Assembly: GCF_000328665.1 (NCBI RefSeq)
Contig: NC_019977.1
Location: 682,001-746,000 of the forward strand
From: Methanomethylovorans hollandica DSM 15978
GTDB lineage: Archaea; Halobacteriota; Methanosarcinia; Methanosarcinales; Methanosarcinaceae
Length of the DNA stretch: 64,000 nucleotides
Reading direction: 5' to 3'
Each line of letters starts with the position of its first letter. Position 1 is the first letter of the stretch. Below, one piece after another: positions 1-64,000 of this stretch. The position numbers were made by a program, and so were the translations under genes. The notes beneath the pieces were generated by a model that saw only the letters and a program-made list of their open reading frames with translations, searched no databases and was not told where the DNA came from.

Positions 1-300
1 ATATTCCTGGACTTCGCCGGTAACCCGCACTTTGCTATTTTCAGTGATAACAGAGGCTATTTCTTTAGCTCCTTTATCCCTGGACACAAAGACCTTTGTG
101 GTATCTGAACCATGTTCCACATCTATCAGTAAATGATCTCCGGTATTTGTAAAACGCTCAGATACTACAGTACCTTCAAGATATGCTATCTCTCCGGGTT
201 TGGAAGAAGTACTAAGTTCCTGTATCTGTGTTCCTTCCTGGTAAAAGGTCACGTAAGCTACGCATAGCGACAAAAGCACCATCGTTAACAAAACGAGCAT
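1..300 (-). CDS. Exported OB-fold protein, 3' end outside the window
   Basis: The reading frame runs from an ATG at 300 leftwards through position 1 without a stop, so 100 residues of the N-terminus are visible. The first ~20 residues are hydrophobic (MLVLLTMVLLSLCVAYVTFY), consistent with a signal anchor. The rest has the beta-rich, EGTV...VRVTGEV pattern of small OB-fold (tRNA_anti-like) domains found in secreted or membrane-anchored archaeal proteins. A GGTG sequence immediately precedes the ATG, and the preceding codon is GTG, so the exact start is uncertain by one codon. Function is unknown; OB-fold is a family-level guess. It may be transcribed separately from the FKBP gene to its right, since about 150 bases of AT-rich spacer lie between them. 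Confidence 0.6.
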   Translation of the reverse strand, partial: MLVLLTMVLLSLCVAYVTFYQEGTQIQELSTSSKPGEIAYLEGTVVSERFTNTGDHLLIDVEHGSDTTKVFVSRDKGAKEIASVITENSKVRVTGEVQEY

Positions 301-454
301 CACCTTTTCTTCTTTCTCTATTTCTTACACCTTCTAATAGCAGCTTATTACAATATTTTTGATAGAATTACTTTCATGTCATCAAAAATATTTAAATTTA
401 CTGCATCTAAGGCATCTGGAAAAAAAGGTTAGCAAAAAAAAGGTTAGCAAAGAG

Positions 455-985
455 TTACTCTTTACTAGCCTTATCTATAGAAACCACTTCAACATCGAAT
501 GTCAGATTCTTGCCAGCAAGTGGGGAATTAAAGTCAAGTGTCACATTCGTATCATTAATGTCTACTATTGTGGCAATTCCCATCATTGTTCCTACCTGAT
601 TGCCTATTTCCAGCACTATACTTGCATTTTCCATATCAGACCTAGGTACTGGGACAAGATATTCCGGGTTATATTCTCCATAGGCTTCATCTGGTGAAAG
701 CTTGAATGTTTTCTTTTCGCCTATGGTCATATTAAGTACCCCGTTGTCAAAACCGCTGATCATTTGTTCTGCTCCGACAACAAATGACATAGGTTCATAG
801 TTTCTTGAAGCATCGTATAGTCCTGACTCTTTTGCAACATCGATCAATGATGTATCAAAAACAGTACCGTTATCATACTTTCCTATGTAGTTCACGCTAA
901 TATTGTCGCCTTTTTCCACAATTGCTGACGGGTCATTATCTGTACAGCCGCTTGAAAAAGCTATGATCAATATTATAAGGATCAA
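455..985 (-). CDS. FKBP-type peptidyl-prolyl isomerase, lipoprotein
   Basis: This is predicted to catalyse proline cis-trans isomerisation on proteins outside the membrane. The N-terminus is hydrophobic and ends in a lipobox (FSSGC), so the mature protein probably starts at a lipidated cysteine. FKBP features follow: VNYIGKYDNGTVFDTS, MISGFDNGVLNMTIGEKK and the AYGEYNPEYLVPVP segment, then the inserted-flap (SlyD-like) region with LDFNSPLAGKNLTFDVEV. The longest conventional start is a TTG at 985, but it has no well-spaced ribosome binding site. A GAGGTGA lies 4-5 bases upstream of an in-frame ATA at 998-1000, which would give the typical signal start MKKIGLILI. The true start may therefore be the unusual ATA codon. 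Divergent from the PAP2 gene. Confidence 0.85.
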   Translation of the reverse strand: MILIILIIAFSSGCTDNDPSAIVEKGDNISVNYIGKYDNGTVFDTSLIDVAKESGLYDASRNYEPMSFVVGAEQMISGFDNGVLNMTIGEKKTFKLSPDEAYGEYNPEYLVPVPRSDMENASIVLEIGNQVGTMMGIATIVDINDTNVTLDFNSPLAGKNLTFDVEVVSIDKASKE

Positions 986-1181
986 ACCTATTTTCTTTAT
1001 TCTCTCACCTCAAACAAATTTGGAAAAAGGATGATTTTATGTGATAAAAAGTTATTGTGATATTTAAGAACCTTTTATATATACTTATTTGAATTACAGT
1101 AATATGTTTTAATTCTATGAAACATAATATACAGGTTATAGGGTAGTGCTTAAATCAAATCAAATTTGAAGAAGGATAACC

Positions 1182-2021
1182 ATGAAGGCTATTTTTTTTC
1201 AGTTACTATTGATCTCTATCATTTTTCTAATGATACTTGCAGGATGCTACGTTTTTCTGCCAGAAGTTCAGCGGAAGCGGTTTGCATGGACAAAGGACAT
1301 CAAGGATCAAATTCTGTCTCCTCACGTCTATCCGTATCTGATCCTTGCAGGATTCATCTATCTGCTCATGAAATCACAGGTTATTTTTTCAATGCAATCC
1401 AAGGTGATCTATTTTCCACAATTGGCGCAATATATCTTGCTTCTGGAAGGCAGTAAAGTAAGCTATTTCCAGATGGTGATCAACCCTGTACTGACATATA
1501 TAAGTGCTTTCATCTACCTATGTGGTTTCTCATATCTGCTGGTATTTACTTTTCTTTTGCTCATAATTACCCGGCAATTCAAAGTTTTGCAGGAATATGC
1601 TATTGGTTTTATTCTGACATATCTTGTAGCTTTTCCTTTCTATATATTGACGCCTGTGAAGGTGACAGGTTATTCTCTTCCTAATGTAGCACCATTATTG
1701 TATGATCTCGATCCTGCTTTAAGGGAAGCATTGTATATTGTGGACCCACTGCAGGATAATTGTTTTCCTAGTCTGCATGCGGCCTTGTCCATAATGGCAA
1801 TGCTTATAGTTCTGTTCAGAACAGATTTCAAAAGGTTTAAAATTTTTGCAGTTGCATTGACAGTTGCTATACAGTTTACCATATTTTATTTGGGCATACA
1901 CTGGATCACAGATTTCATAGCAGGTATAGCTTTGGGTTGTCTTAGTTATTATGTTGCCACAAGGTATAGTCAGTATATAGCCAGCCACATTCCCTTATTA
2001 AGTGGTATTAAATTAGATTGA
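1182..2021 (+). CDS. PAP2-family membrane phosphatase or inositol phosphotransferase
   Basis: This 279-residue polytopic membrane protein has about six hydrophobic segments. Two PAP2 signature motifs are visible in the second half: CFPSLHAA (motif 2, PSxH, near residue 195) and GIHWITDFIAG (motif 3, HxxxD, near residue 240). The first motif (KxxxxxxRP) is weak: only LTPVKVTGY stands at that place. PAP2 enzymes hydrolyse or transfer phosphate from lipid or prenyl phosphates at the outer membrane face. Long N-terminal extensions like this one occur in inositolphosphotransferase-like members. The ATG has AAGGATAACC upstream. A T-rich stretch and the terminator of the opposing surface-protein gene follow. 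Confidence 0.8.
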   Translation: MKAIFFQLLLISIIFLMILAGCYVFLPEVQRKRFAWTKDIKDQILSPHVYPYLILAGFIYLLMKSQVIFSMQSKVIYFPQLAQYILLLEGSKVSYFQMVINPVLTYISAFIYLCGFSYLLVFTFLLLIITRQFKVLQEYAIGFILTYLVAFPFYILTPVKVTGYSLPNVAPLLYDLDPALREALYIVDPLQDNCFPSLHAALSIMAMLIVLFRTDFKRFKIFAVALTVAIQFTIFYLGIHWITDFIAGIALGCLSYYVATRYSQYIASHIPLLSGIKLD

Positions 2022-2052
2022 AGTACTTTCCGAAAAGGATCAAAGATCTGTT

Positions 2053-2094
2053 AAAAAAAAGGCAGCCATCTCGTTCTATTAGTTTGATGGCCGC
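2053..2094 (-). terminator. Stem-loop plus T-run terminator of the surface-protein gene
   Basis: On the minus strand a stem GCGGCCATC / GATGGCTGC (one mismatch, ~14-base loop) is followed directly by eight T residues. It lies 52 bases beyond the stop of the large surface protein and between two convergent genes, which is where a transcription stop is needed. Confidence 0.6.
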
Positions 2095-2145
2095 AATGGA
2101 TCTAAATTTAACTGCCTCTCCTACAAATTATTTGTGGAAAAGAGC

Positions 2146-4524
2146 TCAATTTTTTTGTCTTTTTAAATATTCATATCCAACTGCAATTATACCTATCAGA
2201 AGGAAGGCCATTATGTATGTCCATATCCTTGACTTTTCGGCCTTTGTTCCCTCTAATTCAATATCTTCTACATTTGAAAGGTTCATGTCACCATCGTTTG
2301 CAGATGCAAGCATCTTTCCAGCTGTAATGGCAAACGGAGAAAATCCAGGAGTTTGGGCTTCGAATATGGAATAACTTGTATTGTTGTTTTCAAGAGTTGT
2401 GGGGAGCACTTCCCATGCGGTTCCATTATATCTCTGTAACTTAATGTCACCAGCGCTGATCTCCATCTCTTCAATCCATGAATTATTCACTATGAACTCC
2501 ACGCGTGCATCCCTTATGTTCTCAGATGTAGCAAATCCAGCCTTACCTACCCATATATTGATGTGTTTATAGATTAATCCTTCAGGATTGGTGGATACGA
2601 GTTTTGATCTGTTGTTAAGCACCTCTATAGTGGACGTTATCTCCCCGGAGTTCTTAAGAGAATAAAAGCTGACCTCCTGTATAGGATTACCTTCTCTTGA
2701 GAACTCATAGGTGACATTTTGATTCATTCTGAGGTATTCATTATCCACATCTTTTGCGGCTACGTTTACAAAGTCCTCAACGCTGCCTGCACCACCGCCA
2801 CCGCCACCACCGCTGCTACTGCTACCAGTACTACTGCTGCCGCCACTGCTTTTTCTGCTGCTACCCCCTCCTCCTCCTCCTCCGCTGCTGGCTGCAGACG
2901 TAGTGAGGCTGATACTTACTGCTTCTCCGTGCAATCCATTTTGATTGTAAGGGACCAGAGTATAGTTGTAAGTTGTGGAGCTAGTAAGGTCACGATGTGT
3001 ATAAGTTGAATCTGTTACATTAGCAAGGAGAACACCATTCTGGCTTATATGTACCGTTGCAGTATCTTCGGAAGCATCCCACTCCAGTGTGATCGAGCTT
3101 GTCCTGATATCCTTTCCTTCGAGGTTTGAAATTACGGGCAGCTTCAGTGTGGTAGCTGAATCACTCACTTGTTCAGTATTAATGTTTCCGGAAGTATCGA
3201 CGGTTTCTATACTGATGGTATGTTCCACTCCGTTGCTAAGTCCTGTTGCATTGTAATCGTTGTTTGGGGTACTTGTGACCAGTTTCCCATCTATGTAGAT
3301 CCGAGCTTCACTGAAATCAGGGTCTGCGGGATTAGTCCATGTCCAGTGTATCCAGCTTGCACCTACATTACTTTCCTTAATGCCCGTTACACGTGCCGGT
3401 GGGGCTCTGTCTATGGTCATGGTGGTCGCCTGATCAGTTACTATTGAAGGATTTATGTTCCCGGCAGTATCTACAGTTTGAATGCCGATTGTGTGTACTG
3501 ATCCTTCAAGAAGTCCTGTTGCATTATAAGCACTGGTATTCCTGCTGGATGTGCTTGTTACCAATACTCCGTCCAGGTAGACCATCACATTATTGAAATC
3601 TGCATCATTTGGGTTTGTCCATGCCCAGCGGATCCAGCTTTGTCCAGTAGCTGTTTCCCTCAGGTTTGTAACAGAAGAAGGCGCAGCCTGTCTTGCAGCG
3701 TCGAATGTTGCTGCAGCTGTTCTCAGGGATGTAACTGCCTGGCCGACTTCTGCATTTGTTGCGTTTCCATTATTTGCAACTGTCTGTGCCGCAGCAATTG
3801 CTGCTCTGAATGTATCTATTGATGCTTGCGAGTACTGGCCGATCCCAGTCCCGGGAGTTGCTGTTGACGCCTTTGCATTTGCTTCAGCAATGGCTGTTGT
3901 CAATGTGCTTTTATCTATGGATGTTATTCTGGCAGCATCAAAAGCAGCTTCAGCAGTTGCCAGAGCACTTCTTGCATTGTTTACCCCTGTTTGCGTGGCA
4001 CGTGTATTGTCCGCAACTCCCTGTGCTGTGGAAATTGCTGCTCTGAATGCATCTATTGCTGATTGTGGGTATTGGTTTATCTCATTTCCTGGAACCACGC
4101 TTGCTATTTTCCCATTGGCAGCTGCAATTGCTTGCACCAAATTGGTTTTATCCACTCCTATGACGTTGATTGGGACTATTATGCTAACACTATCATTAGT
4201 GCCACTAATAGTTGCTCTGAATGTTACATGACGTGTGCCAAGACTGTCGTTACGAGGGGTCCAGTCGAAAGCGTATCTATCTGGATTTTGTGTACTTGGC
4301 CTAAATGTTGCCCCAGCTGGCAAATTCAGAGCTTCAACTCTTATTGTGGCATTAATATTCTCGGTATCTCTTGCAGTGACATTAAAATTCAGACGCTCAT
4401 TTTCGCTGATTGTTTTAGGTTCAATAGGTGTAATTACAAGGTCAGCTGCACAAATTCCAGCTGAAATTAAAAACAAAAATAATACAAAGCCTATACAGAC
4501 TAATTTATTTAACTTGATTTGCAT
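2146..4524 (-). CDS. Large cell-surface protein with FIVAR-like, fibronectin-III-like and PGF-pre-PGF regions
   Basis: About 792 residues counted from the ATG at 4524, which is preceded by GGGGTGG at suitable spacing; an ATG four codons upstream sits inside that binding site. Order: signal peptide (MQIKLNKLVCIGFV...), an Ig-like segment (~30-125), two FIVAR-like alpha-helical repeats of ~75 residues beginning DKTNLVQAI and DKSTLTTAI, two near-identical FN3-like repeats with SWIRWAWTNPNDADF and SWIHWTWTNPADPDF, a third FN3-like domain, a Gly/Ser-rich linker, then the ~150-residue region typical of PGF-pre-PGF proteins, and a C-terminal membrane helix followed by KRQKN. Likely a membrane-anchored adhesin or envelope protein. 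Its signal peptide closely matches that of the gene ending at 16770, so the two share an origin at that end. Substrate or partner is unknown. Confidence 0.8.
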   Translation of the reverse strand: MQIKLNKLVCIGFVLFLFLISAGICAADLVITPIEPKTISENERLNFNVTARDTENINATIRVEALNLPAGATFRPSTQNPDRYAFDWTPRNDSLGTRHVTFRATISGTNDSVSIIVPINVIGVDKTNLVQAIAAANGKIASVVPGNEINQYPQSAIDAFRAAISTAQGVADNTRATQTGVNNARSALATAEAAFDAARITSIDKSTLTTAIAEANAKASTATPGTGIGQYSQASIDTFRAAIAAAQTVANNGNATNAEVGQAVTSLRTAAATFDAARQAAPSSVTNLRETATGQSWIRWAWTNPNDADFNNVMVYLDGVLVTSTSSRNTSAYNATGLLEGSVHTIGIQTVDTAGNINPSIVTDQATTMTIDRAPPARVTGIKESNVGASWIHWTWTNPADPDFSEARIYIDGKLVTSTPNNDYNATGLSNGVEHTISIETVDTSGNINTEQVSDSATTLKLPVISNLEGKDIRTSSITLEWDASEDTATVHISQNGVLLANVTDSTYTHRDLTSSTTYNYTLVPYNQNGLHGEAVSISLTTSAASSGGGGGGGSSRKSSGGSSSTGSSSSGGGGGGGAGSVEDFVNVAAKDVDNEYLRMNQNVTYEFSREGNPIQEVSFYSLKNSGEITSTIEVLNNRSKLVSTNPEGLIYKHINIWVGKAGFATSENIRDARVEFIVNNSWIEEMEISAGDIKLQRYNGTAWEVLPTTLENNNTSYSIFEAQTPGFSPFAITAGKMLASANDGDMNLSNVEDIELEGTKAEKSRIWTYIMAFLLIGIIAVGYEYLKRQKN

Positions 4525-4582
4525 TTTACCATCCACCCCATGATCTATGGAGTATTTTAAGTTGCTTTATGTTGTCCAGTAT

Positions 4583-4616
4583 TTGATGCTACCTTGCATC
4601 AAGTAATATTTAAAAT
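4583..4616 (-). promoter_or_regulatory. Promoter with palindrome for the surface-protein gene
   Basis: A TATA-like TTTTAAATAT (minus strand, about 4606-4616) is followed at the expected initiation distance by a perfect inverted repeat TTGATGC-6-GCATCAA (4583-4602). The palindrome would lie across the transcription start, a good position for a repressor operator. Inferred from spacing only. Confidence 0.4.
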
Positions 4617-4685
4617 TACTCTAAAAATCCAGATGGGCGTAATATATTTTTTATGTCATTATTAATAAAACATCAAGTGAGATAA

Positions 4686-4739
4686 ATGGCGATAAAAGAG
4701 CAGAAGAAGGCAGGAACTAAGAAGCCAGCTCAGGAATAA
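4686..4739 (+). CDS. Possible 17-residue lysine-rich small protein
   Basis: ATG at 4686 to TAA at 4739 encodes MAIKEQKKAGTKKPAQE. A GTGAG sequence lies just upstream, and an AT-rich TATA-like stretch (about 4638-4650) is at a plausible promoter distance. The peptide is strongly basic and low in complexity. It is too short to judge by composition alone and may be chance. The rest of the 4540-4960 gap holds the surface-protein promoter, a small GGAGG/CCTCC hairpin near 4822-4840 and the integrase promoter. Confidence 0.25.
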   Translation: MAIKEQKKAGTKKPAQE

Positions 4740-4909
4740 GTGCTTTATCACACATACCCATCCGGTGGTGTATCAAAGAGAAAGTAAATGTGCAACTTAA
4801 TCTTTGCAAAATTAGTCTGTGGGAGGAAGACCCTCCACTCATTTATATCAATATCCAAATAAAATTGCAAAAAACAGTAACATCTTAGGAATATCAAAAA
4901 CTTTTTATG

Positions 4910-4945
4910 GACCCGTAGGGTCTATAATCCAAAATTATATAGACC
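4910..4945. promoter_or_regulatory. Nested inverted repeats overlapping the integrase promoter
   Basis: GACCC-GTA-GGGTC (4910-4922) is directly joined to GGTCTATAAT-5-ATTATATAGACC (4919-4945), giving three GGTC/GACC arms in 36 bases. The right arm contains the TATA-like TTATATAG, ~25 bases before the integrase start codon. The integrase mRNA would therefore be leaderless or nearly so, and a protein bound here would shut it off. It could equally be an integrase arm or core binding site. Confidence 0.45.
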
Positions 4946-4963
4946 TAAGCAACGTTTTGTAAA

Positions 4964-6166
4964 GTGATGACTCGCAATGTTGATGATATTCACTGTACTG
5001 ATACAGGTTTTTTATGTGCAATGGAACGCCTGAAAAACTCAGGGATTGGCCAGGAGAACATAAACATTATTGAGAAGTTTGTGATAGCCTGCAGGCGGGA
5101 AGAGCTGGCAAAGAATACTATAATATGGTACATTAATTATAGTACCCGTTTAGCACAGCGCCTTCATGATATGGGATATGACAAGACAATTGATAAGCTG
5201 GAACAGGATGATTTTGATAGGCTGTTATTTTACCTGGAGGAAGAGAGGGGACTTTCACCGAGCAGCCTTAGGAACTATAGAAAGCTGATTAAAAAGTTCT
5301 ATGGATGGGCTTATAATGGCGAGCCTCCACGCTGGATTAAGGACATTAAACTTAATACCATAGATACACCTGTGCAGCCGTCTGATCTACTCACACAGGC
5401 CGATTTTGATAAGCTTATGGAGGCATGTAGACACCCCAGGGATAAAGCCCTTATTGCTGTACTTGCAGATTCCGGGATGAGAGTAGGGGCCCTGGCATCC
5501 TGCAGAGTAAAGAATGTTGTGTTCAATCAATACGGGGCCATTCTCTATATATCACCTACCAGCCAATCAAAGAAAAACACACCTGCAAAAGGTATTCCTT
5601 TAACTTGGTCCACTGGATATCTTAACCAATGGATGGCAGTACACCCACTCAGAGAAGATCCTGAAGCGCCTTTGTGGGTTACCCGTGACAGGAACATGGA
5701 ACCGTTGAGTTACAAGTCTTTCCGAATCACAATAAAGAAGATTGCTGAACGCGCAGGCATAAAGAAGCGGGTTAATCCCCACAGCTTCAGGCATCTTGCT
5801 ATTACTCATTGGATCTTAGACGGATACAACGAGCAGGAGATCAAGCACCGGGCCGGGTGGTCCAAAGGATCCACACAGATGTTTAAGATATATGCCAATT
5901 TCACAGATCAGGAAATTAATGATAGGATCTATGAGAAGTGCGGATTGAAGACAGAGGACAAAAGGCACGTCACCCTTAAGAAGTGTCCACGCTGCAGCAA
6001 CGTGTTAAGGCAGTCGGATAAGTTCTGCTCGCAGTGCTCTCTTGTGCTGGACAGGCAGGCACTGGACGAGATCAAGCAGTATGAAGACAGGTTGCCTGAG
6101 ATACTACAACTTGTAATGAGATCAGAGAAGGCAAGGGAATTAATGGGAAATATGGAGAAAAGTTAA
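4964..6166 (+). CDS. Tyrosine recombinase (integrase) with C-terminal zinc ribbon
   Basis: A 400-residue site-specific recombinase expected to integrate and excise the surrounding element. An N-terminal SAM-like core-binding domain (~30-130) is followed by the catalytic domain with Arg173 (DSGMRVGAL), the HxxR box His273/Arg276 (HSFRH), the AGW segment near 297 and the nucleophile Tyr310 (FKIYANF). A Cys4 zinc ribbon (CPRCSN...CSQC, Cys341-358) lies behind the catalytic core, a layout common in archaeal plasmid and provirus integrases. GTG 4964 and ATG 4967 are adjacent possible starts; no clear ribosome binding site precedes them, which suits a leaderless transcript. All catalytic positions I can check are intact, so it is probably active. 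Confidence 0.9.
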   Translation: MMTRNVDDIHCTDTGFLCAMERLKNSGIGQENINIIEKFVIACRREELAKNTIIWYINYSTRLAQRLHDMGYDKTIDKLEQDDFDRLLFYLEEERGLSPSSLRNYRKLIKKFYGWAYNGEPPRWIKDIKLNTIDTPVQPSDLLTQADFDKLMEACRHPRDKALIAVLADSGMRVGALASCRVKNVVFNQYGAILYISPTSQSKKNTPAKGIPLTWSTGYLNQWMAVHPLREDPEAPLWVTRDRNMEPLSYKSFRITIKKIAERAGIKKRVNPHSFRHLAITHWILDGYNEQEIKHRAGWSKGSTQMFKIYANFTDQEINDRIYEKCGLKTEDKRHVTLKKCPRCSNVLRQSDKFCSQCSLVLDRQALDEIKQYEDRLPEILQLVMRSEKARELMGNMEKS

Positions 6167-6185
6167 CAGTGAAAGATATTCTCTT

Positions 6186-6779
6186 TCATTCTGTTCCATC
6201 TTTAATATATGGTTCCAAAGATTCTATCGGCTCTAGTTCTTCTATAATTGGTTGCATGTTCAAGTAAAGGACAGGATACTCTTTTTTCCTAGACTCTTCA
6301 ACAAGCTTAAAACTATGCTTTGTGTAAAATGTTACTGACTGTGGCTTTGAGTCAACTGTAATATATCTACACCCTGCAATATCTGATACCTTTTGAGTTA
6401 GGTATATAGCAATATGTAGCATGTATGATCCCACACCCATACGTTGGAACTTTTCATCCGTTGCTAACCTAGCAAGTTTCAAAGCTGGGTATCTTGAGTA
6501 AGGGAAATCATCTACACAGTCAGAAGAATTGATTGATTTAACTTGTATTGTATCGGTGGTTAAAGTGAAATATCCTACTAGATGATTTTGATAATAGCAG
6601 ACATAAGTCTTATTGATGAGTTGCTCTTGATTCCGGAGAGCATCGTTTTTCAAGAAATCGTTTAAATCACTATTTGTACAGTGAAAATATGAAATATCTA
6701 TTCTTTTAGAAAGTGGATGAGTAACAAATTCAGAATCATCTATCTTTGATGTCAAGATTAAACCTAATCGTGCTTGCAA
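6186..6779 (-). CDS. GNAT acetyltransferase, TacT-like toxin candidate
   Basis: A GNAT-fold N-acetyltransferase of up to 197 residues. The acetyl-CoA loop motif is seen in DEKFQRMGVGSYML (Q/RxxGxG) and the late motif in SVTFYTKHSFKLV, with the tyrosine used as general acid in this fold. The N-terminal FHCTNSDLNDFLKNDA segment matches the FDCGNxELDxFL pattern of the subgroup that includes TacT/AtaT toxins, which acetylate aminoacyl-tRNA. No ATG is present near the 5' end: TTG at 6779 is the longest start and TTG at 6755, with TTAGGT upstream, is as likely. The 5' end overlaps the 3' end of a 54-residue gene in another frame, the order expected for antitoxin-toxin. Toxicity is inferred from family and arrangement only. 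Confidence 0.75.
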   Translation of the reverse strand: MQARLGLILTSKIDDSEFVTHPLSKRIDISYFHCTNSDLNDFLKNDALRNQEQLINKTYVCYYQNHLVGYFTLTTDTIQVKSINSSDCVDDFPYSRYPALKLARLATDEKFQRMGVGSYMLHIAIYLTQKVSDIAGCRYITVDSKPQSVTFYTKHSFKLVEESRKKEYPVLYLNMQPIIEELEPIESLEPYIKDGTE

Positions 6780-6900
6780 GTTTCCTTGCTCTCTTGAACA
6801 TCTCTACCTGCTGTTTTGTGGCTGGTTTCTTTTCGTTCTCCCAGAATTCCCGGGCGTCTTCACCTTCTAGGACCAGACCCAGCTCTATAGGTTTTGCCAT
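6736..6900 (-). CDS. Small protein upstream of GNAT gene, putative antitoxin
   Basis: ATG at 6900, preceded by TAGGAG at 9-base spacing, opens a 54-residue frame beginning MAKPIELGLVLEGEDAREF and ending near RFNLDIKDR with TGA at 6736. The I-x-L-x-L-V-L-E-G-E-D-A pattern followed by a helix recalls short archaeal proteins often encoded immediately upstream of GNAT or PIN toxins. It is not the usual DUF1778 ribbon-helix-helix antitoxin. A TATA-like TTGTATAAATC lies about 35 bases upstream. The 3' end overlaps the GNAT frame, implying translational coupling. Assignment as antitoxin rests on this context. Confidence 0.55.
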   Translation of the reverse strand: MAKPIELGLVLEGEDAREFWENEKKPATKQQVEMFKRARKLASTIRFNLDIKDR

Positions 6901-7098
6901 CTCCTCTATCTCCTACTACTAATTATAATCTGTGATTTATACAAAAATCAATGTCTATATTAGTTATTACCTGTCTATAAACATTGCCGTTTGTAAAGAT
7001 CCGTGATCCGGACAGGGCAATGATGAACGTGGAGAAAAGATAAAGTTTTTTGATGTGTTAATTTGGTAGATAGTAACAGATCATGATAGTTTACAATG

Positions 7099-7410
7099 TT
7101 ATTTATCGCTTGATTTTTTGTTTTCTCCATCGCTCACAAGCAAGTATAATTCAAATGCCTTGCTCATTGCCTCCATCCGGGTTTTAAGCTCTTCTATCTC
7201 TTCCTGTTGCTTATCCTGTCTTTTCTCAGTATCGGTTATCTTTTTTTCTATGTTGGTGTCATCGGTTAGTTTTTCCGAAGCGTCAACAATCAATATCAGT
7301 GCTTCTGTCCGGTTCCTGGCTTTCCCGGCCTCTATCATTTTATCGAGGTGTTCAATAACCCGGTCTGGCAGTCGGAAATTATATTTTTTTGTGAACGTGT
7401 CGCTTTCCAT
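7099..7410 (-). CDS. Ribbon-helix-helix DNA-binding protein with coiled-coil tail
   Basis: 103 residues. The first ~45 residues (KKYNFRLPDRVIEHLDKMIE, then RNRTEALILIV) fit a CopG/MetJ-type ribbon-helix-helix: a short beta strand, then two helices with the NRTEA turn. Residues ~52-85 are rich in Lys, Glu and Gln with heptad spacing, suggesting a coiled coil for oligomerisation. It is divergent from the AbrB-like gene, and the 119-base spacer between them contains repeated operator-like half sites, so it probably represses itself and its neighbour. In integrated plasmids such proteins usually control copy number or gene expression of the element. Confidence 0.7.
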   Translation of the reverse strand: MESDTFTKKYNFRLPDRVIEHLDKMIEAGKARNRTEALILIVDASEKLTDDTNIEKKITDTEKRQDKQQEEIEELKTRMEAMSKAFELYLLVSDGENKKSSDK

Positions 7411-7414
7411 AGTG

Positions 7415-7519
7415 GTACATTTGTATGTATGGTATTTGTATTATGTGGTTTTATAAAAATACAATTGTATGTACAAATGTACGCAAGCTTTAAATGCAAT
7501 CCTAGCATACATACAATTG
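7415..7519. promoter_or_regulatory. Divergent promoters with paired operator half-sites
   Basis: Two TATA-like boxes face apart: TTTATAAAA (7450-7458, read leftwards) and CTTTAAAT (7488-7495, read rightwards). GTACATTTGT (7415-7424) is repeated inverted as ACAAATGTAC (7473-7482), and CAATTGTATGTA (7462-7473) is repeated inverted as TACATACAATTG (7508-7519). The half-sites flank both boxes, as expected for cooperative binding by one of the two adjacent regulators. Confidence 0.55.
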
Positions 7520-7529
7520 GAGGTACAAA

Positions 7530-7694
7530 ATGACTCACAGAATATTAGCACAGGGGAAAAACAGCCGGACCTTCCTTTGTATTCCTGCTTATCTTCGTGA
7601 TAAGTTCGGATTGAAGAAAGGCAGTATAGTAGATGTGACTGACACAGAAGGAAAGATAGTAATTACTCCGATTATGGAGAATGACAAAGAATAA
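7530..7694 (+). CDS. AbrB/MazE-type swapped-hairpin DNA-binding protein
   Basis: A 54-residue protein starting MTHRILAQGKNSRTF at an ATG with GGAGGT upstream (7518-7523). The sequence CIPAYLRDKFGLKKGSIVDV followed by a glutamate-lysine-rich strand and IVITP is the classic SpoVT/AbrB domain: a strand, the P-x-x-L-R-x-x-x-G-L-x-x-G turn, then strands. Such proteins act as dimeric repressors or as antitoxins. No toxin gene follows directly, so a regulator role within the element is more likely. Its promoter is inside the shared operator region with the ribbon-helix-helix gene. Confidence 0.75.
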   Translation: MTHRILAQGKNSRTFLCIPAYLRDKFGLKKGSIVDVTDTEGKIVITPIMENDKE

Positions 7695-7701
7695 GAAGAA
7701 A

Positions 7702-7798
7702 TGTGAATCCCCGGAAGCCGAAACCCCAGAAATTCACAGACTCGCACCTGTGAATATGTCTCTCTAGGCATATATCAGTTTTGTAGGTTCTGGCTTCC
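7702..7798 (+). ncRNA. Foldable leader or small RNA with alternative stems
   Basis: Between the AbrB-like gene and the next small gene the transcript can form a three-way junction. The outer stem pairs GGAAGCC-GA-AACC (7713-7725) with GGTT-CT-GGCTTCC (7786-7798). Inside are a perfect hairpin ATTCACAG-8-CTGTGAAT (7732-7755) and a weaker ATATG/CATAT hairpin (about 7754-7773). A second TGTGAAT at 7702-7708 can compete for the same ATTCACA strand, giving two mutually exclusive folds. The ribosome binding site of the next gene (AGGAGG, 7813 onward) lies just beyond. It matches no riboswitch class I recognise. Confidence 0.4.
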
Positions 7799-7827
7799 TG
7801 GAGACCACAAAACAGGAGGCAAAGAAC

Positions 7828-8022
7828 ATGACTGAAATCAGAGACTTGCAGACAACTGCAGCGGAATTGTATAACAGTGTGGAAAACAAGAAGTGGATCT
7901 TTACCCACACAAGGAACGAAACCGAATATTACGCCATCAGAAACGCCTTGAAGGTTCTGTCTAACTGGCAACCTGTGGAATGGCAGGGAGAACCGGGCGA
8001 ACGTGTACCCGTGGAGGTGTGA
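7828..8022 (+). CDS. Hypothetical 64-residue protein of the element
   Basis: Starts MTEIRDLQTTAAELYNSVEN with AGGAGG 9 bases upstream. The protein is acidic, mostly helical, and contains W residues in KKWIFTHTRNETEYYAIRNAL and VLSNWQPVEWQGE. I do not recognise the family. It is followed after three bases by the next small gene, so both are probably cotranslated from one messenger carrying the structured leader upstream. Confidence 0.6.
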   Translation: MTEIRDLQTTAAELYNSVENKKWIFTHTRNETEYYAIRNALKVLSNWQPVEWQGEPGERVPVEV

Positions 8023-8025
8023 ATA

Positions 8026-8340
8026 ATGAAGAAAATCATAAACGGCAAGATGTACAACACCGAGACAGCCGAAGAAATAGCAACCTGGTCTAATTCATAC
8101 TACCCTTCAGATTTCCACTACTGCCAGGAAACCCTATACAAGACAAAGAAGGGAGCATACTTCTTATACGGGGAAGGCGGTCCAGCCTCCCGGTATTCTC
8201 AACCAGTGGGCAACAGTGGCCGGGGTGGTGGCAGTGAAATAGTAGCACTCACAGCCGACCGGGCCTTTGATTGGCTGGAAGAGCACGACCTCACAGAAGA
8301 AGCAGAAAAAGAATTTCCCGGAAAGATCGAGGAGGCCTGA
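8026..8340 (+). CDS. Hypothetical protein of a plasmid/phage-associated family
   Basis: 104 residues beginning MKKIINGKMYNTETAEEIAT. The pattern KxIxGKxYxTETAExIA, an aromatic stretch (YYPSDFHYCQETLYKTKKG), then FLYGEGGPASRY and an acidic C-terminal helix (ADRAFDWLEEHDLTEEA) recurs in small uncharacterised proteins from phages and plasmids of bacteria and archaea. No catalytic motif is evident. It is preceded by a GGAGGTG overlapping the end of the upstream gene and ends with GGAGG serving the next gene, showing tight operon packing. Confidence 0.65.
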   Translation: MKKIINGKMYNTETAEEIATWSNSYYPSDFHYCQETLYKTKKGAYFLYGEGGPASRYSQPVGNSGRGGGSEIVALTADRAFDWLEEHDLTEEAEKEFPGKIEEA

Positions 8341-8343
8341 AAA

Positions 8344-8460
8344 ATGCCTATTGCAGTATCGAACCTAGCGGGCAATGGTGACAGCGTTATAGACATGCTA
8401 GTTATTGCAGTTTTAATAATCGCATTTTTATATTTTCTTTTTTTGTTTTGTGGTTTTTAA
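8344..8460 (+). CDS. 38-residue single-pass membrane peptide
   Basis: ATG at 8344, three bases after the previous stop, with GGAGG 12-16 bases upstream. The product is MPIAVSNLAGNGDSVID followed by one membrane helix (MLVIAVLIIAFLYFLFLF) and a CGF end. The helix occupies more than half of the protein. Small hydrophobic proteins of this kind in mobile elements can be regulators, toxins or holin-like, but nothing in the sequence decides among these. Confidence 0.5.
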   Translation: MPIAVSNLAGNGDSVIDMLVIAVLIIAFLYFLFLFCGF

Positions 8461-8639
8461 GAAATAATAGAAAACTGTAACCCACAAAAGCAACCCGAAA
8501 ATTGCTAGCACAATGCCACAAAATGTATATACTATTAAGTAGAAAACGGCGTCCGATAGCGAAAAGCGAAAAGCTTAAGTGCAACAACTGTGTATATATC
8601 TATTGCAGTAAAAAAAAGAAGAATAAGATGGAGAAAAAA

Positions 8640-8795
8640 ATGCCAATAGATGTGAATTTGTCTTTGGTCAGGATTCGGCGGTCGACTCATCGTGCCCTAA
8701 TGCACGAAGCCCGTGCTCTTGGTTTGAAGCAATGGGCGATGTTTGAGTTGATGGCAGAACACTATTTTAAGCATAGAGGAGACCCGGAAAAATGA
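8640..8795 (+). CDS. Small ribbon-helix-helix or HTH-like protein
   Basis: The ATG at 8640 has TGGAG six bases upstream and a TATA-like TGTATATATC about 45 bases upstream; in-frame codons further left lack either signal. The 51-residue product starts MPIDVNLSLVRIRRSTHRAL and continues with two helices (MHEARALGLKQWAMFELMAE, HYFKH). The strand-helix-helix arrangement and the basic R-I-R-R-S-T turn suggest a ribbon-helix-helix regulator. It is likely the last gene of the left gene cluster of the element. Alternative starts at 8628 or 8502 would add lysine-rich or cysteine-containing residues. Confidence 0.55.
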   Translation: MPIDVNLSLVRIRRSTHRALMHEARALGLKQWAMFELMAEHYFKHRGDPEK

Positions 8796-8931
8796 CCCAC
8801 TAAAGAGCACTTGTGTCCGTGACGGTATTTCCAACAGAAAACAGTATAATAGAGAGCCACGGGGATGTTCGCAGCACCCCCGATAAGCTCAAAACCGCGA
8901 GTGTTTTAACTCTACGTTTGCCTCCTGGGCA

Positions 8932-8950
8932 ATATAGGGTTTGCCTATAT
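8932..8950. promoter_or_regulatory. Perfect palindrome upstream of the replication genes
   Basis: ATATAGG-GTTTG-CCTATAT (8932-8950), with a further TATAGG half-site about 20 bases downstream. It precedes a TATA-like ATAAATAC (8974-8981) and the primase/helicase gene row. Probably an operator for one of the element's small regulators. The surrounding 8796-9034 gap otherwise contains only a GGGG/CCCC hairpin near 8860-8880. Confidence 0.4.
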
Positions 8951-9034
8951 GATTATAAGATTAGTATAGGTGCATAAATACATTTTGCGTGTTTTTGGGT
9001 GTGGTTCTCGTCTCGAAAAAAAGAGATGAGATAT

Positions 9035-9295
9035 ATGATAAACAAAAATAATAATGATGTTGGGCCTAGGCACGACCCAACTATAGAGAACTGTGCTACA
9101 CTATATAGAAACGACTCACAGGTTTATAATACTAATCCTTCTGTTTCGGATGACTTGCAGCAGTTGAGAAACGAGTCAGTGATTAGGGATTTTGCCAACG
9201 TTACCCCAGATACATACGCGTTGATCAAGGCTACTAATCCTACTCTTTTAATGTTCGTGAATCTCGCTAAAAAGATCATGGAGGCAGTGGGATGA
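9035..9295 (+). CDS. Hypothetical protein preceding the primase
   Basis: An 86-residue protein from the ATG at 9035 (MINKNNNDVGPRHDP), with GATGAG just upstream; GTG 8999 and ATG 9026 are other in-frame starts. The N-terminal half is Asn/Asp-rich and probably disordered. The C-terminal half contains helices (SDDLQQLRNESVIRDF, YALIKATNPTLLMFVNLAK). It overlaps the primase start by four bases (ATGA), so the two are translationally coupled. It may be a small partner of the primase, but no motif shows this. Confidence 0.55.
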   Translation: MINKNNNDVGPRHDPTIENCATLYRNDSQVYNTNPSVSDDLQQLRNESVIRDFANVTPDTYALIKATNPTLLMFVNLAKKIMEAVG

Positions 9296-10341
9296 GCACG
9301 AATGGCGGGGTCACTGTCCAGGAGATAAAGGACAAGTTGGATATTGTCCAAGTATTCAAAAAATACGGGCACTCGCTTAAAAAAGAAGGGAGTGAATATA
9401 AAGGTTCAATCTCTGCAACTTCGAAAAGTGGGAAATCCCTACACGTCAACCCAGATAAACAGGTATACAATGATTTTGCAGGCCATGCCGGGGGCGGGGA
9501 TGTACTCGATGCTATTGCATACTGTGAAGGTCTTGATATTAGAAGTGACTTCCCACAGGTCCTTAAGATCGCTGCAGATATGGCAGGCATTGAGCTACAC
9601 GACAGCGGCATAGATTATGACATTGTTGCAGAAAAAAGAGAGCTTCAGCGGTTGTATAAGATCGCATTCAAGTATTACCACGGCTGCCTACCTGAAAAGG
9701 GACTGGAATACATCCGGGGCAAGTGGGGAATACCGGATAAGACCATAGACGAGCAGTTGATTGGGTGGGCTCCAGATAATAGCCATCTGTCACAGGTCCC
9801 AGAAATTAAAGACAACTTTCCCGAGGAGTTATTGATAAAATCCGGCTTGTTCTACTGCAATGGTGATGGCAAGCTAGTCGATATCTACAGAGGAAGAATT
9901 GTATTTCCATACTGTAAGAACGGGGAAATAGTCTACTCCATTGGCAGAGATCCAAAGTGGGATGAAGACAGGAGCCGAAAGAAGTTCATAAAACAGCTGG
10001 TACACTCTGAGAAGCATCCTTATGTCAGTCGGGCTGTTGAAAATGTCTTATTTGGTCTGGATTCCATCAAAGGCAAAGACATGGTCTACATTACCGAGGG
10101 TATTGCAGATGCTATAGTGCTACTGCAGGCGGGGCTACCCGTACTTAGTCCGGTCACGGTTCGGTTTAAGGAATCCGATATCGAACAATTGGTTTCATCT
10201 TGCAGGGGTAAGAAATTAGTCAAGATCATCAATGACAATGAAACCAGTGAGAGCGGTCTTAAAGGTGCAATTGATACAGCGAAAGCCCTTGAATCGGCTG
10301 GAATACGGGCAGAAATAATCATTTTGCCTTTGGAGGGGTGA
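9292..10341 (+). CDS. DnaG-like primase with degenerate zinc finger and Toprim domain
   Basis: 349 residues, expected to make RNA primers for replication of the element. The N-terminal ~100 residues follow the CHC2 fold: a helix, then YKGSISATSKSGKSLHVNP, QVYNDFAGHAGGGDVLDAI. The CPxH and CxxC positions of normal CHC2 fingers are here Ser/Ile/Ala and Asp/Phe/Gly/His, so no zinc can be bound. The middle has the primase core RGRIVFPYCKNGEIV and the Toprim domain follows with MVYITEGIADAIVLL (catalytic Glu) and KIINDNETSESGLKGA (the acidic DxD-like loop). It is followed four bases later by the SF3 helicase, the usual primase-helicase pair of archaeal plasmids. Confidence 0.85.
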   Translation: MSTNGGVTVQEIKDKLDIVQVFKKYGHSLKKEGSEYKGSISATSKSGKSLHVNPDKQVYNDFAGHAGGGDVLDAIAYCEGLDIRSDFPQVLKIAADMAGIELHDSGIDYDIVAEKRELQRLYKIAFKYYHGCLPEKGLEYIRGKWGIPDKTIDEQLIGWAPDNSHLSQVPEIKDNFPEELLIKSGLFYCNGDGKLVDIYRGRIVFPYCKNGEIVYSIGRDPKWDEDRSRKKFIKQLVHSEKHPYVSRAVENVLFGLDSIKGKDMVYITEGIADAIVLLQAGLPVLSPVTVRFKESDIEQLVSSCRGKKLVKIINDNETSESGLKGAIDTAKALESAGIRAEIIILPLEG

Positions 10342-10344
10342 GAT

Positions 10345-12876
10345 ATGGCAAAGATAGACGTTGCCGAGTACATGCTAACCCATACAAAGGAAGAACTTGA
10401 AGGGCTGCCGGGTGTCGATGTATGGACTAAATTATTATCAATGGAACCCGTTCCAGAATCACCACAGGATAAAGTAAGGGCGTTTAAAAACTTCATTTTT
10501 GAACACCTTGTTGACATGGATCCGGTGGAGCGGGCGGTGTTCTGCAGGGAGAACGGAAAGAATCATTTCGGCCTGACAAAGGGCGATATTAATACAATAC
10601 TGAAAGGTGTTACTTTCAAATCCGGGGATGGTCGCTATTTTACCGGTGACGGTTCTTTTATTCCGTCGAAATTATCTGAAGACCTACAGCAGAAACACAA
10701 ATTCATTACAACACCTCAAGGAAAATGGGTTTATCACCCGGATACCGGCTGCTATCAGATGGATGGAGAAGAACTGATCCGGCGCGAGACACGGGATGCG
10801 CTTGGGATACATAGCAATGAACACTATGGTAATGAAGTGGTTTATGACATTTCAATCAGTACGCGCAAGGATGCAGACGTATTCAACGGAAACTCACAAT
10901 ATGTGAACCTGCAGAATGGATATATTAACATATCCAGCGGGGAATTTTTCGAGCATTCGCCCAATGTTTATTTTACATACGCACTGCCTTTCAAGTACGA
11001 CGCTAGAGCGGAATGTCCGCAATTTGAAAAGTTTCTAAACGTGGCGGGCATTGATAGAATAGATGCATTAGAACTTATTGCCTACTGCTTAGTACCTGGG
11101 TATCCGATCCATTCTATACACGTCCTCATAGGGGACGGGGGGAACGGGAAGGGGACGTTTATAAGACTCCTAACCCGTCTGTTGGGTCCAGAAAATACCA
11201 CATCATACACAATGCAGGAACTTGCAAAGGACCCATACGCAAAGGCCGGACTATATGGCAAACTGGCTAACCTATGCGGAGACATGCCCGGCAACCGAGT
11301 AGAGGACACAGCGACCATCAAAAGCCTATCCGGGGGGGACAAGATAACAGCAAGGAATATCTACGGCAAGCCTTTCGATTTTATCAACGGGGCTAAGCAG
11401 ATATACAGTATGAACCAAATGCCGGAATATGACGACAATACCGACAGCACCTATAGACGACACAATATTATTCTTTTTAAAAATCTGGTTGAAGGCGCTA
11501 CCGAGGGGTTCAATGAAGAAGCACTTGCTGAAGAGATACCGGGAATATTCAATCAGGCACTCCATGTTTTGCCGGACCTGTTGAAAAGAAAGAAGTTCAG
11601 TGTATGGAGAAGCATAGAAGAAACAAGAAGCCTCGTGCAGATGAAGAGCAACAGCGTTGCTGCATTCCTTGCCACATGTGTGACGGTCGGCGACGGAGAA
11701 ACCACTGTCCAGGATGCATATACAGCATATACTAAGTTTTGTGTTGAAAACGGGGAAACCCGGGTAACAAATACTGTTTTTGGAAGGCGTCTTAAAAAGC
11801 AGCATCCCGACGATATACAGAGGGTTCCCAAAATCACGGCGGGGGTTAGGACATTTTATTATGTGGGAATATCACTGAACCCGGGATATAAAAATCTTTC
11901 AGCATTTGTGGTTGATACGGAATATTTTAAGAAGCACTGTAATAATTTGGATAAGTGCGACACAGCAGAGACACCGATCGACACAGCAAACACCGCAATC
12001 GACACAGCAAAGACACAGATAAATAATCTGATTTTTCAACAGCATGAGACTGAATTGCCTATAAAAGACACAGATAACTCTACTATATTTAATAATAGAT
12101 CAGAAAACAAAACAGATGTACCTAATGTTTGTTCTGGCGTAGTAGAGAGGAATGCAGAGTTTGCTGTGTCTGATGGAGAAAACACGGCGGCTGATAATGA
12201 AAGTGCTGAAAATCATCTGTGTCTTTGCTGTGTCTGGGACCCGGCTGATAGTGTTTTATCTGTGTCTGATGTATCCGGCTGGATAGACGACTGGGAAAAG
12301 TCCAACGGTCCAATCTATGGAAAGAAGGCCATCCAGGCAGCACAAGACATCTGCAAGAATCATAGGGTACATTCAACCGAGTATAGCTATGTGGAGGCAG
12401 CTGTCAAGAAGAGGGCGGCTGTAACGACTGAGAAAAATGATGCCAAGGAAACAGATCCCAAACTGATCTTTGAGGCAGTTGAGAAAAGATCTAAGGGTCG
12501 TTGCCTAGATTGTGGGGTAGATACTCACCTTAATGAGGAGATAGGCAAGGGGTATAGGTGTAAACAATGCCATGATGTTTACTCTAATCCTCCTCCTGTG
12601 GTGATTCCTGAGGAAATCAGCCTGGAACCTGCAGATAGTGAAAACACAACAGTAAGTTACTGTAAGGAACCAGGCATACCCTTACAAGATTCTGTAAGGA
12701 AATACTGCAGAGACTGGGAACCAGTCAAAAAGGCAAGTATCAATTCTCAGAACTATATGGATGTTGTCACCGATTACCTGAAAGGTTACATACTTTCTGA
12801 GGACATGCGTGGACCTATAGCGGCGGCGGTTATGATCTATGCCAAAATTCCACAACCGTTGGAGGTGACACCATGA
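10345..12876 (+). CDS. SF3 helicase, D5/P4-type replication protein with C-terminal zinc finger
   Basis: 843 residues. The central ATPase has Walker A GDGGNGKGT (near 265), a D5-like segment SYTMQELAKDPYAKAGL, Walker B-like ANLCGDMPG, SLSGGDKITARNIYGKPFDF (motif B) and YSMNQMPE (motif C sensor Asn), which define superfamily 3 helicases of phage, virus and plasmid replicons. Residues ~530-640 are low-complexity with Asp-Thr-Ala repeats (DTAETPIDTANTAIDTAKT) and likely a flexible linker. Near residue 720 a Cys4 finger appears (CLDCG...CKQC), followed by a helical tail. It probably unwinds the origin after or while the adjacent primase acts. Its stop overlaps the start of the next gene (ATGA). 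Confidence 0.88.
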   Translation: MAKIDVAEYMLTHTKEELEGLPGVDVWTKLLSMEPVPESPQDKVRAFKNFIFEHLVDMDPVERAVFCRENGKNHFGLTKGDINTILKGVTFKSGDGRYFTGDGSFIPSKLSEDLQQKHKFITTPQGKWVYHPDTGCYQMDGEELIRRETRDALGIHSNEHYGNEVVYDISISTRKDADVFNGNSQYVNLQNGYINISSGEFFEHSPNVYFTYALPFKYDARAECPQFEKFLNVAGIDRIDALELIAYCLVPGYPIHSIHVLIGDGGNGKGTFIRLLTRLLGPENTTSYTMQELAKDPYAKAGLYGKLANLCGDMPGNRVEDTATIKSLSGGDKITARNIYGKPFDFINGAKQIYSMNQMPEYDDNTDSTYRRHNIILFKNLVEGATEGFNEEALAEEIPGIFNQALHVLPDLLKRKKFSVWRSIEETRSLVQMKSNSVAAFLATCVTVGDGETTVQDAYTAYTKFCVENGETRVTNTVFGRRLKKQHPDDIQRVPKITAGVRTFYYVGISLNPGYKNLSAFVVDTEYFKKHCNNLDKCDTAETPIDTANTAIDTAKTQINNLIFQQHETELPIKDTDNSTIFNNRSENKTDVPNVCSGVVERNAEFAVSDGENTAADNESAENHLCLCCVWDPADSVLSVSDVSGWIDDWEKSNGPIYGKKAIQAAQDICKNHRVHSTEYSYVEAAVKKRAAVTTEKNDAKETDPKLIFEAVEKRSKGRCLDCGVDTHLNEEIGKGYRCKQCHDVYSNPPPVVIPEEISLEPADSENTTVSYCKEPGIPLQDSVRKYCRDWEPVKKASINSQNYMDVVTDYLKGYILSEDMRGPIAAAVMIYAKIPQPLEVTP

Positions 12877-13028
12877 GCACCACATTCCGGGATCTTTCCG
12901 AAGATCAGCTTTGCAGGATCCTCCAGGAAGCAGATCACATGTGTTATAGAGAAATTGCTGTAGAAATGGATGTGCCACTCGGGACAGTAAAGGGGGTACT
13001 CAGAAGAGCCAGGAGAAACCATGTGTGA
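12873..13028 (+). CDS. 51-residue helix-turn-helix protein
   Basis: Starts MSTTFRDLSEDQLCRILQEA at ATG 12873, with GGAGGTG upstream inside the helicase gene. The C-terminal half YREIAVEMDVPLGTVKGVLR is a clear helix-turn-helix resembling sigma-70 region 4 (the I-A-x-x-M-x-V-P-x-G-T-V-K-x pattern), followed by the basic tail RRARRNHV. It overlaps the helicase stop by four bases and the next gene by eight, so it is part of the replication operon. A replication-linked regulator is plausible. Confidence 0.65.
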   Translation: MSTTFRDLSEDQLCRILQEADHMCYREIAVEMDVPLGTVKGVLRRARRNHV

Positions 13029-13155
13029 AAATGCGGCTACTGTGCCCCATATCTGCATGAAAACTATGGAATTTTGCTCCCAGGAACGTTTATTCTTGTC
13101 GGGTGGTGTTCCTATCTACACACCCGAGAAAATGCCGTGGTGGGCTGGATATTAA
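13021..13155 (+). CDS. 44-residue hypothetical protein
   Basis: ATG at 13021 overlaps the previous gene by eight bases and has AGGAGAAACC as ribosome binding site. The product starts MCENAATVPHICMKTMEF and ends VPIYTPEKMPWWAGY. It contains three cysteines and a conserved-looking aromatic tail, but no recognised domain. The ribosome binding site and overlap make translation likely despite the short length. Confidence 0.45.
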   Translation: MCENAATVPHICMKTMEFCSQERLFLSGGVPIYTPEKMPWWAGY

Positions 13156-13224
13156 TTCCTGGTGTGCACAAAACAGTTAAAGGGTTATAAATTCTTCATT
13201 AAAATAAGAGTCAGGTGTATAAAA

Positions 13225-13506
13225 ATGAATGACAACGAAAACAACAACGAGGAAAGCGTTTTACCGTCGGAACCACTCGACCGCAACCACCTATTAGACA
13301 TTTCGAGTAAAATGATAAAAGACATTTTTAACCGGACTAAGGGTAAGCGGTTCAGGCCAACAGAAGGCGACGCTGTTAAGCTGCAGTATCTAAGAATACT
13401 GATAAGTGCAATACAGGCACATAATGCCATTTTGAAGGATTCAGAACTTGATGACATTAAGAAAAGGTTAGATTCTCTCGAAGCTACAAAAACACCCCGG
13501 GAATGA
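13225..13506 (+). CDS. Hypothetical coiled-coil protein of the element
   Basis: ATG 13225 (MNDNENNNEESV) follows AGGTG at 8-base spacing; codons farther left lack a site. The 93-residue product has an acidic disordered head, a basic turn (FNRTKGKRFRPTEGDAVKLQ) and a long helix (ILISAIQAHNAILKDSELDD then IKKRLDSLEA) likely to form a coiled coil. Proteins with the RFRPTEGDxxKLxYLRxL pattern occur in archaeal plasmids and proviruses without assigned function. Its stop overlaps the next start (ATGA). Confidence 0.6.
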   Translation: MNDNENNNEESVLPSEPLDRNHLLDISSKMIKDIFNRTKGKRFRPTEGDAVKLQYLRILISAIQAHNAILKDSELDDIKKRLDSLEATKTPRE

Positions 13507-13805
13507 AAAAAATGACACTAGAAACCATCAAGAAGAGATTGTCCGAGCTTGAAACCGGCCACCCTGAGAAATGGGAAAGGGTATTGTCCTTGGACTACGA
13601 ACACTATGAAGATTTCCTTATAGCAGCAAAGGGGAACACTCATGAACTGGGTGTTATCGGCATTGTTCCACAGGCAGATGAACTAAGATCCTGCCTGTTA
13701 AGAATGGAATCGGCGGGCTGCTATGATGAAGAGCTTATTGAAACTGTGAGGAACCAACTTCATCAGCGTGAGGAAGAAGAAAAGTACAAAAAAGCAGCAT
13801 ATTAA
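13503..13805 (+). CDS. Hypothetical protein, last gene of the element
   Basis: A 100-residue acidic, helical protein starting MKKMTLETIKKRLSELETGH, coupled to the previous gene by ATGA overlap. No motif is recognised. It is the last intact gene before a ~190-base spacer (13806-13995) that contains only an AATTTTGTAAAAC stretch sharing nine bases (TTTTGTAAA) with the sequence just before the integrase, too little to call an attachment site. Confidence 0.55.
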   Translation: MKKMTLETIKKRLSELETGHPEKWERVLSLDYEHYEDFLIAAKGNTHELGVIGIVPQADELRSCLLRMESAGCYDEELIETVRNQLHQREEEEKYKKAAY

Positions 13806-13995
13806 AACAACGTCTAGTCGGGTTAATTGCCCCACTGTTTCCACCGTGGCTTTTTAGAATTTTGTAAAACAATCCAAGAAAAAGTTTTGTGGAGCCTGAT
13901 TAACGTATCGTGGGCGTACCTAACACAAATGAGCATAGCCGCTCTTAAACTTCGGCAGTTATTATATCTCTAAATGTGTTCATTGTCATTAATAG

Positions 13996-14805
13996 GTGAT
14001 AATATGCCAGCACCCCTCAGAAATAATAGAACTTGTAGGACGTTTTGATCAATATTATAAAAAATATACATCACCATCTTACAATGAAACACAAGTGAGA
14101 AGAGAATTCATTGATCCATTTTTCAAGTCACTAGGCTGGGATGTGGATAATACTCAGGCATACGATGAGAGGTATAAAGAGGTTATCCATGAGGATGCTG
14201 TAAAGGTGGGTGGCAAGACCAAAGCACCGGATTACTCTTTCAGGATCGGTGGGGTAAGGAAGTTCTTTGTTGAAGCAAAGAAACCGGCAGTAAATCTTAA
14301 AGAGAACCCAGAGCCTACATATCAGCTTCGCCGTTACGCATGGAGTGCAAAGTTGCCTGTAAGCATCCTTACGGACTTTGAGGAGTTCATTGTCTTTGAT
14401 TGCACACGGAAACCATCACCGAATGATAATTCTTCGCTTGGGCGCATTGAATACTATACGTATAAGGATTATATCCAAAAATGGGATGAGATAGCATCGA
14501 AATATTCAAAAAAGGCTGTCTTTACAGGTAAATTTGATGATCTTGCCGATAGCCTGTTGCAGAAGAAAGGCGGAAAGGGTACAGCAGGCATAGATGATGC
14601 CTTCTTGGCGGAGATCGAAGGCTGGAGGGAGGAACTTGCTAAAAACCTTGCTCTCAGAAATGCCAGTCTTTCAGTACGGGAATTGAACCTTGCAGTGCAG
14701 AAGATCATTGATAGAATTGTTTTTTTACGTATATGTGAGGACAGGGGGATTGAGAAGTAAGGCCAGCTAAAAACAAAAGCTGAAGGGAAGGATGTTTACA
14801 AAGGC
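13996..14805 (+). pseudogene. 5' fragment of a type IIG (Eco57I-class) restriction-modification gene
   Basis: The first 254 codons from GTG 13996 (MIICQHPSEIIELVGRFDQ) match the N-terminal nuclease half of long type IIG restriction-methylases: YNETQVRREFIDPFFKSLGW, the PD-(D/E)xK-like APDYSFRIGG...FFVEAKKP (Asp and Glu-x-Lys visible), LRRYAWSAKLPVSILTDFEE and LNLAVQKIIDRIVFLRICED. Full proteins of this family are ~1000 residues and continue with Y-G-x-L-K-x-L-x-E-G. Here the reading frame stops at TAA (14758-14760) exactly where the Tyr codon is expected, and the same frame continues GQLKTKAEGKDVYKG before similarity ends near 14805. So a nonsense mutation followed by loss of the methylase part is likely. 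Confidence 0.8.
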
Positions 14806-15047
14806 CACTGGAGCAGTTTTCTTTTTTACTATATGCAACCATTTAGTACTTCATTAACTTGTCTGCTATCTACCACCACATTGAAGGGGTATAAAACATA
14901 TTTATCAACATAGCCTTATAAAAATAAAAAAAATTAAAGCCACACAATTATTTTATTATAGTTTAATATTTTGTAAATATCTTATGTTCTTGGTACAGGG
15001 AGATTTACAGCAAAATAGGGACAATGCTCACTATTCAGATACTCATT

Positions 15048-15230
15048 TTATGATTTGATGGGCTCTAGTCCACTTACATTATCAACAGCAGCTATGTACT
15101 CCATCACGATCTGCATATCCTTGCCCCGAATTGTCGAGAGCTTTAGCATATTTGAACATGTTGTGTATGCATAGGGTTTCTTCCTTAGTAAACCAATTAT
15201 CTTTGCCCATGCTTTCAATTAAGCTGATAT
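15048..15230 (-). pseudogene. Possible decayed coding remnant in the spacer
   Basis: The 14806-15322 spacer has no intact gene. On the minus strand two frames look protein-like and join across a probable frameshift: SLIESMGKDNWFTKEETLCI continuing HNMFKYAKALDNSGQGYAD, then MEYIAAVDNVSGLEPIKS ending at TAA 15048. The family is not recognised. The remainder of the gap is AT-rich with no other signal. Confidence 0.25.
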
Positions 15231-15322
15231 TGTTTTATCATCAAACAGCAGGATAACGTAAAACATCAGCTAGCATACAAATACACTGAGGAAGCTAACC
15301 CAAGCAACTATCATGCATCATT

Positions 15323-16585
15323 TTAAGATTTTAGTGAACTTATTAATTTTCCAGTTGAATCATAAAGATAAGCTGTATCACCATCATCATTCCAAACATG
15401 TGCATTATCATCCTTTCCCCAATATAGGTCGGTTGCACTATTGGAACCTTTATTAAGATGAATAATCACCGAAGAACCTGAATTAAAACTAAATGATGGG
15501 AAAACATAATCATGGTTATTACCTTCATCTGTTAATTTCCATCCATTCATATTTACAGGAGATGGGCTCACATTTTTTATTGTAACAGTCTCACCTTTTA
15601 AATCTACATCTATAATTTCAACGGTTCCAACATTTGTGGTAGGTACAGTAGGCGTGGTAGGTACAATAGGTGTGGTAGGTACAATAGGTGTGGCAGGTAC
15701 AATAGGTGTGGTAGGTACAATAGGTGTGGTAGGTGAACTAATAGCATTAGCCCAATCACCAACTATAGGTTTTACACCGCTCCATCCCAGTCCAATTACA
15801 TTATAGTTTGCACCATTTTGGATAAGGAAATTATTTCCGGATGGATTGTATACACCGACTTCATCAATATTGTCACCATTCCAATCACCAACAATTGGAT
15901 TAGTTCCAGACCACCCAAAACCAAATACTTTTGCAGTAGCTGGGTTATTTCCTATAGCCCACTGTCCAGAAGAACTATCATAAACTCCAACATCATCTTT
16001 GTTATCTCCATTCCAATCACCAACTATAGGCTTTACACCTCTCCATCCCAGTCCAATTACATTGTAGTTTGCACCATTTTGGATAAGGAAATTATTTCCG
16101 GATGGATTGTATACACCGACTTCATCAATATTGTCACCATTCCAATCACCAACAATAGGGTTAGTGCCAGACCACCCGAACCCTACAATACGAATACCTG
16201 CTTCCGTATTGAGTGCCCATGTTCCTTTATTATCATAAACTCCAACGTCGTCATCTCCATCACCATCAAAATCTCCAACAACAGGTGTTACGCTGGCCCA
16301 GCCCAGCCCAATGACCTTATATCCATTAGTATCTTTAATTAAAAAATTATTACCGGATGGATTATAGATTCCGACGTCATTTTTACCATCACCATTCCAA
16401 TCACCAACAATAGGATTAGTTCCAGACCACCCAAAACCAAATACTTTTGCAGTAGCTGGGTTATTTCCTACGGCCCATTGACCGTTATCAAATACCCCTA
16501 CTTGATCAGCTGCTTGCACAAACGTGGGTAAAATTGTTAAAAGAATCAAACTCACAACTAATAATTTTAAATTGAAACTCCTCAT
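15323..16585 (-). CDS. Secreted beta-propeller-repeat protein with lamin-tail domain
   Basis: 420 residues. Signal peptide (~1-25, ending FVQAADQ), then about six repeats of ~45-50 residues with the FG-GAP/VCBS-like core VGDWNGDGKNDVGIYNPSGN, whose Asp-x-Asn-x-Asp loops suggest calcium binding. A proline-threonine linker made of TPIVPT units follows, and the C-terminal ~110 residues form a lamin-tail (LTD) domain: VEIIDVDLKGETVTIKN, NMNGWKLTDEGNNH, YWGKDDNAHVWNDDGDTAYL. Likely extracellular, binding a surface ligand or partner. ATG 16585 has AGGTGATG upstream. It shares both repeat type and LTD with its right-hand neighbour, showing a duplication. Confidence 0.8.
   Translation of the reverse strand: MRSFNLKLLVVSLILLTILPTFVQAADQVGVFDNGQWAVGNNPATAKVFGFGWSGTNPIVGDWNGDGKNDVGIYNPSGNNFLIKDTNGYKVIGLGWASVTPVVGDFDGDGDDDVGVYDNKGTWALNTEAGIRIVGFGWSGTNPIVGDWNGDNIDEVGVYNPSGNNFLIQNGANYNVIGLGWRGVKPIVGDWNGDNKDDVGVYDSSSGQWAIGNNPATAKVFGFGWSGTNPIVGDWNGDNIDEVGVYNPSGNNFLIQNGANYNVIGLGWSGVKPIVGDWANAISSPTTPIVPTTPIVPATPIVPTTPIVPTTPTVPTTNVGTVEIIDVDLKGETVTIKNVSPSPVNMNGWKLTDEGNNHDYVFPSFSFNSGSSVIIHLNKGSNSATDLYWGKDDNAHVWNDDGDTAYLYDSTGKLISSLKS
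15752..16180 (-). repeat. Near-identical internal DNA repeats of the propeller gene
   Basis: A stretch from 15752 to about 15930 recurs from 16013 to about 16180 with only a few substitutions (261-base period). A third partial copy with the first copy's 3' part starts near 16396. The high identity at silent positions indicates recent expansion or gene conversion rather than selection on protein alone. Confidence 0.7.
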
Positions 16586-16651
16586 TACATCACCTATTTT
16601 ATATTTTTTTCCGATGTGTTAACATATATTAGTGAGACTATATCTTCTTTG

Positions 16652-16755
16652 CTGTAAAATATGATATTCATATACCTAATTAGAATACAGCATAACTAGG
16701 AAAATACAACACCATGAATCTATACGACTCCAAAGATTATTCTGTCCAGAGTGGT
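16652..16755. repeat. Diverged intergenic repeat, copy 1
   Basis: This spacer segment aligns with 19177-19284 through shared blocks: CT(A/G)TAAAAT, TACCT-x-A-x-TAGAATA, AACTAGGAA, ACC-x-TGAATC-x-ATA-x-GAC and AGATTATT-x-TGTC. It lies just downstream of the metallo-beta-lactamase gene stop. See copy 2. Confidence 0.55.
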
Positions 16756-16769
16756 TTTAATAGACAAGT

Positions 16770-18806
16770 TCATCCCACCAGTGAGTCCACAAGATTTCCA
16801 TTACTGTCATAGAGTGAAGCAGTATCTCCATCGTTATTCCAGAATGGATTCCCACTTCCCCAATATAGCTTAGTTTTAGAGTCTAATCCTTTGGAAGTAT
16901 AGATAGTAACCGTTGCACCTGATTCTAACTGGAAGTAAGGGAAAGTATATGTATGCTTATTACCTTCGTCTTTGATCTTCCAGCCTGTTAGATCCACTGT
17001 AGAAGAACCTGGATTTGTAATAATCACAAATTCATTCCTAAGATCCAGATCAGAAATGTATACAGCATCTTCTGAGGTACTTGTCGTGCTTGTTCCACTT
17101 GAGCCTGTCTTTTCAGTGGTCACTGTGTATCTGGATCCATCCGTTGTAATGGTTATCGTACCGTCGTAATCTGTTCTGTAAACGGTGGATGCACCTTGCA
17201 GTCTTTGTAGTATGTTTGCATGCGGATGTCCATAATCATTACCAGCTCCAACTTCAATAACGCTGATGTCCGGACTAACAGCCGAAATGAATTCATATCC
17301 TGAGGCAGAAGTACTTCCATGATGTCCTACTTTGAGGATATCTACGTCCACATCGTAGCCTGCAGCCATAATGTTTTCCTCGGCTTCGAGGCCAGCATCT
17401 CCCATAAGCAGGAAAGATACGTCTCCATGTGTGATCTTAAGGACCACCGAGTTCTCGTTGAGCTCTTCAGATTGTTCTTTTTTCGGATTAAGTACTCGGA
17501 TCTCTGTACCAGGAGCAAGATTGATGGTTTCCCCTCTTTCTGCCACATGGAAAAGAATGTTCTGTGCATCAATTGCCATCAACATGTTTTCATATGTCTT
17601 TGAAGTGTGTGGGTATCCCGAATCTATGAACTGGCCTACAGGATAATTATTAAGTGTTGTGAGCATTCCCCCTATATGGTCTGCGTGTGGATGAGTTGCA
17701 ACCACATAGTCCAAAGAGGAAATCTTTCGTTCCCTGAGGAATGCAGAAACTGTGTATCCCATGTTGTTTTCACCGGCATCGATCAGCATAGTTTTTCCAC
17801 CATATTCAAGTAGAATGGAATCTCCCTGGCCAACATCGATAAAGTGGACTGTTAAATTACTGTCCTGAACAGGAGAAGGAATTTGCTCAGTCGGTGTTTG
17901 TTGCGTAGGTGGCTGCTCCGGTGAATCTTTGTCTTGTGGCTTGTATATAGTACTTGCATCGATCCAACTACCTATAACGGGTGTGACTCTTGACCAACCA
18001 AGACCGATTACATCAAATCCGTTCTCTGTCTGGATTAGGAAATTATTACCAGCTGTGTTGTAAATGCCTACTTCAAAAATACCATCACCGTTCCAATCGC
18101 CTACGATCGGTTCAGTACCTGCCCATCCAAAACCCACGATTTCAGCGGAATTGGTATCAGTGTTCCACAAAGCCCAGGTACCTGCGTTGTTGTATACTCC
18201 GACCTCATCGGCTCCATCACCATTCCAGTCACCTACAACAGGAGTAACACCCGTCCATCCAAGACCTATTATATCAAATCCACTGCCTTTCTGAAGCAGG
18301 AAGTTATTACCTCTTCTATTGTATATTCCCACTTCAGTAACATCATCCCCATCCCAATCACCTACAACTGGCTCGGTGCCTACCCATCCGAAGCCCACAA
18401 TGTCAGCGGAATTGGTATCAGTGTTCCACAAAGCCCAAGTGCCTTCTGTGTTATACACACCAACCTCGTCAGCTCTATCACCATTCCAATTCCCTACTAC
18501 AGGTATCACACCTGTCCATCCTAATCCAATCACCTTGTACCCATTGGCATCTTGAATCACGAAGTTTTTTCCTGAAGGGTTGTAAACTCCTACTTCCTCT
18601 TTTCCATCACCATTCCAATCTCCTACCATTGGTTTGGTGTTTATCCATCCAAATCCAAATATAGTTGCAGTAGCCGGATCGTTTCCTACAGCCCACTGAC
18701 CGTTGTCAAATACTCCCACTTCATCTGCTGATCCAATTCCTGAAGTCATTACAATAAAAAGCAGTAATATAGACAAACAAATTAATCTATTCAGTTTGAT
18801 TTGCAT
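16770..18806 (-). CDS. Secreted propeller-repeat, metallo-beta-lactamase and lamin-tail protein
   Basis: 678 residues from ATG 18806, which follows GGTGTTAAAA; a GTG/ATG four codons upstream is less likely. Domains: signal peptide (MQIKLNRLICLS..., nearly the same as in the surface protein at 2146-4524), about six FG-GAP/VCBS-like repeats (~30-300) with DWNGDGKEEVGVY cores, a linker rich in Pro/Gln, a ComEC/Rec2-type metallo-beta-lactamase domain (~325-560) and a C-terminal lamin-tail domain (~575-678). In the hydrolase, LTVHFIDVGQGDSILL, the metal motif THPHADHIGG, MGDAGLEAE and KVGHHGSTSA are all intact, so it should bind two metals. ComEC-like relatives cut DNA or act as phosphodiesterases; here it would act outside the cell. 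Confidence 0.82.
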   Translation of the reverse strand: MQIKLNRLICLSILLLFIVMTSGIGSADEVGVFDNGQWAVGNDPATATIFGFGWINTKPMVGDWNGDGKEEVGVYNPSGKNFVIQDANGYKVIGLGWTGVIPVVGNWNGDRADEVGVYNTEGTWALWNTDTNSADIVGFGWVGTEPVVGDWDGDDVTEVGIYNRRGNNFLLQKGSGFDIIGLGWTGVTPVVGDWNGDGADEVGVYNNAGTWALWNTDTNSAEIVGFGWAGTEPIVGDWNGDGIFEVGIYNTAGNNFLIQTENGFDVIGLGWSRVTPVIGSWIDASTIYKPQDKDSPEQPPTQQTPTEQIPSPVQDSNLTVHFIDVGQGDSILLEYGGKTMLIDAGENNMGYTVSAFLRERKISSLDYVVATHPHADHIGGMLTTLNNYPVGQFIDSGYPHTSKTYENMLMAIDAQNILFHVAERGETINLAPGTEIRVLNPKKEQSEELNENSVVLKITHGDVSFLLMGDAGLEAEENIMAAGYDVDVDILKVGHHGSTSASGYEFISAVSPDISVIEVGAGNDYGHPHANILQRLQGASTVYRTDYDGTITITTDGSRYTVTTEKTGSSGTSTTSTSEDAVYISDLDLRNEFVIITNPGSSTVDLTGWKIKDEGNKHTYTFPYFQLESGATVTIYTSKGLDSKTKLYWGSGNPFWNNDGDTASLYDSNGNLVDSLVG

Positions 18807-19176
18807 TTTTAACACCACTCTATAATAATATCAAATATGATCTGGGATTGTTTTTCCTAGAATACTCAATTAGAGTTGTAAGTGAGTAGTATTTAAACTT
18901 TTTTTAAATGAAAGAGACTAATAGATATATTAAAATAGTGATTAATGTTTCTGGCTACTCAATTGATAATTATAAGTTTACAATGGATAGCATTTAATAT
19001 CTACAATATAAGAAACAAAGTTCCCCCATCATAATTCAACATTTTTCTCTGCCTGCTCTACTTTATTGAAATAATGCGCGCACCAACGTTGGCAGGTGTG
19101 CGTCCTAAATGAAGTCAGCTAAACCTTCAGTTAAGTCTTCTTTTAGTACTGTTTTTTCGGCAGCTCCTCTATTGTA

Positions 19177-19284
19177 CTATAAAATGATAGTCCTGTACCT
19201 TACTAGAATATTGTGAACAAAACTAGGAAGCTATAGGACCGTGAATCGATATGACCTGTTAGAAGATTATTTTGTCGATAGTGA
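19177..19284. repeat. Diverged intergenic repeat, copy 2
   Basis: Homologous to 16652-16755 (see that entry). It lies ~370 bases upstream of the metallo-beta-lactamase gene in the 18840-19600 spacer. That spacer also has a strong hairpin CGCGCACC-10-GGTGTGCG (19077-19102), a TATA-like GTTTAAATAC (minus strand, ~18890) and a short minus-strand coding trace at 19356-19442 with CDLCGSEYDANIHLYVGNC. Together these suggest a decayed third unit of a tandem duplication. Confidence 0.5.
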
Positions 19285-19519
19285 AAATGCTACTTCAAAT
19301 TTATGGTGACATAAAAAACAGAGGTTTAGTCAGAATCCTCTCTTGCAATTCACAATTATCCTCTTCTCATTCCGGTTTCTTCACAGTTTCCCACATAAAG
19401 ATGAATGTTGGCATCATATTCACTTCCACAAAGGTCACATCCTTAGTCACTAGATTCAATTTTAGTAAAAATATGTGATATCGTGCGTGATTTCAATCCT
19501 TCTTGTATGATTAAGTGAA

Positions 19520-19557
19520 TGTAACGTTTTATTTATTCGATATGTAGAGACGTTACA
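19520..19557. promoter_or_regulatory. Inverted repeat upstream of the orphan TerS-like gene
   Basis: TGTAACGT (19520-19527) and ACGTTACA (19550-19557) are perfect inverted copies separated by 22 bases. They lie just upstream of a TATA-like AATTTAAAC (19569 onward) and the gene start at 19602. May be an operator or a remnant of an integration site. Confidence 0.35.
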
Positions 19558-19601
19558 ACATTGCAAATAAATTTAAACTAGCAAACCTATAAGGAGTAAA
19601 C

Positions 19602-20006
19602 ATGACTTTATCAAAAACCAGCCGTCTTAAGGTGTCCACGGTATTTAAGAGGGGCACCGCACTTGAATTGAGAAGAGACGGCCACACACTACAAGAAATA
19701 GCCGATAGGTTAGAATGTTCTCGGTCATATGTATACAAACTAATATCATCATCACTTATTGAACTGTCTAAACAATCACATCAGGCAGTTGTGGAACTCA
19801 GAGAACTTGAAAGCATGCGATTAGATGCACTCTGGGAGCAAGCATACACAAAAGCCATGAATGGAGACCTGGCAGCCATAAACACATGTGTAAGGATAAG
19901 CGAACGTAGGTCCAAGTTATGGGGGTTGGATGGAGTTCAGAAACTGGAACATTCAGGCGGGGTTACAATATCGTTGCAATTGGCAGACTGTAGTAAAAGG
20001 GAGTAA
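19602..20006 (+). CDS. HTH protein resembling a phage terminase small subunit
   Basis: 134 residues starting MTLSKTSRLKVSTVFKRGTA with AAGGAG upstream. Residues ~20-50 (ELRRDGHTLQEIADRLECSR) form a helix-turn-helix of the homeodomain/Hin type, followed by YVYKLISSSLIEL and a long alpha-helical part (LESMRLDALWEQAYTKAMNG, DLAAINTCVRISERRSKLWG) very like the oligomerisation and ATP-site-proximal segments of phage TerS-like proteins. No large terminase or structural gene is nearby; it lies ~260 bases from tRNA-Ala, a common integration neighbourhood. Probably a leftover of an excised or decayed virus. The 20007-20266 spacer shows no further gene. Confidence 0.6.
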   Translation: MTLSKTSRLKVSTVFKRGTALELRRDGHTLQEIADRLECSRSYVYKLISSSLIELSKQSHQAVVELRELESMRLDALWEQAYTKAMNGDLAAINTCVRISERRSKLWGLDGVQKLEHSGGVTISLQLADCSKRE

Positions 20007-20266
20007 CTTACACTAGGGCAGGGGCAAAATTGGGCGCATGGTGATGTTTTCACATTGGGGTTAAGGTGTTTGTACCTATTTGTGATAATATCGTGTCCAG
20101 TGGCATCCTGCGAGCTCCAAGTATAGAAGAAGTGATATATACCTTATTTTCCATGCTGTTGTCTGTGAAGATATCACTGGTTAAGTTCATTTTCAACTTA
20201 GCACAAATATTATACAAGAAGAGTGTAAAAAACAATATCAGATTAGGACTATCTAAAGTTTTTTTA

Positions 20267-20338
20267 TGGACCGGTCGGGAATTGAACCCGAGGCCTCTAC
20301 CATGCCAAGGTAGCGATCTTCCCCTGATCTACCGGCCC
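20267..20338 (-). tRNA. tRNA-Ala (GGC)
   Basis: On the minus strand GGGCCGG...CCGGTCC forms the acceptor stem (one G-U pair), with discriminator A. The anticodon arm is CTACC-TTGGCAT-GGTAG, giving anticodon GGC, and the T arm is CGGGTTCAATTCCCG. CCA is not encoded. No intron is visible. Confidence 0.95.
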
Positions 20339-20512
20339 ATAGTGAGCAACCTAACTTTACAGCATTAAAGATAAATGTATCGGTAGAAACTTAGCGTAAA
20401 CTGGAATGTCAACAAAATTGTGTAATTTACCTAAGTTCCAAAGCGAAATGTTAAAGTACCTGTATGCGTATTTGGTGTGTCGCGTGATGCACTGTATCAT
20501 GCTTCAACAGAT

Positions 20513-20586
20513 GGGCCCGTAGCTTAGCCCGGTGGAGCGCACGGCTGATAACCGTGAGGTCCTGCGTTCGAATCGCAGCGGGCCCA
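20513..20586 (+). tRNA. tRNA-Ile (GAT)
   Basis: Acceptor stem GGGCCCG/CGGGCCC with discriminator A, D arm with AGCCCGGT, anticodon arm CACGG-CTGATAA-CCGTG (anticodon GAT) and T arm CTGCGTTCGAATCGCAG. It is 174 bases from the divergently oriented tRNA-Ala. CCA is not encoded. Confidence 0.95.
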
Positions 20587-20856
20587 CTTTTCAAATATCT
20601 CTTTTCACTTTTTTTGAACATATTTGTTAATGGTATAGTTCTTATAAGCGAATAATCCGTCATCATTATTTTTTATGTTATTTTTTGTTCGTGAGTAAAA
20701 ACCTTTGTTTATCTGGAACCTTATCAAAAGTGCTCATAATTATGAGATTTTCATATACATTTTATATATATAACTTATTTGGATTAACCTTATTACTGAA
20801 TATTGATAATCTACAGTATAACGTTCTATAAAATAGTACTACAGTATGGTGATACT

Positions 20857-21231
20857 ATGAATAACGGAAAAACGGAAAAGATCAGTGAACGAGAACTTGA
20901 AATGGTGGAACTTTTACATAAACTGAACATGAATCGTTCAGTTGCCCTTGTTCTTGCCTGTCTCTCAACAGGTGAGGAAGTTACCTCGAGGTTAATTGAA
21001 AAGAAAGCAGGTCTCAGACAACCTGAAGTAAGCATTGCAATGAGATATCTTTGCGACAACGATTGGATAAATGTCCGTGAAGACAAGAACACAGGAGGTA
21101 AAGGCAGACCTGTGAAGCTCTACAAGCTGGTCTTTCCTCTGGAACATATCATACAGAGTATCGAAAGTGATGTGATGTATCAGAAATTGTCGGTGCTTGA
21201 AAGCATAGAAAGGCTAAAAAACCTGACATAA
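20857..21231 (+). CDS. Winged-helix transcriptional regulator
   Basis: 124 residues from ATG 20857, preceded by GGTGAT; an upstream in-frame ATG at 20803 lacks a site. After a short basic head, NMNRSVALVLACLSTGEEV, TSRLIEKKAGLRQPEVSIAM and RYLCDNDWINVREDKNTGGK form a MarR/TrmB-like winged helix: recognition helix LRQPEVSIAMRYL and a wing with GGKGRPVKLYKL. The remainder is a dimerisation helix (HIIQSIESDVMYQKLS). It is a single gene with a terminator behind it. Similar archaeal regulators respond to small molecules or redox state, but none is suggested here. Confidence 0.75.
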   Translation: MNNGKTEKISERELEMVELLHKLNMNRSVALVLACLSTGEEVTSRLIEKKAGLRQPEVSIAMRYLCDNDWINVREDKNTGGKGRPVKLYKLVFPLEHIIQSIESDVMYQKLSVLESIERLKNLT

Positions 21232-21264
21232 ACTTTTTAATGTCAGCATTTTTTGTATATCAAA

Positions 21265-21296
21265 TCAGGTTTTTTAAACCTGAGGTCTCTGTTTTT
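21265..21296 (+). terminator. Stem-loop terminator after the regulator gene
   Basis: TCAGGTTT-TTT-AAACCTGA (21265-21283) followed by GGTCTCTGTTTTT. It stands 34 bases after the regulator stop and separates it from the dehydratase gene. Confidence 0.5.
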
Positions 21297-21396
21297 CGGT
21301 GAACTCTGTTCCTTCATCGAAGATTTTATGAAACATCAGATCATGAAGTAAACTGTCTAATTATTGCAATTCAATATCATATACGGAGTTTTTTTC

Positions 21397-22638
21397 TTGG
21401 GCACTATTAGCGAGAAAATATTTAGTCGGGCATCGGGTCAAGATGCAAAAGCCGATGATTTTGTTATGGCAAAGGTAGATTATGCGATGGCACATGATGG
21501 TACGAGCATACTGGCTGTCCGTGCATTTAAAGAGATGGGAGTCCGTTCGGTGTGGGATCCATCCAGGATAGTGATACCATTTGATCATCTTGTACCTGCA
21601 AACAATGAGAGCACAGCTTCGTTGCAGTTTGATATCCGTAAATGGATCTCAGAGCAGGGAATAGAACATTTCTATGATGTCGGGAATGGTATATGCCACC
21701 AGGTATTGCCGGAACAAGGTTTTGCGCTTCCCGGTAAACTTATTGTAGGTGCGGATTCTCATTCATGTACCTATGGGGCATTCGGGGCCTTTGGTACGGG
21801 AGTCGGTGCAACTGATATGGCCGAGATATTTGCTGCCGGAGAACTTTGGTTCAAAGTTCCTCAGACAATAAAAGTTACATGTCAGGGTTCTTTGGGACAA
21901 TACATTACACCAAAGGATCTGACTCTGCACATTGTAGGCAAAGTAGGTGCTGATGGTGCGACATATAAAGCAATGGAATTCTATGGGCAGACGATCTCCG
22001 AACTTTCGATGTCTGGCAGAATGACACTCTGTAATATGGCAATAGAGATGGGTGCCAAAGCAGGCATCGTTCCTGCTGATAAGACCACTTTTGATTATCT
22101 CCGGGGCAGGGCAGTTGAGGGATATGAACCTGTATATGCAGATGAAGATGCAAGTTATGTTAAGGAATTTATAATAAATGTCTCGGATCTGGAACCCCAG
22201 GTTGCTCTCCCTCATCAGGTAGATAATGTGGTAGGTATCTCTGAAGTTCCCCAGACGAAGGTCGATCAGGTATTCATAGGCACGTGCACTAATGGAAGGC
22301 TTGAGGACCTGGACCTTGCTGCTCAGGTCCTGAAGGATGAAAAGGTGGCTGTAAGAACAATTATCATCCCGGCTTCAAGAGAAGTGATGAAAGAAGCTTC
22401 GATGAATGGCACACTTGCTATACTGCTTGAGGCAGGGGCTACTATTGGAATGCCAGGTTGTGGTCCATGTCTGGGTGGACACATGGGGGTCATAGCTAAA
22501 GATGAAGTGTGCTTGTCTACTGCTAACCGCAATTTCAGAGGACGCATGGGTGCCGGTGGTTTGATATATCTGGTATCTCCCGCGACCGCTGCAGCATCAG
22601 CAATTAATGGTTATATCACCGATCCCCGGGAAATATGA
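21397..22638 (+). CDS. Aconitase-family dehydratase large subunit (LeuC or HacA)
   Basis: This [4Fe-4S] enzyme subunit isomerises 3-isopropylmalate (leucine path) or hydrates cis-homoaconitate (coenzyme B path). The start is best placed at TTG 21397, preceded by GGAG at 9 bases, giving [15 protein letters not shown] and 413 residues. Visible family signatures are [56 protein letters not shown] and [13 protein letters not shown], whose three cysteines hold the cluster. Large subunits alone do not tell leucine from coenzyme B function; the small subunit is not in this window. It is followed by a small gene on the same strand 13 bases later. Confidence 0.85.
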
Positions 22639-22651
22639 AGGAAGTGATTTA

Positions 22652-22858
22652 TTGACAGAGGACATCGACAAAGATAGGATACTTCATTTGATGGAACACT
22701 GGATAGAGCACAACGAAAGCCACTTGAAAAATTTCAATGAGTGGAGCAAAAAGATCGGAGAAGCAGGGTATGAGGACGTGGCGGCAAACATCCTTGAAGC
22801 CGCCGGGAAAATGGAAGAATGTAATCAAAAGCTGCAGCAGGCAAAAGACAGTATCTGA
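22652..22858 (+). CDS. Small helical protein (DUF8180-like)
   Basis: 68 residues from TTG 22652 (MTEDIDKDRILHLMEHW), with GGAAGTGAT upstream. The pattern HLMEHWIEHNESHLKNFNEW followed by EAGYEDVAANILEAA and KMEECNQKL is a two-to-three-helix bundle rich in His, Trp and Glu that I associate with a small conserved family often found near nickel/cobalt uptake or hydrogenase genes, and in methanogens in other contexts. The three histidines (HxxxHWxxHNxxH) could bind metal. It is likely cotranscribed with the dehydratase gene. Confidence 0.6.
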   Translation: MTEDIDKDRILHLMEHWIEHNESHLKNFNEWSKKIGEAGYEDVAANILEAAGKMEECNQKLQQAKDSI

Positions 22859-22922
22859 TGGAAACGTTTCTTTATCAATAATTCTGGATATGCCCGCAAC
22901 ATTGTCCTTCCATATTCTCTGT

Positions 22923-24170
22923 CTATCTGCCAAGTTCGGCATGGGCTCTGGCAAGATGGCCTGCCGCCTGAGCCGCAATGAGTGAGATCTCGCCTGCAAG
23001 AACCCCTGCAGCAACGATCTCTGCAAATTTTTTGGAATTAGAACCGGATGGTTCTCCAGGTCCATGCACACCCAGCAGATTCAGGCAATCTTTCTGGGTT
23101 CCCAGGCCGGTGCCTCCTCCGACAGTACCTACGGGCAAAGCAGGCAATGTCACTGAACAATAAAGGTCTCCATTGCTTGTTACTTCTATTGTTGTAATTG
23201 CTGTGCTCCCTTCTACTACATGGGCTGCGTCCTGTCCGCAGGCCAGGAACAATGCTGCTACTATATTGGCGGCATGAGCGTTGAAGCCTAGTGCTCCGGC
23301 ACGCGCGGACCCCAGCAGGTTCTTACGGTAATTGACATCTGCCATGGTCTTTGGATTGCATTTCAGTTTTTCAGATACTATTTTTGCCGGGATGATCGTA
23401 TCAGCTATAACTGTCTTCCCGCGTCCAAGTATTGTATTGATGGCCGCTGGCTTCTTGTCAATGCACATATTACCTGAAAGGGATACAGGTATAGCGCCAA
23501 ACTCGTCCTGTATAAAATGCGTTACAGCTTCTGTCGCAATGGTCACCATATTCATTCCCATAGCATCTTTGGTATCAAATACGAATCTTAAATATACTGT
23601 ATTTCCTGTAACGTAAGGCTCCACCGCCAATAATTTCCCGAAACGTGTGGTTTCTTCTGCCTTCTCTTTCATCTGAGCAAATATCTCAGGCATGTTGATC
23701 CAATCAATGAATACCTTCACTTGGACAACATCAGCAAGTTTGAATACAGGTGCCCTGGTCATCACATCCTGGAAGATGCGCACATTTGTCCCTCCGGAGC
23801 TGCTGATAGCTGAACATCCTCTGTTAGCGCTCGCTACTAGTGCTCCTTCAGTAGTTGCAAGGGGTAGGTAGAAATCTCCCTGGGCGAATTCACCATTGAT
23901 TTTCAGAGGGCCTGCTATCCCAAGGGGTATCTGCACAGCTCCTATCATGTTCTCTATGTTACGTTTGGTCGCTGCCTCAGCATCAAGTGTGTAATGCTGT
24001 ATATTTTCGAACCTCGTCCCAGTGATCTCTTCAAGTGCATTCCTGCGGATAGCTATCGCTGAGTCCACATCCTCAACTACTTTGTCTATGTTTCGGAATG
24101 CTATTTCTCCCGCAACTACTTTTTGCAGGACCCCTTTTTCATCGTTTTCTGTTTTTTCTTTACCCGACAT
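22923..24170 (-). CDS. hmgA: Hydroxymethylglutaryl-CoA reductase, class I
   Basis: NADPH-dependent reduction of HMG-CoA to mevalonate, the committed step for archaeal isoprenoid lipids. 415 residues from ATG 24170 with AGGTGA upstream; GTG 24179 is an alternative. Class I signatures are visible: ENMIGAVQIPLGIAGP, ATTEGALVASANRGC (catalytic Glu), DAMGMNMVTIATEAV, the Lys in GNMCIDKKPAA, FLACGQDAAHVVE (Asp), VGTVGGGTGLGTQ (nucleotide loop) and the C-terminal AGHLARAHAELG with the catalytic His. Length and ends are normal. It converges with the small gene on its left and is separated by ~45 bases from the DsrE-like gene upstream. Confidence 0.97.
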   Translation of the reverse strand: MSGKEKTENDEKGVLQKVVAGEIAFRNIDKVVEDVDSAIAIRRNALEEITGTRFENIQHYTLDAEAATKRNIENMIGAVQIPLGIAGPLKINGEFAQGDFYLPLATTEGALVASANRGCSAISSSGGTNVRIFQDVMTRAPVFKLADVVQVKVFIDWINMPEIFAQMKEKAEETTRFGKLLAVEPYVTGNTVYLRFVFDTKDAMGMNMVTIATEAVTHFIQDEFGAIPVSLSGNMCIDKKPAAINTILGRGKTVIADTIIPAKIVSEKLKCNPKTMADVNYRKNLLGSARAGALGFNAHAANIVAALFLACGQDAAHVVEGSTAITTIEVTSNGDLYCSVTLPALPVGTVGGGTGLGTQKDCLNLLGVHGPGEPSGSNSKKFAEIVAAGVLAGEISLIAAQAAGHLARAHAELGR

Positions 24171-24214
24171 GAAGGTCACCTATTATTCATTTTACTATTA
24201 TATGTGTAGTTATT

Positions 24215-24580
24215 CTACAATGTGATTATCAACTGTCCCTGCTCGCAGAATTCCAAAAAAAGGTCAGCTATTTCATTGGAGCTGATCATTTCGATTCCTG
24301 GTATCAGTTCATTTTTTTCGAGGCCTATAATGGATGCGCCTAATTCACAGCATCTAAACTTTATCCCCATATCTAAACATTCTTTGATCTTAGGGTCATA
24401 CTCTGGCAAGCCTTTTTTTCCTGATTTTGCCATTATTACTCCCATGGGTCCAAAAAGTACAACTATTACGTCTAATCCCTTTTTTTGGTAGTATCTGGCA
24501 AATCTGAGTGTTTCCTGCGGACTTGTACTTTCATAAACCATACTTTTGAGCAACAGTAGTACTTTTGTGACCTCTGGCAT
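24215..24580 (-). CDS. DsrE/DsrF-like protein
   Basis: 121 residues, alpha/beta fold of the DsrEFH superfamily: MPEVTKVLLLLKSMVYESTS, FARYYQKKGLDVIVVLFGPM, LDMGIKFRCCELGASIIGLE and a C-terminal helix-strand. A Cys-Cys pair (RCCELGAS) lies where sulfur-carrying members place their cysteine, so persulfide handling is possible but not shown. It starts at ATG 24580 with GGTGG upstream. It lies just upstream of hmgA on the same strand and may be cotranscribed with it. Confidence 0.7.
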   Translation of the reverse strand: MPEVTKVLLLLKSMVYESTSPQETLRFARYYQKKGLDVIVVLFGPMGVIMAKSGKKGLPEYDPKIKECLDMGIKFRCCELGASIIGLEKNELIPGIEMISSNEIADLFLEFCEQGQLIITL

Positions 24581-24850
24581 TTTTCTGGTCCCACCTCGTA
24601 CTCTTCATTTCCTTTGAACAATATTAAGTCTTGCCTTCGGTAAAAAATTGTCAAAAGGATCTTATAGGGATGAATTAAATACATTACTCAAAGTACAGGT
24701 TACAATATGTAATACGACATTTGTAAAACAGCATTTTATATATTATACTAGCAATAATATATGCAATGCATTTATTGTACTGACTAGCGATGTAATTAAA
24801 AAGTTAAATATTGTGTATAAAAAATGCCTAGATTTTCATAGGTGGTATAA

Positions 24851-25579
24851 ATGGCTGACGCAGATATGAGAGAAAGGGTAAATACAGGTATTCCAGGCCT
24901 GGATGAGATGCTACGTGGAGGATACTTCAAAGGTACGGTAAATGTGGTATCGGGTGATTCAGGTACAGGTAAGACCATATTTGGAACCCAGTTCATCCTC
25001 GAAGGGGCAAAGAAAGGCGAAAAAGTGATGTGCATAATCACTTCTGAAGAATCGAAATCTATTGTCAGGGAAATGTATACTTCATTTGGTTGGAACCTAG
25101 AAGAATACGTTAATAAAGGTTTAATTGTCTTTGTCGACATCACCGATCCAAGCCTTAGATTGCAGAAAAGTGTGGAGATTGCACCATCTGAGCTTATCAA
25201 GAGTTTCAAAAAACTCGTGGAAAGCAAGATCGAAGAAATACAACCTTCTCGAATATTCATAGATTCTATCGAAGCACTATTCCTTGCAATTGAATCAAAT
25301 TACAAGCTCCGGACGCTCATAGATGATGTATTTGGCGTATTCCGCAAGCATGAAGTTACTTCTGTTATTACAGTAGGGGCTATGTACGGACTTGATTCAA
25401 TGGTGGAATATGGAGCAGACTCTGTGGTCAAACTGGGCAGGATCATTGCTGGCAACAATTTGCAGCGTTCTATCTATGTCATGAAGATGAGAGGTTCAGG
25501 CACTATCAACGAGGTTCGTGTTCTCAACATCAGTGACAGTGGCATGCAGGTTCTAGCCCAGTCTCCTTATCTGGAGTAA
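24851..25579 (+). CDS. Single-domain KaiC-like ATPase
   Basis: 242 residues of the RecA/KaiC superfamily. MRERVNTGIPGLDEMLRGGY is the typical start, then Walker A VSGDSGTGKTIFG (near residue 40), an EE pair (ITSEESKS) and a Walker B-like SRIFIDSIEAL. ATP binding should be intact. Archaeal single-domain KaiC proteins are linked to signalling and taxis regulation, with partner unknown. ATG 24851 follows AGGTGG. A copy of a tnpB element is inserted 50 bases after its stop. A second, distinct KaiC-like gene lies at 46940-47740. Confidence 0.85.
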   Translation: MADADMRERVNTGIPGLDEMLRGGYFKGTVNVVSGDSGTGKTIFGTQFILEGAKKGEKVMCIITSEESKSIVREMYTSFGWNLEEYVNKGLIVFVDITDPSLRLQKSVEIAPSELIKSFKKLVESKIEEIQPSRIFIDSIEALFLAIESNYKLRTLIDDVFGVFRKHEVTSVITVGAMYGLDSMVEYGADSVVKLGRIIAGNNLQRSIYVMKMRGSGTINEVRVLNISDSGMQVLAQSPYLE

Positions 25580-25630
25580 TTAAAAATTCTTTCAGTTCTT
25601 TTTCAGAACTGAACTTTTTATATTTTTAAC

Positions 25631-26978
25631 TTCTACAGCAGAAGTCTCCTTCCTCGCCAGCCGTAAGCTGGCAGGTGGGAGATGAATGCGTACATGTCAT
25701 AACACAACATGTTTAGAGAAACATATATTTATCTATAAACCATATTATATAATATGTTAAAAGCCTACAAATTCCGAATCTACCCAACCACAAAACAAGA
25801 GGAAATAATAAAAGTTCATTTTGGTGCGTGTAGGTTTGTATATAATTGGGCTTTAGAACAGAAAATAAAAACTTATGAACAAACTAAGGAATCAATATCA
25901 AGGTTTGATTTGCAACGGATTTTAGTTCACGAAGTGAAACATTCTAATGAATGGTTGAAAGAAGCTAATTCACAGGCTCTGCTTGCCTCTTTAGTAAATG
26001 TAGAATCAGCATTTACAAAATTCTTCAGAGAGAAAGCTGGATTTCCTAAATTCAAATCTAAAAAAAACCCAGTCCAGTCTTATCAGATGCCACAACATTA
26101 CTCTGTAGATTTCGAGAAGCAAATAATTAAGATCCCAAAAATAGGAGAAGTCAAAACCATACTTCATAGAAGGTTTGAAGGTAAACTTAAAACCGCAACC
26201 ATTTCAAGGACATGTACGGAAAAATATTATATCAGTATTCTTGTCGAAGATGGAAAACAAATTCCTAGTAAGCAGAACTTTTCAGAATCAACTACAATTG
26301 GAATAGATATAGGTATCAAAGACTTTGCTGTTCTCTCAAACGGAGAAAAGTTGAAAATCCAAAGTATCTGAAGAACTCCTTACAGCGATTGAAGGTATTA
26401 CAGAAAAGAGTATCAAGGAAACAGAAAGGCTCACAGAACAGAGCAAATGCTAAACAAAGACTTGCATCACTCCATGACAAAATAGCAAATCAGAGAAACG
26501 ATTTCCAGAATAAACTCTCTTTTAGACTGATTAGCGAGAACCAAGCAATAGCTCTGGAAACTCTGAATGTTAAAGGTATGTTAAAAAATCATTGTCTTGA
26601 TCAATCAATTTCCGATGCTGGATGGCGTAGTTTTGTAACTAAACTGGAATACAAAGCTGAATGTTTTGGAAAAACCATACTCCGTATTGGACAGTTTGAG
26701 CCAAGTACAAGAATCTGTAATTTGTGTGGCTATCATAACGGAAAGCTAACACTTGCGGATAGGGAATGGACGTGTCCAGATTGCAAAACAAAGCATGACA
26801 GAGATATAAATGCTGCAATCAATATCAAGAAATTCTCTATTCAAGAGCAAAATCTTATAGTAATCTGACACCTGTGGAACGCAGGGGATGAGCTTGTGGA
26901 CTTGCGAACATTGGTTCGAAGAATGAAACAAGAAGCCTCTTCCTCGCTTTCATCAGAAAGCAGGGAGGGGTAGTTCAC
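25631..26978 (+). mobile_element. IS605-type tnpB-only element, copy 1 (frameshifted)
   Basis: 1348 bases, near-identical to 28182-29530. The left flank is TTTAAC, the cleavage tetranucleotide-type target known for IS605 relatives; no target duplication is present. The left end has hairpin GCCAGC-CGTAA-GCTGGC (25656-25672) and the right end GCTTTC-ATCA-GAAAGC (26946-26961), both in a shared TTCCTCGC...GCAGG context recognised by Y1 transposases. It lacks tnpA, so it must move with a transposase supplied elsewhere. About ten substitutions and one deleted A separate it from copy 2. Confidence 0.9.
25754..26868 (+). pseudogene. tnpB: Frameshifted tnpB (copy 1)
   Basis: The first 205 codons (MLKAYKFRIYPTTKQEEIIK through IGIDIGIKDFAVLSNGEK) are followed by a frame change at about 26345, where one A of a run is missing compared with copy 2. 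The second part (from about 26389) has the remaining RuvC motifs ALETLNVKGM and CPDCKTKHDRDINAAINIKK and the zinc finger ICNLCGYHNGKL. A complete nuclease cannot be made without ribosomal or transcriptional slippage on the A-run. Otherwise all catalytic residues are kept, so the loss is recent. Confidence 0.9.
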
Positions 26979-26994
26979 CACTATTCACAATACA
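26869..26994 (+). ncRNA. Predicted TnpB guide RNA scaffold and guide, copy 1
   Basis: By analogy with characterised TnpB systems, the guide RNA covers the non-coding right end and runs ~16 bases into flanking DNA. Here the guide would begin at 26979 with CACTATTCACAATACA, which is the end of the adjacent ArcS-like gene and its spacer. The matching target motif would be the left flank TTTAAC. Boundaries are inferred. Confidence 0.35.
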
Positions 26995-27668
26995 TACCAG
27001 TCGTTATCATTGATCATCTGTTCTTTTTCGTTTACTTCAATGACTGATCTTCCCAGGGGTTTGCTGATAGCTTCTGCTAGATCCTGTAAGTAATCCCTCT
27101 GATTGAGACTTCCATAAATAAAGCCTTTACTTGGTTGAATATTTTTTTCTATTGTTTCCCTCTTTGGAACTATAGTTACCGGCACAGATGTAGTTTCTAC
27201 GGCTTTTTCCATAGCTGTTCTGAAATCACCTATACAATAAGCTATTCTGTGTTTGTAATTACTTTTTGTTCTTTCAAGGTATCGCGCAAGCCTTTCACTT
27301 TCCATTCGGATGAAATCACGTTTTATCTTGGATACATTACATTTTCCCATCATGAACTGGTAATCCATGAACGGGTATTGTTCGTCCAGTTCCCGGGGGG
27401 TTATTCCACAGGTGCCAAATACTACAATATGTACCATTTCTGGTTCCAGTATACCGAAGATCAGCCTGTCGAATATTTTATGTGATGGACTTTCATGGTA
27501 TGGTTTCTTTTTAGAACAGGGCACAAATATACAAAAATCACGGACAGGTGGTTGGTATTCGGTGAGTATCCACTCATTTGCGCGCTTCATGTCCGGATGA
27601 TAAATGACCATTTCTGTGTCAAGAGGTTCTGTAGAACGTTCATTCTCTGGGATGATAATCTGTTTCAA
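26985..27668 (-). CDS. Stand-alone ArcS-type (DUF5591) domain protein
   Basis: 227 residues containing the archaeosine synthase signature PC-x3-KPY-x2-S-x2-H, seen as FVPCSKKKPYHESPSHK (near residue 50). In full ArcS this domain, fused to TGT-like and PUA domains, adds lysine to preQ0 at position 15 of tRNA on the way to archaeosine. Here it is alone, so either it works with separate tRNA-binding subunits or it has another substrate. The start appears to be TTG 27668, with a TATA-like TATATATA centred about 28 bases upstream, consistent with a leaderless message. The stop is only six bases from the right end of the tnpB element copy 1. Confidence 0.75.
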   Translation of the reverse strand: MKQIIIPENERSTEPLDTEMVIYHPDMKRANEWILTEYQPPVRDFCIFVPCSKKKPYHESPSHKIFDRLIFGILEPEMVHIVVFGTCGITPRELDEQYPFMDYQFMMGKCNVSKIKRDFIRMESERLARYLERTKSNYKHRIAYCIGDFRTAMEKAVETTSVPVTIVPKRETIEKNIQPSKGFIYGSLNQRDYLQDLAEAISKPLGRSVIEVNEKEQMINDNDWYVL

Positions 27669-27689
27669 GGTAAGGTGAGTTCTAACAAA

Positions 27690-27735
27690 CTATATATATA
27701 CCTATCGATGTTATGGTTTTGTACAAACTGTACAA
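27690..27735. promoter_or_regulatory. Divergent promoter region with TGTACAA repeats
   Basis: A minus-strand TATA box (TATATATATA, 27690-27700) serves the ArcS-like gene. The palindrome TTGTACAA (27719-27726) is repeated as TGTACAA nine bases on (27729-27735), a likely operator for the adjacent HTH regulator. Confidence 0.4.
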
Positions 27736-27774
27736 CAACTTTGTTTTCAGATTTTTACAATAGAGAGGCACAAA

Positions 27775-28158
27775 ATGGCAGGTTCCATCCATGAAATGCT
27801 CCGAGCGAACTGTAAATGTGATGATGTGGCAAAATGCGTTCTAGGACTAAAAAATCTTGACTTGCTTGCTTATAAAAAACTCTTTGAACTGGGCCCAATG
27901 ACTGCAGAAGAACTGGGGGACCTTTTACAGAGGGAACGAAGTACTGCTTATCGTTCATTGCAAAACTTGATAGCTGTTGGATTGGTTTACAGAGAAACAA
28001 GATCCATCAAGATAGGTGGGTATTACTATGAATATGTTGCAATTCCGCCAGCACATTTTAAACAAATGCTCAAGCAGAATATGACGGATTGGTATACTAA
28101 AATGGATAAGCTGCTTGATGACTTTGAGAATGAAATCTTATTCCCTGTTCCTGAGTGA
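27775..28158 (+). CDS. TrmB-like HTH transcriptional regulator
   Basis: 127 residues. An N-terminal cysteine-containing stretch (RANCKCDDVAKCVLGL) precedes a TrmB/PadR-type winged helix: LDLLAYKKLFELGPMTAEEL, GDLLQRERSTAYRSLQNLIA, VGLVYRETRSIKIGGYYYEY. The C-terminal helix (FKQMLKQNMTDWYTKMDKLL) likely dimerises. Three cysteines in the head might sense metal or redox. It is divergent from the ArcS-like gene and has GAGGCA upstream of its ATG. The second tnpB element is inserted 17-23 bases behind its stop. Confidence 0.75.
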   Translation: MAGSIHEMLRANCKCDDVAKCVLGLKNLDLLAYKKLFELGPMTAEELGDLLQRERSTAYRSLQNLIAVGLVYRETRSIKIGGYYYEYVAIPPAHFKQMLKQNMTDWYTKMDKLLDDFENEILFPVPE

Positions 28159-28181
28159 CCGCGTATACTATCTAGTTTAAC

Positions 28182-29530
28182 TTCTACAGCAGAAGTCTCC
28201 TTCCTCGCCAGCCGTAAGCTGGCAGGTGGGAGATGAATGCGTACATGTCATAACACAACATGTTTAGAGAAACATATATTTATCTATAAACCATATTATA
28301 TAATATGTTAAAAGCCTACAAATTCCGAATCTACCCAACCACAAAACAAGAGGAAATAATAAAAGTTCATTTTGGTGCGTGTAGATTTGTATATAATTGG
28401 GCTTTAGAACAGAAAATAAAAACTTATGAACAAACTAAGGAATCAATATCAAGGTTTGATTTGCAACGGATTTTAGTTCACGAAGTGAAACATTCTAATG
28501 AATGGTTGAAAGAAGCTAATTCACAGGCTCTGCTTGCCTCTTTAGTAAATGTAGAATCAGCATTTACAAAATTCTTTAGAGAGAAAGCTGGATTTCCTAA
28601 ATTCAAATCTAAAAAAAACCCAGTCCAGTCTTATCAGATGCCACAACATTACTCTGTAGATTTCGAGAAGCAAATAATTAAGATCCCAAAAATAGGAGAA
28701 GTCAAAACCATACTTCATAGAAGGTTTGAAGGTAAGCTTAAAACCGCAACCATTTCAAGGACATGTACGGAAAAATATTATATCAGTATTCTTGTCGAAG
28801 ATGGAAAACAAATTCCTAATAAGCAGAACTTTTCAGAATCAACTACAATTGGAATAGATATAGGTATCAAAGACTTTGCTGTTCTCTCAAACGGAGAAAA
28901 AGTTGAAAATCCAAAGTATCTGAAAAACTCCTTACAGCGATTGAAGGTATTACAGAAAAGAGTATCAAGGAAACAGAAAGGCTCACAGAACAGAGCAAAG
29001 GCTAAACAAAGACTTGCATCACTCCATGACAAAATAGCAAATCAGAGAAACGATTTCCAGAATAAACTCTCTTTTAGACTGATTAGCGAGAACCAAGCAA
29101 TAGCTCTGGAAACTCTGAATGTTAAAGGTATGTTAAAAAATCATTGTCTTGCTCAATCAATTTCCGATGCTGGATGGCGTATTTTTGTAACTAAACTGGA
29201 ATACAAAGCTGAATGTTTTGGAAAAACCATACTCCGTATTGGACAGTTTGAGCCAAGTACAAGAATCTGTAATGTGTGTGGCTATCATAACGGAAAGCTA
29301 ACACTTGCGGATAGGGACTGGACGTGTCCAGATTGCAAAACAAAGCATGACAGAGATATAAATGCTGCAATCAATATCAAGAAATTCTCTATTCAAGAGC
29401 AAAATCTTATAGTAATCTGACACCTGTGGAACGCAGGGGATGAGCTTGTGGACTTGCGAACATTGGTTCGAAGAATGAAACAAGAAGCCTCTTCCTCGCT
29501 TTCATCAGAAAGCAGGGAGGGGTAGTTCAC
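28182..29530 (+). mobile_element. IS605-type tnpB-only element, copy 2 (intact)
   Basis: 1349 bases, same orientation and end structures as copy 1: left flank TTTAAC (28176-28181), left hairpin with GCCAGC/GCTGGC and right hairpin with GCTTTC/GAAAGC. It lies 2.55 kb from copy 1, so the pair forms 1.35-kb direct repeats around the ArcS-like and TrmB-like genes. Confidence 0.9.
28305..29420 (+). CDS. tnpB: TnpB RNA-guided nuclease of an IS605-type element
   Basis: 371 residues. An N-terminal helix-turn-helix-like OrfB head (MLKAYKFRIYPTTKQEE) is followed by the bridge and the RuvC-like nuclease: Asp in TIGIDIGIKDFAV (near 190), Glu in ALETLNVKGM (near 275) and Asp in KHDRDINAAINI (near 355), with the Cys4 zinc finger RICNVCGYHNGKL...CPDCKTKH between the last two. 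All three catalytic acids are present. TnpB proteins are guided by RNA from the element's right end to cut the empty donor site, which promotes element retention; Cas12 evolved from them. No tnpA is adjacent. Confidence 0.95.
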   Translation: MLKAYKFRIYPTTKQEEIIKVHFGACRFVYNWALEQKIKTYEQTKESISRFDLQRILVHEVKHSNEWLKEANSQALLASLVNVESAFTKFFREKAGFPKFKSKKNPVQSYQMPQHYSVDFEKQIIKIPKIGEVKTILHRRFEGKLKTATISRTCTEKYYISILVEDGKQIPNKQNFSESTTIGIDIGIKDFAVLSNGEKVENPKYLKNSLQRLKVLQKRVSRKQKGSQNRAKAKQRLASLHDKIANQRNDFQNKLSFRLISENQAIALETLNVKGMLKNHCLAQSISDAGWRIFVTKLEYKAECFGKTILRIGQFEPSTRICNVCGYHNGKLTLADRDWTCPDCKTKHDRDINAAINIKKFSIQEQNLIVI

Positions 29531-29546
29531 TAACAGGTTGAAGAAT
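29421..29546 (+). ncRNA. Predicted TnpB guide RNA scaffold and guide, copy 2
   Basis: The right-end hairpin region (29421-29530) plus ~16 flanking bases TAACAGGTTGAAGAAT would form the guide RNA by analogy with known TnpB loci. The corresponding unoccupied site would read TTTAAC joined to this flank. Position of the 5' end is unknown; it may start inside tnpB. Confidence 0.4.
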
Positions 29547-29612
29547 GTGGGTCAGAGCATTTGTTTGACGGGATATTCAAGGGGATGTTATGCTCCTATC
29601 TACACATTCTTC
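29540..29612. other. Long nested hairpin of unknown role in the spacer
   Basis: GAAGAATGTG (29540-29549) and CACATTCTTC (29603-29612) are perfect 10-base complements. Inside them GAGCAT (29555-29560) pairs with ATGCTC (29590-29595), leaving a 29-base loop with a further TTGA/TCAA pairing. No T-run follows directly. The rest of the 29531-29809 spacer shows no coding signal. Confidence 0.45.
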
Positions 29613-29809
29613 TTGTGCAAACCAATCCGTTTTGTAGTCATGTGGAGGGGCTCAAAGCGCACCACCAATGTCATTCACGTTTTTCATTGTAGGTAATTAG
29701 TATAACTCTATTTTCTTATATATTCATATTTCTATACTTTGCCACATAATGCTAATCATAATGATGAGGTACTTTGTTTAAACACGATGCAATGGTCTTA
29801 TTCAATGTC

Positions 29810-30982
29810 TCACAGCGATTCCATGAAACATTCCATCCTTTCCAAAGCTTCTGCTATCTGATCTTTGGAGGTAGCATAAGAACATCTGAGAAATCCCTCG
29901 CCAGCCGGTCCAAACACATTCCCCGGAATTGTAACTACTTTTTGTTCATAGAGAAGTCTTTCTGCAAACTCTTCAGAAGTCAGGCCTGTATCCCTTACGG
30001 AGGGAAAAGCATAGAATGCACCCTTTGGCTCATAGCATTCAAGCCCTATCTTATTTAATCCGCTTATTATCAAATGTCTGCGGCGGTCATAATCCCTTAC
30101 CATTCGCTGCATCTCTTCGTTGCCGTTACGAAGGGCTTCTATAGCTCCAATCTGAGCAGTGATAGGTGCGCACAACATACAGTACTGATGTATGCGCATC
30201 ATTGCATTTATTATAGGCAATGGTGCCAGTGCATATGCCAGCCTGAAGCCTGTCATGGCATAGGCTTTTGAAAAACCATTAAGGAGGATCGTTCGGTCCT
30301 TCATACCTTCGATCGATGAAAAACAAGCGTGCTCTCCATTATATGTAAGACACTCATAGACTTCATCGGAAATTACCATAATGTCATGCTCAGAAACAAC
30401 TTCGGCAATAGCTTCCAGGTCTTCCCTTCCCATTGTTGCCCCAGTGGGATTATTGGGATAATTTATTATAACAGCTTTAGTTCTGGGAGTTATAGCCCTT
30501 TTCAGATCTTCTGCAGTCAATTTAAACTTATTTTTGAATTGTGTGACTACAGGTACAGGTGTACCACCTGCAAACATGACCGAAGGGACATAAGCCACGT
30601 AGGCAGGCTGAGGCACAATGATTTCGTCCCCTGGATTGGTTATAGCTCTTATTGCCACATCAAGTGCTTCGCTGACACCGGACATAACCAGGATCTCCGA
30701 GGCCGGATCGTAGTAAGTGTTATGCTTATGGGTATATAGCTTTGAGATCTCTTCCCGAAGTTGTATTAGCCCATAATTAGAAGTATATGATGTTTTACCT
30801 TTTTCCAAAGAATGAATGCATGCTTCCCTTATGTGCCAGGGTGTTACGAAATCAGGCTCGCCAACACCTAGTGATATTACTCCTTCTATCCCTGATGCAA
30901 GATCAAAATACTTGCGTATTCCAGAAGGCGGGACTCTTGTCATCACATCAGCCACAAATCTCTCTGGATTATTATTGTGCAT
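29810..30982 (-). CDS. Class I/II aminotransferase (AspC-like)
   Basis: A pyridoxal-phosphate aminotransferase of ~390 residues. Fold type I signatures: SLGVGEPDFVTPWHIREA, TSNYGLIQLREEI, INYPNNPTGATM (Asn/Pro loop), VISDEVYECLTY (Asp/Tyr) and the Schiff-base lysine in NGFSKAYAMTGFRLAY, with a C-terminal Arg in FLRCSYA. The substrate is probably an aspartate- or aromatic-type amino acid, which the sequence alone does not fix. ATG 30982 has GAAGGA six bases upstream, making it likelier than ATG 30988. The Lrp-type regulator gene lies ~60 bases upstream on the same strand, so they probably form an operon. Confidence 0.92.
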   Translation of the reverse strand: MHNNNPERFVADVMTRVPPSGIRKYFDLASGIEGVISLGVGEPDFVTPWHIREACIHSLEKGKTSYTSNYGLIQLREEISKLYTHKHNTYYDPASEILVMSGVSEALDVAIRAITNPGDEIIVPQPAYVAYVPSVMFAGGTPVPVVTQFKNKFKLTAEDLKRAITPRTKAVIINYPNNPTGATMGREDLEAIAEVVSEHDIMVISDEVYECLTYNGEHACFSSIEGMKDRTILLNGFSKAYAMTGFRLAYALAPLPIINAMMRIHQYCMLCAPITAQIGAIEALRNGNEEMQRMVRDYDRRRHLIISGLNKIGLECYEPKGAFYAFPSVRDTGLTSEEFAERLLYEQKVVTIPGNVFGPAGEGFLRCSYATSKDQIAEALERMECFMESL

Positions 30983-31045
30983 GGGCATTCCTTCAGCTCA
31001 GATCCTATGATCAGATCCTATTTAGTGTGTCTATGGAGTTACAAT

Positions 31046-31537
31046 TTATGGAGTTACAATTAAACGGTTTACTTCTTCCTGCTCTTGCAGAACCACTCCG
31101 TCTTCCTTGTAGGTCTTAAGCACAAAATGGGTAGTAGTATGCTGTACCTGTTCTATGGTAGAAATCTTTTCTGCGACGAAAAATGCAACTTCTTTCATCG
31201 TCTTTCCCATTACTGTAAGCGATAGATCATACTGCCCTGATAACAGCCTTACAGCACGTACTTCCGGGAATTTATATAAGCGTTCAGCTATGGCCTGATA
31301 ACCTAAATTACGTTCCAGAGTCACTTTTAACTCGATGATAGCGTATACATGCTCATCACCTGCAAGGTCCCAGTCAATGATCGTCCTGTATCTGCGGATG
31401 ACTCCTGCATCTTCAAATTCTTTGATCCTTTTACTTATCTCTTGTACCGGGAGTCCTGTCAGGGTTGCGATTTCGTCATGAGTGACCCTGGCATCTTGTT
31501 CCAGACATTCTAGTATATGCCTCGTTTTAATATCCAT
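31046..31537 (-). CDS. Lrp/AsnC-family transcriptional regulator
   Basis: 163 residues. N-terminal HTH MDIKTRHILECLEQDARVTH, DEIATLTGLPVQEISKRIKE, then the linker strand GVIRRYRTIIDW and the C-terminal RAM ligand domain (YAIIELKVTLERNLGYQAIA, FPEVRAVRLLSGQYDLSLTV). Such proteins sense amino acids and often regulate the aminotransferase encoded next to them, as expected here. A long acidic tail ends VNRLIVTP. Confidence 0.92.
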   Translation of the reverse strand: MDIKTRHILECLEQDARVTHDEIATLTGLPVQEISKRIKEFEDAGVIRRYRTIIDWDLAGDEHVYAIIELKVTLERNLGYQAIAERLYKFPEVRAVRLLSGQYDLSLTVMGKTMKEVAFFVAEKISTIEQVQHTTTHFVLKTYKEDGVVLQEQEEVNRLIVTP

Positions 31538-31589
31538 CTCATAAGCAACCCCTTGAAATTAAAAAAGTGAAAGTAAAATAGGAGTGTGC

Positions 31590-31964
31590 TCAGTTGAGCA
31601 GCACTGCGTTGACCACACCATCCTGGCCGGGACGGCTGGTAATCCTCGCGTTACCTATGGGGGTACGGATAACTGAACCTTTTGTTAAGATATTACGCCT
31701 TACGTAGTGTTCGTTTGCCTCATTACTGAACACTTTTTCGATAGTAGTCTTTTGTGTTTTGCCACCGGTATCAGTCACGTTGACTATATTACACTGGAAT
31801 AATCTTACCTTGCTGTTTCCTCCTCTTGTGGAAACCATCTTAATCTTGACGTCTCCAAGACGCGTGTCAGCGGGCTCGCGCCCAAGTTCGAACTTTCTTT
31901 TTGAGCGGTAAGCCTTTATTTTAGCACCAGTGTACTTTCTTCTTGATCTGCCTTGCCATTTCAT
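31590..31964 (-). CDS. rps8e: 30S ribosomal protein S8e
   Basis: 124 residues of the archaeal/eukaryotic S8e family, a small-subunit protein. Visible signatures: [57 protein letters not shown] and the end [24 protein letters not shown] stands upstream of the ATG. Length is normal for archaea. Confidence 0.97.
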
Positions 31965-32154
31965 AATATGTCCTCTTGAATATATATAAGTTGGATGATC
32001 TATATCAAATTTATTTTTTCGAATTAAATGATTACGAACTTATCTTTACTTGAAGGATTCTATAAGAAGTTTTCGAGTGGTGATTAAATAGTACTTTTCT
32101 TATTATAGTGCTTAATTCAGTAATCAATAAATATCTCCTTTACTATTTCCCTTT

Positions 32155-33072
32155 ATGCTGCGCATATTATTTCTTGGTACAGGTGGCTCTTTGCCTACGC
32201 GTAACCGTAATCCATCTGCAATTATGGTCAATAGGGAAGGGGAGCTTTTACTTTTCGATTGCGGAGAAGGTACTCAGCAACAGATGATGCGTGCTAAAAC
32301 GGGTATGAAAGCTCTTACGTCTATTTTTGTCACCCATTTCCATGCAGATCACATGCTTGGTATTCCCGGCCTTATACAAACAATGTCCTTTCTGGGAAGG
32401 ACTGAACCTTTGTATATATATGGCCCTCAATGGGTGAAAGAATTCGTTAAGATCATCTCTGAGCTTGGTTATTACAAACTGCATTTTGAAGTGGAAGTCA
32501 TTGAAATGGCTCCAGGAGATATTATTAAAAGAAATGATTATTCTATCCATGCCATTGGAACAGATCACAGTGTTCCCAGTCTTGGCTATGCTCTTATAGA
32601 GGATCAGCGGAAAGGAAGGTTTGAACGTGAAAAAGCTATTGCTCTGGGAGTGCCTCCAGGCCCTCTTTTTTCAAAGCTGCATAGTGGTGTGGACGTTGAG
32701 GTCAACGGGAAGCTGATACGTTCCACTGATGTTGTCGGTCAAGTAAGGCCAGGTAGAAAAATAGTATATACAGGTGACACACGACCGTGTCAATCAATTC
32801 TTGCGGTCAGCAGAGATGCAGATGTACTGATCCATGATAGTACTCTTGGAAATGATCAGAGTGAGTGGGCAAAGGAATCTAAGCATTCCACAGCTTCCGA
32901 AGCAGCTATCCTTGCAAAGGAGGCGGGTGTCAGAAAACTGGTACTAACTCACATAAGCTCCAGATATACTGATGATGCTTCTCCTCTGTTGAGGGAAGCA
33001 CAAGAAGTATTTGAAAACGTTATTATAGCAGAAGATATGATGGAAATGGACATTCCTTTGAAGGACGAATAA
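32155..33072 (+). CDS. rnz: Ribonuclease Z
   Basis: tRNA 3'-end endonuclease (tRNase Z), 305 residues, removing 3' trailers before CCA addition. Metal ligands are in THFHADHMLGIPG, AIGTDHSVPSLGY, the exosite-associated GVPPGPLFSKLHSG, YTGDTRPC and LTHISSRY, in the right order for the short-form enzyme. It is the maturation enzyme needed by the tRNAs in this window, which mostly lack an encoded CCA. No ribosome binding site precedes the ATG, and a TATA-like AATAAATATC lies ~30 bases upstream, so the transcript may be leaderless. Confidence 0.97.
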   Translation: MLRILFLGTGGSLPTRNRNPSAIMVNREGELLLFDCGEGTQQQMMRAKTGMKALTSIFVTHFHADHMLGIPGLIQTMSFLGRTEPLYIYGPQWVKEFVKIISELGYYKLHFEVEVIEMAPGDIIKRNDYSIHAIGTDHSVPSLGYALIEDQRKGRFEREKAIALGVPPGPLFSKLHSGVDVEVNGKLIRSTDVVGQVRPGRKIVYTGDTRPCQSILAVSRDADVLIHDSTLGNDQSEWAKESKHSTASEAAILAKEAGVRKLVLTHISSRYTDDASPLLREAQEVFENVIIAEDMMEMDIPLKDE

Positions 33073-33082
33073 GATAATAAGA

Positions 33083-33349
33083 TCAGATTATTGTCCAGTC
33101 AAGTCTATTATCGTCTACGTCATAAAGGGAAACTTCTGCTGTTCTGTCTTCCAGAGGAATAGTAAGTTTTTTCACTCCTATGTACAGGACATCTCCAGGC
33201 TCATAGTTGAATAGTTCAGGTTTTGTCCTTCCAAAGTAGACCCTGCCACCCGAAGCGATCTCTTCCACAGTAACTCCATACCAGTCACCCTTATTGATCA
33301 CATTTATTATACGGCATTCAAATCTGTCTGATTCACTGATCTCTTCCAT
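33083..33349 (-). CDS. Conserved hypothetical protein, beta-rich
   Basis: An 88-residue protein if it begins at ATG 33349, which follows GAGTGATC; TTG 33364 is an alternative in a near-leaderless context. It contains DRFECRIINVINKGDWYGVT, SGGRVYFGRTKPELFNYEPG, VLYIGVKKLTIPL, a pattern of short strands that may form a small barrel. I do not recognise the family. It converges with the RNase Z gene with an 10-base gap and is ~38 bases downstream of the AAA ATPase gene's start region on the same strand side. Confidence 0.6.
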   Translation of the reverse strand: MEEISESDRFECRIINVINKGDWYGVTVEEIASGGRVYFGRTKPELFNYEPGDVLYIGVKKLTIPLEDRTAEVSLYDVDDNRLDWTII

Positions 33350-33401
33350 AATTTGATCACTCAAGTTGCAGTATTTAATATATAATAAATTGTCTGGTTT
33401 A

Positions 33402-34505
33402 TCAGGAATACATCCTGTTATCCATTAGAGCACCATTCTTTTGGAATAATTTCCCCACAGATTCTTCAAAATGTTTTCCAGTGACTTCTTCATTGTCTTC
33501 TATTATTGCCTGATGCAAAGCTGTTTTCAGGACCTTTTCTACAAGGTCTCTCCCTGAGAGTCCTTTTGTCATCGTAGCTATCTTCTTTACATCGACATCT
33601 TTTACAGGCAATGGGAATGTGGAAATGTTCATTTCAAGTATCCTGAACCTCTCTTCCTCATCAGGCAATAAAAACTCTATTTCCTCTTCGAATCTGCTTC
33701 TTACTGCAGGGTCCAGGGTGTTCGTACGATTGGTTGCACCAATGGTGCAAATGCCATCTCTCTCTACTATTCCATCCATTTCAGTAAGTAAAGCGTTAAC
33801 TATCTCTGCAACATCTCCTCTTAGTTCCTGGTGACGCCTGTCCAGAGCAATAGCATCCAGTTCATCAATGAATATTATACAGGGAGCCATATCTTCAGCT
33901 CTATCGTATAACTGGTGGATCTGCCTGGCACCTTCTCCTACGTATTCTCCTATCATTTGTGTTGCTTTTACGGGGATTATAGGTACGTTGGCTTTATTAG
34001 CAAGGGCTTTTGCAAGCATTGTCTTGCCAGTGCCCGAAGGCCCGAAAAATAGTACATTGCGTGGGGCCCATTTACCAAATTTCTCGGGCTGCTCTAGATA
34101 TTTCTCTATTAGCTTGCACTTTTTCTTGGCCGTGTTCTGTCCAATTATATCTTCAAAAGAAACGTTACTATGGAATTCAACTGCAGGAGTAGTGACACTA
34201 TCTTCATGTACGATAATCGAGGTCTCCATACCAATAACTGACCCAGGAGGCTTCACTTCCTTTATCCGGTATGCAAAATCAGGGTACATCCTTCCGTCAA
34301 ACAAATATTCGCCTTTGCGTGCAATATGGCCATTCCACTGTTCCCTTGCATAAAATTCGAACACACCAGCATCCTCTATTTCTGGATAGTCATCCAGTAT
34401 ACTACTCAAAGGGTAGCCAATTGGCTCAAGGACCAGGAGTTCAGCTGTCGATTCTACAGGTTCGAATCCTTCTTCCCTGTTGTTTTTATGGTTTGTACGT
34501 TGCAC
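33402..34505 (-). CDS. AAA ATPase with archaeal N-terminal domain
   Basis: 367 residues. The first ~115 residues form a separate beta-rich N-domain (ELLVLEPIGYPLSSILDDYP and FAYRIKEVKPPGSVIG). The AAA module follows: VSFEDIIGQNTAKKKCK, Walker A FGPSGTGKTMLAKAL (near 160), pore-region YVGEGARQIHQLYDRA, Walker B CIIFIDELDAIALDRR, sensor 1 TIGATNRTNTLD and arginine finger region AVRSRFEEEIEF. The layout is like single-AAA Cdc48/Vps4-type unfoldases, here probably acting on proteins in the cytoplasm with an unknown partner. The apparent start is GTG 34505; no clear ribosome binding site is seen. Confidence 0.88.
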   Translation of the reverse strand: MQRTNHKNNREEGFEPVESTAELLVLEPIGYPLSSILDDYPEIEDAGVFEFYAREQWNGHIARKGEYLFDGRMYPDFAYRIKEVKPPGSVIGMETSIIVHEDSVTTPAVEFHSNVSFEDIIGQNTAKKKCKLIEKYLEQPEKFGKWAPRNVLFFGPSGTGKTMLAKALANKANVPIIPVKATQMIGEYVGEGARQIHQLYDRAEDMAPCIIFIDELDAIALDRRHQELRGDVAEIVNALLTEMDGIVERDGICTIGATNRTNTLDPAVRSRFEEEIEFLLPDEEERFRILEMNISTFPLPVKDVDVKKIATMTKGLSGRDLVEKVLKTALHQAIIEDNEEVTGKHFEESVGKLFQKNGALMDNRMYS

Positions 34506-34689
34506 TGATCGAACTATGCTCTCAACTCTATTCGTTTTCTAATTGCAGATAAAGGTACTTACAGATATTAATCTTACCCTTCTTATCATCAAGCAGTCAT
34601 AATCGATCATAATAGCTTGTTCTGAGCAGCAAAAAGGATATATCACCAGTTAATATGCTTTTTATATTATATTATATAAACTAGTGTGA

Positions 34690-34989
34690 TACTTCCTCAC
34701 CAATGCCGTAAAATACAGTTCTGAGAACGCATTCATATCCATTGATATATTTGATGAAGGCGATGTGTGGAAAGTAGCTGTCAGTGATCAGGGTGAAGGC
34801 ATTTCCGACGCTGATAAACCTTATGTTTTTGACAGGTTCAAGCGGGTCACAAAGCAAGGTGTCAAGGGTAGTGGTCTTGATCTTGCCATAGTTAAAAGGA
34901 TAGCTGAATTACATGGTGGTGAAGTGGGTGCGGAGGATAATCCGGAAGGTAAGGGAAGTAGATTCTGGATCAGGTTTAAAGAGGCATGA
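34690..34989 (+). pseudogene. C-terminal remnant of a sensor histidine kinase
   Basis: From 34690 the open frame encodes only the ATPase part of a HisKA/HATPase_c kinase: the N box FLTNAVKYSSENA, then VAVSDQGEGISDAD (G1), PYVFDRFKRV (F box), GVKGSGLDLAIVKRIAELHG (G2) and GKGSRFWIRFKEA. A TGA (34687-34689) directly precedes it in frame and no histidine-bearing region or sensor exists upstream, so it cannot act as a kinase. A further short frame at about 35000-35095 (YKDDSDGIYIPNMVSELHEG) may be another decayed piece. Confidence 0.8.
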
Positions 34990-35135
34990 AGATCACAATA
35001 TATTCTATATAAAGATGACTCGGATGGCATCTATATTCCTAATATGGTCTCTGAGTTGCATGAAGGAAAAGTTTATGTAAGAGAGATACATGTATAGGAT
35101 GCTCTCGTGTTAAATGCACTTGATACCTACTTCAA

Positions 35136-35207
35136 GCCGGGGTAGGGTAGCGGTTATCCTGTAGCCCTGTGGAGGCTACGATTCGAGTTCGATTCTCGAT
35201 CCCGGCC
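35136..35207 (+). tRNA. tRNA-His (GTG)
   Basis: Acceptor GCCGGGG/TCCCGGC with discriminator C73, as expected for histidine tRNA; the base before the 5' end is A, so G-1 is probably added after transcription. The anticodon arm is TAGCC-CTGTGGA-GGCTA (GTG) and the T arm TCGAG-TTCGATT-CTCGA. CCA follows in the DNA (35208-35210), unlike the other two tRNAs here. Confidence 0.95.
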
Positions 35208-35362
35208 CCATTCAAATATTTTGAGTTTTAAATTTTAGAGTTCTCTTAAACTCAGCGTTCTTCTTATTCAGTAATGATTCTTCTACTAATCTGGATACTA
35301 TGCGCAATTAATTTAAATACTGCATAATCACTCTTAATTCTATACTCGATTATAAAAAAAGT

Positions 35363-36778
35363 TTAGGAAAACTCGTTGAGTTTAAGTTGTCTGCGCGGGC
35401 AGTATTCACCCGGTATATCCAAAGGGTATTCACTTGTCAGGCATGCGAGACATAGATTTTCTTTTTCAATGCCTATTGCCCGGACCAATCCTTCTATACT
35501 CAGATATCCCAGTGAGTCAGCATTGATGACCGCTTCAACCCCGGCTACTGTTTTATGAGCTGCTATTAATTCATTTCTGGTGCCCATGTCTATTCCAAAA
35601 TAGCATGGAGCTATTATCGGGGGGCTGCCAATGCGTGCATGTATCTCTTTTGCACCTGCACGTCTTATCATATCAATGATACGCCGGGATGTAGTCCCGC
35701 GTACTATACTGTCGTCTATAAGAACTATTCGTTGGTCCTTGATGTTCTCAGAGATCGTGTTCATCTTAAGCCGTACAGCTGTCTCTCGCATTGCCTGTCC
35801 AGGGAGAATGAATGTCCTGCCAATATACCGATTCTTCATGAGCCCTTCACTGTACTTTATATTCGCTTCGTATGAATATCCAATGGCAGAAGTGATGCCA
35901 GAATCTGGTACCGGTGATACACTATCTGCTTTCACAGGATGTTCGCGTGCAAGCTCCCTTCCTATCTTCTCACGGACATTGTATACGAGTTTACCATTAA
36001 TTATAGAATCCGGCCGTGCAAAGTACACATATTCGAATACACAATGTGCATGATATTTTTCCTGGACCAGAATATGACTCTCAAAACTATCGTTTTTAAA
36101 TACTAATAATTCTCCTGGTGATACTTCTCTTATCAGTGTTCCATTGAGCGTATCGATTGCAACACTTTCCGAAGCAACTATAAAGCCACCATCTAGTTTT
36201 CCTACGCATAATGGTTTAAAACCCAGGGGGTCTCGCAGTGCATACAACTGATCGTCTATGAGGATAGCTAATGAGTAGGAGCCTTTTAGTCTTTTGATCA
36301 CATTGGAGATCGATTCTACAGGGTCATGGCGCAACAGTTCTTTTACAAGCAGATGTGCGATCACTTCTGTATCGGAACTGGTAATAAATATACGACCTTC
36401 CAACTCCAGTTCATCTCTCAGAAGACTATAGTTTGCCAGGTTCCCATTATGGGCTATGGCTATAGTCCCACTCTTATAATTTACTATCAGAGGTTGGCAG
36501 TTCTCTATTTTAGAGTGGCCTGTGGTCGAGTAACGCACATGACCTATGCCTACATTGCCTTTCAGTTCCAAGAGGTCTTTTTTGACATATACCTCAGGCA
36601 CCAGTCCCATGCCTTTAATAGATTTACAATGAAGCCCGTCATGTATTGTTATGCCTGTAGATTCCTGACCTCTGTGTTGCAGGGCATAAAGGGCATAGTA
36701 TATTTGGAGAGCTGTAGGGGTACCTGTGGATGCATTATTCTGCACCACAACGCCGACTACACCACATTCCTCTTTCAT
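35363..36778 (-). CDS. purF: Amidophosphoribosyltransferase
   Basis: First committed step of purine synthesis: glutamine and PRPP give phosphoribosylamine. 471 residues. A short propeptide MKEE precedes the N-terminal nucleophile cysteine (CGVVGVV); the glutaminase has HRGQESTGI, GIGHVRYSTTG and AHNGNLANY. The PRPP loop is VLIDDSIVRGTTSRRI. Cysteines in the C-terminal part (CLACLTSEYPLDIPGEYC) fit the [4Fe-4S] type of PurF. GGGGT stands before the ATG. It lies downstream of lsm and rpl37e on the same strand. Confidence 0.97.
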   Translation of the reverse strand: MKEECGVVGVVVQNNASTGTPTALQIYYALYALQHRGQESTGITIHDGLHCKSIKGMGLVPEVYVKKDLLELKGNVGIGHVRYSTTGHSKIENCQPLIVNYKSGTIAIAHNGNLANYSLLRDELELEGRIFITSSDTEVIAHLLVKELLRHDPVESISNVIKRLKGSYSLAILIDDQLYALRDPLGFKPLCVGKLDGGFIVASESVAIDTLNGTLIREVSPGELLVFKNDSFESHILVQEKYHAHCVFEYVYFARPDSIINGKLVYNVREKIGRELAREHPVKADSVSPVPDSGITSAIGYSYEANIKYSEGLMKNRYIGRTFILPGQAMRETAVRLKMNTISENIKDQRIVLIDDSIVRGTTSRRIIDMIRRAGAKEIHARIGSPPIIAPCYFGIDMGTRNELIAAHKTVAGVEAVINADSLGYLSIEGLVRAIGIEKENLCLACLTSEYPLDIPGEYCPRRQLKLNEFS

Positions 36779-36810
36779 CTATACCCCAAAAAGAGAATAC
36801 AGTATTGTTC

Positions 36811-36981
36811 TCAGAACTTGCACTTACGTTCCCATTTATAGCTTCTCATACGCGGTGTCTTGCCAAAACCACATGAAGTACACTGCTTAGTATGGATGTT
36901 AAGTGATACGCTACCGCAGCGCCTGCATGTTACATGAGTGCGCTTTTGCCTTTTTCCCATTGAGGGAGTACCTTTTGACAT
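36811..36981 (-). CDS. rpl37e: 50S ribosomal protein L37e
   Basis: A 56-residue protein starting [20 protein letters not shown]. The zinc finger CRRCG...[13 protein letters not shown] and the basic end KWERKCKF are typical of archaeal L37e, a large-subunit zinc protein. ATG 36981 follows AGGTGATG. It lies between lsm and purF in the order commonly seen in archaea. Confidence 0.95.
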
Positions 36982-37093
36982 TCATCATCACCTTATTGAA
37001 CTTTCTCGTCTCTCTATCTAATTATCGTAATATATGATATGTGAGTTAATCGCGTGTCGAGATAACCCCAGATAGTATCATAGGATAAATATG

Positions 37094-37309
<216 letters not shown>

Positions 37310-37563
37310 TTAAAGCCGCCTCATCTAAATAAATCAAAGTAGTTTTGAATGAAATGTATCAATGCAATGGTAGCACATACTACCATCATACTGCTCTTCA
37401 TTGTGTATAGTCAGATATAAAACTATCGAATATTGTATCATTGATGTTATGAAGCACAGAACGTATGTGGCTGTTGACCATAATGTATTTAGGATATTTC
37501 TCATATCTTTTGTCAACTAATATCTCTTTAATCTCTTTGAAAGAACACACAATGGTGAAAATA

Positions 37564-38916
37564 ATGTCCGGTACTCCCGTGGTAATGACTATAGCAGGTT
37601 CAGACTCTGGTGGTGGTGCAGGTCTTGAAGCGGATATCAAGACCTTTGCAGCTTTAGGTGTACATGGTACCTGTGCAATAACTTCTGTGACTGCACAAAA
37701 CACCAGAGGTGTGCTCAGCATCTATGATCTGCCTCTTCATGTTATAAGTGAACAGATCAACGCTGTATGTTCTGATATGGATGTCAAGTGGGCAAAGACA
37801 GGGATGCTCTCCTGTGCTGAAATTATTGCCTTAGTGTCAAAAGAGGTGAGGTCCAATGGACTGTCTCTTGTGGTGGACCCCGTGATGGCAGCTGAAGCAG
37901 GAGGAGATCTGTTGCGCAAAGATGCTGTTAGGGTACTTAAAGAGGAGCTGCTACCTTTCAGTAAGGTAGTAACCCCTAACATCTATGAAGCACATACTCT
38001 CTCTGGCATAGATATTAACGATGTGAATGATGCAACGAAAGCAGCAAAAAAGATTGCAGAGTTAGGTGTGGATACCGTGGTAGTCACCGGTGGCCATCTG
38101 GACGCATCTGATGTTGTATATGAATCCGTTTCCGATAAATGCACTGTGATACCGGGCAAGTTCCTGGAAGGTGGTACTCACGGATCCGGGTGCACGTATG
38201 CTGCTTCCATTACCGCATTTCTGTCCAAGGGATATTCTATCGTCGAGGCTGCTATGCTTGCTAAATCCTTTGTGGAAAAAGCTATCATGAATAGTGAGAA
38301 GGTAGGGCACGGGGTAGGGCCGGTGAATCAGTTGGGTTCAATCCTCAAAGCATCCTATCGCTACGACACTCTCCTAAATACTAATTCAGCGGCAGAGATC
38401 CTGGTTTCATGTGATGAGTTCGGGAAACTCATTCCGGAAGTCGGATGTAATATTGCCATGGCTATCCCTGAAGCTACTGTAGTGGCAGATGTGGCAGGTG
38501 TCAGCGGACGCATCGTACGTGTAAGGGATAGGCCTTATATTGCAGGCAATGTGGAATTTGGGGGTAGCAAACATGTTGCAAGTATGGTAATTGCTGCTAT
38601 GGAATCAGATCAATCCTTAAGGGCAGCTGTTAATTTGAGGTACTCTGAAAAAGTTTTACATATCTGCAGGGGTATTGGACTTACTATCTCCTCTTTTGAC
38701 AGGGATGTTGAAGCTGAGCAGTCAGAAATGACTGATTTAGATGTCGTCAGTGCTATAAATAATTCCGGTTCTGCACTCTTGAAAAAAGTGCCAGACATTA
38801 TATATGACAAAGGTTGTCTTGGTAAGGAACCCATGATCAGGTTGTTCGGAAAAAGTGCTGTAGAGGTTGCTTATAAAGCAGTTGAGATCGCAAGGCTATA
38901 TTCCGGTATCACTTGA
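37564..38916 (+). CDS. thiDN: Bifunctional HMP-P kinase / thiamine-phosphate synthase (ThiDN)
   Basis: 450 residues from ATG 37564, preceded by GGTGA; ATG 37552 lies in that site. Residues 1-260 are Thi[76 protein letters not shown] (anion hole). Residues ~275-450 are the archaeal ThiN thiamine-phosphate synthase domain ([55 protein letters not shown]). This fused form replaces bacterial ThiE in archaea. It is divergent from lsm and followed by AGACTT-TTA-AAGTCT (38952-38966), a likely transcription end. Confidence 0.95.
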
Positions 38917-38951
38917 ATCGATCTTATTGATGAGGAAGCTGACTCCGGGTA

Positions 38952-38966
38952 AGACTTTTAAAGTCT
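38952..38966 (+). terminator. Palindrome after thiDN
   Basis: AGACTT-TTA-AAGTCT, 36 bases after the stop codon. A short perfect stem; no long T-run follows, so function as terminator is only likely from its position. Confidence 0.35.
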
Positions 38967-38980
38967 GGCTCTGTATAAAT

Positions 38981-39072
38981 GCTCATAGATACACAGAACA
39001 ATAACCACATAGGAAACAGAGTTCGCGGGGATGAATTAATATCATTTTTCATTTTCTGTGTTCTCTATGAGC
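38981..39072. repeat. Inverted-repeat (MITE-like) spacer element
   Basis: GCTCATAGATACACAGAA (38981-38998) is repeated inverted as TTCTGTGTTCTCTATGAGC (39054-39072) with one small mismatch. AACCACA also appears in both orientations nearby. The AACCACA/GAACACAGA words are typical of small intergenic repeats found widely in methanogens and bacteria. It lies directly upstream of trmY, whose promoter must be within or beyond it. Confidence 0.5.
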
Positions 39073-39129
39073 TCTTGTGGTTAAATTATGATGCAGTTTT
39101 TCAATGGGGCTGAAAGTTTGTTCTTTTAA

Positions 39130-39756
39130 ATGGATGAAAATATGCAAGACTTTATTATAATTGGACATAAAGCTGTGACTACGGGTGGCTTTTCACTTAA
39201 CGATATGCCTGGCTCTGCAGGAAGAATGGATATCCTCTGCAGATGTATCAATTCTGTTTTTTTCCTGTCTCATGATCTGAGAAGGGACGTGCAGGCACAC
39301 CTGCTACTTCTGGGAGAGTCTAATCCTCCCAGAGTTATACGTTTCAATGGCGAGAAAATACGGTATCTTAACCCGGATGAAAGAAGTGCAGGTGCATTGA
39401 TCAAAAAGGCATTGGAGCTAGACAATATCTCTTTTACAGAAACCCGTTCTACCCCTGGGGTTTGGGTAAGAGAAGCTGATCTGATCACTTTACTGAGAGA
39501 GTTTGCAAGTGATGGTCGCAAAATATTTTATTTCAGGGAAGATGGTGAAGATCTACGGCATATCAATGACGGTATAAAAGACGGCGTTTTCATCCTTGGA
39601 GACCATCTGGGGCTTACAGAAGATGAGGAGGAACTGGTACTCGGACTGTCCACAGGCACTATATCTGTAGGTCCGTTGTCATTGCATGCGGATCATTGTA
39701 TCATCCTTATACTAAATGAACTTGACAGGGTTATGGTCGGTCAGACAGAAAGATAA
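39130..39756 (+). CDS. trmY: tRNA (pseudouridine54-N1)-methyltransferase TrmY
   Basis: 208 residues of the SPOUT-class DUF358 family, which methylates pseudouridine 54 in the T loop of archaeal tRNAs. Visible: DFIIIGHKAVTTGGFSLNDM, GRMDILCRCINSVFFLSHDL, HLLLLGESNPPRVIRFNGEK and the knot region GVFILGDHLGLTEDEE with SVGPLSLHADHCIILILNEL. ATG 39142 is a second possible start. The pus10 gene, whose product makes the pseudouridine it methylates, begins 56 bases downstream. Confidence 0.95.
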   Translation: MDENMQDFIIIGHKAVTTGGFSLNDMPGSAGRMDILCRCINSVFFLSHDLRRDVQAHLLLLGESNPPRVIRFNGEKIRYLNPDERSAGALIKKALELDNISFTETRSTPGVWVREADLITLLREFASDGRKIFYFREDGEDLRHINDGIKDGVFILGDHLGLTEDEEELVLGLSTGTISVGPLSLHADHCIILILNELDRVMVGQTER

Positions 39757-39811
39757 CAGTTTTATCCTCGTTTGCCATTAGATGACCAGGATATAAATTC
39801 AGAGTGATCAG

Positions 39812-41104
39812 ATGAGTATATTAGATACTGTTAAAATGATAATCCATGAAGGGCCTATCTGTGACCATTGTATGGGTAGGCAGTTCGCAAAGTTATCTAC
39901 CGGCCTTACTAATGCCCAGAGGGGCAATAGTCTGAAAGTGGCACTTTCTATGGAAGGGCACCGGATACATAAAGAGGAAGGAGATGATTCTCTTCTCAGG
40001 GAACTTTCTCACAGCTGCAGTTATGCACGGAGGGTACTTGGTACAGACGGGGAAGACGAGCGTTGCTGGATGTGTCTTGGTCTGTTCAGTGAGCTCGATA
40101 AATGGGCGGACCTTGCAGTTACTGCACTTGAAGGTCTTGAATATTCCAGTTTTCTGGTAGGCACTAAAGCCAGTGGACTCCTTAGTGAAAATGAAGAGAT
40201 CCTCTGGAGCGAGTGTGGAATTTCCCATGCCGAGCAGTTAAAGACTGAGATGAACAGGGAAGTGGGAAAACTTATCGCATCCAGGACCGGTAAAGTAGTA
40301 GACTTTGAACGGCCTGAGATCGTCGTTATGCTTGATATTGCATCTGAAAAGCTAAGCCTGCAGATTAAATCTCTTTACATTCAGGGCCGCTATAATAAAC
40401 TTGTAAGGGGCATCCCACAGACAAGATGGCCATGCCGTAATTGTAGAGGCAAAGGATGTGAAATATGCAGTTTCACCGGAAAGCAGTACCCTGAATCTGT
40501 AGACGAGCTGATCAAAAAAGATGTTATTGATGCAGCATGTGCTGAAGATACTGCATTCCATGGTGCGGGAAGGGAGGATATAGATGCTCTTATGCTGGGC
40601 AATGGCAGACCTTTTGTGGTAGAGGCCATCAGCCCCAAAGTTCGTACCATTGCTCTAAAAGAACTTCAGGAGGCAATTAATTCTCATGCATCCGGTAAAG
40701 TGGAAGTACATGGGTTGCAGATCGTACCAAAGGAAATGGTAGAGAAGTTGAAATCCGCTCATGCGGATAAAGTATATAACCTTAAAGTTACATTCACTGA
40801 CCCAGTTTCAAAAGAAGAACTAATATCAGCACTGGAAAGTCTTTCAGGTGCAGAGATCCATCAAAGGACGCCTCAGCGTGTATCCCACAGAAGGGCTGAT
40901 CTAACCAGAAAAAGGTATGTGCATGTCATAGAACTTTTAGGTTTGGAAGCAGACCATGCGATGTTGAGGGTCAGGTGCGAAGGTGGTCTGTATGTCAAGG
41001 AACTCGTATCAGGTGATGAAGGGCGGACCCTTCCAAGCCTTACCGGGATATTAGGTAAGCAGGCAAAAGTTATGGAGCTTGATGTAGTGGACGTTGACAT
41101 CTGA
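39812..41104 (+). CDS. pus10: tRNA pseudouridine(54/55) synthase Pus10
   Basis: 430 residues. An N-terminal THUMP-like, zinc-binding part has Cys pairs (GPICDHCMGRQF, ERCWMCLGL), and further cysteines occur in CRNCRGKGCEICSFTGKQY. The catalytic domain holds the Asp in HGAGREDIDALMLGNGRPF and the later VHVIELLGLEADHAMLRVRC and GGLYVKELVSGDEGRT elements. Makes pseudouridine at 54 and 55 of tRNA, supplying the substrate of TrmY. ATG follows GAGTGATC. Begins a conserved archaeal row with rpl21e, rpoF, DUF655, ksgA and mtq2. Confidence 0.96.
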   Translation: MSILDTVKMIIHEGPICDHCMGRQFAKLSTGLTNAQRGNSLKVALSMEGHRIHKEEGDDSLLRELSHSCSYARRVLGTDGEDERCWMCLGLFSELDKWADLAVTALEGLEYSSFLVGTKASGLLSENEEILWSECGISHAEQLKTEMNREVGKLIASRTGKVVDFERPEIVVMLDIASEKLSLQIKSLYIQGRYNKLVRGIPQTRWPCRNCRGKGCEICSFTGKQYPESVDELIKKDVIDAACAEDTAFHGAGREDIDALMLGNGRPFVVEAISPKVRTIALKELQEAINSHASGKVEVHGLQIVPKEMVEKLKSAHADKVYNLKVTFTDPVSKEELISALESLSGAEIHQRTPQRVSHRRADLTRKRYVHVIELLGLEADHAMLRVRCEGGLYVKELVSGDEGRTLPSLTGILGKQAKVMELDVVDVDI

Positions 41105-41146
41105 ACTATTATCCATTAATCACAATAAATACAACGGAGAAGAATT

Positions 41147-41431
41147 ATGTCACATGGTGAGAGACACTGTACAAGGTACAAATTGAAGAAGACCATAAGG
41201 GAAAGAGGTATTTCCCCAGTAAGTAAAGCAATTCAGGAATTCAATAACGGTCAGATGGTACACATAGACATCGACCCAAGTGTACAAAAAGGCATGCCAA
41301 ACCCGAAATTCCAGGGAAGCACGGGTAAAGTGGTTGGTCAGAGGGGAAGAGCTTATTTATTGCAGGTAAGGGATGGTAACTCTATGAAAGAGGTAATTTC
41401 CCTGCCACAGCACCTGAAACCTCAGAAGTGA
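41147..41431 (+). CDS. rpl21e: 50S ribosomal protein L21e
   Basis: 94 residues, starting [20 protein letters not shown] and containing [40 protein letters not shown] and [13 protein letters not shown], as in all archaeal L21e proteins. GGAG precedes the ATG. Normal length. Confidence 0.97.
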
Positions 41432-41561
41432 TGGTAATTCTACCTTCACTGGCAACACTTTAAGCTTATTATCGATAGATATATCTTGATGAGTGAGTAT
41501 AGGAGATATATTATCGATATAGAGTTCCACATACTGTAGGATACATCAAGAGTGTATTTAG

Positions 41562-41915
41562 ATGATAGTAAAGAACATTCTAAGTGAAGAACTTCTGACC
41601 ATCTCAGAGGTCAGGGAGATGCTCAACGAGATCATGGAAGATCGTCTCAGTAATGGAGAAGAGCTCAGATATGAGCTACGTAAGGCTATCAACCATGCAG
41701 AGATGTTCTCCAGGATGAGCGCCCAGAGGTCACGGGAACTTGTTAACAAGCTCATGGAATTGGAAAAGATGAAACCAGAGATTGCTGTACGAATAGCTGA
41801 CATATCTCCCCGGACAAGGGATGAGCTCAGGACCCTGTATGCAAAGGAAAGGTACACTCTTTCGGAATCTGAGCTTGACTCGATGCTGGACCTGGTGAGC
41901 GAGGCAGTAGAATAG
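41562..41915 (+). CDS. rpoF: DNA-directed RNA polymerase subunit F (Rpb4-like)
   Basis: 117 residues; forms the stalk of RNA polymerase with subunit E. Recognised by EELLTISEVREMLNEIMEDR, HAEMFSRMSAQRSRELVNKL and IADISPRTRDELRTLYAKER, the Rpb4 HRDC-like fold. Its place after rpl21e and before DUF655 is the standard archaeal order. Confidence 0.95.
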   Translation: MIVKNILSEELLTISEVREMLNEIMEDRLSNGEELRYELRKAINHAEMFSRMSAQRSRELVNKLMELEKMKPEIAVRIADISPRTRDELRTLYAKERYTLSESELDSMLDLVSEAVE

Positions 41916-41993
41916 ATTTATATTTGAATATTCCATTTTTATTTTGATTGTTGTACACAATCATTAGCTGTTAGTCTTACGGAAGTGTTTATT

Positions 41994-42590
41994 ATGTTGA
42001 CAAGGGGAAAATCGCCTGACAGAGAGGATTATGCGTGGATCATAGATTATCTGCCCTATGGAAGTAGTGTGGATTCCAAGCCATCCTATCAGAAAAAACC
42101 CCTGGTTCAGGCTGTAGGGGAAAAGCACTTTGTCCTCATGGAATTGGTACCAAAGGAAAATACAGTTCCTCAGATTGAGTCTAGGGTCTATATTGGCGAA
42201 GGGGATCGTGATGTTATCGATCATGTAAAACACAGGGTCGGTTTCAAGGACCTCAGCCATGGTTCCCAGCTAGAGCTTCCATACATGCTTGAGAAGATGG
42301 TGCTTCTTGATGAGCAGCGTTTTGTGGATTTCTTTAATGATGCACATCCTATTACCAATAGGTTGCACATGCTGGAGCTACTTCCGGGTATCGGAAAAAA
42401 ACTCATGTGGGCTATTATCGATGAACGCAAGAAAGGTACTTTCACCAGCCTTAAAGAGCTTCATGGAAGGATAGGGGGCCTGCACTCGCCTGAAAAGATC
42501 ATTTCCAATCGGATAATCGATGAGCTCAAGGATGATAATATCAAATACAGGCTCTTCACCATACCTCCCCGGCGTCCTAAACAGGAGTAA
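41994..42590 (+). CDS. DUF655 protein (helix-hairpin-helix, nucleic-acid binding)
   Basis: 198 residues from ATG 41994 with GGAAGTG upstream. N-terminal OB-like strands (DYAWIIDYLPYGSSVDSKPS, VLMELVPKENTVPQIESRVY, VYIGEGDRDVIDHVKHRVGF) and a C-terminal helix-hairpin-helix (LELLPGIGKKLMWAIIDERK). The family is archaeal, encoded between rpoF and ksgA, and thought to bind RNA or DNA in ribosome biogenesis; its activity is not known to me. The next gene starts two bases after its stop. Confidence 0.92.
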   Translation: MLTRGKSPDREDYAWIIDYLPYGSSVDSKPSYQKKPLVQAVGEKHFVLMELVPKENTVPQIESRVYIGEGDRDVIDHVKHRVGFKDLSHGSQLELPYMLEKMVLLDEQRFVDFFNDAHPITNRLHMLELLPGIGKKLMWAIIDERKKGTFTSLKELHGRIGGLHSPEKIISNRIIDELKDDNIKYRLFTIPPRRPKQE

Positions 42591-42592
42591 GG

Positions 42593-43417
42593 GTGAGCAT
42601 ATCCTTGGTCCATAACATACTGCGCCATTATGGCATATACGGAGGACAGCATGACCAACATTTTCTTGTGGATGAGGGAATACTGGACAGGATAGTTGAG
42701 TCTGCAGATATTGTTCCCGGGGAGGTGGTCCTTGAGATCGGTGCAGGTATAGGCAATCTGACTCAACGTCTTTTGCATCTGGCCGATAAAGTAGTGGCAA
42801 TAGAGTTTGACCCAAAACTTGTGGCTGTATTGGAAGACAGGTTCAGGGGAAATGATAAACTCCACATCATCCATGGGGATGTTCTGAAGGTGGAATTTCC
42901 CATCTTTGATAAAGTGGTTGCTAACCTCCCCTATTCTATTTCTTCAGAAATAACCTTCAAGCTCTTTAAGCATGATTTTAAGCTAGGGATACTCATGTAT
43001 CAATATGAGTTTGCCCAACGCATGATTGCAAAGCCCGGATCAGGTGATTATAGCAGATTAACAGTGAACACTGCGTACTTTGCGGATGCCTCAATTATTA
43101 TGAAGGTTCCAAAAGGTGTTTTTTCTCCTCCGCCTCAGGTCGAGTCTGCAGTAGTAAAGGTTTGTCCGAGACCAGCTCCATTTACAGTAACAGATAAGGA
43201 TTTCTTCCTCAGGTTCGTTACAGCTATATTTAACAAAAGGCGCAAGAAAATAAAGAACTCTATTGTAGAAAGCAATCACATGTTAGGTATAAGTAATGTC
43301 AAACAGGTTGTTTCAGGGCTTCCTGAAGAGCTGATGGAATTGCGCCCCGAAAATCTGGATCCTGCACAGCTTGCAGCTCTCTCCAATATGATACTGGCAA
43401 TGCATCAGGAGTCATAA
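42593..43417 (+). CDS. ksgA: 16S rRNA dimethyladenosine transferase
   Basis: 274 residues; dimethylates the two adjacent adenosines near the 3' end of 16S rRNA. Motifs: QHDQHFLVDEGILDRIVESA, VLEIGAGIGNLTQRLLHLAD (SAM loop), VVAIEFDPKLVAVLEDRF, IHGDVLKVEFPIFDKVVANL-PYSISSE (NLPY catalytic motif) and FSPPPQVESAVVK. The start is GTG 42593 with GGAG nearby. Its stop overlaps the ATG of the next gene by one base. Confidence 0.96.
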   Translation: MSISLVHNILRHYGIYGGQHDQHFLVDEGILDRIVESADIVPGEVVLEIGAGIGNLTQRLLHLADKVVAIEFDPKLVAVLEDRFRGNDKLHIIHGDVLKVEFPIFDKVVANLPYSISSEITFKLFKHDFKLGILMYQYEFAQRMIAKPGSGDYSRLTVNTAYFADASIIMKVPKGVFSPPPQVESAVVKVCPRPAPFTVTDKDFFLRFVTAIFNKRRKKIKNSIVESNHMLGISNVKQVVSGLPEELMELRPENLDPAQLAALSNMILAMHQES

Positions 43418-44019
43418 TGCCTCACATCACTTACAGGAATGCCTGTGTGGAATTCGTGGATGATGTCTATGAGCCGGCAGAAGATTCTTTTTTGCTTGCA
43501 GATGCTGCCCTGGATCTTGCAAAACAAGGCATGAAAATACTGGAGATCGGTACAGGTACAGGTTTTGTTGCTGCTGTCCTGAAGGCAAACCTGGATGTGG
43601 ATCTGCTTGCAACAGACATAAATCCTTATGCTGTAAAGTGTGCCTGCAATAATGGAGTTCCGACCATAAGGGCGGATATGTTCTCTGCTTTTAAGTCTCT
43701 GAAGTGCTTTGATATGATCATCTTCAATCCTCCTTATCTTCCAACTCTGGAGGAAGATAAGGTTCCTGGCTGGCTTAACTATGCTTTCGACGGAGGCGTC
43801 GACGGTACGGCATCTCTTCACAGGTTCCTTGAAGGCTTGGTTTCCTATCTTTGTCATAAGGGAATTGTATTGGTGCTCGTTTCCTCACTAACTGGCATCG
43901 AAAAAGCAATATCGTGGATGGAAGGTTATGGTCTTGAAACCGAAGTTGTGGTCAAAGAAAAGTGCTTTTTTGAAGAACTGGTGGTCTTGAAAGGTATCCT
44001 TAAGGCTGGTCCGGAATAA
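43417..44019 (+). CDS. HemK-type protein methyltransferase (Mtq2-like)
   Basis: 200 residues with YEPAEDSFLLADAALDLAKQ, ILEIGTGTGFVAAVLKANLD (SAM loop) and the NPPY motif in MIIFNPPYLPTLEED, which methylates side-chain nitrogen of glutamine. The short form lacking the N-terminal HemK domain corresponds to the eukaryotic/archaeal Mtq2 that modifies the GGQ motif of release factor aRF1. Translationally coupled to ksgA. Confidence 0.9.
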   Translation: MPHITYRNACVEFVDDVYEPAEDSFLLADAALDLAKQGMKILEIGTGTGFVAAVLKANLDVDLLATDINPYAVKCACNNGVPTIRADMFSAFKSLKCFDMIIFNPPYLPTLEEDKVPGWLNYAFDGGVDGTASLHRFLEGLVSYLCHKGIVLVLVSSLTGIEKAISWMEGYGLETEVVVKEKCFFEELVVLKGILKAGPE

Positions 44020-44024
44020 AATAT

Positions 44025-44046
44025 ATGTGACCTTTAAAGGTCACAT
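44025..44046. terminator. Perfect palindrome between convergent genes
   Basis: ATGTGACCTTTAAAGGTCAC plus AT: a fully self-complementary 22-base sequence that covers the stop of korB and ends six bases after mtq2. Works as a shared bidirectional transcription end by position. Confidence 0.55.
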
Positions 44047-44895
44047 AAAAGCATCTATCAACTCATCAAGAAGTGCATAGTCCTTTGGCCTGGTAATAAG
44101 AGTTCCTTCTTCAATTACACCAAATCCATCTTCAAGGACAGGTTTTTCTTTCTTGTAAAAAATCCCTGTAGGGATACGGTCTCCCCATTCCAGCGATCTC
44201 TCAAAGGCAGCTATCCGATCGTCTGGCACGTATCCTTCTTCATCGATCCTATATACTCTTTCTGAATACCATTTGAATGTGTTGAGTTTGTTAAAGGATA
44301 CGCACGGTTGAAGGATATCCACCAATGCAAAACCCCGATGGTTAATGGCTTCTGCAAGGATCTCTGTCAGATGCTCGATATTTCCTGCATATCCCCTTGC
44401 CACAAAAGAGCAGTCCAGGGAAATGGCAAGAGCAAGAGGATTTAGAGGTGTATTTACAACTCCATGTGTCTGGACCTTGGTCTTCATTCCAAGCTCACTT
44501 GTAGGGGATGCCTGTCCTTTGGTAAGGCCATATATCTGGTTATCGTTCACAATGGCAGTTATATTCGGATTACGTCTGATCGCATGGATCAGGTGATTGC
44601 CACCTTCTCCATAGGCATCCCCGTCCCCACCTACAGTGAGAACTGTTAACTCATGGTTTGCCAGTTTTGCTCCCGCAGCCGGAGGAAGTGTTCTTCCATG
44701 CAGTCCATTGAACGTGTTACATTTCAGATAATGAGGAAGCTTACCTGCCTGTCCTATGCCAGACACGATAAGAACTTCATGTGGTGCCTTTTCCAGTTTG
44801 ACCAGTGCCTTTTTTATAGCCTTAAGTATTCCAAAGTTGCCGCAGCCAGGGCACCATTCAGTTTCAATGTCGGGGTAGTCTTCCATTGTAACCAT
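44041..44895 (-). CDS. 2-oxoacid:ferredoxin oxidoreductase beta subunit
   Basis: 284 residues; the thiamine-diphosphate subunit of a KorAB-type enzyme (2-oxoglutarate or related). TEWCPGCGNFGILKAIKKAL holds two of the cluster cysteines; the ThDP motif is TVGGDGDAYGEGGNHLIHAI...NDNQIYGLTKGQASPTS. A third cysteine appears in ALVDILQPCVSFN. It overlaps the alpha-subunit stop (TGATG) with AAGGTGATC as ribosome binding site. In methanogens without full TCA cycle this enzyme makes 2-oxoglutarate or acts on other oxoacids. Confidence 0.93.
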   Translation of the reverse strand: MVTMEDYPDIETEWCPGCGNFGILKAIKKALVKLEKAPHEVLIVSGIGQAGKLPHYLKCNTFNGLHGRTLPPAAGAKLANHELTVLTVGGDGDAYGEGGNHLIHAIRRNPNITAIVNDNQIYGLTKGQASPTSELGMKTKVQTHGVVNTPLNPLALAISLDCSFVARGYAGNIEHLTEILAEAINHRGFALVDILQPCVSFNKLNTFKWYSERVYRIDEEGYVPDDRIAAFERSLEWGDRIPTGIFYKKEKPVLEDGFGVIEEGTLITRPKDYALLDELIDAFM

Positions 44896-46619
44896 CAGAT
44901 CACCTTCTTTTCTTGCAGGGCACGTATTATATATCCGGGAGTGAAAGGCATCCCATCATACCTTAACAGGTTCACATCGACAGATATGTCTGCTTCGGTT
45001 TTCAAAATCTTCGCGAACTGTCCAGTCGCATTACTCTCCACGCATACAGTTGTGCCCTTATTCAGCAGTATATTCCTTACCTCTTCTCTCTTCATGGGGA
45101 ATATGTGTGTAAAATGTACCAGGTTAAGACTTTGTCCTTCTTCATTAAGAAGGTCCACTGCCTCCTCAATAGGACCATATGATGACCCCCATCCTATAAG
45201 AGTAACATCTGCTTCCCGGGGTCCGTATACCTCAGGACTTTCCATTTCCATTGTAAGTCCTTTAAGTTTCCTCATTCTCTTTTCCATCATAAGTATACGA
45301 TTATCTGCTGTCTGGTCAATATGTCCCTCTTCATTGTGTTCGTCACTATCGGCAACTACCAAATGTTTGCTCTGACCGGGCAGAGCACGGGGTGAAATGC
45401 CATCAGGTGTGATACTATAACGCTTGTATGCGTCCATACTTTCCAGTTCACCATCTGATACCAGATGTCTGTCAGTGGTGATCTTTGAAGTATCGAACCG
45501 CTCACAAGTGAACTGGGTATCTGCAAGATATTGGTCACTCATGATAAACACGGGAATCTGATACTTATCAGCCAGATCAAAAGCCTTGACAGTCAGGTAA
45601 AATGCATCATCAGGTGTCTTTGGGGCAAGTATGCATCTGGGGAACTCTCCCTGGGAAGCATGCAATGCGAACAACAGATCTCCCTGCTCGGTCATAGTAG
45701 GCAGTCCTGTAGCAGGCCCGGGACGCTGTCCAAGGAATATTACGGCAGGGGTTTCTGTCATGCCTGCCAGTCCCAGGGCCTCAGCCATAAGGCTAAACCC
45801 GCCTCCAGATGTGGTGGTCATAGCCCTGGCACCCGCAAAGGAGGCTCCCAATACCATGTTAAGAGCACTGATCTCGTCTTCGGCCTGTTCCACTATCACA
45901 TTGAACCTGTCTGCATGTGCAGCCACAAAATTCATCACACCGGTGGAGGGGGTCATAGGGTAAGAGGCAAGGAACTGTACACCTGCCGCAAGTGCACCAA
46001 GTCCAGCAGCATCATTTCCATCAATAAGCATTCTCTGTGGTATTTTGCTGACCTTTTCAAAAGAGTATTTACATTTTCCTGCATAGTTTTCCTGTGCATA
46101 TTGGTAACCAGCTATTGCAGCATTGATATTGTTACGTATTACCTCTTCTCCTTTTTTTGCAAAAGTATGCTTTAGCACATCTTCCATAACTTCCAGATCG
46201 CCGCAGAGTAAACCAAGGGCAGCACCCGTGGCTACAGTGCTGGCATATAACTTGCTACCACCTATCTCTTTTGCTATCTTCTGGAAAGACACATCGAATA
46301 GTTGTTTATCATAGCTGGAAATACTTCCTTCTTCTCCGTCCAGGAGTACAACACCATCATGCAGTTCTTCCATGTATTTTTCAACAGATGTTCTATCCAG
46401 AGCTATCAGCATGTCCAGTCTGTCTGACATGGACCTTACAGGTTTGTCACTCACTCTTATCTGGAAGTAATTATTTCCACCTCTCACCCTTGATAGGTAA
46501 TATTGTGTTGAAAAAACGTGCAGTCCGCTTTTTTGGAACGTCTTTGACAGTATAAGTCCTATTGTCTGAATACCCTGTCCAGCTTCCCCTGCTATTCTTA
46601 TGCTCATATCGTGTTCCAT
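44895..46619 (-). CDS. 2-oxoacid:ferredoxin oxidoreductase, fused gamma-alpha subunit
   Basis: 574 residues. Residues ~1-185 are the gamma domain (RIAGEAGQGIQTIGLILSKT, YLSRVRGGNNYFQIRVSDKP, TVATGAALGLLCGDL). From ~195 the alpha domain follows (MLIDGNDAAGLGALAAGVQF, ASYPMTPSTGVMNFVAAHAD, VVEQAEDEISALNMVLGASF, GARAMTTTSGGGFSLMAEAL). The fused form marks the KorA-like branch. There is no ferredoxin (delta) subunit next to it. ATG 46619 follows AGGGGGA. Specificity among oxoglutarate, pyruvate and others is not set by the sequence I can read. Confidence 0.92.
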   Translation of the reverse strand: MEHDMSIRIAGEAGQGIQTIGLILSKTFQKSGLHVFSTQYYLSRVRGGNNYFQIRVSDKPVRSMSDRLDMLIALDRTSVEKYMEELHDGVVLLDGEEGSISSYDKQLFDVSFQKIAKEIGGSKLYASTVATGAALGLLCGDLEVMEDVLKHTFAKKGEEVIRNNINAAIAGYQYAQENYAGKCKYSFEKVSKIPQRMLIDGNDAAGLGALAAGVQFLASYPMTPSTGVMNFVAAHADRFNVIVEQAEDEISALNMVLGASFAGARAMTTTSGGGFSLMAEALGLAGMTETPAVIFLGQRPGPATGLPTMTEQGDLLFALHASQGEFPRCILAPKTPDDAFYLTVKAFDLADKYQIPVFIMSDQYLADTQFTCERFDTSKITTDRHLVSDGELESMDAYKRYSITPDGISPRALPGQSKHLVVADSDEHNEEGHIDQTADNRILMMEKRMRKLKGLTMEMESPEVYGPREADVTLIGWGSSYGPIEEAVDLLNEEGQSLNLVHFTHIFPMKREEVRNILLNKGTTVCVESNATGQFAKILKTEADISVDVNLLRYDGMPFTPGYIIRALQEKKVI

Positions 46620-46840
46620 TTTTTCCCCCTTTTAAGTAAGTTCAACGATCTTCCAATGTTATGCTCATATAGGGTCAAGATACAGATCCAAAATCAGTGT
46701 ATTAATTTATTGTAAATACTATTGAAGATATCAGCTTATATTATTTGCCCATAATTGCTCAGTTCAATACTTCAATTTTTTTCGCACTTGTTTTTTAAAG
46801 AAAGACTAATTATATATATCTTTAGTTATAATGTCTCAGG

Positions 46841-46915
46841 TATTATTATTATCATCGTCATCACCATTATTATTATTATTATTATTATTATTGTTATTTT
46901 ATTACTATTATTCCT
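46841..46915. repeat. ATT trinucleotide microsatellite
   Basis: About 25 mostly ATT/ATC units in 75 bases, including an uninterrupted run of nine or so ATT units (about 46866-46891). It ends a few bases before the KaiC-like gene's ribosome binding site, so its length would alter leader or promoter spacing. Confidence 0.8.
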
Positions 46916-46939
46916 TCAAATATGGAGGCCAGTGATAGA

Positions 46940-47740
46940 ATGGACCGCGTCCCCACAGTCATAGGAAATCTTGATAAAAAAATAGGTGGAGGCTACCCGC
47001 AAGGAAAAGGAATACTCTTGACAGGTGTTCCGGGTACTGGTAAGACTATATTTGGTCTTCATCTGTTGTACCAATCCTGTTCGGATGGTAAAAAGTGTGT
47101 GCTTATAGCAACTGAAGAATCTCCGGAGGACCTGCTGGAACAAGCGGGGATGCTTGGATTAAAGTTAGAACCTTTTATGGAAAAAGGTCTGCTTAGTATC
47201 AAGCAGGTCCTGGAAATAAGGGCAGGGGCAGTAGCCAGGGCAGCTCATATTGTGGATGGTTTCAATAACGCAGAGATCGATCTTATTAAAGAATGTGAAC
47301 TTGACATATCCTTCAGGCATGACAAGGCGGGTTTTAATATTGGTGAAATGGACCTTGTAGATGTGGTCAAATTAATTCCGGACGATACCAACGTAGTGGT
47401 GGTGGATAACTTGGGTGTGCTTGCTTTTGGTCTGGACATCAAACAGTTCAGGGATAAGTTCGACACTCTCAATCGCGTACTATCTGCTAAACAGATAACT
47501 GTAGTATATGTAATGGATGATGCTGCATATCAGTTAACTCATCAGATAGCTGATTATTCGACCCATGGAGCCATTAAGCTGTTCGTGAAGGAAAATCCAT
47601 ATACAGGAAAAATGGAGCGTTTCCTTAGCATCCCTAAGATGCGCAGTACAGCTATATCACTGGATTTTATCTTATTCGATATCACTGCCTCGGGAATCCA
47701 TATCAAAGGCTCCAAAGGCAAGCTCGTAGAAATGAGTTAA
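46940..47740 (+). CDS. KaiC-like ATPase
   Basis: About 267 residues from ATG 46940, with GGAGG 11 bases upstream; ATG 46922 contains that site and lacks its own. RecA fold: VIGNLDKKIGGGYPQGKGIL, Walker A GVPGTGKTIFGLHLL, LIATEESPEDLLEQA and Walker B VVVVDNLGVLAFG. Compared with the protein at 24851-25579 it has a longer middle (ELDISFRHDKAGFNIGEMDL). Function unknown; KaiC-type proteins in archaea often sit in signalling networks. It is divergent from korAB. Confidence 0.83.
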   Translation: MDRVPTVIGNLDKKIGGGYPQGKGILLTGVPGTGKTIFGLHLLYQSCSDGKKCVLIATEESPEDLLEQAGMLGLKLEPFMEKGLLSIKQVLEIRAGAVARAAHIVDGFNNAEIDLIKECELDISFRHDKAGFNIGEMDLVDVVKLIPDDTNVVVVDNLGVLAFGLDIKQFRDKFDTLNRVLSAKQITVVYVMDDAAYQLTHQIADYSTHGAIKLFVKENPYTGKMERFLSIPKMRSTAISLDFILFDITASGIHIKGSKGKLVEMS

Positions 47741-47809
47741 ATTACGTTGTCGGGTTGAGCAAGCAAAGATGAGATGTTATAGTAAAAAAGTGAATGATTC
47801 CTGCCTGCT

Positions 47810-48196
47810 TCAGAACAGGTCTAGTATCCTTATGGCAAGATGTGCTGCATTTGCACCATTGTCAATACCTACACTTGCTACAGGCACCCCCGGTGGCATC
47901 TGGGCAATGGACAGTAACGCATCAAGTCCCATCATCTTTGCGCTCACTGGCACTCCTATCACAGGCTTTTTTGTTTTTGATGCAATTACTCCAGGTAATG
48001 CGGCAGAGAGGCCTGCAATTGCAATAAATACTTTTGCATTACTTCCTGCTATATATTCATCAAGTGTATCAGGGTTGCGGTGCGCTGATATTACCTGTAT
48101 GTCGTAAGCGTACTTGCTCTCATCCAGTACTCCTGTTACACGGTTGGCTATGGCCCGGTCTGATTCAGACCCCATTATGACTGCTATGTCTACCAT
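47810..48196 (-). CDS. purE: N5-carboxyaminoimidazole ribonucleotide mutase
   Basis: 128 residues, purine synthesis. [35 protein letters not shown] (SAHR), [20 protein letters not shown] and [20 protein letters not shown] are the PurE substrate-binding segments. The GAGGAAAG upstream and 13-base gap to aroQ put it last in an aroK-aroQ-purE operon. The G-x-A-A-H-L-P-G loop of most class I enzymes reads GLSAALPG here, hinting at a class II-like or diverged enzyme. Confidence 0.93.
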
Positions 48197-48208
48197 TATA
48201 TGCTTTCC

Positions 48209-48496
48209 TCAGGGGAATTTACCCTGTCCGCTAAGTTCCTGCTGGTGTTCTATGCTCATTTCGATAAGTATCTTAAATATCGATCTCACAGGATTTGTAT
48301 CAAGATTGAATTCTATAGCATTGTCTACTGCCCTATCAAGGACAACTTTGTTCTGGGCCTCGTCATTGATCGGCAGACCTGCTTTTCTCTTTGACTCGAG
48401 TACTTTCTCCGCAAGCTCCGTACGTTTCTTGATAAGATCAACTATGTTCCTGTCAATACGCTTTATCTCAACACGTACTTCTTCAAGTGAACTCAT
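48209..48496 (-). CDS. aroQ: Chorismate mutase, AroQ class
   Basis: 95 residues; converts chorismate to prephenate for Phe and Tyr. The helical AroQ pattern is clear: LEEVRVEIKRIDRNIVDLIK, KRTELAEKVLESKRKAGLPI (Arg, Lys), DEAQNKVVLDRAVDNA and IFKILIEMSIEHQQEL. Stand-alone, without prephenate dehydratase. The start overlaps the shikimate kinase stop (TAATG). Confidence 0.93.
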   Translation of the reverse strand: MSSLEEVRVEIKRIDRNIVDLIKKRTELAEKVLESKRKAGLPINDEAQNKVVLDRAVDNAIEFNLDTNPVRSIFKILIEMSIEHQQELSGQGKFP

Positions 48497-49395
48497 TATT
48501 GCTCCCGGCCAGCAAGTTTTTTTGCCTCTTTATTATATATCTTAGTGCTTATCAGGCTTCCGCTTATTTCCAGCTGGGACCAGCTTTCCTTTAAAATCGG
48601 ACCGGATACCGGATCCACAAGTGCGACATAAGAAGGTCCAGTGCCTGAAAGTGTAACGCCTTTAACTCCGGATTCCAGAGCCAGCATCATGGGTTCTGTA
48701 TCAAAACCCAGAGCACTGCAATACAGAAATCCATTTAAGGTCATAGCTTCTTCATATTTTCCTTCCAGAGCCAGGCTGTAAGCCATTTCTACCCAGGAAG
48801 CTATCACTCTGGAACGGGATACATTTGTGTTTGAACTGAAGGCTTTTCTGTCAGGTACGAAAATGACCACATCCATTTCCTTCTCTTCCCTGCGTTCCAG
48901 TTCTTTAAGTTTGTTATCAGTAACCACTATTCCGCCAAAAAAAGAAGCACATGCATCATCGAATGCTCCTGTAATACTAACACCAACATCCAATGCAGCT
49001 TCAACTCCCAGTTTTACAACTTCAAGAGGCTTCATTTCCTCACCCAGGGCCTCCAGTGTGGCAAGGGCAGTGGCATTAGCAGCTGCGCTGCTGCTCTTTA
49101 ATCCACTGGCAAGAGGGATTTCACTTCTTGTTTCTACTGAACCTTGCATCTGAACATCAAAATATTGCAGCACCAGTTCTACAGTTCTTTCTATAAGCCG
49201 CGTATCTGCACCTGGCTGGCCTTGTATACTACCTGATATTTTTCCTTTGCCTTTGCTTATCTTTACGTCAGCAAAAGTCTTAAGATCCACGGCAAAAGCC
49301 GCACCTTTCCAGGTAGCTATGGCGTTTACTATTGTGCCAGCCCCAAGAGCATATGCATGTCCTGTATAAGTCATAATACTCTGTTGATTCTCCAT
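48496..49395 (-). CDS. aroK: Archaeal shikimate kinase, GHMP family
   Basis: 299 residues. GHMP kinases replace bacterial AroK in archaea. Signatures: TYTGHAYALGAGTIVNAIAT, EIPLASGLKSSSAAANATAL (phosphate loop), GVSITGAFDDACASFFGG and GVTLSGTGPSYVALV. The start may be ATG 49374 rather than 49395, as in family members beginning near TYTGHA. It opens the aroK-aroQ-purE cluster, joining the aromatic and purine pathways in one transcript. Confidence 0.92.
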   Translation of the reverse strand: MENQQSIMTYTGHAYALGAGTIVNAIATWKGAAFAVDLKTFADVKISKGKGKISGSIQGQPGADTRLIERTVELVLQYFDVQMQGSVETRSEIPLASGLKSSSAAANATALATLEALGEEMKPLEVVKLGVEAALDVGVSITGAFDDACASFFGGIVVTDNKLKELERREEKEMDVVIFVPDRKAFSSNTNVSRSRVIASWVEMAYSLALEGKYEEAMTLNGFLYCSALGFDTEPMMLALESGVKGVTLSGTGPSYVALVDPVSGPILKESWSQLEISGSLISTKIYNKEAKKLAGREQ

Positions 49396-49529
49396 TTTTT
49401 AGTATTGTCTTTTTCCAAGTATATTATCTGGGGGTTAGTATACATGATTCTATTTAAAACATGGTCTGAACAATGAACAGACATTGTAACGTTTGAATGA
49501 ATTGCTTGTTGCCGCTTGCAAATGCAGAA

Positions 49530-49853
49530 CGATAATTTTATAACAGATACATGTTACTATAATAAAGACCCTCAGGTAGTATAATATATGTAAAGAAATG
49601 GAGCAATCTTATCTATTACACTACCGTTGGCATCAACAGGCAGAATATGCCTTCGCAGACAGGATGCAAATCTGTACTGATATCCAGCCAGATACCTTTC
49701 AGGTATGTTGCCAGAACAGCTAGATCACGATAATGGTTTGTCAGCTTCAGAACAGAAAAGTTTGTAACAGATGCCTTCTGGGGAAGGGATTCTTATTGCA
49801 TTGGACATTCTATTTACAATGCATACTATAGGCAGGATTACGGAGTAGATTAG
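49530..49853 (+). promoter_or_regulatory. Promoter and long leader of the formylmethanofuran dehydrogenase operon
   Basis: TATA-like ATTTTATAAC (about 49533-49542) and TATAATATATG (about 49580-49590) lie 250-310 bases before fmdF, implying a long untranslated leader. It can form ATACCT-TTC-AGGTAT (49692-49706), an ATCTG/CAGAT stem beside it, and TGCATTG-13-CAATGCA (49797-49823) close to the start codon. No open reading frame of note lies inside. No known molybdate or tungstate riboswitch (Moco family) is recognisable. Confidence 0.4.
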
Positions 49854-50876
49854 ATGAATGAAGTAATGTTTGGAACAAAAGACGACAAGCAGCTTATGTA
49901 TCTTCCGCAGAAGTGCATAGGATGTGGAACTTGCGTCGTGGCATGTCCGAAAGGAATCATTACCATCGGTTCCGTGGGGGCGGTTGCCAGAGGCCTTATT
50001 GACAAGGACTATCTGGAGAACGATCCTTCAGGCTGTATTATGTGTGGTATATGTGCCAAGACCTGTCCCACAGGTGCATTGGAAATGCGTCAGGGTGGCA
50101 AATCCATCAATGACAATACATATGTCAGCTTTGCACTTGAACCAACGACTGTTAATGAGAACTGTGTACACTGTGGATTATGCGAGCAGATATGCCCGCA
50201 GGGGTGCATAGAGGTCAGGCAGTGGCTGGCATCCGACGGTAGTGCGAAGGTCGATGGTGAGACGAATATCAACAACTCATGCTGTGTACATTGCGGATGG
50301 TGTGCTTCTGTATGTCCCGCCGATGCTATCACTGTACAGAAACCGTTTGCTGGAACATGGGTAAGGGATGAGGCAACCTGTACAGCCTGCCGCACATGTG
50401 TTGACACGTGTCCATGCAATGCGCTTTTCAACCCGGAGTGGGAAGCAGGGGAGAGAGTGGATAAGGTGTCTCAGCGTGCAGATGTATGTATCTATTGTGG
50501 CGCCTGTGAAATGGCCTGCCCCGTGGATGCTATTACTGTTACCAAGACCCAGATAATCCCCGAAGTAGAAAAGAAAGCCATCATCGAGAAAAAGATACTT
50601 AATGTCAAGGCACCGAGACCTACCCTCACTTCCGTGCTGATGACCGATGAAGAAGTCTGTCTTGGATGCGGCAACTGTGTTATCGTTTGCCCGGTCAATG
50701 CTCAGGATAATAAGAACCTTGCAGCAGGCTATCTCAACGAAGTGGAAAGCAAGAAGATCCTTGAAGTGAGAAATGGTAGTGTTAAGGTCGTTAATCAGGA
50801 TGTCTGTGGTTCAGATGGTGCTTGTGTGATGATCTGTCCTGTAAACGCCATCTGGTTAGAGAGAAGGGAGTGTTAG
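49854..50876 (+). CDS. fmdF: Formylmethanofuran dehydrogenase subunit F (polyferredoxin)
   Basis: 340 residues with about eight [4Fe-4S] binding motifs of the CxxCxxCxxxCP type, the first being CIGCGTCVVACPKG, the last CGSDGACVMICPVN. It is the polyferredoxin that passes electrons to the catalytic subunit for CO2 reduction to formylmethanofuran, the first step of methanogenesis from CO2 (or the last oxidation step when growing on methyl groups). The order F-A-C-D-B that follows equals that of the Methanosarcina molybdenum-type fmd operon, though fmdE is not adjacent here. Metal (Mo or W) is not fixed by sequence. Confidence 0.92.
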   Translation: MNEVMFGTKDDKQLMYLPQKCIGCGTCVVACPKGIITIGSVGAVARGLIDKDYLENDPSGCIMCGICAKTCPTGALEMRQGGKSINDNTYVSFALEPTTVNENCVHCGLCEQICPQGCIEVRQWLASDGSAKVDGETNINNSCCVHCGWCASVCPADAITVQKPFAGTWVRDEATCTACRTCVDTCPCNALFNPEWEAGERVDKVSQRADVCIYCGACEMACPVDAITVTKTQIIPEVEKKAIIEKKILNVKAPRPTLTSVLMTDEEVCLGCGNCVIVCPVNAQDNKNLAAGYLNEVESKKILEVRNGSVKVVNQDVCGSDGACVMICPVNAIWLERREC

Positions 50877-50878
50877 AT

Positions 50879-52633
50879 ATGGCTGGAACGATTGCAGTAA
50901 AGAATGGTTATGTGTTCGATCCCCTCAATGAGGTCAACGGGGAAAGGATGGATGTTTTTATCAGAGACGGAAAGGTCGTAAGAGAGCTCTCTGCATCTGA
51001 GATGGATAATGCAAAGGTCATAGATGCCAGCGGCATGACCGTCATGGCTGGTGGTGTGGATTCCCACTCACATGTTGCCGGTGCGAAAGTTAACGCAGGA
51101 AGGCTCATGAGGCCGGAGGACCACTACAAATGTTATATGAAGAAAACCCCGCTTACTCACTCCGGTTCAGGTTACACTGTTCCCACTGTCTACTTGGGGG
51201 GATATGAGTACTCCAAGATGGGATATACCACTGTGTTCGAAGCAGCAGTGCCACCCCTTGAGGCCCGTCACACTCACGAGGAAATGCGTGCTACGCCCAT
51301 GCTGGATATGGGTGGCTACCTTGTACTGGGGAACAACTGGTTCCTTATGCGGTACATGAACGAGGGTGATTTCGACAAGGCAGCAGCCTACGTTGCATGG
51401 ATGATGAGGACCCACAAGACGTACGGTATAAAATGTGTGAACCCTGCAGGTGTGGAGAACTGGGGATGGGGAGAGAACGTCAGCTCTCTGGACCAGGCGA
51501 ACATACACTTTGAGGTTACACCCACGGAGATCATCAAGAACCTGACCGAGATCAATGAGCACCTTGGTTTCCCTATGCCGCTGCATCTGCATGCAAACAA
51601 CCTTGGACACCCGGGCTGCTGGGAGACCACAAGGGAATCTCTCAAGATCCCAAGTAACGTAAAGGCTAAGCCCAATGTAGATGTGGAATGGGCGGAAACA
51701 AAAATGAATGCAAAGAGGCACGAGTCCGTTTATCTGACACACTGCCAGTTCAATGCGTTCGGTGGAACTTCATGGAGAGATTTTGAATCAGGTGTAAAAG
51801 GTATAACTGATTATGTCAACAGCAAGGACCACGTAGTAATGGACAGCGGTTGTGTGCCATTCGGAGATGCAACTGTTATGACCGGTGACGGGCCGGCTAT
51901 TCACGATCTCTATGTGCTTACAGGTAACAAGTGGTCTAACACAGACGTAGAGTGCGAGTGCGGTTCAGGTGTACTGCCATTCACGTACCTTAAGAGCAAT
52001 CCTGTTCACAGTGTGCAATGGGCAATGGGTCTGGAAGTCCTTTTATACGTGAATGATCCCTGGAAGTCCATCATGACAACCGATAGTCCCAATGGTGGTC
52101 CATTTACAAAGTACCCGCTTATTATGGCATGGCTAATGTCCCTCAAGGCCAGGCAGGATACCATGTCAGAATGCCACAAATGGGCTCAGGACAGAAGCGG
52201 TCTGGGCGGCGAGGAAAGAGAGATGTCTCTGTACGATCTTGCAATTCTTACCCGTGCCAACCCGGCAAGGACAATTGGTATGGCATACAGGAAAGGAACT
52301 CTGGGTGTGGGAGCCGACGGTGATGTTTCCATTTATAACATTGACCCGAAGAAGCTCGATGTGAACGACTATGAAAGCCTTATTAGGAACCTGCAGAACT
52401 CAGAGTACACTATAAAGGATGGAGAGGTCGTTGCCCGTCAGGGTGAGATAGTGGCAATTCCGGAAAAGAGGACCTATTATTCGGATATCAAGGTTCCGGA
52501 TGCTGATGAAAAACACATGCTTGAAGATGTAAAGGAGTGGTTCAGGTACTACACCTTAGGCTTCTCTAACTATCCGACGCCTGACAGGTACCTTGCAAAC
52601 CCAACTCCAATGACTGTGAATCCGTTGAGGTGA
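50879..52633 (+). CDS. fmdA: Formylmethanofuran dehydrogenase subunit A
   Basis: 584 residues from ATG 50879, preceded by GGGAG; earlier in-frame ATG lies inside fmdF. A dihydroorotase-like metal amidohydrolase that couples formate to methanofuran. Metal ligands His63 and His65 are in GGVDSHSHVAGAK; IKCVNPAGVENWGWG holds the expected carboxylated lysine; later His in PLHLHANNLGH and YLTHCQFNAFGG and the Asp in MTTDSPNGGPFTKYP complete the site. Formate made at FmdB travels through an inner tunnel to this site in known structures. Confidence 0.95.
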   Translation: MAGTIAVKNGYVFDPLNEVNGERMDVFIRDGKVVRELSASEMDNAKVIDASGMTVMAGGVDSHSHVAGAKVNAGRLMRPEDHYKCYMKKTPLTHSGSGYTVPTVYLGGYEYSKMGYTTVFEAAVPPLEARHTHEEMRATPMLDMGGYLVLGNNWFLMRYMNEGDFDKAAAYVAWMMRTHKTYGIKCVNPAGVENWGWGENVSSLDQANIHFEVTPTEIIKNLTEINEHLGFPMPLHLHANNLGHPGCWETTRESLKIPSNVKAKPNVDVEWAETKMNAKRHESVYLTHCQFNAFGGTSWRDFESGVKGITDYVNSKDHVVMDSGCVPFGDATVMTGDGPAIHDLYVLTGNKWSNTDVECECGSGVLPFTYLKSNPVHSVQWAMGLEVLLYVNDPWKSIMTTDSPNGGPFTKYPLIMAWLMSLKARQDTMSECHKWAQDRSGLGGEEREMSLYDLAILTRANPARTIGMAYRKGTLGVGADGDVSIYNIDPKKLDVNDYESLIRNLQNSEYTIKDGEVVARQGEIVAIPEKRTYYSDIKVPDADEKHMLEDVKEWFRYYTLGFSNYPTPDRYLANPTPMTVNPLR

Positions 52634-52637
52634 GTCA

Positions 52638-53447
52638 ATGGCAGAAGTTACACTTAGACCAAAAAATGATATTGATATAATGGTGGAAGCAGAGGTTATA
52701 ACTCCTGAAAATTTCGCCGGCAAGAATGCAAAAGAAATTGGTGAAATGGTTGTATGGCAGGGCCCGAAGGAGCTGCCTATTTCCTATTTCTTTGATGTGC
52801 AGGGCAATGGTGGAGCCTCTGCACAGGAAACTACTATCATTGTAGATGGTGATGTTCCAAGGGTAAAGAGAATAGGACAACAGATGACCGCTGGCAAGAT
52901 CATCATAAAGGGCAATGCAGGGATGCATGTTGGCTCAGAGATGGCCGGAGGGGAGATTGTTGTTGAGGGTGATGCAGAGTCCTGGGCAGGTATGGAAATG
53001 AAAGGCGGTCTGCTTCATATCAAAGGTAATACCAAGGATCATGTCGGATGCGCATACCGTGGCAGCTGGCATGGTATGACCGGCGGGCGTATAGTAATTG
53101 ATGGAAATGCAATGAACCAGGTAGGCGGCGGTATAAGCGGCGGAGAGATCCTCATCAATGGTAACGTGGACAATTTCTGCGGTATCCGTGCCAATGGCGG
53201 TCTTATCGTTGTGAAGGGGGATGCCTTCAGGACCGTGGGTGCTGAGATGACCAATGGTATCATTGTTGTGGGTGGTCATATTTCCAGGTTCACTCCAGGA
53301 TTCCAATACGAAGCTACAGAGAATGACCTCAAGTTCGGTGATGTAGAATGTCCGGGCGAGTACAAGAAGTTCGCAGGTGATTATGCAATACCCCAGAAAG
53401 TAAAAGGCGTAATGTATGTATCAAGCGAGTTTAACGGGGGTCTGTAA
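52638..53447 (+). CDS. fmdC: Formylmethanofuran dehydrogenase subunit C
   Basis: 269 residues, a right-handed beta-helix of GxGxG/GGxIxxxG repeats like the C-terminal domain of glutamate synthase (MTAGKIIIKGNAGMHVGSEM, AGGEIVVEGDAESWAGMEMK, GGRIVIDGNAMNQVGGGISG and further turns). Structural subunit that scaffolds the complex. Begins four bases after fmdA with GTGAGTC upstream. Confidence 0.95.
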   Translation: MAEVTLRPKNDIDIMVEAEVITPENFAGKNAKEIGEMVVWQGPKELPISYFFDVQGNGGASAQETTIIVDGDVPRVKRIGQQMTAGKIIIKGNAGMHVGSEMAGGEIVVEGDAESWAGMEMKGGLLHIKGNTKDHVGCAYRGSWHGMTGGRIVIDGNAMNQVGGGISGGEILINGNVDNFCGIRANGGLIVVKGDAFRTVGAEMTNGIIVVGGHISRFTPGFQYEATENDLKFGDVECPGEYKKFAGDYAIPQKVKGVMYVSSEFNGGL

Positions 53448-53448
53448 A

Positions 53449-53847
53449 ATGGTATGCATTGAAGCGTTACTTAATACCGGAAGTACTATAGACGAGGGAA
53501 GGCTTGCCAAGGGCGGTGACAAATACTCCGATGCCTACACACAGGAGTGTGCAGTCTGCTGGCTTAATGAAGTCGATTACGCAGCATTGGGATTCCCTGA
53601 GAAGGTAAAAGTCATAAGAAGGGACGGACAGCGCTCAGTCTTAGTATATACCAAATGCACCAACGACATGAGGTGCGGACATGTTTTCATGCCAAGGGCA
53701 ATATGGGCCAATGTGGTAGTAGAGCCATCTACATTCTCTACCGGTTCACCTCTGTATAAAGGAAGTCTCGTAACAGTCGAGCCCGCTGAAGGCGAGGTGC
53801 TCAGTGCGGAAGATGTTGTTCTCAAGGTGTACATGGGAGGTGAATAA
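53449..53847 (+). CDS. fmdD: Formylmethanofuran dehydrogenase subunit D
   Basis: 132 residues from ATG 53449 with GGGGGT upstream. A molybdopterin-dinucleotide binding domain (aspartate-decarboxylase-like barrel) that completes the FmdB active subunit: GDKYSDAYTQECAVCWLNEV, FPEKVKVIRRDGQRSVLVYT, RCGHVFMPRAIWANVVV. In many enzymes this domain is fused to the catalytic chain; here, as in other methanogens, it is separate. It overlaps nothing and fmdB begins one base later. Confidence 0.93.
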   Translation: MVCIEALLNTGSTIDEGRLAKGGDKYSDAYTQECAVCWLNEVDYAALGFPEKVKVIRRDGQRSVLVYTKCTNDMRCGHVFMPRAIWANVVVEPSTFSTGSPLYKGSLVTVEPAEGEVLSAEDVVLKVYMGGE

Positions 53848-53848
53848 G

Positions 53849-55156
53849 ATGGTTGCAAAGAACATTATATGCCCCGTATGCGGTGCATCATGTGACGATA
53901 TCATTGTGGACTTCAAAGGTAACACAATTGATGTTCAGAATGCCTGTAAGATGGGTAATGCTAAGTTCCAGGAAGTTGTGAGCGAGCACAGGATAAGGGA
54001 ACCCATGGTTAGGGAGAATGGCAAACTGAGGCCTGCAACATGGGATGAGGCTCTGGACAGGGCTGCTCAGATCCTTGCAAACTCCAGAAGACCTTTCTTC
54101 TTCATGGGTAGCGAGACAGCCATTGAGGCACAGGAAGTTGGTCTGCATATGGGAGAATATCTCGGTGGTGCAGTTGACTCTAATGCTACGATCTGCCACG
54201 GACCCACAGCAATGGGTATACAGGAAGCAGGCAGGTCAGGAGCTACAGCAGGACAGGCAAAGAACAGGGCAGATCTCATCATCTATTGGGGAACCAATCC
54301 TCTGGAATCCATGCCCAGGCACATGTCCAGATATGGTGTGTTCCCAAGGGGTTACTGGACCAAGAGAGGCAGGTTCGATCGTACTGTCATTACAGTGGAT
54401 CCAAGAAAGACTCCAACAACTGCTGCATCTGATCTGCACGTACAGCTTAATCCCAACACTGATTATGAACTGCTAAGTGCTTTGTTCACCATCGTCAATG
54501 GGAAAAAGCCACATCCTTCTGCGGAAGAGATAACAGGTATTCCTATTGAGGTCATGGAACAGGTCGTCACAATGATGAAGGAGTCAAATTTTGTGTCTAT
54601 CTACGTAGGACTGGGTGTATCGTCATCTTACGGAAAGCACAGAAACATCGAGATCGCACTGAACCTCGCAAAGGAAATGAACAATTATACAAAATGTGTT
54701 CTGGGAGCGCTGAGAGGTCACTGCAACGTGGCAGGTTTCAACCAGCTCGCATCGTACCTATATGGCTATCCGTTCGGTCTGGATTTCTCAAGGGGATATC
54801 CTAGATACAATCCCGGAGAGTACACCTGTGTGGACCTGCTGAGGGAAAAGGATACGGATGCTGCGCTGGTGCTCAGTGCTGATCTTGTATGTCATATCCC
54901 TGCAGATGCTGCAGAGTACATGGCACAGATACCCACTATTTGCATTGATATTGCACCCTGTCCCACAACCACTGTCTCTGAAGTAGTGTTGCCAGGTGTT
55001 ATCGATGCGATGGAATGTGACGGTACCTTCTACAGACTGGATGATGTGCCGGTGTACTTCCAGCCGTTCACTGAGTCTCCGTTCCCTTACACAAAGAGCA
55101 ATGAAGACACCATGAAACAGCTTTTTGACAGAGTGAAGAAACTTAAGGAAGCATGA
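53849..55156 (+). CDS. fmdB: Formylmethanofuran dehydrogenase subunit B (catalytic)
   Basis: 435 residues from ATG 53849 (MVAKNIICPVCGASCDD). Molybdopterin oxidoreductase that reduces CO2 to formate. Cys8, Cys11, Cys15 and Cys33 fit the [4Fe-4S] site; Cys116 in SNATICHGPTAMGIQ is the metal-binding cysteine (selenocysteine in some species). Pterin-binding segments: YWGTNPLESMPRHMSRYG, VITVDPRKTPTTAASDLHVQ, GALRGHCNVAGFNQ. Gene context fits the molybdenum-type Fmd of Methanosarcina. The stop overlaps fdhD (ATGA). Confidence 0.95.
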   Translation: MVAKNIICPVCGASCDDIIVDFKGNTIDVQNACKMGNAKFQEVVSEHRIREPMVRENGKLRPATWDEALDRAAQILANSRRPFFFMGSETAIEAQEVGLHMGEYLGGAVDSNATICHGPTAMGIQEAGRSGATAGQAKNRADLIIYWGTNPLESMPRHMSRYGVFPRGYWTKRGRFDRTVITVDPRKTPTTAASDLHVQLNPNTDYELLSALFTIVNGKKPHPSAEEITGIPIEVMEQVVTMMKESNFVSIYVGLGVSSSYGKHRNIEIALNLAKEMNNYTKCVLGALRGHCNVAGFNQLASYLYGYPFGLDFSRGYPRYNPGEYTCVDLLREKDTDAALVLSADLVCHIPADAAEYMAQIPTICIDIAPCPTTTVSEVVLPGVIDAMECDGTFYRLDDVPVYFQPFTESPFPYTKSNEDTMKQLFDRVKKLKEA

Positions 55157-55986
55157 GGACGAGCCAGCACGCAGGTAATTCTTCTGTAAAGGGGGATTTC
55201 AGCAGGGACGAATGTGTTGTCCCTTCTTCCCTCTATACAACTATAGCGTGCACGGAGATCTCTGGCGACCAGAGAAAACAAATAGAAGCGGATGTTATTA
55301 TTGAAGAGGTATTTGACCTTTTCATCAATGATGTCCACCTCACTACTTTTTATGCGAGTCCCAGGGAACTTGAGGAGCTTGCAGTTGGATTCATGGTATG
55401 TGAAGGCTTTATCGGCAGGGATGATGTCCGGAACATACTTTCCATTGATATAGGTCCTAAGAGGATAGATTGTAAGGTCGATATCGATGTTTCTCAGCTT
55501 TTCGATCTTGAACGTGTGGAAAGATGCGGTACGACTCTTTTCACTCCCGAAAACCGTCTTTTATTGCCAAAGGATGTGTTTTTCAGTCCACAGGTGATAT
55601 TCAATGCAGTAGGAAAACTGAAAGAATGGGGCAACGCATGGAAAAAGACCGGCGGCGCTCATTCTTCACTGGTATGTGCTCCATCCGGTGAGATCCTCGT
55701 GTTCTGCGAGGATATCGGACGTTCCTGTTCTGTGGACAAGGCAGTTGGAAAAGCATTGCTTACAGGTATAGATATTTCCAGATGTGCTCTTGTCACTACA
55801 GGCAGGCTTGCGGGTACTATGGTCTCAAAGGCAATTAATTCAGGATTCCCTGTAATGGCCAGTAAAGGTGCCACTGTGAAAGAAGCAGTGTTACTTGCAC
55901 AGGGTGCGGACATGACCCTCGTAGGTTTCGTGAGAGAGCCTAATATGTATATATATAGTGGCGAATATCGATTGCAATCGAGGTAA
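55153..55986 (+). CDS. fdhD: FdhD-family sulfur transferase for molybdenum enzymes
   Basis: 277 residues. FdhD carries sulfur from a cysteine desulfurase to the Mo/W-bis-pyranopterin of formate dehydrogenase-type enzymes. Family segments: IEEVFDLFINDVHLTTFYAS, ELEELAVGFMVCEGFI, GGAHSSLVCAPSGEILVFCE, DIGRSCSVDKAVGKALLTG and ALVTTGRLAGTMVSKAI. The normal CxxC is reduced to Cys125 in ERCGTTLFT, so a single cysteine must act. Start overlaps the fmdB stop by four bases, placing it in the fmd operon and suggesting the formylmethanofuran dehydrogenase as its client. The T-rich 3' flank may end transcription. Confidence 0.9.
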   Translation: MRTSQHAGNSSVKGDFSRDECVVPSSLYTTIACTEISGDQRKQIEADVIIEEVFDLFINDVHLTTFYASPRELEELAVGFMVCEGFIGRDDVRNILSIDIGPKRIDCKVDIDVSQLFDLERVERCGTTLFTPENRLLLPKDVFFSPQVIFNAVGKLKEWGNAWKKTGGAHSSLVCAPSGEILVFCEDIGRSCSVDKAVGKALLTGIDISRCALVTTGRLAGTMVSKAINSGFPVMASKGATVKEAVLLAQGADMTLVGFVREPNMYIYSGEYRLQSR

Positions 55987-56119
55987 CTTTATTTTTGTTT
56001 GTTGTATTTTGCCAAAGGTAAATGAAAAGAACTATATTCGATTAAAACTTACAACCATCCGAGTAAGTAATACTTTTAGTGGAATTATTGTTACAATTTT
56101 TTAAAAAGGTGATATATAT

Positions 56120-56515
56120 ATGAGTGAAAAGATCGGTATCCTTGCCATAGGTCATGGCAGCAGATTGCCCTACAACAATCAGGTAGTTACTGAAATTGCA
56201 GGCATGATCGCAAAAAAACACCCTGAATATGTTGTAAAGGCCGGATTTATGGAAATGAGCACTCCTTCAGTGGAAGAAGCATTACTTTCATTTGAAGGTA
56301 CCCATGTGAGTACTATAGTTGCTGTACCAGTATTCCTTGCATCAGGTGTACATATTACCAAAGATATTCCGGCTATATTGAAACTGGATCCGGAAAAAAA
56401 TCAGGGCAGCATTGAAATGAATGGTCAGCAGGTCAAGATCCTCTACGGGAAGCCCCTTGGAAGCGACGAGCTCATTGCCGATCTGATCTTCAAAAGAGCG
56501 CTAGAAGTTCTTTGA
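56120..56515 (+). CDS. cfbA: Sirohydrochlorin nickelochelatase / cobaltochelatase
   Basis: 131 residues, the short archaeal CbiX type, which inserts nickel into sirohydrochlorin for coenzyme F430, or cobalt for cobamides. [20 protein letters not shown] has the first metal-binding His and [17 protein letters not shown] the second. ATG 56120 has GGTGATATATAT upstream and a hairpin terminator behind the stop. It stands alone between the fmd operon and a convergent protease gene. Confidence 0.94.
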
Positions 56516-56520
56516 TCATA

Positions 56521-56549
56521 GCTGTGCTACATAACACAGCATCTTTTTT
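56521..56549 (+). terminator. Terminator of cfbA
   Basis: GCTGTG-8-CACAGC followed by ATCTTTTTT, six bases after the cfbA stop: stem plus T-run. Confidence 0.65.
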
Positions 56550-56657
56550 ATTACATTTGAATTACAATATTTCGGCTTTTTACAGAGCCCAATTCGGCAT
56601 AATATTTATCTATATGTAATATTCCATAGTTTGTACTATTTGATTTTAAGATAAAAT

Positions 56658-56678
56658 ATGGAAGTTGGGTACTTCCAT
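56658..56678 (-). terminator. Terminator of the clostripain-like gene
   Basis: ATGGAAGT-TGGGT-ACTTCCAT, an 8-base perfect stem located 16 bases beyond the stop on the minus strand, followed there by ATTTTAT. Confidence 0.5.
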
Positions 56679-56693
56679 CTGATCATTTTCGGA

Positions 56694-59141
56694 TTACTCC
56701 ACATTTACAGTTGTGTACATGTTTGTCCGTTTCCCATCTAGGTCCTCGGCTATCAGGCCAACTATGTATTCACCCACAGCAGCATCCTGTTCCTTGTAAC
56801 TGAACATCTGATCGCTGAAGATGAGTGTTTCTCCTACCTCTGTAGCTTGTTGTATCACTTTTCCCTGCGCATCGAGGTCAAGCCATTGTTCCAGTACCGT
56901 GAAGCTATCGCCTGTCTGCGGGTAGACCTCTCGGGGAGCTCCTGCAGTGCTATTTCCTGTAAAGGTGAACACCTGTCTTAGCAAGCCATCGCTAAAATAC
57001 AGACGTGCAGTGAGCGCTTCTCCGCTTGCAAAGGTGTAAATGCCATCGACAGCATATGTTGCCTCCTCGGATGTAGCGCCAAAGTCCATTGGTGTGAGAA
57101 GCGCCGTTACCGAATCAGTTCCATTGCTGACGGCAAACATCAGTGGTTCCCACTCAAATTCTAGGGTGAACTCCCCTTCAGGCCATACAGGATAGTAGAT
57201 ACCATTAACTTCACGTGTCTGGCCGCTGTCAAGATAGTCCGTATCCGCTATGAAGATCGAGTTGGACTGCAAATCGTGATATCCTGCAAAGATGAAGGCA
57301 TAGCCCAGATTGCTGCCACTGATATCCGTGCTGAGTACCACCGGTTTCCCAGGAGAAGCCACCGTATCTGAGAGTTGGATAGGTGTGAGTTTTATTTCCC
57401 CGGCCCCGGGTGCTTTCACGCTGGCTCCTGGTTCTGGCAATGTTGCCTGTTGGGCAGCCGCATCAAATTTTTTTCCGGTGTAGTGGAATGTAAGGAAATC
57501 ATCCCACGTCGAATATCTCGCAAAGCGGTTGGCTATAATGGTATAGGACTGAGGACCTGCCATAGGAGACTGATAAAGCTGTGAATTGGGGAAGTAGATC
57601 GATATGCCGGTAGCGCCTGGTTTGCCAGTCCCGTGCTTCTCGGCTACTACCGCTTGCTGGATAGCAGCCAGCACCTTATCAGCCTCTGCATTCACACCCG
57701 CATCAGTTTGCTTCAGAAGCTGTACAAAGCTGCCCAGATCAATGTAAGAGGCTGGCACCTGCTGACCAAAAACGGATGTGAATGACTGAGCATAGTTTCG
57801 TGCCCTAGCCACTTCTTTCTGATCTGCCGTCTGAAGAGCAAAGGAGAGGTCGTTGATGCTCTGCATGAGTTCAGGGACTGACTCCAGTTCCACCACGGTA
57901 AGAGTGATGTCTTTGCTCATCTTGCTGGCGACCTGGCTGGAACTGGGAACAGAGCCACGTCCAAGCAAGCCTCCCATAGGTGATCCCTGCCTCATAAGCT
58001 CTGCCCTTGCCTGGTCATCGACTATCCGTTGGTCCTGATGTATGTAGCTGTCCACGATCATATTCCCAAGCTCTGCACCGGTCATGCCCGGATCCTTTTC
58101 TAATGATTGCAGAAAGCTTGCGTAGGCCCATCCCAGTGCCGGTTCGGTCTCTTCTGAAACGACGGCATAATTGGCATGCGGTGCAAGTGCAGCAAGCACC
58201 TCTGCTTGCCCCATCAGACAGGCATCCATGCCGATAACCTCTATCTTTTCCAGTCCGGTGCGTTCACGGATTGTCTGCAACGCATCATCTATGTTATTCA
58301 GATACATCATATTGCCTAGTGCAGAGGAGAGGGGTGTGCTGCTGTCTGTCGGGGTAGCTGGCACTGGATCGCTCCATCCTCCTGGCCAGCCCATGCCATG
58401 GTCGGAGAGGATCAGCACATGCTTGTCGGCTGGATAGTTCTGCACAGCCCATGTAACAAAATCTATCAGTGTGTCCCTGTCAGACATATCCACTTCTCCC
58501 ATGTCCTTAACAAGAGTTGATCCCACTCTCGTCAGGTCGTCATCCTGCTGCACATAGAACCGCTTTGTGGTACTCCAGTCCCCATCCCCACTATAACCGG
58601 CAGAGAAACGGTCTACCTGTGCCACTATTTGCACTCTGTCACTCGATCCTATCTTTTCAGCCTCGTTGAGGTCGACGTAAATGTCATGCTCCAGTACCTT
58701 ATCGTCAGCATCCATATATAGCATGACCAGCCAGGTCTGTTCCTCGGCACCAGCCTGTCTTGGTGGGGCTATAAAAGGCTTTGAAGAAGATTCTGTAACT
58801 GCGGGAAGGACGCCCTGAGGTGCATCGGTCGGCACAGACTCTAAGTTGTTACCCTGATCGATATCACTTCCACCTTTTAAAAAAATAGAAAGCACGATCA
58901 GCACGGCAATGATAAGCAAGGTTCTTTTCGAAAATTTGAAAGGCAGGCCAGCTGGGCCGCCGCTACCTCCAGACCCGGTGTTTCCGGTCCCGGATGTGGA
59001 TGACTTGAATCCACTCTGCTGTTCTCTCTTCTCTCTTCTTGGAGACTCGGCACGCTCTCTATTTTCATTATCTGATTGCGCTGGTCTTCTTCTCTGAGCC
59101 CGGATGACCGGTTTCTTTCCCTGATTAGAATCATTGCTCAT
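56694..59141 (-). CDS. Membrane-anchored clostripain-like (C11) cysteine protease
   Basis: 815 residues. A basic, disordered cytoplasmic head (~70 residues, with Gly/Ser run) precedes one membrane helix (RTLLIIAVLIVLSIFL), so the protease lies outside. Caspase-like catalytic dyad: His in VLILSDHGMGWPGGW (near 248) and Cys in VIGMDACLMGQAEV (near 306), with the first strand WLVMLYMDADDKVLEHDIY. The C-terminal ~270 residues contain beta-sandwich-like parts (KLTPIQLSDTVASPGKPVVL...). C11 members usually cut after Arg or Lys and self-process; its target here is unknown. Higher G+C and acidic composition than neighbours hint at acquisition from elsewhere, but that is only an impression. Confidence 0.88.
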   Translation of the reverse strand: MSNDSNQGKKPVIRAQRRRPAQSDNENRERAESPRREKREQQSGFKSSTSGTGNTGSGGSGGPAGLPFKFSKRTLLIIAVLIVLSIFLKGGSDIDQGNNLESVPTDAPQGVLPAVTESSSKPFIAPPRQAGAEEQTWLVMLYMDADDKVLEHDIYVDLNEAEKIGSSDRVQIVAQVDRFSAGYSGDGDWSTTKRFYVQQDDDLTRVGSTLVKDMGEVDMSDRDTLIDFVTWAVQNYPADKHVLILSDHGMGWPGGWSDPVPATPTDSSTPLSSALGNMMYLNNIDDALQTIRERTGLEKIEVIGMDACLMGQAEVLAALAPHANYAVVSEETEPALGWAYASFLQSLEKDPGMTGAELGNMIVDSYIHQDQRIVDDQARAELMRQGSPMGGLLGRGSVPSSSQVASKMSKDITLTVVELESVPELMQSINDLSFALQTADQKEVARARNYAQSFTSVFGQQVPASYIDLGSFVQLLKQTDAGVNAEADKVLAAIQQAVVAEKHGTGKPGATGISIYFPNSQLYQSPMAGPQSYTIIANRFARYSTWDDFLTFHYTGKKFDAAAQQATLPEPGASVKAPGAGEIKLTPIQLSDTVASPGKPVVLSTDISGSNLGYAFIFAGYHDLQSNSIFIADTDYLDSGQTREVNGIYYPVWPEGEFTLEFEWEPLMFAVSNGTDSVTALLTPMDFGATSEEATYAVDGIYTFASGEALTARLYFSDGLLRQVFTFTGNSTAGAPREVYPQTGDSFTVLEQWLDLDAQGKVIQQATEVGETLIFSDQMFSYKEQDAAVGEYIVGLIAEDLDGKRTNMYTTVNVE

Positions 59142-59160
59142 TGTGATACCCCTATACCAG

Positions 59161-59189
59161 CTTCGTCAGAGTATGCATCCCTGGCGAAG
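59161..59189 (-). promoter_or_regulatory. Stem-loop in the leader of the protease gene
   Basis: CTTCGTCAG (59161-59169) and CTGGCGAAG (59181-59189) form a nine-pair stem with one G-U, loop of 11. It ends ~20 bases before the start codon and is close to the ribosome binding site (GGGGTATC), so it could tune translation. Confidence 0.4.
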
Positions 59190-59224
59190 AGTTTGAACTC
59201 CGGACTATGCCGGCCCCCATCCTA

Positions 59225-59530
59225 TAATCATTTTCTGATCATTTTGCGCTTAGTGAAGCGTGGTTAGCACCATCCAATACATGACTTTTCATCGCAGAAC
59301 AAGGGAATGCCCAGCTCGGACAAAAGACTACATGAGTCAACCCCTTTTTTGCTTTCATTCTTTTTAGCCCGTATTACTATGGGCTTATGCAAGATACTCT
59401 CCACCACCAGTATTACACTACGTCCCCAATGTTATGGCAGAGGTGTTCATGTATTTGCTTATTTGCCAGTCTAACTGAGCCCCATACCTGTAGCAAGTTT
59501 GTTCTTTCAATATCGCAAACTGACCATATA
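59225..59530 (-). pseudogene. Decayed coding trace, possibly phospholipase D-like
   Basis: Minus-strand frames join across a shift as RYGAQLDWQISKYMNTSAIT and then VILVVESILHKPIVIRAKKN, SLLSELGIPLFCDEKSCIGW. The order K-x-x-x-x-L-L-x-E-L-G-I-P-L-x-x-D resembles the region before the HKD motif in phospholipase D-like nucleases, but no HKD motif remains. Another open trace on the plus strand (59625-59780, with NLRYESVDHRNTACKPEKIA) is not recognised. Nothing else is seen in 59190-59894. Confidence 0.25.
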
Positions 59531-59894
59531 CTACTAAACACATAAGTTATATACGCCTTACGACTTACAAAACCTTTTTTAGTGGATTATTATTTTGAAT
59601 ATCACTAATCTTTCAGCTCTTTAAAGAGTTACTGTTCTTTATATTATTAAGAACGCTGAACTATCTGAAAAGCTTGTTAAAATACCAAACCTTAGATATG
59701 AATCAGTTGATCACAGGAATACCGCATGTAAACCTGAGAAAATAGCAGATGCCCTTGGAAAGGTCTCCGAAGGACCATGAAAAAAGCAGGAACAAAAGAG
59801 TTTTAAGGTATTTCTTCTTAAACTCCCGGTCAATATAAATTTGCTGAAACAGGCACGAGACAGCTTTGAAATGCCTTTTTAAGAAAAATGATGC

Positions 59895-60581
59895 TCAGTT
59901 ACTGAACATCGTTCTTGCAGATGCCACAAGCCCTGGCAACATATCAACAGGTATGCTTATGATCATTTCATCTTCTTTTATTTCAGTGTATTTGCGGCTG
60001 CCACTGCACCCCACGGTCACACCTGCTTCGCCTGAAATATATGGGTAAGCTACTCCATCTGCACACACACTCTGTTTACCGGCAAAACTCGCATTGACAC
60101 GGCCACCGTTTTTGTGAAGCAGTGCCTGCGAAAGTTCCATTACCTGTTTTGGATTTGTAATGATAAGGATCACATCAGGATCGAATTTTGTAGTCTCCAG
60201 AGGTGAATACAATACAGCTTTTACGGAATGTGCTGGTACTCTTGGTACTTTTTCCATAGTGTTTTTCGCAGCATCCATAGATCCAAAATGTTTAAGATGA
60301 TAGTACACTTCTCCAGTCTTTAGTTTTTCACCCATTTCTGTAAGTCCCATCACTGCAGCACCGCCTTTGCACATATGATCGTCAATGACCGCATAGAACT
60401 GAGAACCTTTTCTTCTTACATTGTCCACCATTTGGCAATGCCTTATATTCTCTGTTATTCTCGGCACGTCAGCCGGCAATTCTTCGTCCGTTTTAACAAG
60501 ACGTACGGCTACAGGTGATGTTTTCAGATGGAGTATATCTATAAGTTCTTTTCCTAATCTCTGGATCTCTTCGGTGCTCAT
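59895..60581 (-). CDS. DUF169 protein
   Basis: 228 residues from ATG 60581, with AGGAGA at eight bases; an ATG eight codons upstream lacks a site. DUF169 pattern: LKTSPVAVRLVKTDEELPAD, IRHCQMVDNVRRKGSQFYAV, MCKGGAAVMGLTEMGEKLKT, FDPDVILIITNPKQVMELSQ and CADGVAYPYISGEAGVTVGC followed by GSR. Cysteines in IRHCQ, HMCKGG and VGCSGSR recur in the family, suggesting a cofactor or cluster. Function unknown; frequent in methanogens. Confidence 0.88.
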   Translation of the reverse strand: MSTEEIQRLGKELIDILHLKTSPVAVRLVKTDEELPADVPRITENIRHCQMVDNVRRKGSQFYAVIDDHMCKGGAAVMGLTEMGEKLKTGEVYYHLKHFGSMDAAKNTMEKVPRVPAHSVKAVLYSPLETTKFDPDVILIITNPKQVMELSQALLHKNGGRVNASFAGKQSVCADGVAYPYISGEAGVTVGCSGSRKYTEIKEDEMIISIPVDMLPGLVASARTMFSN

Positions 60582-60712
60582 GCAATCTTCTCCTGTGTCG
60601 ATCATAGGTTTTGGTCGGCTGTGTGAATATTATGCAAAGGGGTATATGTAGTTTGTCAACAGAGGATTCTGTTAAGTTAAGGAGTATACAAAAGATGAAT
60701 ATCAACAATATG

Positions 60713-60746
60713 AAAAATTCCCGGCCACTGTGTCAATAATGGCCGG
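60713..60746 (-). terminator. Terminator of clpB
   Basis: CCGGCCA (60721-60727) and TGGCCGG (60740-60746) pair over a 12-base loop; on the minus strand this is followed by GAATTTTTC. It is ten bases beyond the clpB stop. Confidence 0.65.
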
Positions 60747-60755
60747 ACCAGCAAC

Positions 60756-63410
60756 TCATACCTTCTGAACAACGTCCAGTACTATCTGGTTATCTCTGAC
60801 ATTCACTATTACGGTGGAGCCTTCGGCAATCTGACCCGAAACTATGAGCTTTGCCATCTTTGTTTCCACCTCGTTCTGGATGACACGCTTAAGTGGTCTG
60901 GCACCGAATGTCTCACTGTAGCCTACCCTGCCCAGGTATTGTTTTGCTTCATCCGTGATCTCCAGCTGTATCCTTTTGTCCCTGAGCCTTGCCACAAGGT
61001 CCGCCACTTTGAGGTCTACTATGTGGACCAGTTCATCGGGCCTAAGCGCATGGAATATGGCAATTTCGTCTACACGGTTGAGGAACTCAGGTCTGAAGTA
61101 CTTGCCAAGTTCATTGAGTGCCTTTGCCTGCAACTGCGCATATTCATGGCCTTCCTTGTGTGTTACCTCCGGCATGCCCTGTTCCGGCCTGTATGTACCA
61201 TCAGGGACGTCCAGCAGCTTTGTCAGGTCACCTGAAAATATGTTAGAGGTCATGATCAAGAGGGTGTTCTTAAAGTCCACTGTCCTGCCCTTGGAGTCCG
61301 TCAGCCTGCCATCATCCAGTATCTGCAACATGACATTGAACACATCAGGATGTGCCTTCTCTATTTCATCAAAGAGCACCACTGCATACGGTCTCCTTCT
61401 CACGGCTTCGGTGAGCTGTCCACCTTCATCATGGCCGATGTAACCTGGAGGTGCACCTATCATACGGGCCACTGTGTGTTTCTCCATATACTCGGACATG
61501 TCGATGCGTATTATGTTGTTCTCGTCATCGAAGAGTTCAGCCGCAAGGGCTTTGGCAAGTTCTGTCTTACCTACACCTGTAGGTCCCAGAAATATGAAGC
61601 TTCCAATGGGTCTCTTTGGGTCTTTGATACCTGCATAGGCACGGATCACCGAATCAGCTACTGCCTTTACAGCTTCTTTCTGACCTATGATGCGCTTGTG
61701 CAGGTTCTCTTCTATATGCACAAGCTTCTCGCGCTGTCCTTCCAGAAGCTTGGTAACAGGGATCTTCGTCCAGACTGAAACGACATCTGCAATATCCTCT
61801 TCACCCACTTCTTCGCTTAAGAGCATCTCATCCTGCGTTCTCTTAAGCGCTTCCTCTTCCTGAGCATACTGGTGCTGCAGGGGGATAAGGGTTCCATATT
61901 TCAGCTTTGAAGCCAGCTCCAGGTTGTTATCGTTCTCGGCAAGCTCAAGCTGCACCTTAGCATCTTCTATCTGTTGTTTGATGGAGTTGAGCTTGGCTAT
62001 TGTTTCCTTTTCCTGGCTCCATCTTGCACGCATGGCATCGGACTCTGCACGGATGTCGGCAAGTTCCTTCTCCAAAGCTTCCAGGCGGTCCTTGGATGCT
62101 TCATCCTTTTCTTTCTTCAATGCCTCCTTTTCGATCTCAAGCTGCATTATCTTACGGTCGGCCTCATCCAGTTCCGCAGGCTTGCTGTCTATGGCAGTTC
62201 TCTTCTTTGCGGCAGCTTCGTCTACCAAGTCTATGGCTTTGTCGGGCAGGAACCTGTCCGCTATGTACCTGTGGCTCATGACAGCCGCGGCCACCAGAGC
62301 TGAGTCCTTGAGACGCACACCATGGTGCACTTCGTATTTTTCCTTAAGTCCACGCAGGATGGATATTGTATCTTCCACCGTAGGCTGTTCCACCATCACA
62401 GGCAGGAAACGGCGTTCCAGGGCTGCATCTTTTTCTATATACTTACGGTATTCGTTCAGCGTGGTAGCGCCTATACAATGCAGCTCACCGCGTGCCAGCA
62501 TGGGCTTGAGCAGATTTCCGGCATCCATAGCTCCTTCTGTGGCCCCGGCCCCTACTATGGTGTGGAGTTCATCAATGAACAGGATTATCTGGCCTTCCGA
62601 TTCCGCAACTTCTTTAAGCACAGCCTTAAGCCGCTCTTCAAACTCTCCCCTGAACTTGGCGCCTGCTATAAGCGCTCCCATATCAAGGGCAATGATGCGC
62701 TTCTCCTTCATGGCATCAGGTACATCTCTCTTTGCAATACGCTGTGCAAGTGCTTCGACTATGGCCGTCTTACCCACTCCTGCCTCACCGATGAGTACAG
62801 GGTTGTTCTTCCTGCGTCGGGAAAGGATCTCTATGGTACGCCTTATCTCCTGTTCCCTGCCGATCACAGGATCAAGTTTGCCCTGTGAAGCCAGCTCTGT
62901 GAAGTCGATACCATACTTCTTAAGCGGTTCCATTGTATCTTCCGGATTCTCTGAAGTAATGCGCCTACCCCCTCTTATTTCCTTGATGGCAGCAAGCAGG
63001 CGGTCCTTTGTGATGCCTTCTCCTGCAAGTATTTTACCTGCTATGGAATCCTTTTCCTCTGCGATCCCTATAAGCAGGTGTTCCACACTGACGAACTCAT
63101 CCTGCATCTTGCCTGCTGTCTTGCTGGCAGAATCCAGCACTCTCCTGAGTGTCTGGGTCATATACACCTGCTCTCCTCCGGGACCGGATACTTGCGGCAG
63201 GCTTGCCAGTTTGTCCTCTACCTTTTCTGTGATCCTGTCCAGGTCAACATCCAGCTTCTGCAACAACGTGGGCACTAAGCCCCCGGTTTGTTCCAGCATT
63301 TCTAGAAGCAGGTGTTCACAATCTATCTGCTGGTTGTGATATCTGGCAGCTATCGTGGTTGAGCCCTGGATAGCCTCCTGGGCTTTCTGAGTGAAACGAT
63401 TCAGATCCAT
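60756..63410 (-). CDS. clpB: ATP-dependent disaggregase ClpB
   Basis: 884 residues with the full bacterial-type layout: N-domain ([20 protein letters not shown], ~1-150), NBD1 with [17 protein letters not shown] (near 205) and [12 protein letters not shown], coiled-coil middle domain (~400-530, [20 protein letters not shown]), and NBD2 with [17 protein letters not shown] (near 605) and [18 protein letters not shown]. It rescues aggregated proteins with DnaK. ClpB is patchy in archaea and thought to be of bacterial origin; a small heat shock protein gene upstream on the same strand fits a stress gene pair. A TATA-like CTTATAAG precedes the gene (~63460). Confidence 0.97.
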
Positions 63411-63641
63411 ACTTTTTCCCCTATGGTTCTATCCCAAATGATCAATGAACTTTATATGTCTTATAAGCGCTGTTCGACTCACTGTACTTAAAAATGGATA
63501 TTAATCATCCGGAGGGATTTCTCCAGATGACTGACTGTGCTGCTGCCATGGACCAGCATGTAAAAAGGATGGTAGGGCCATGGCCCGAAGGTCATGCCCC
63601 GCACCCAGATACAGGTGCAATAAAAATATAGCCCTTTATGC

Positions 63642-63998
63642 TTACTCGATGAGGATTTTCTTCTTCTCTTCAATCTGCAGTTTTGGCAGTTCCACAGTGA
63701 GCACACCGTTCTCCAGTTTTGCCTTAGCACCCTCTGATGTTACCGCTTCAGGCAGGGTAAGTGTCCTTGAGAACATCTTATATGTACGCTCCCTGCGCAT
63801 GTATCCCTCTTCCTCGCTCTCTGTCTCCGTACCGGACTTTGCCGAGATGCTTATGAGGTTCTCCTGGACGTCGATGTTGACATTCTGCTTGTCAACTCCC
63901 GGAAGGTCGGCTGTCACTAAGAGCTTATCTCCCCGGTCCTGAACATCCACAAGGGGTGCCAGAGTATCAGCTTCGGTCCAGCGGTCTCCCATAGTCAT
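63642..63998 (-). CDS. Small heat shock protein (Hsp20), start at or beyond window edge
   Basis: 118 residues visible: alpha-crystallin domain LAPLVDVQDRGDKLLVTADL, PGVDKQNVNIDVQENLISIS, YMRRERTYKMFSRTLTLPEA and the conserved AKLENGVLTVELPK. The ATG at 63998 is two bases from the window end; family members usually have 20-40 further N-terminal residues (a WDPF-like region), so the true start is probably outside. The 63411-63641 spacer to clpB contains a GGGCCATGGCCC palindrome (63575-63586) and a small CATC/GATG-flanked hairpin. Confidence 0.9.
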   Translation of the reverse strand: MTMGDRWTEADTLAPLVDVQDRGDKLLVTADLPGVDKQNVNIDVQENLISISAKSGTETESEEEGYMRRERTYKMFSRTLTLPEAVTSEGAKAKLENGVLTVELPKLQIEEKKKILIE

Positions 63999-64000
63999 GT

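Follow-up and report, generated by a model that had tools for sequence, protein, structure and literature searches.

A candidate translational RNA switch in the early-gene leader of a Methanosarcinaceae provirus family

Location and fold of the spacer RNA

A spacer between two small genes, inside what seems to be a provirus remnant on a Methanosarcinaceae chromosome, carries a structured RNA that is probably (at roughly 0.6, on comparative sequence grounds) a cis-acting translational switch located in the leader that precedes the first early gene or genes of a Methanosarcinaceae provirus family. Mutually exclusive pairing, either within the outer stem (P1) or between the 3' arm of P1 and the Shine-Dalgarno region of the gene that follows, is kept across its homologues and is weak in three of them (L038, L188, and L040).

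In the window, i.e., the whole 64-kb stretch of DNA analyzed, the spacer occupies positions 7695-7827 of the + strand, with the stop of a 54-aa gene on its 5' side and the ATG (7828) of a 64-aa gene on its 3' side (Table 1). The 54-aa gene is presumed to share a transcript with the spacer, and the 64-aa gene is presumed to be the one regulated by the RNA. The stems and the second TGTGAAT that a preliminary description had listed are all present in the sequence at 7702-7798. In the outer stem, GGAAGCC (7713-7719) pairs with GGCTTCC (7792-7798) and AACC (7722-7725) with GGTT (7786-7789). The ATATG/CATAT hairpin shares two bases with the end of the P2 hairpin.

The + strand spacer has a computed folding energy of -40.1 kcal/mol. 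Dinucleotide-shuffled versions give -28.6 +/- 3.4 (z -3.4), none of 200 folding as low, and the - strand folds more weakly (z -2.1). Folding energy is unconvincing on its own, since 41 of 844 GC-matched 136-base segments of the 64 kb (approximately 5%), a few of them overlapping the spacer itself, fold equally low.

Table 1. Features of the spacer RNA and of the genes around it (positions in the window)
Feature	Position	Strand	Basis or remark
Gene for 54-aa MazE/AbrB-like DNA-binding protein	7530-7694	+	Pfam MazE_antitoxin, 2.6e-7
TGTGAAT	7702-7708	+	Matches the position of the CATTAA stretch of the relatives
P1 outer extensions, TGTG and TCCC	7702-7705 and 7708-7711	+	
P1 5' arm, GGAAGCCGAAACC	7713-7725	+	Computed fold; covariation in relatives
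CCCCAGA, just before or at the beginning of P2	7724-7730	+	CCCAGA invariant across seven loci
P2 hairpin, ATTCACAG-loop-CTGTGAAT	7732-7755	+	Computed fold; ATTCACAG (7732-7739) pairs with CTGTGAAT (7748-7755)
P2 loop, GACTCGCA, candidate recognition site	7739-7746	+	Same in six loci; GACTCACA in L188/L189
ATATG (7754-7758)/CATAT (7769-7773) hairpin	7754-7773	+	Seen only in the window copy
P1 3' arm, GGTTCTGGCTTCC, proposed switching strand	7786-7798	+	Pairs with P1 5' arm or Shine-Dalgarno region
Shine-Dalgarno region, CAGGAGGCAAAGAAC	7813-7827	+	13 bp with P1 3' arm region in the alternative state
64-aa gene, no assigned function, candidate regulated gene	7828-8022	+	Homologue after the RNA in L188 (61% identical)
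Primase gene	from 9292		
D5-type helicase gene	10345		

Related RNAs in proviruses and viral contigs

Six further loci, proviral or viral (L036, L037, L038, L041, L175, and L188/L189), carry related RNAs at syntenic positions and share the order of small regulator gene, RNA, first early gene, and primase-helicase. L036, L037, L038, and L041 were located by a search with the AbrB-like protein followed by inspection of the region downstream, and L175 was added via a sequence pattern. AbrB-like homologues precede the RNA in these four loci, in L188, and in the weak locus L040, and in L175 a gene of ribbon-helix-helix type (its sequence was read by eye) takes the place of the AbrB gene. In the viral contigs L188/L189 the AbrB gene and the RNA are followed by a 61% identical homologue of the 64-aa gene of the window. 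The downstream gene differs by copy and encodes a zinc-ribbon, 64-aa, or membrane protein. The membrane protein is found in L040/L199, a weak and diverged candidate (19.2 bits, E 0.0066 with the five-locus model), where the gene next after the RNA (L199 6637-7458, - strand) encodes 273 aa, in contrast to the zinc-ribbon or 64-aa genes of the other loci. Note that the good loci number only seven, all from one archaeal family or from viral contigs, and that L037 and L175 are close relatives of each other.

By sequence and synteny, the window copy appears to be a divergent but clearly related member of this family. It lies at the syntenic position, has CCCAGA and GACTCGCA in P2, and has a P1 that encloses P2. 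It is closer to each of the six relatives than is any of 500 dinucleotide shuffles. Covariance-model scores are low (8.8 bits and E 0.81 with model R1; 12.1 bits and E 0.098 with model R2, in 10 kb) because the hairpin region has diverged, and the best match in the 10 kb falls at the right place.

The pattern CAGANANNCAN{2,9}GACTCGCA occurs in only seven of the 186 genomes of the order, in six of these at the RNA locus. No more members were found by a covariance-model search of 238 genomes of the class, no match was obtained in plasmid and phage collections, and DNA searches with the spacer gave matches at chance level only. A strict pattern scan of viral sequences returned only the already known contigs L188/L189, and in a loose scan none of at least 120 loci had the P2 3' strand TCTGG. 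Homologues of the 104-aa gene (8026-8340) have no RNA upstream, nor do the zinc-ribbon genes of L183, L184, L185, and L190. Among rejected candidates, L205 (E 0.02) is AT-rich and has no regulator or early-gene context, and L257 and L258 are chance-level matches. No Rfam 15 family reaches its gathering threshold (there are sub-threshold chance matches only), in agreement with the earlier remark that the RNA fits no recognized riboswitch or plasmid RNA.

Compensatory changes in P1 and P2

In the relatives, a long P1 surrounds one long hairpin, P2, plus an unpaired stretch. Their P2 has the form CCAGAnA.../...TTTCTGG or TTCTCTGG, with the loop GACTCGCA (GACTCACA in L188), and the P2 of the window is the counterpart of its upper part. 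The three-way junction proposed earlier does not extend to the family, as none of the relatives shows an equivalent of its ATATG/CATAT hairpin.

In an alignment of five loci, which was padded by hand, eight base pairs have changed on both sides, a number reached by one of 500 shuffles, and 86.7% of the cells are paired compared with 32-56% after sliding. Thirteen double-change pairs are found in a six-sequence alignment, which was fitted to the structure and is biased towards it (0 of 500 shuffles; 0-6 in slid controls). Model R1, built from the five loci, finds the held-out L188 at 2e-10. The aligned stems have 18 G-U and 8 A-C cells, and this excess of G-U modestly favors an RNA of the + strand. 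As read from these alignments, P1 and P2 carry compensatory changes across the relatives. The structured RNA that had been suspected in an integrated element, flanked by two small genes, is thus upheld by homologues in six loci and by changes in their stems, the absence of which had been named as evidence against the structure. Such a comparison confirms the spacer structure as real and conserved, with conservation and compensatory changes setting it apart from chance.

Two partners for the 3' arm of P1

In the alternative pairing, 13 bp can form in the window (7787-7791 with 7823-7827 and 7793-7800 with 7813-7820). This duplex has a computed energy of -19.2 to -20.6 kcal/mol, and the P1 3' arm is the best partner of the Shine-Dalgarno region in the whole leader. 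Scans of the leaders place the best partner at the P1 3' arm in seven of eight loci, L037 being the exception. When each arm, with limits set by eye, is paired with its own or with swapped Shine-Dalgarno regions, own pairs are superior with a fraction of 0.0012 (seven loci) or 0.0022 (the non-redundant seven, with the near-duplicate left out). The same swap test on P1 gives 0.008, implying that both partners of the 3' arm are kept. Shuffles of the arm, again with its limits set by eye, give a combined value of 1.4e-6 with L175 left out; individually, pairing with the Shine-Dalgarno region is weak in L188 (p 0.62), L038 (0.17), and L040 (0.19).

The two states are computed to be approximately 2-4 kcal/mol apart in the window (-41.1 vs -37.9), L041 (-34.5 vs -36.3), and L036 (-31.6 vs -28.0). 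The Shine-Dalgarno-paired state is computed to be the lower one in L037, and P1 is clearly dominant in L038 and L175.

The preliminary description had also envisaged two exclusive states ahead of a ribosome-binding site, with TGTGAAT displacing the 3' arm of P2. The kind of switch is retained in the exchange between the P1 3' arm and the Shine-Dalgarno region, but the proposed strand is not. TGTGAAT/ATTCACA is particular to the window copy, and displacement of P2 by the upstream stretch was rejected as a conserved switch, with a permutation fraction of 0.29 for own vs swapped partners across the relatives. Of the two functions suggested at that time, translation control is probably correct, as pairing between the P1 3' arm and the Shine-Dalgarno region is kept across the relatives. 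Copy control is not favored: the proviruses of the element's family resemble tailed viruses, and nothing indicates an antisense copy-control RNA. The genes after the RNA encode small proteins without known function, and the primase gene begins only at 9292.

Proposed mechanism and alternatives

The transcript of the regulator gene would read through the spacer, and the strand 7786-7798 would then pair with only one of two partners at a time, either the P1 5' arm or the Shine-Dalgarno region. With P1 closed (state A), the Shine-Dalgarno sequence of the next gene would be free and translation presumably ON. With P1 open (state B), it would be hidden by the P1 3' arm and translation presumably OFF. 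P2 with its GACTCGCA loop inside P1 is most likely the recognition site for a trans factor, either a protein or a small molecule, which on binding the loop would tip the balance between the states. Because the flanking genes vary while P1, P2, and the loop persist, the trigger is probably not the product of a neighbor gene; it is probably something common to the hosts or viruses that recognizes the P2 loop. A tRNA as trigger is unsupported because no match above the 6-nt background turned up among 42 distinct host tRNAs, and a T-box was rejected (tRNA-Arg(GCG) matches only 4 nt in the anticodon arm). An RNA thermometer is made less likely by the competition from P1 and by the conserved loop. 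It is conceivable, though doubtful, that the RNA is a virus-encoded riboswitch-like sensor, in which the GACTCGCA hairpin binds a metabolite, or a factor of host or viral origin, and sets early-gene translation via the exchange between P1 and the Shine-Dalgarno region, and hence the choice of the provirus between dormancy and replication.

The conserved hairpin loop, the location with a cro-like regulator gene on one side and the replication operon on the other, and the computed dominance of P1 in L038 and L175 would also suit a fixed structural or processing element of a polycistronic early mRNA (e.g., for stability, as an endonuclease site, or for translation spacing) or the site of an antitermination factor. 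Such a role is unlikely, as the Shine-Dalgarno complementarity would be incidental to it and its locus-specific form would need to be an accident. It is quite improbable that translational coupling or attenuation is at work, with ribosomes that end the regulator gene covering or opening the P1 5' arm and no separate ligand involved. The stop codon of the regulator gene lies approximately 9-23 nt before P1 in all copies, and a terminating ribosome would reach P1 in the window and in L175. However, in four of seven copies this distance is at least 20 nt, past the usual footprint of a terminating ribosome. Coupling also leaves the conserved P2 loop unexplained, and the upstream gene is not the same in every copy.

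An element acting as DNA, such as an operator array, a replication origin, or a recombination site, might mimic stems by its inverted repeats. While palindromic DNA sites are frequent in such regions and divergent regulators lie immediately upstream, the asymmetry between G-U and A-C cells points to RNA in the direction of the genes. Internal loops and mismatches held in register, the conserved hairpin loop, and the Shine-Dalgarno pairing again point to RNA, and a DNA element is very improbable. There is similarly little likelihood of an independent small RNA, or of an internal spacer promoter that gives a leader without P1. A TTATAAA-like stretch, which could be a TATA box, follows P2 in L036, L038, and L041, but L175, L188, L040, and the window lack it.

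Comparison with known regulatory RNAs

Translational control by exchange of a Shine-Dalgarno partner is a mechanism of a known kind, and the RNA family and its archaeal provirus setting appear to be new; searches of a library of open-access papers found no description of it and no naturally occurring RNA switch of any archaeal virus. In riboswitches that sequester the Shine-Dalgarno sequence (e.g., the translational TPP, SAM, and preQ1 types), P1 competes with a pairing that hides this sequence. The provirus RNA is similar in that its closed P1 would compete with such a pairing and in its conserved loop inside P1. Unlike these riboswitches, it has no Rfam similarity, a small conserved core (~20 nt), and no metabolic genes, and the copies found all lie in proviruses or viral contigs.

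The lambda nut and HK022 put sites are factor-binding antitermination RNA elements of phage early operons. They resemble the provirus RNA in their early-operon position by a regulator gene and in a conserved hairpin that would serve as the factor site. However, there is no sequence resemblance, the evidence for the provirus RNA favors Shine-Dalgarno control, and its host is archaeal. Ribosomal-protein leaders and other protein-binding translational operators also place a hairpin with a conserved loop before the Shine-Dalgarno sequence. Unlike in ribosomal-protein leaders, the neighbor genes of the provirus RNA change between copies, so that there is no indication of autoregulation by a single encoded protein. 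The element is conserved, compact, and computed to be bistable, and lies at the border between regulator and early genes in proviruses from several related genera. It may offer a testable handle on early-gene timing by archaeal proviruses and is a candidate translation-control part for Methanosarcina genetics.

The provirus and its surroundings

The element contains, in order, an integrase gene (4964-6166), an opposite-strand gene that is weakly ribbon-helix-helix-like, the AbrB-like gene, the RNA, small genes, primase, and helicase, and the same gene order is found in other Methanosarcinaceae. Genes of the proviral family include integrase, primase-helicase, and terminase. In L194 a related run of genes is followed by a terminase large subunit gene (PHROG 8.6e-115), implying that the family consists of tailed-virus-like proviruses. 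Within the window, no counterpart of the terminase large subunits of the relatives was found, and no direct repeats around the element are recognizable as an attachment site.

A homologue (56-58%) of the gene that precedes the terminase large subunit in L194/L195 is found at 19602-20006, approximately 6 kb past the early region and near tRNA-Ala and tRNA-Ile (20266 and 20513). This suggests that the provirus in the window has been broken up. The divergent regulators at 7099-7530, i.e., the weakly ribbon-helix-helix-like gene (- strand) and the AbrB-like gene (+ strand), have TGTATGTA-type repeats between them, which are probably operators. Also within the element, a GNAT acetyltransferase gene (6186-6900, - strand; Pfam 4.8e-9) overlaps an upstream ORF of 54 aa. 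This layout resembles a GNAT toxin paired with a small antitoxin; the small ORF has no family match. Further along, 13996-14760 encodes an apparently truncated type I restriction R protein, of which the N-terminal part is present (HSDR_N 5.8e-13). The segment 15323-18818 (- strand) encodes two putative secreted proteins, with long internal repeats (approximately 260-300 nt), and the larger one also has a part that by eye looks like the metallo-beta-lactamase type (HPHADHIGG).
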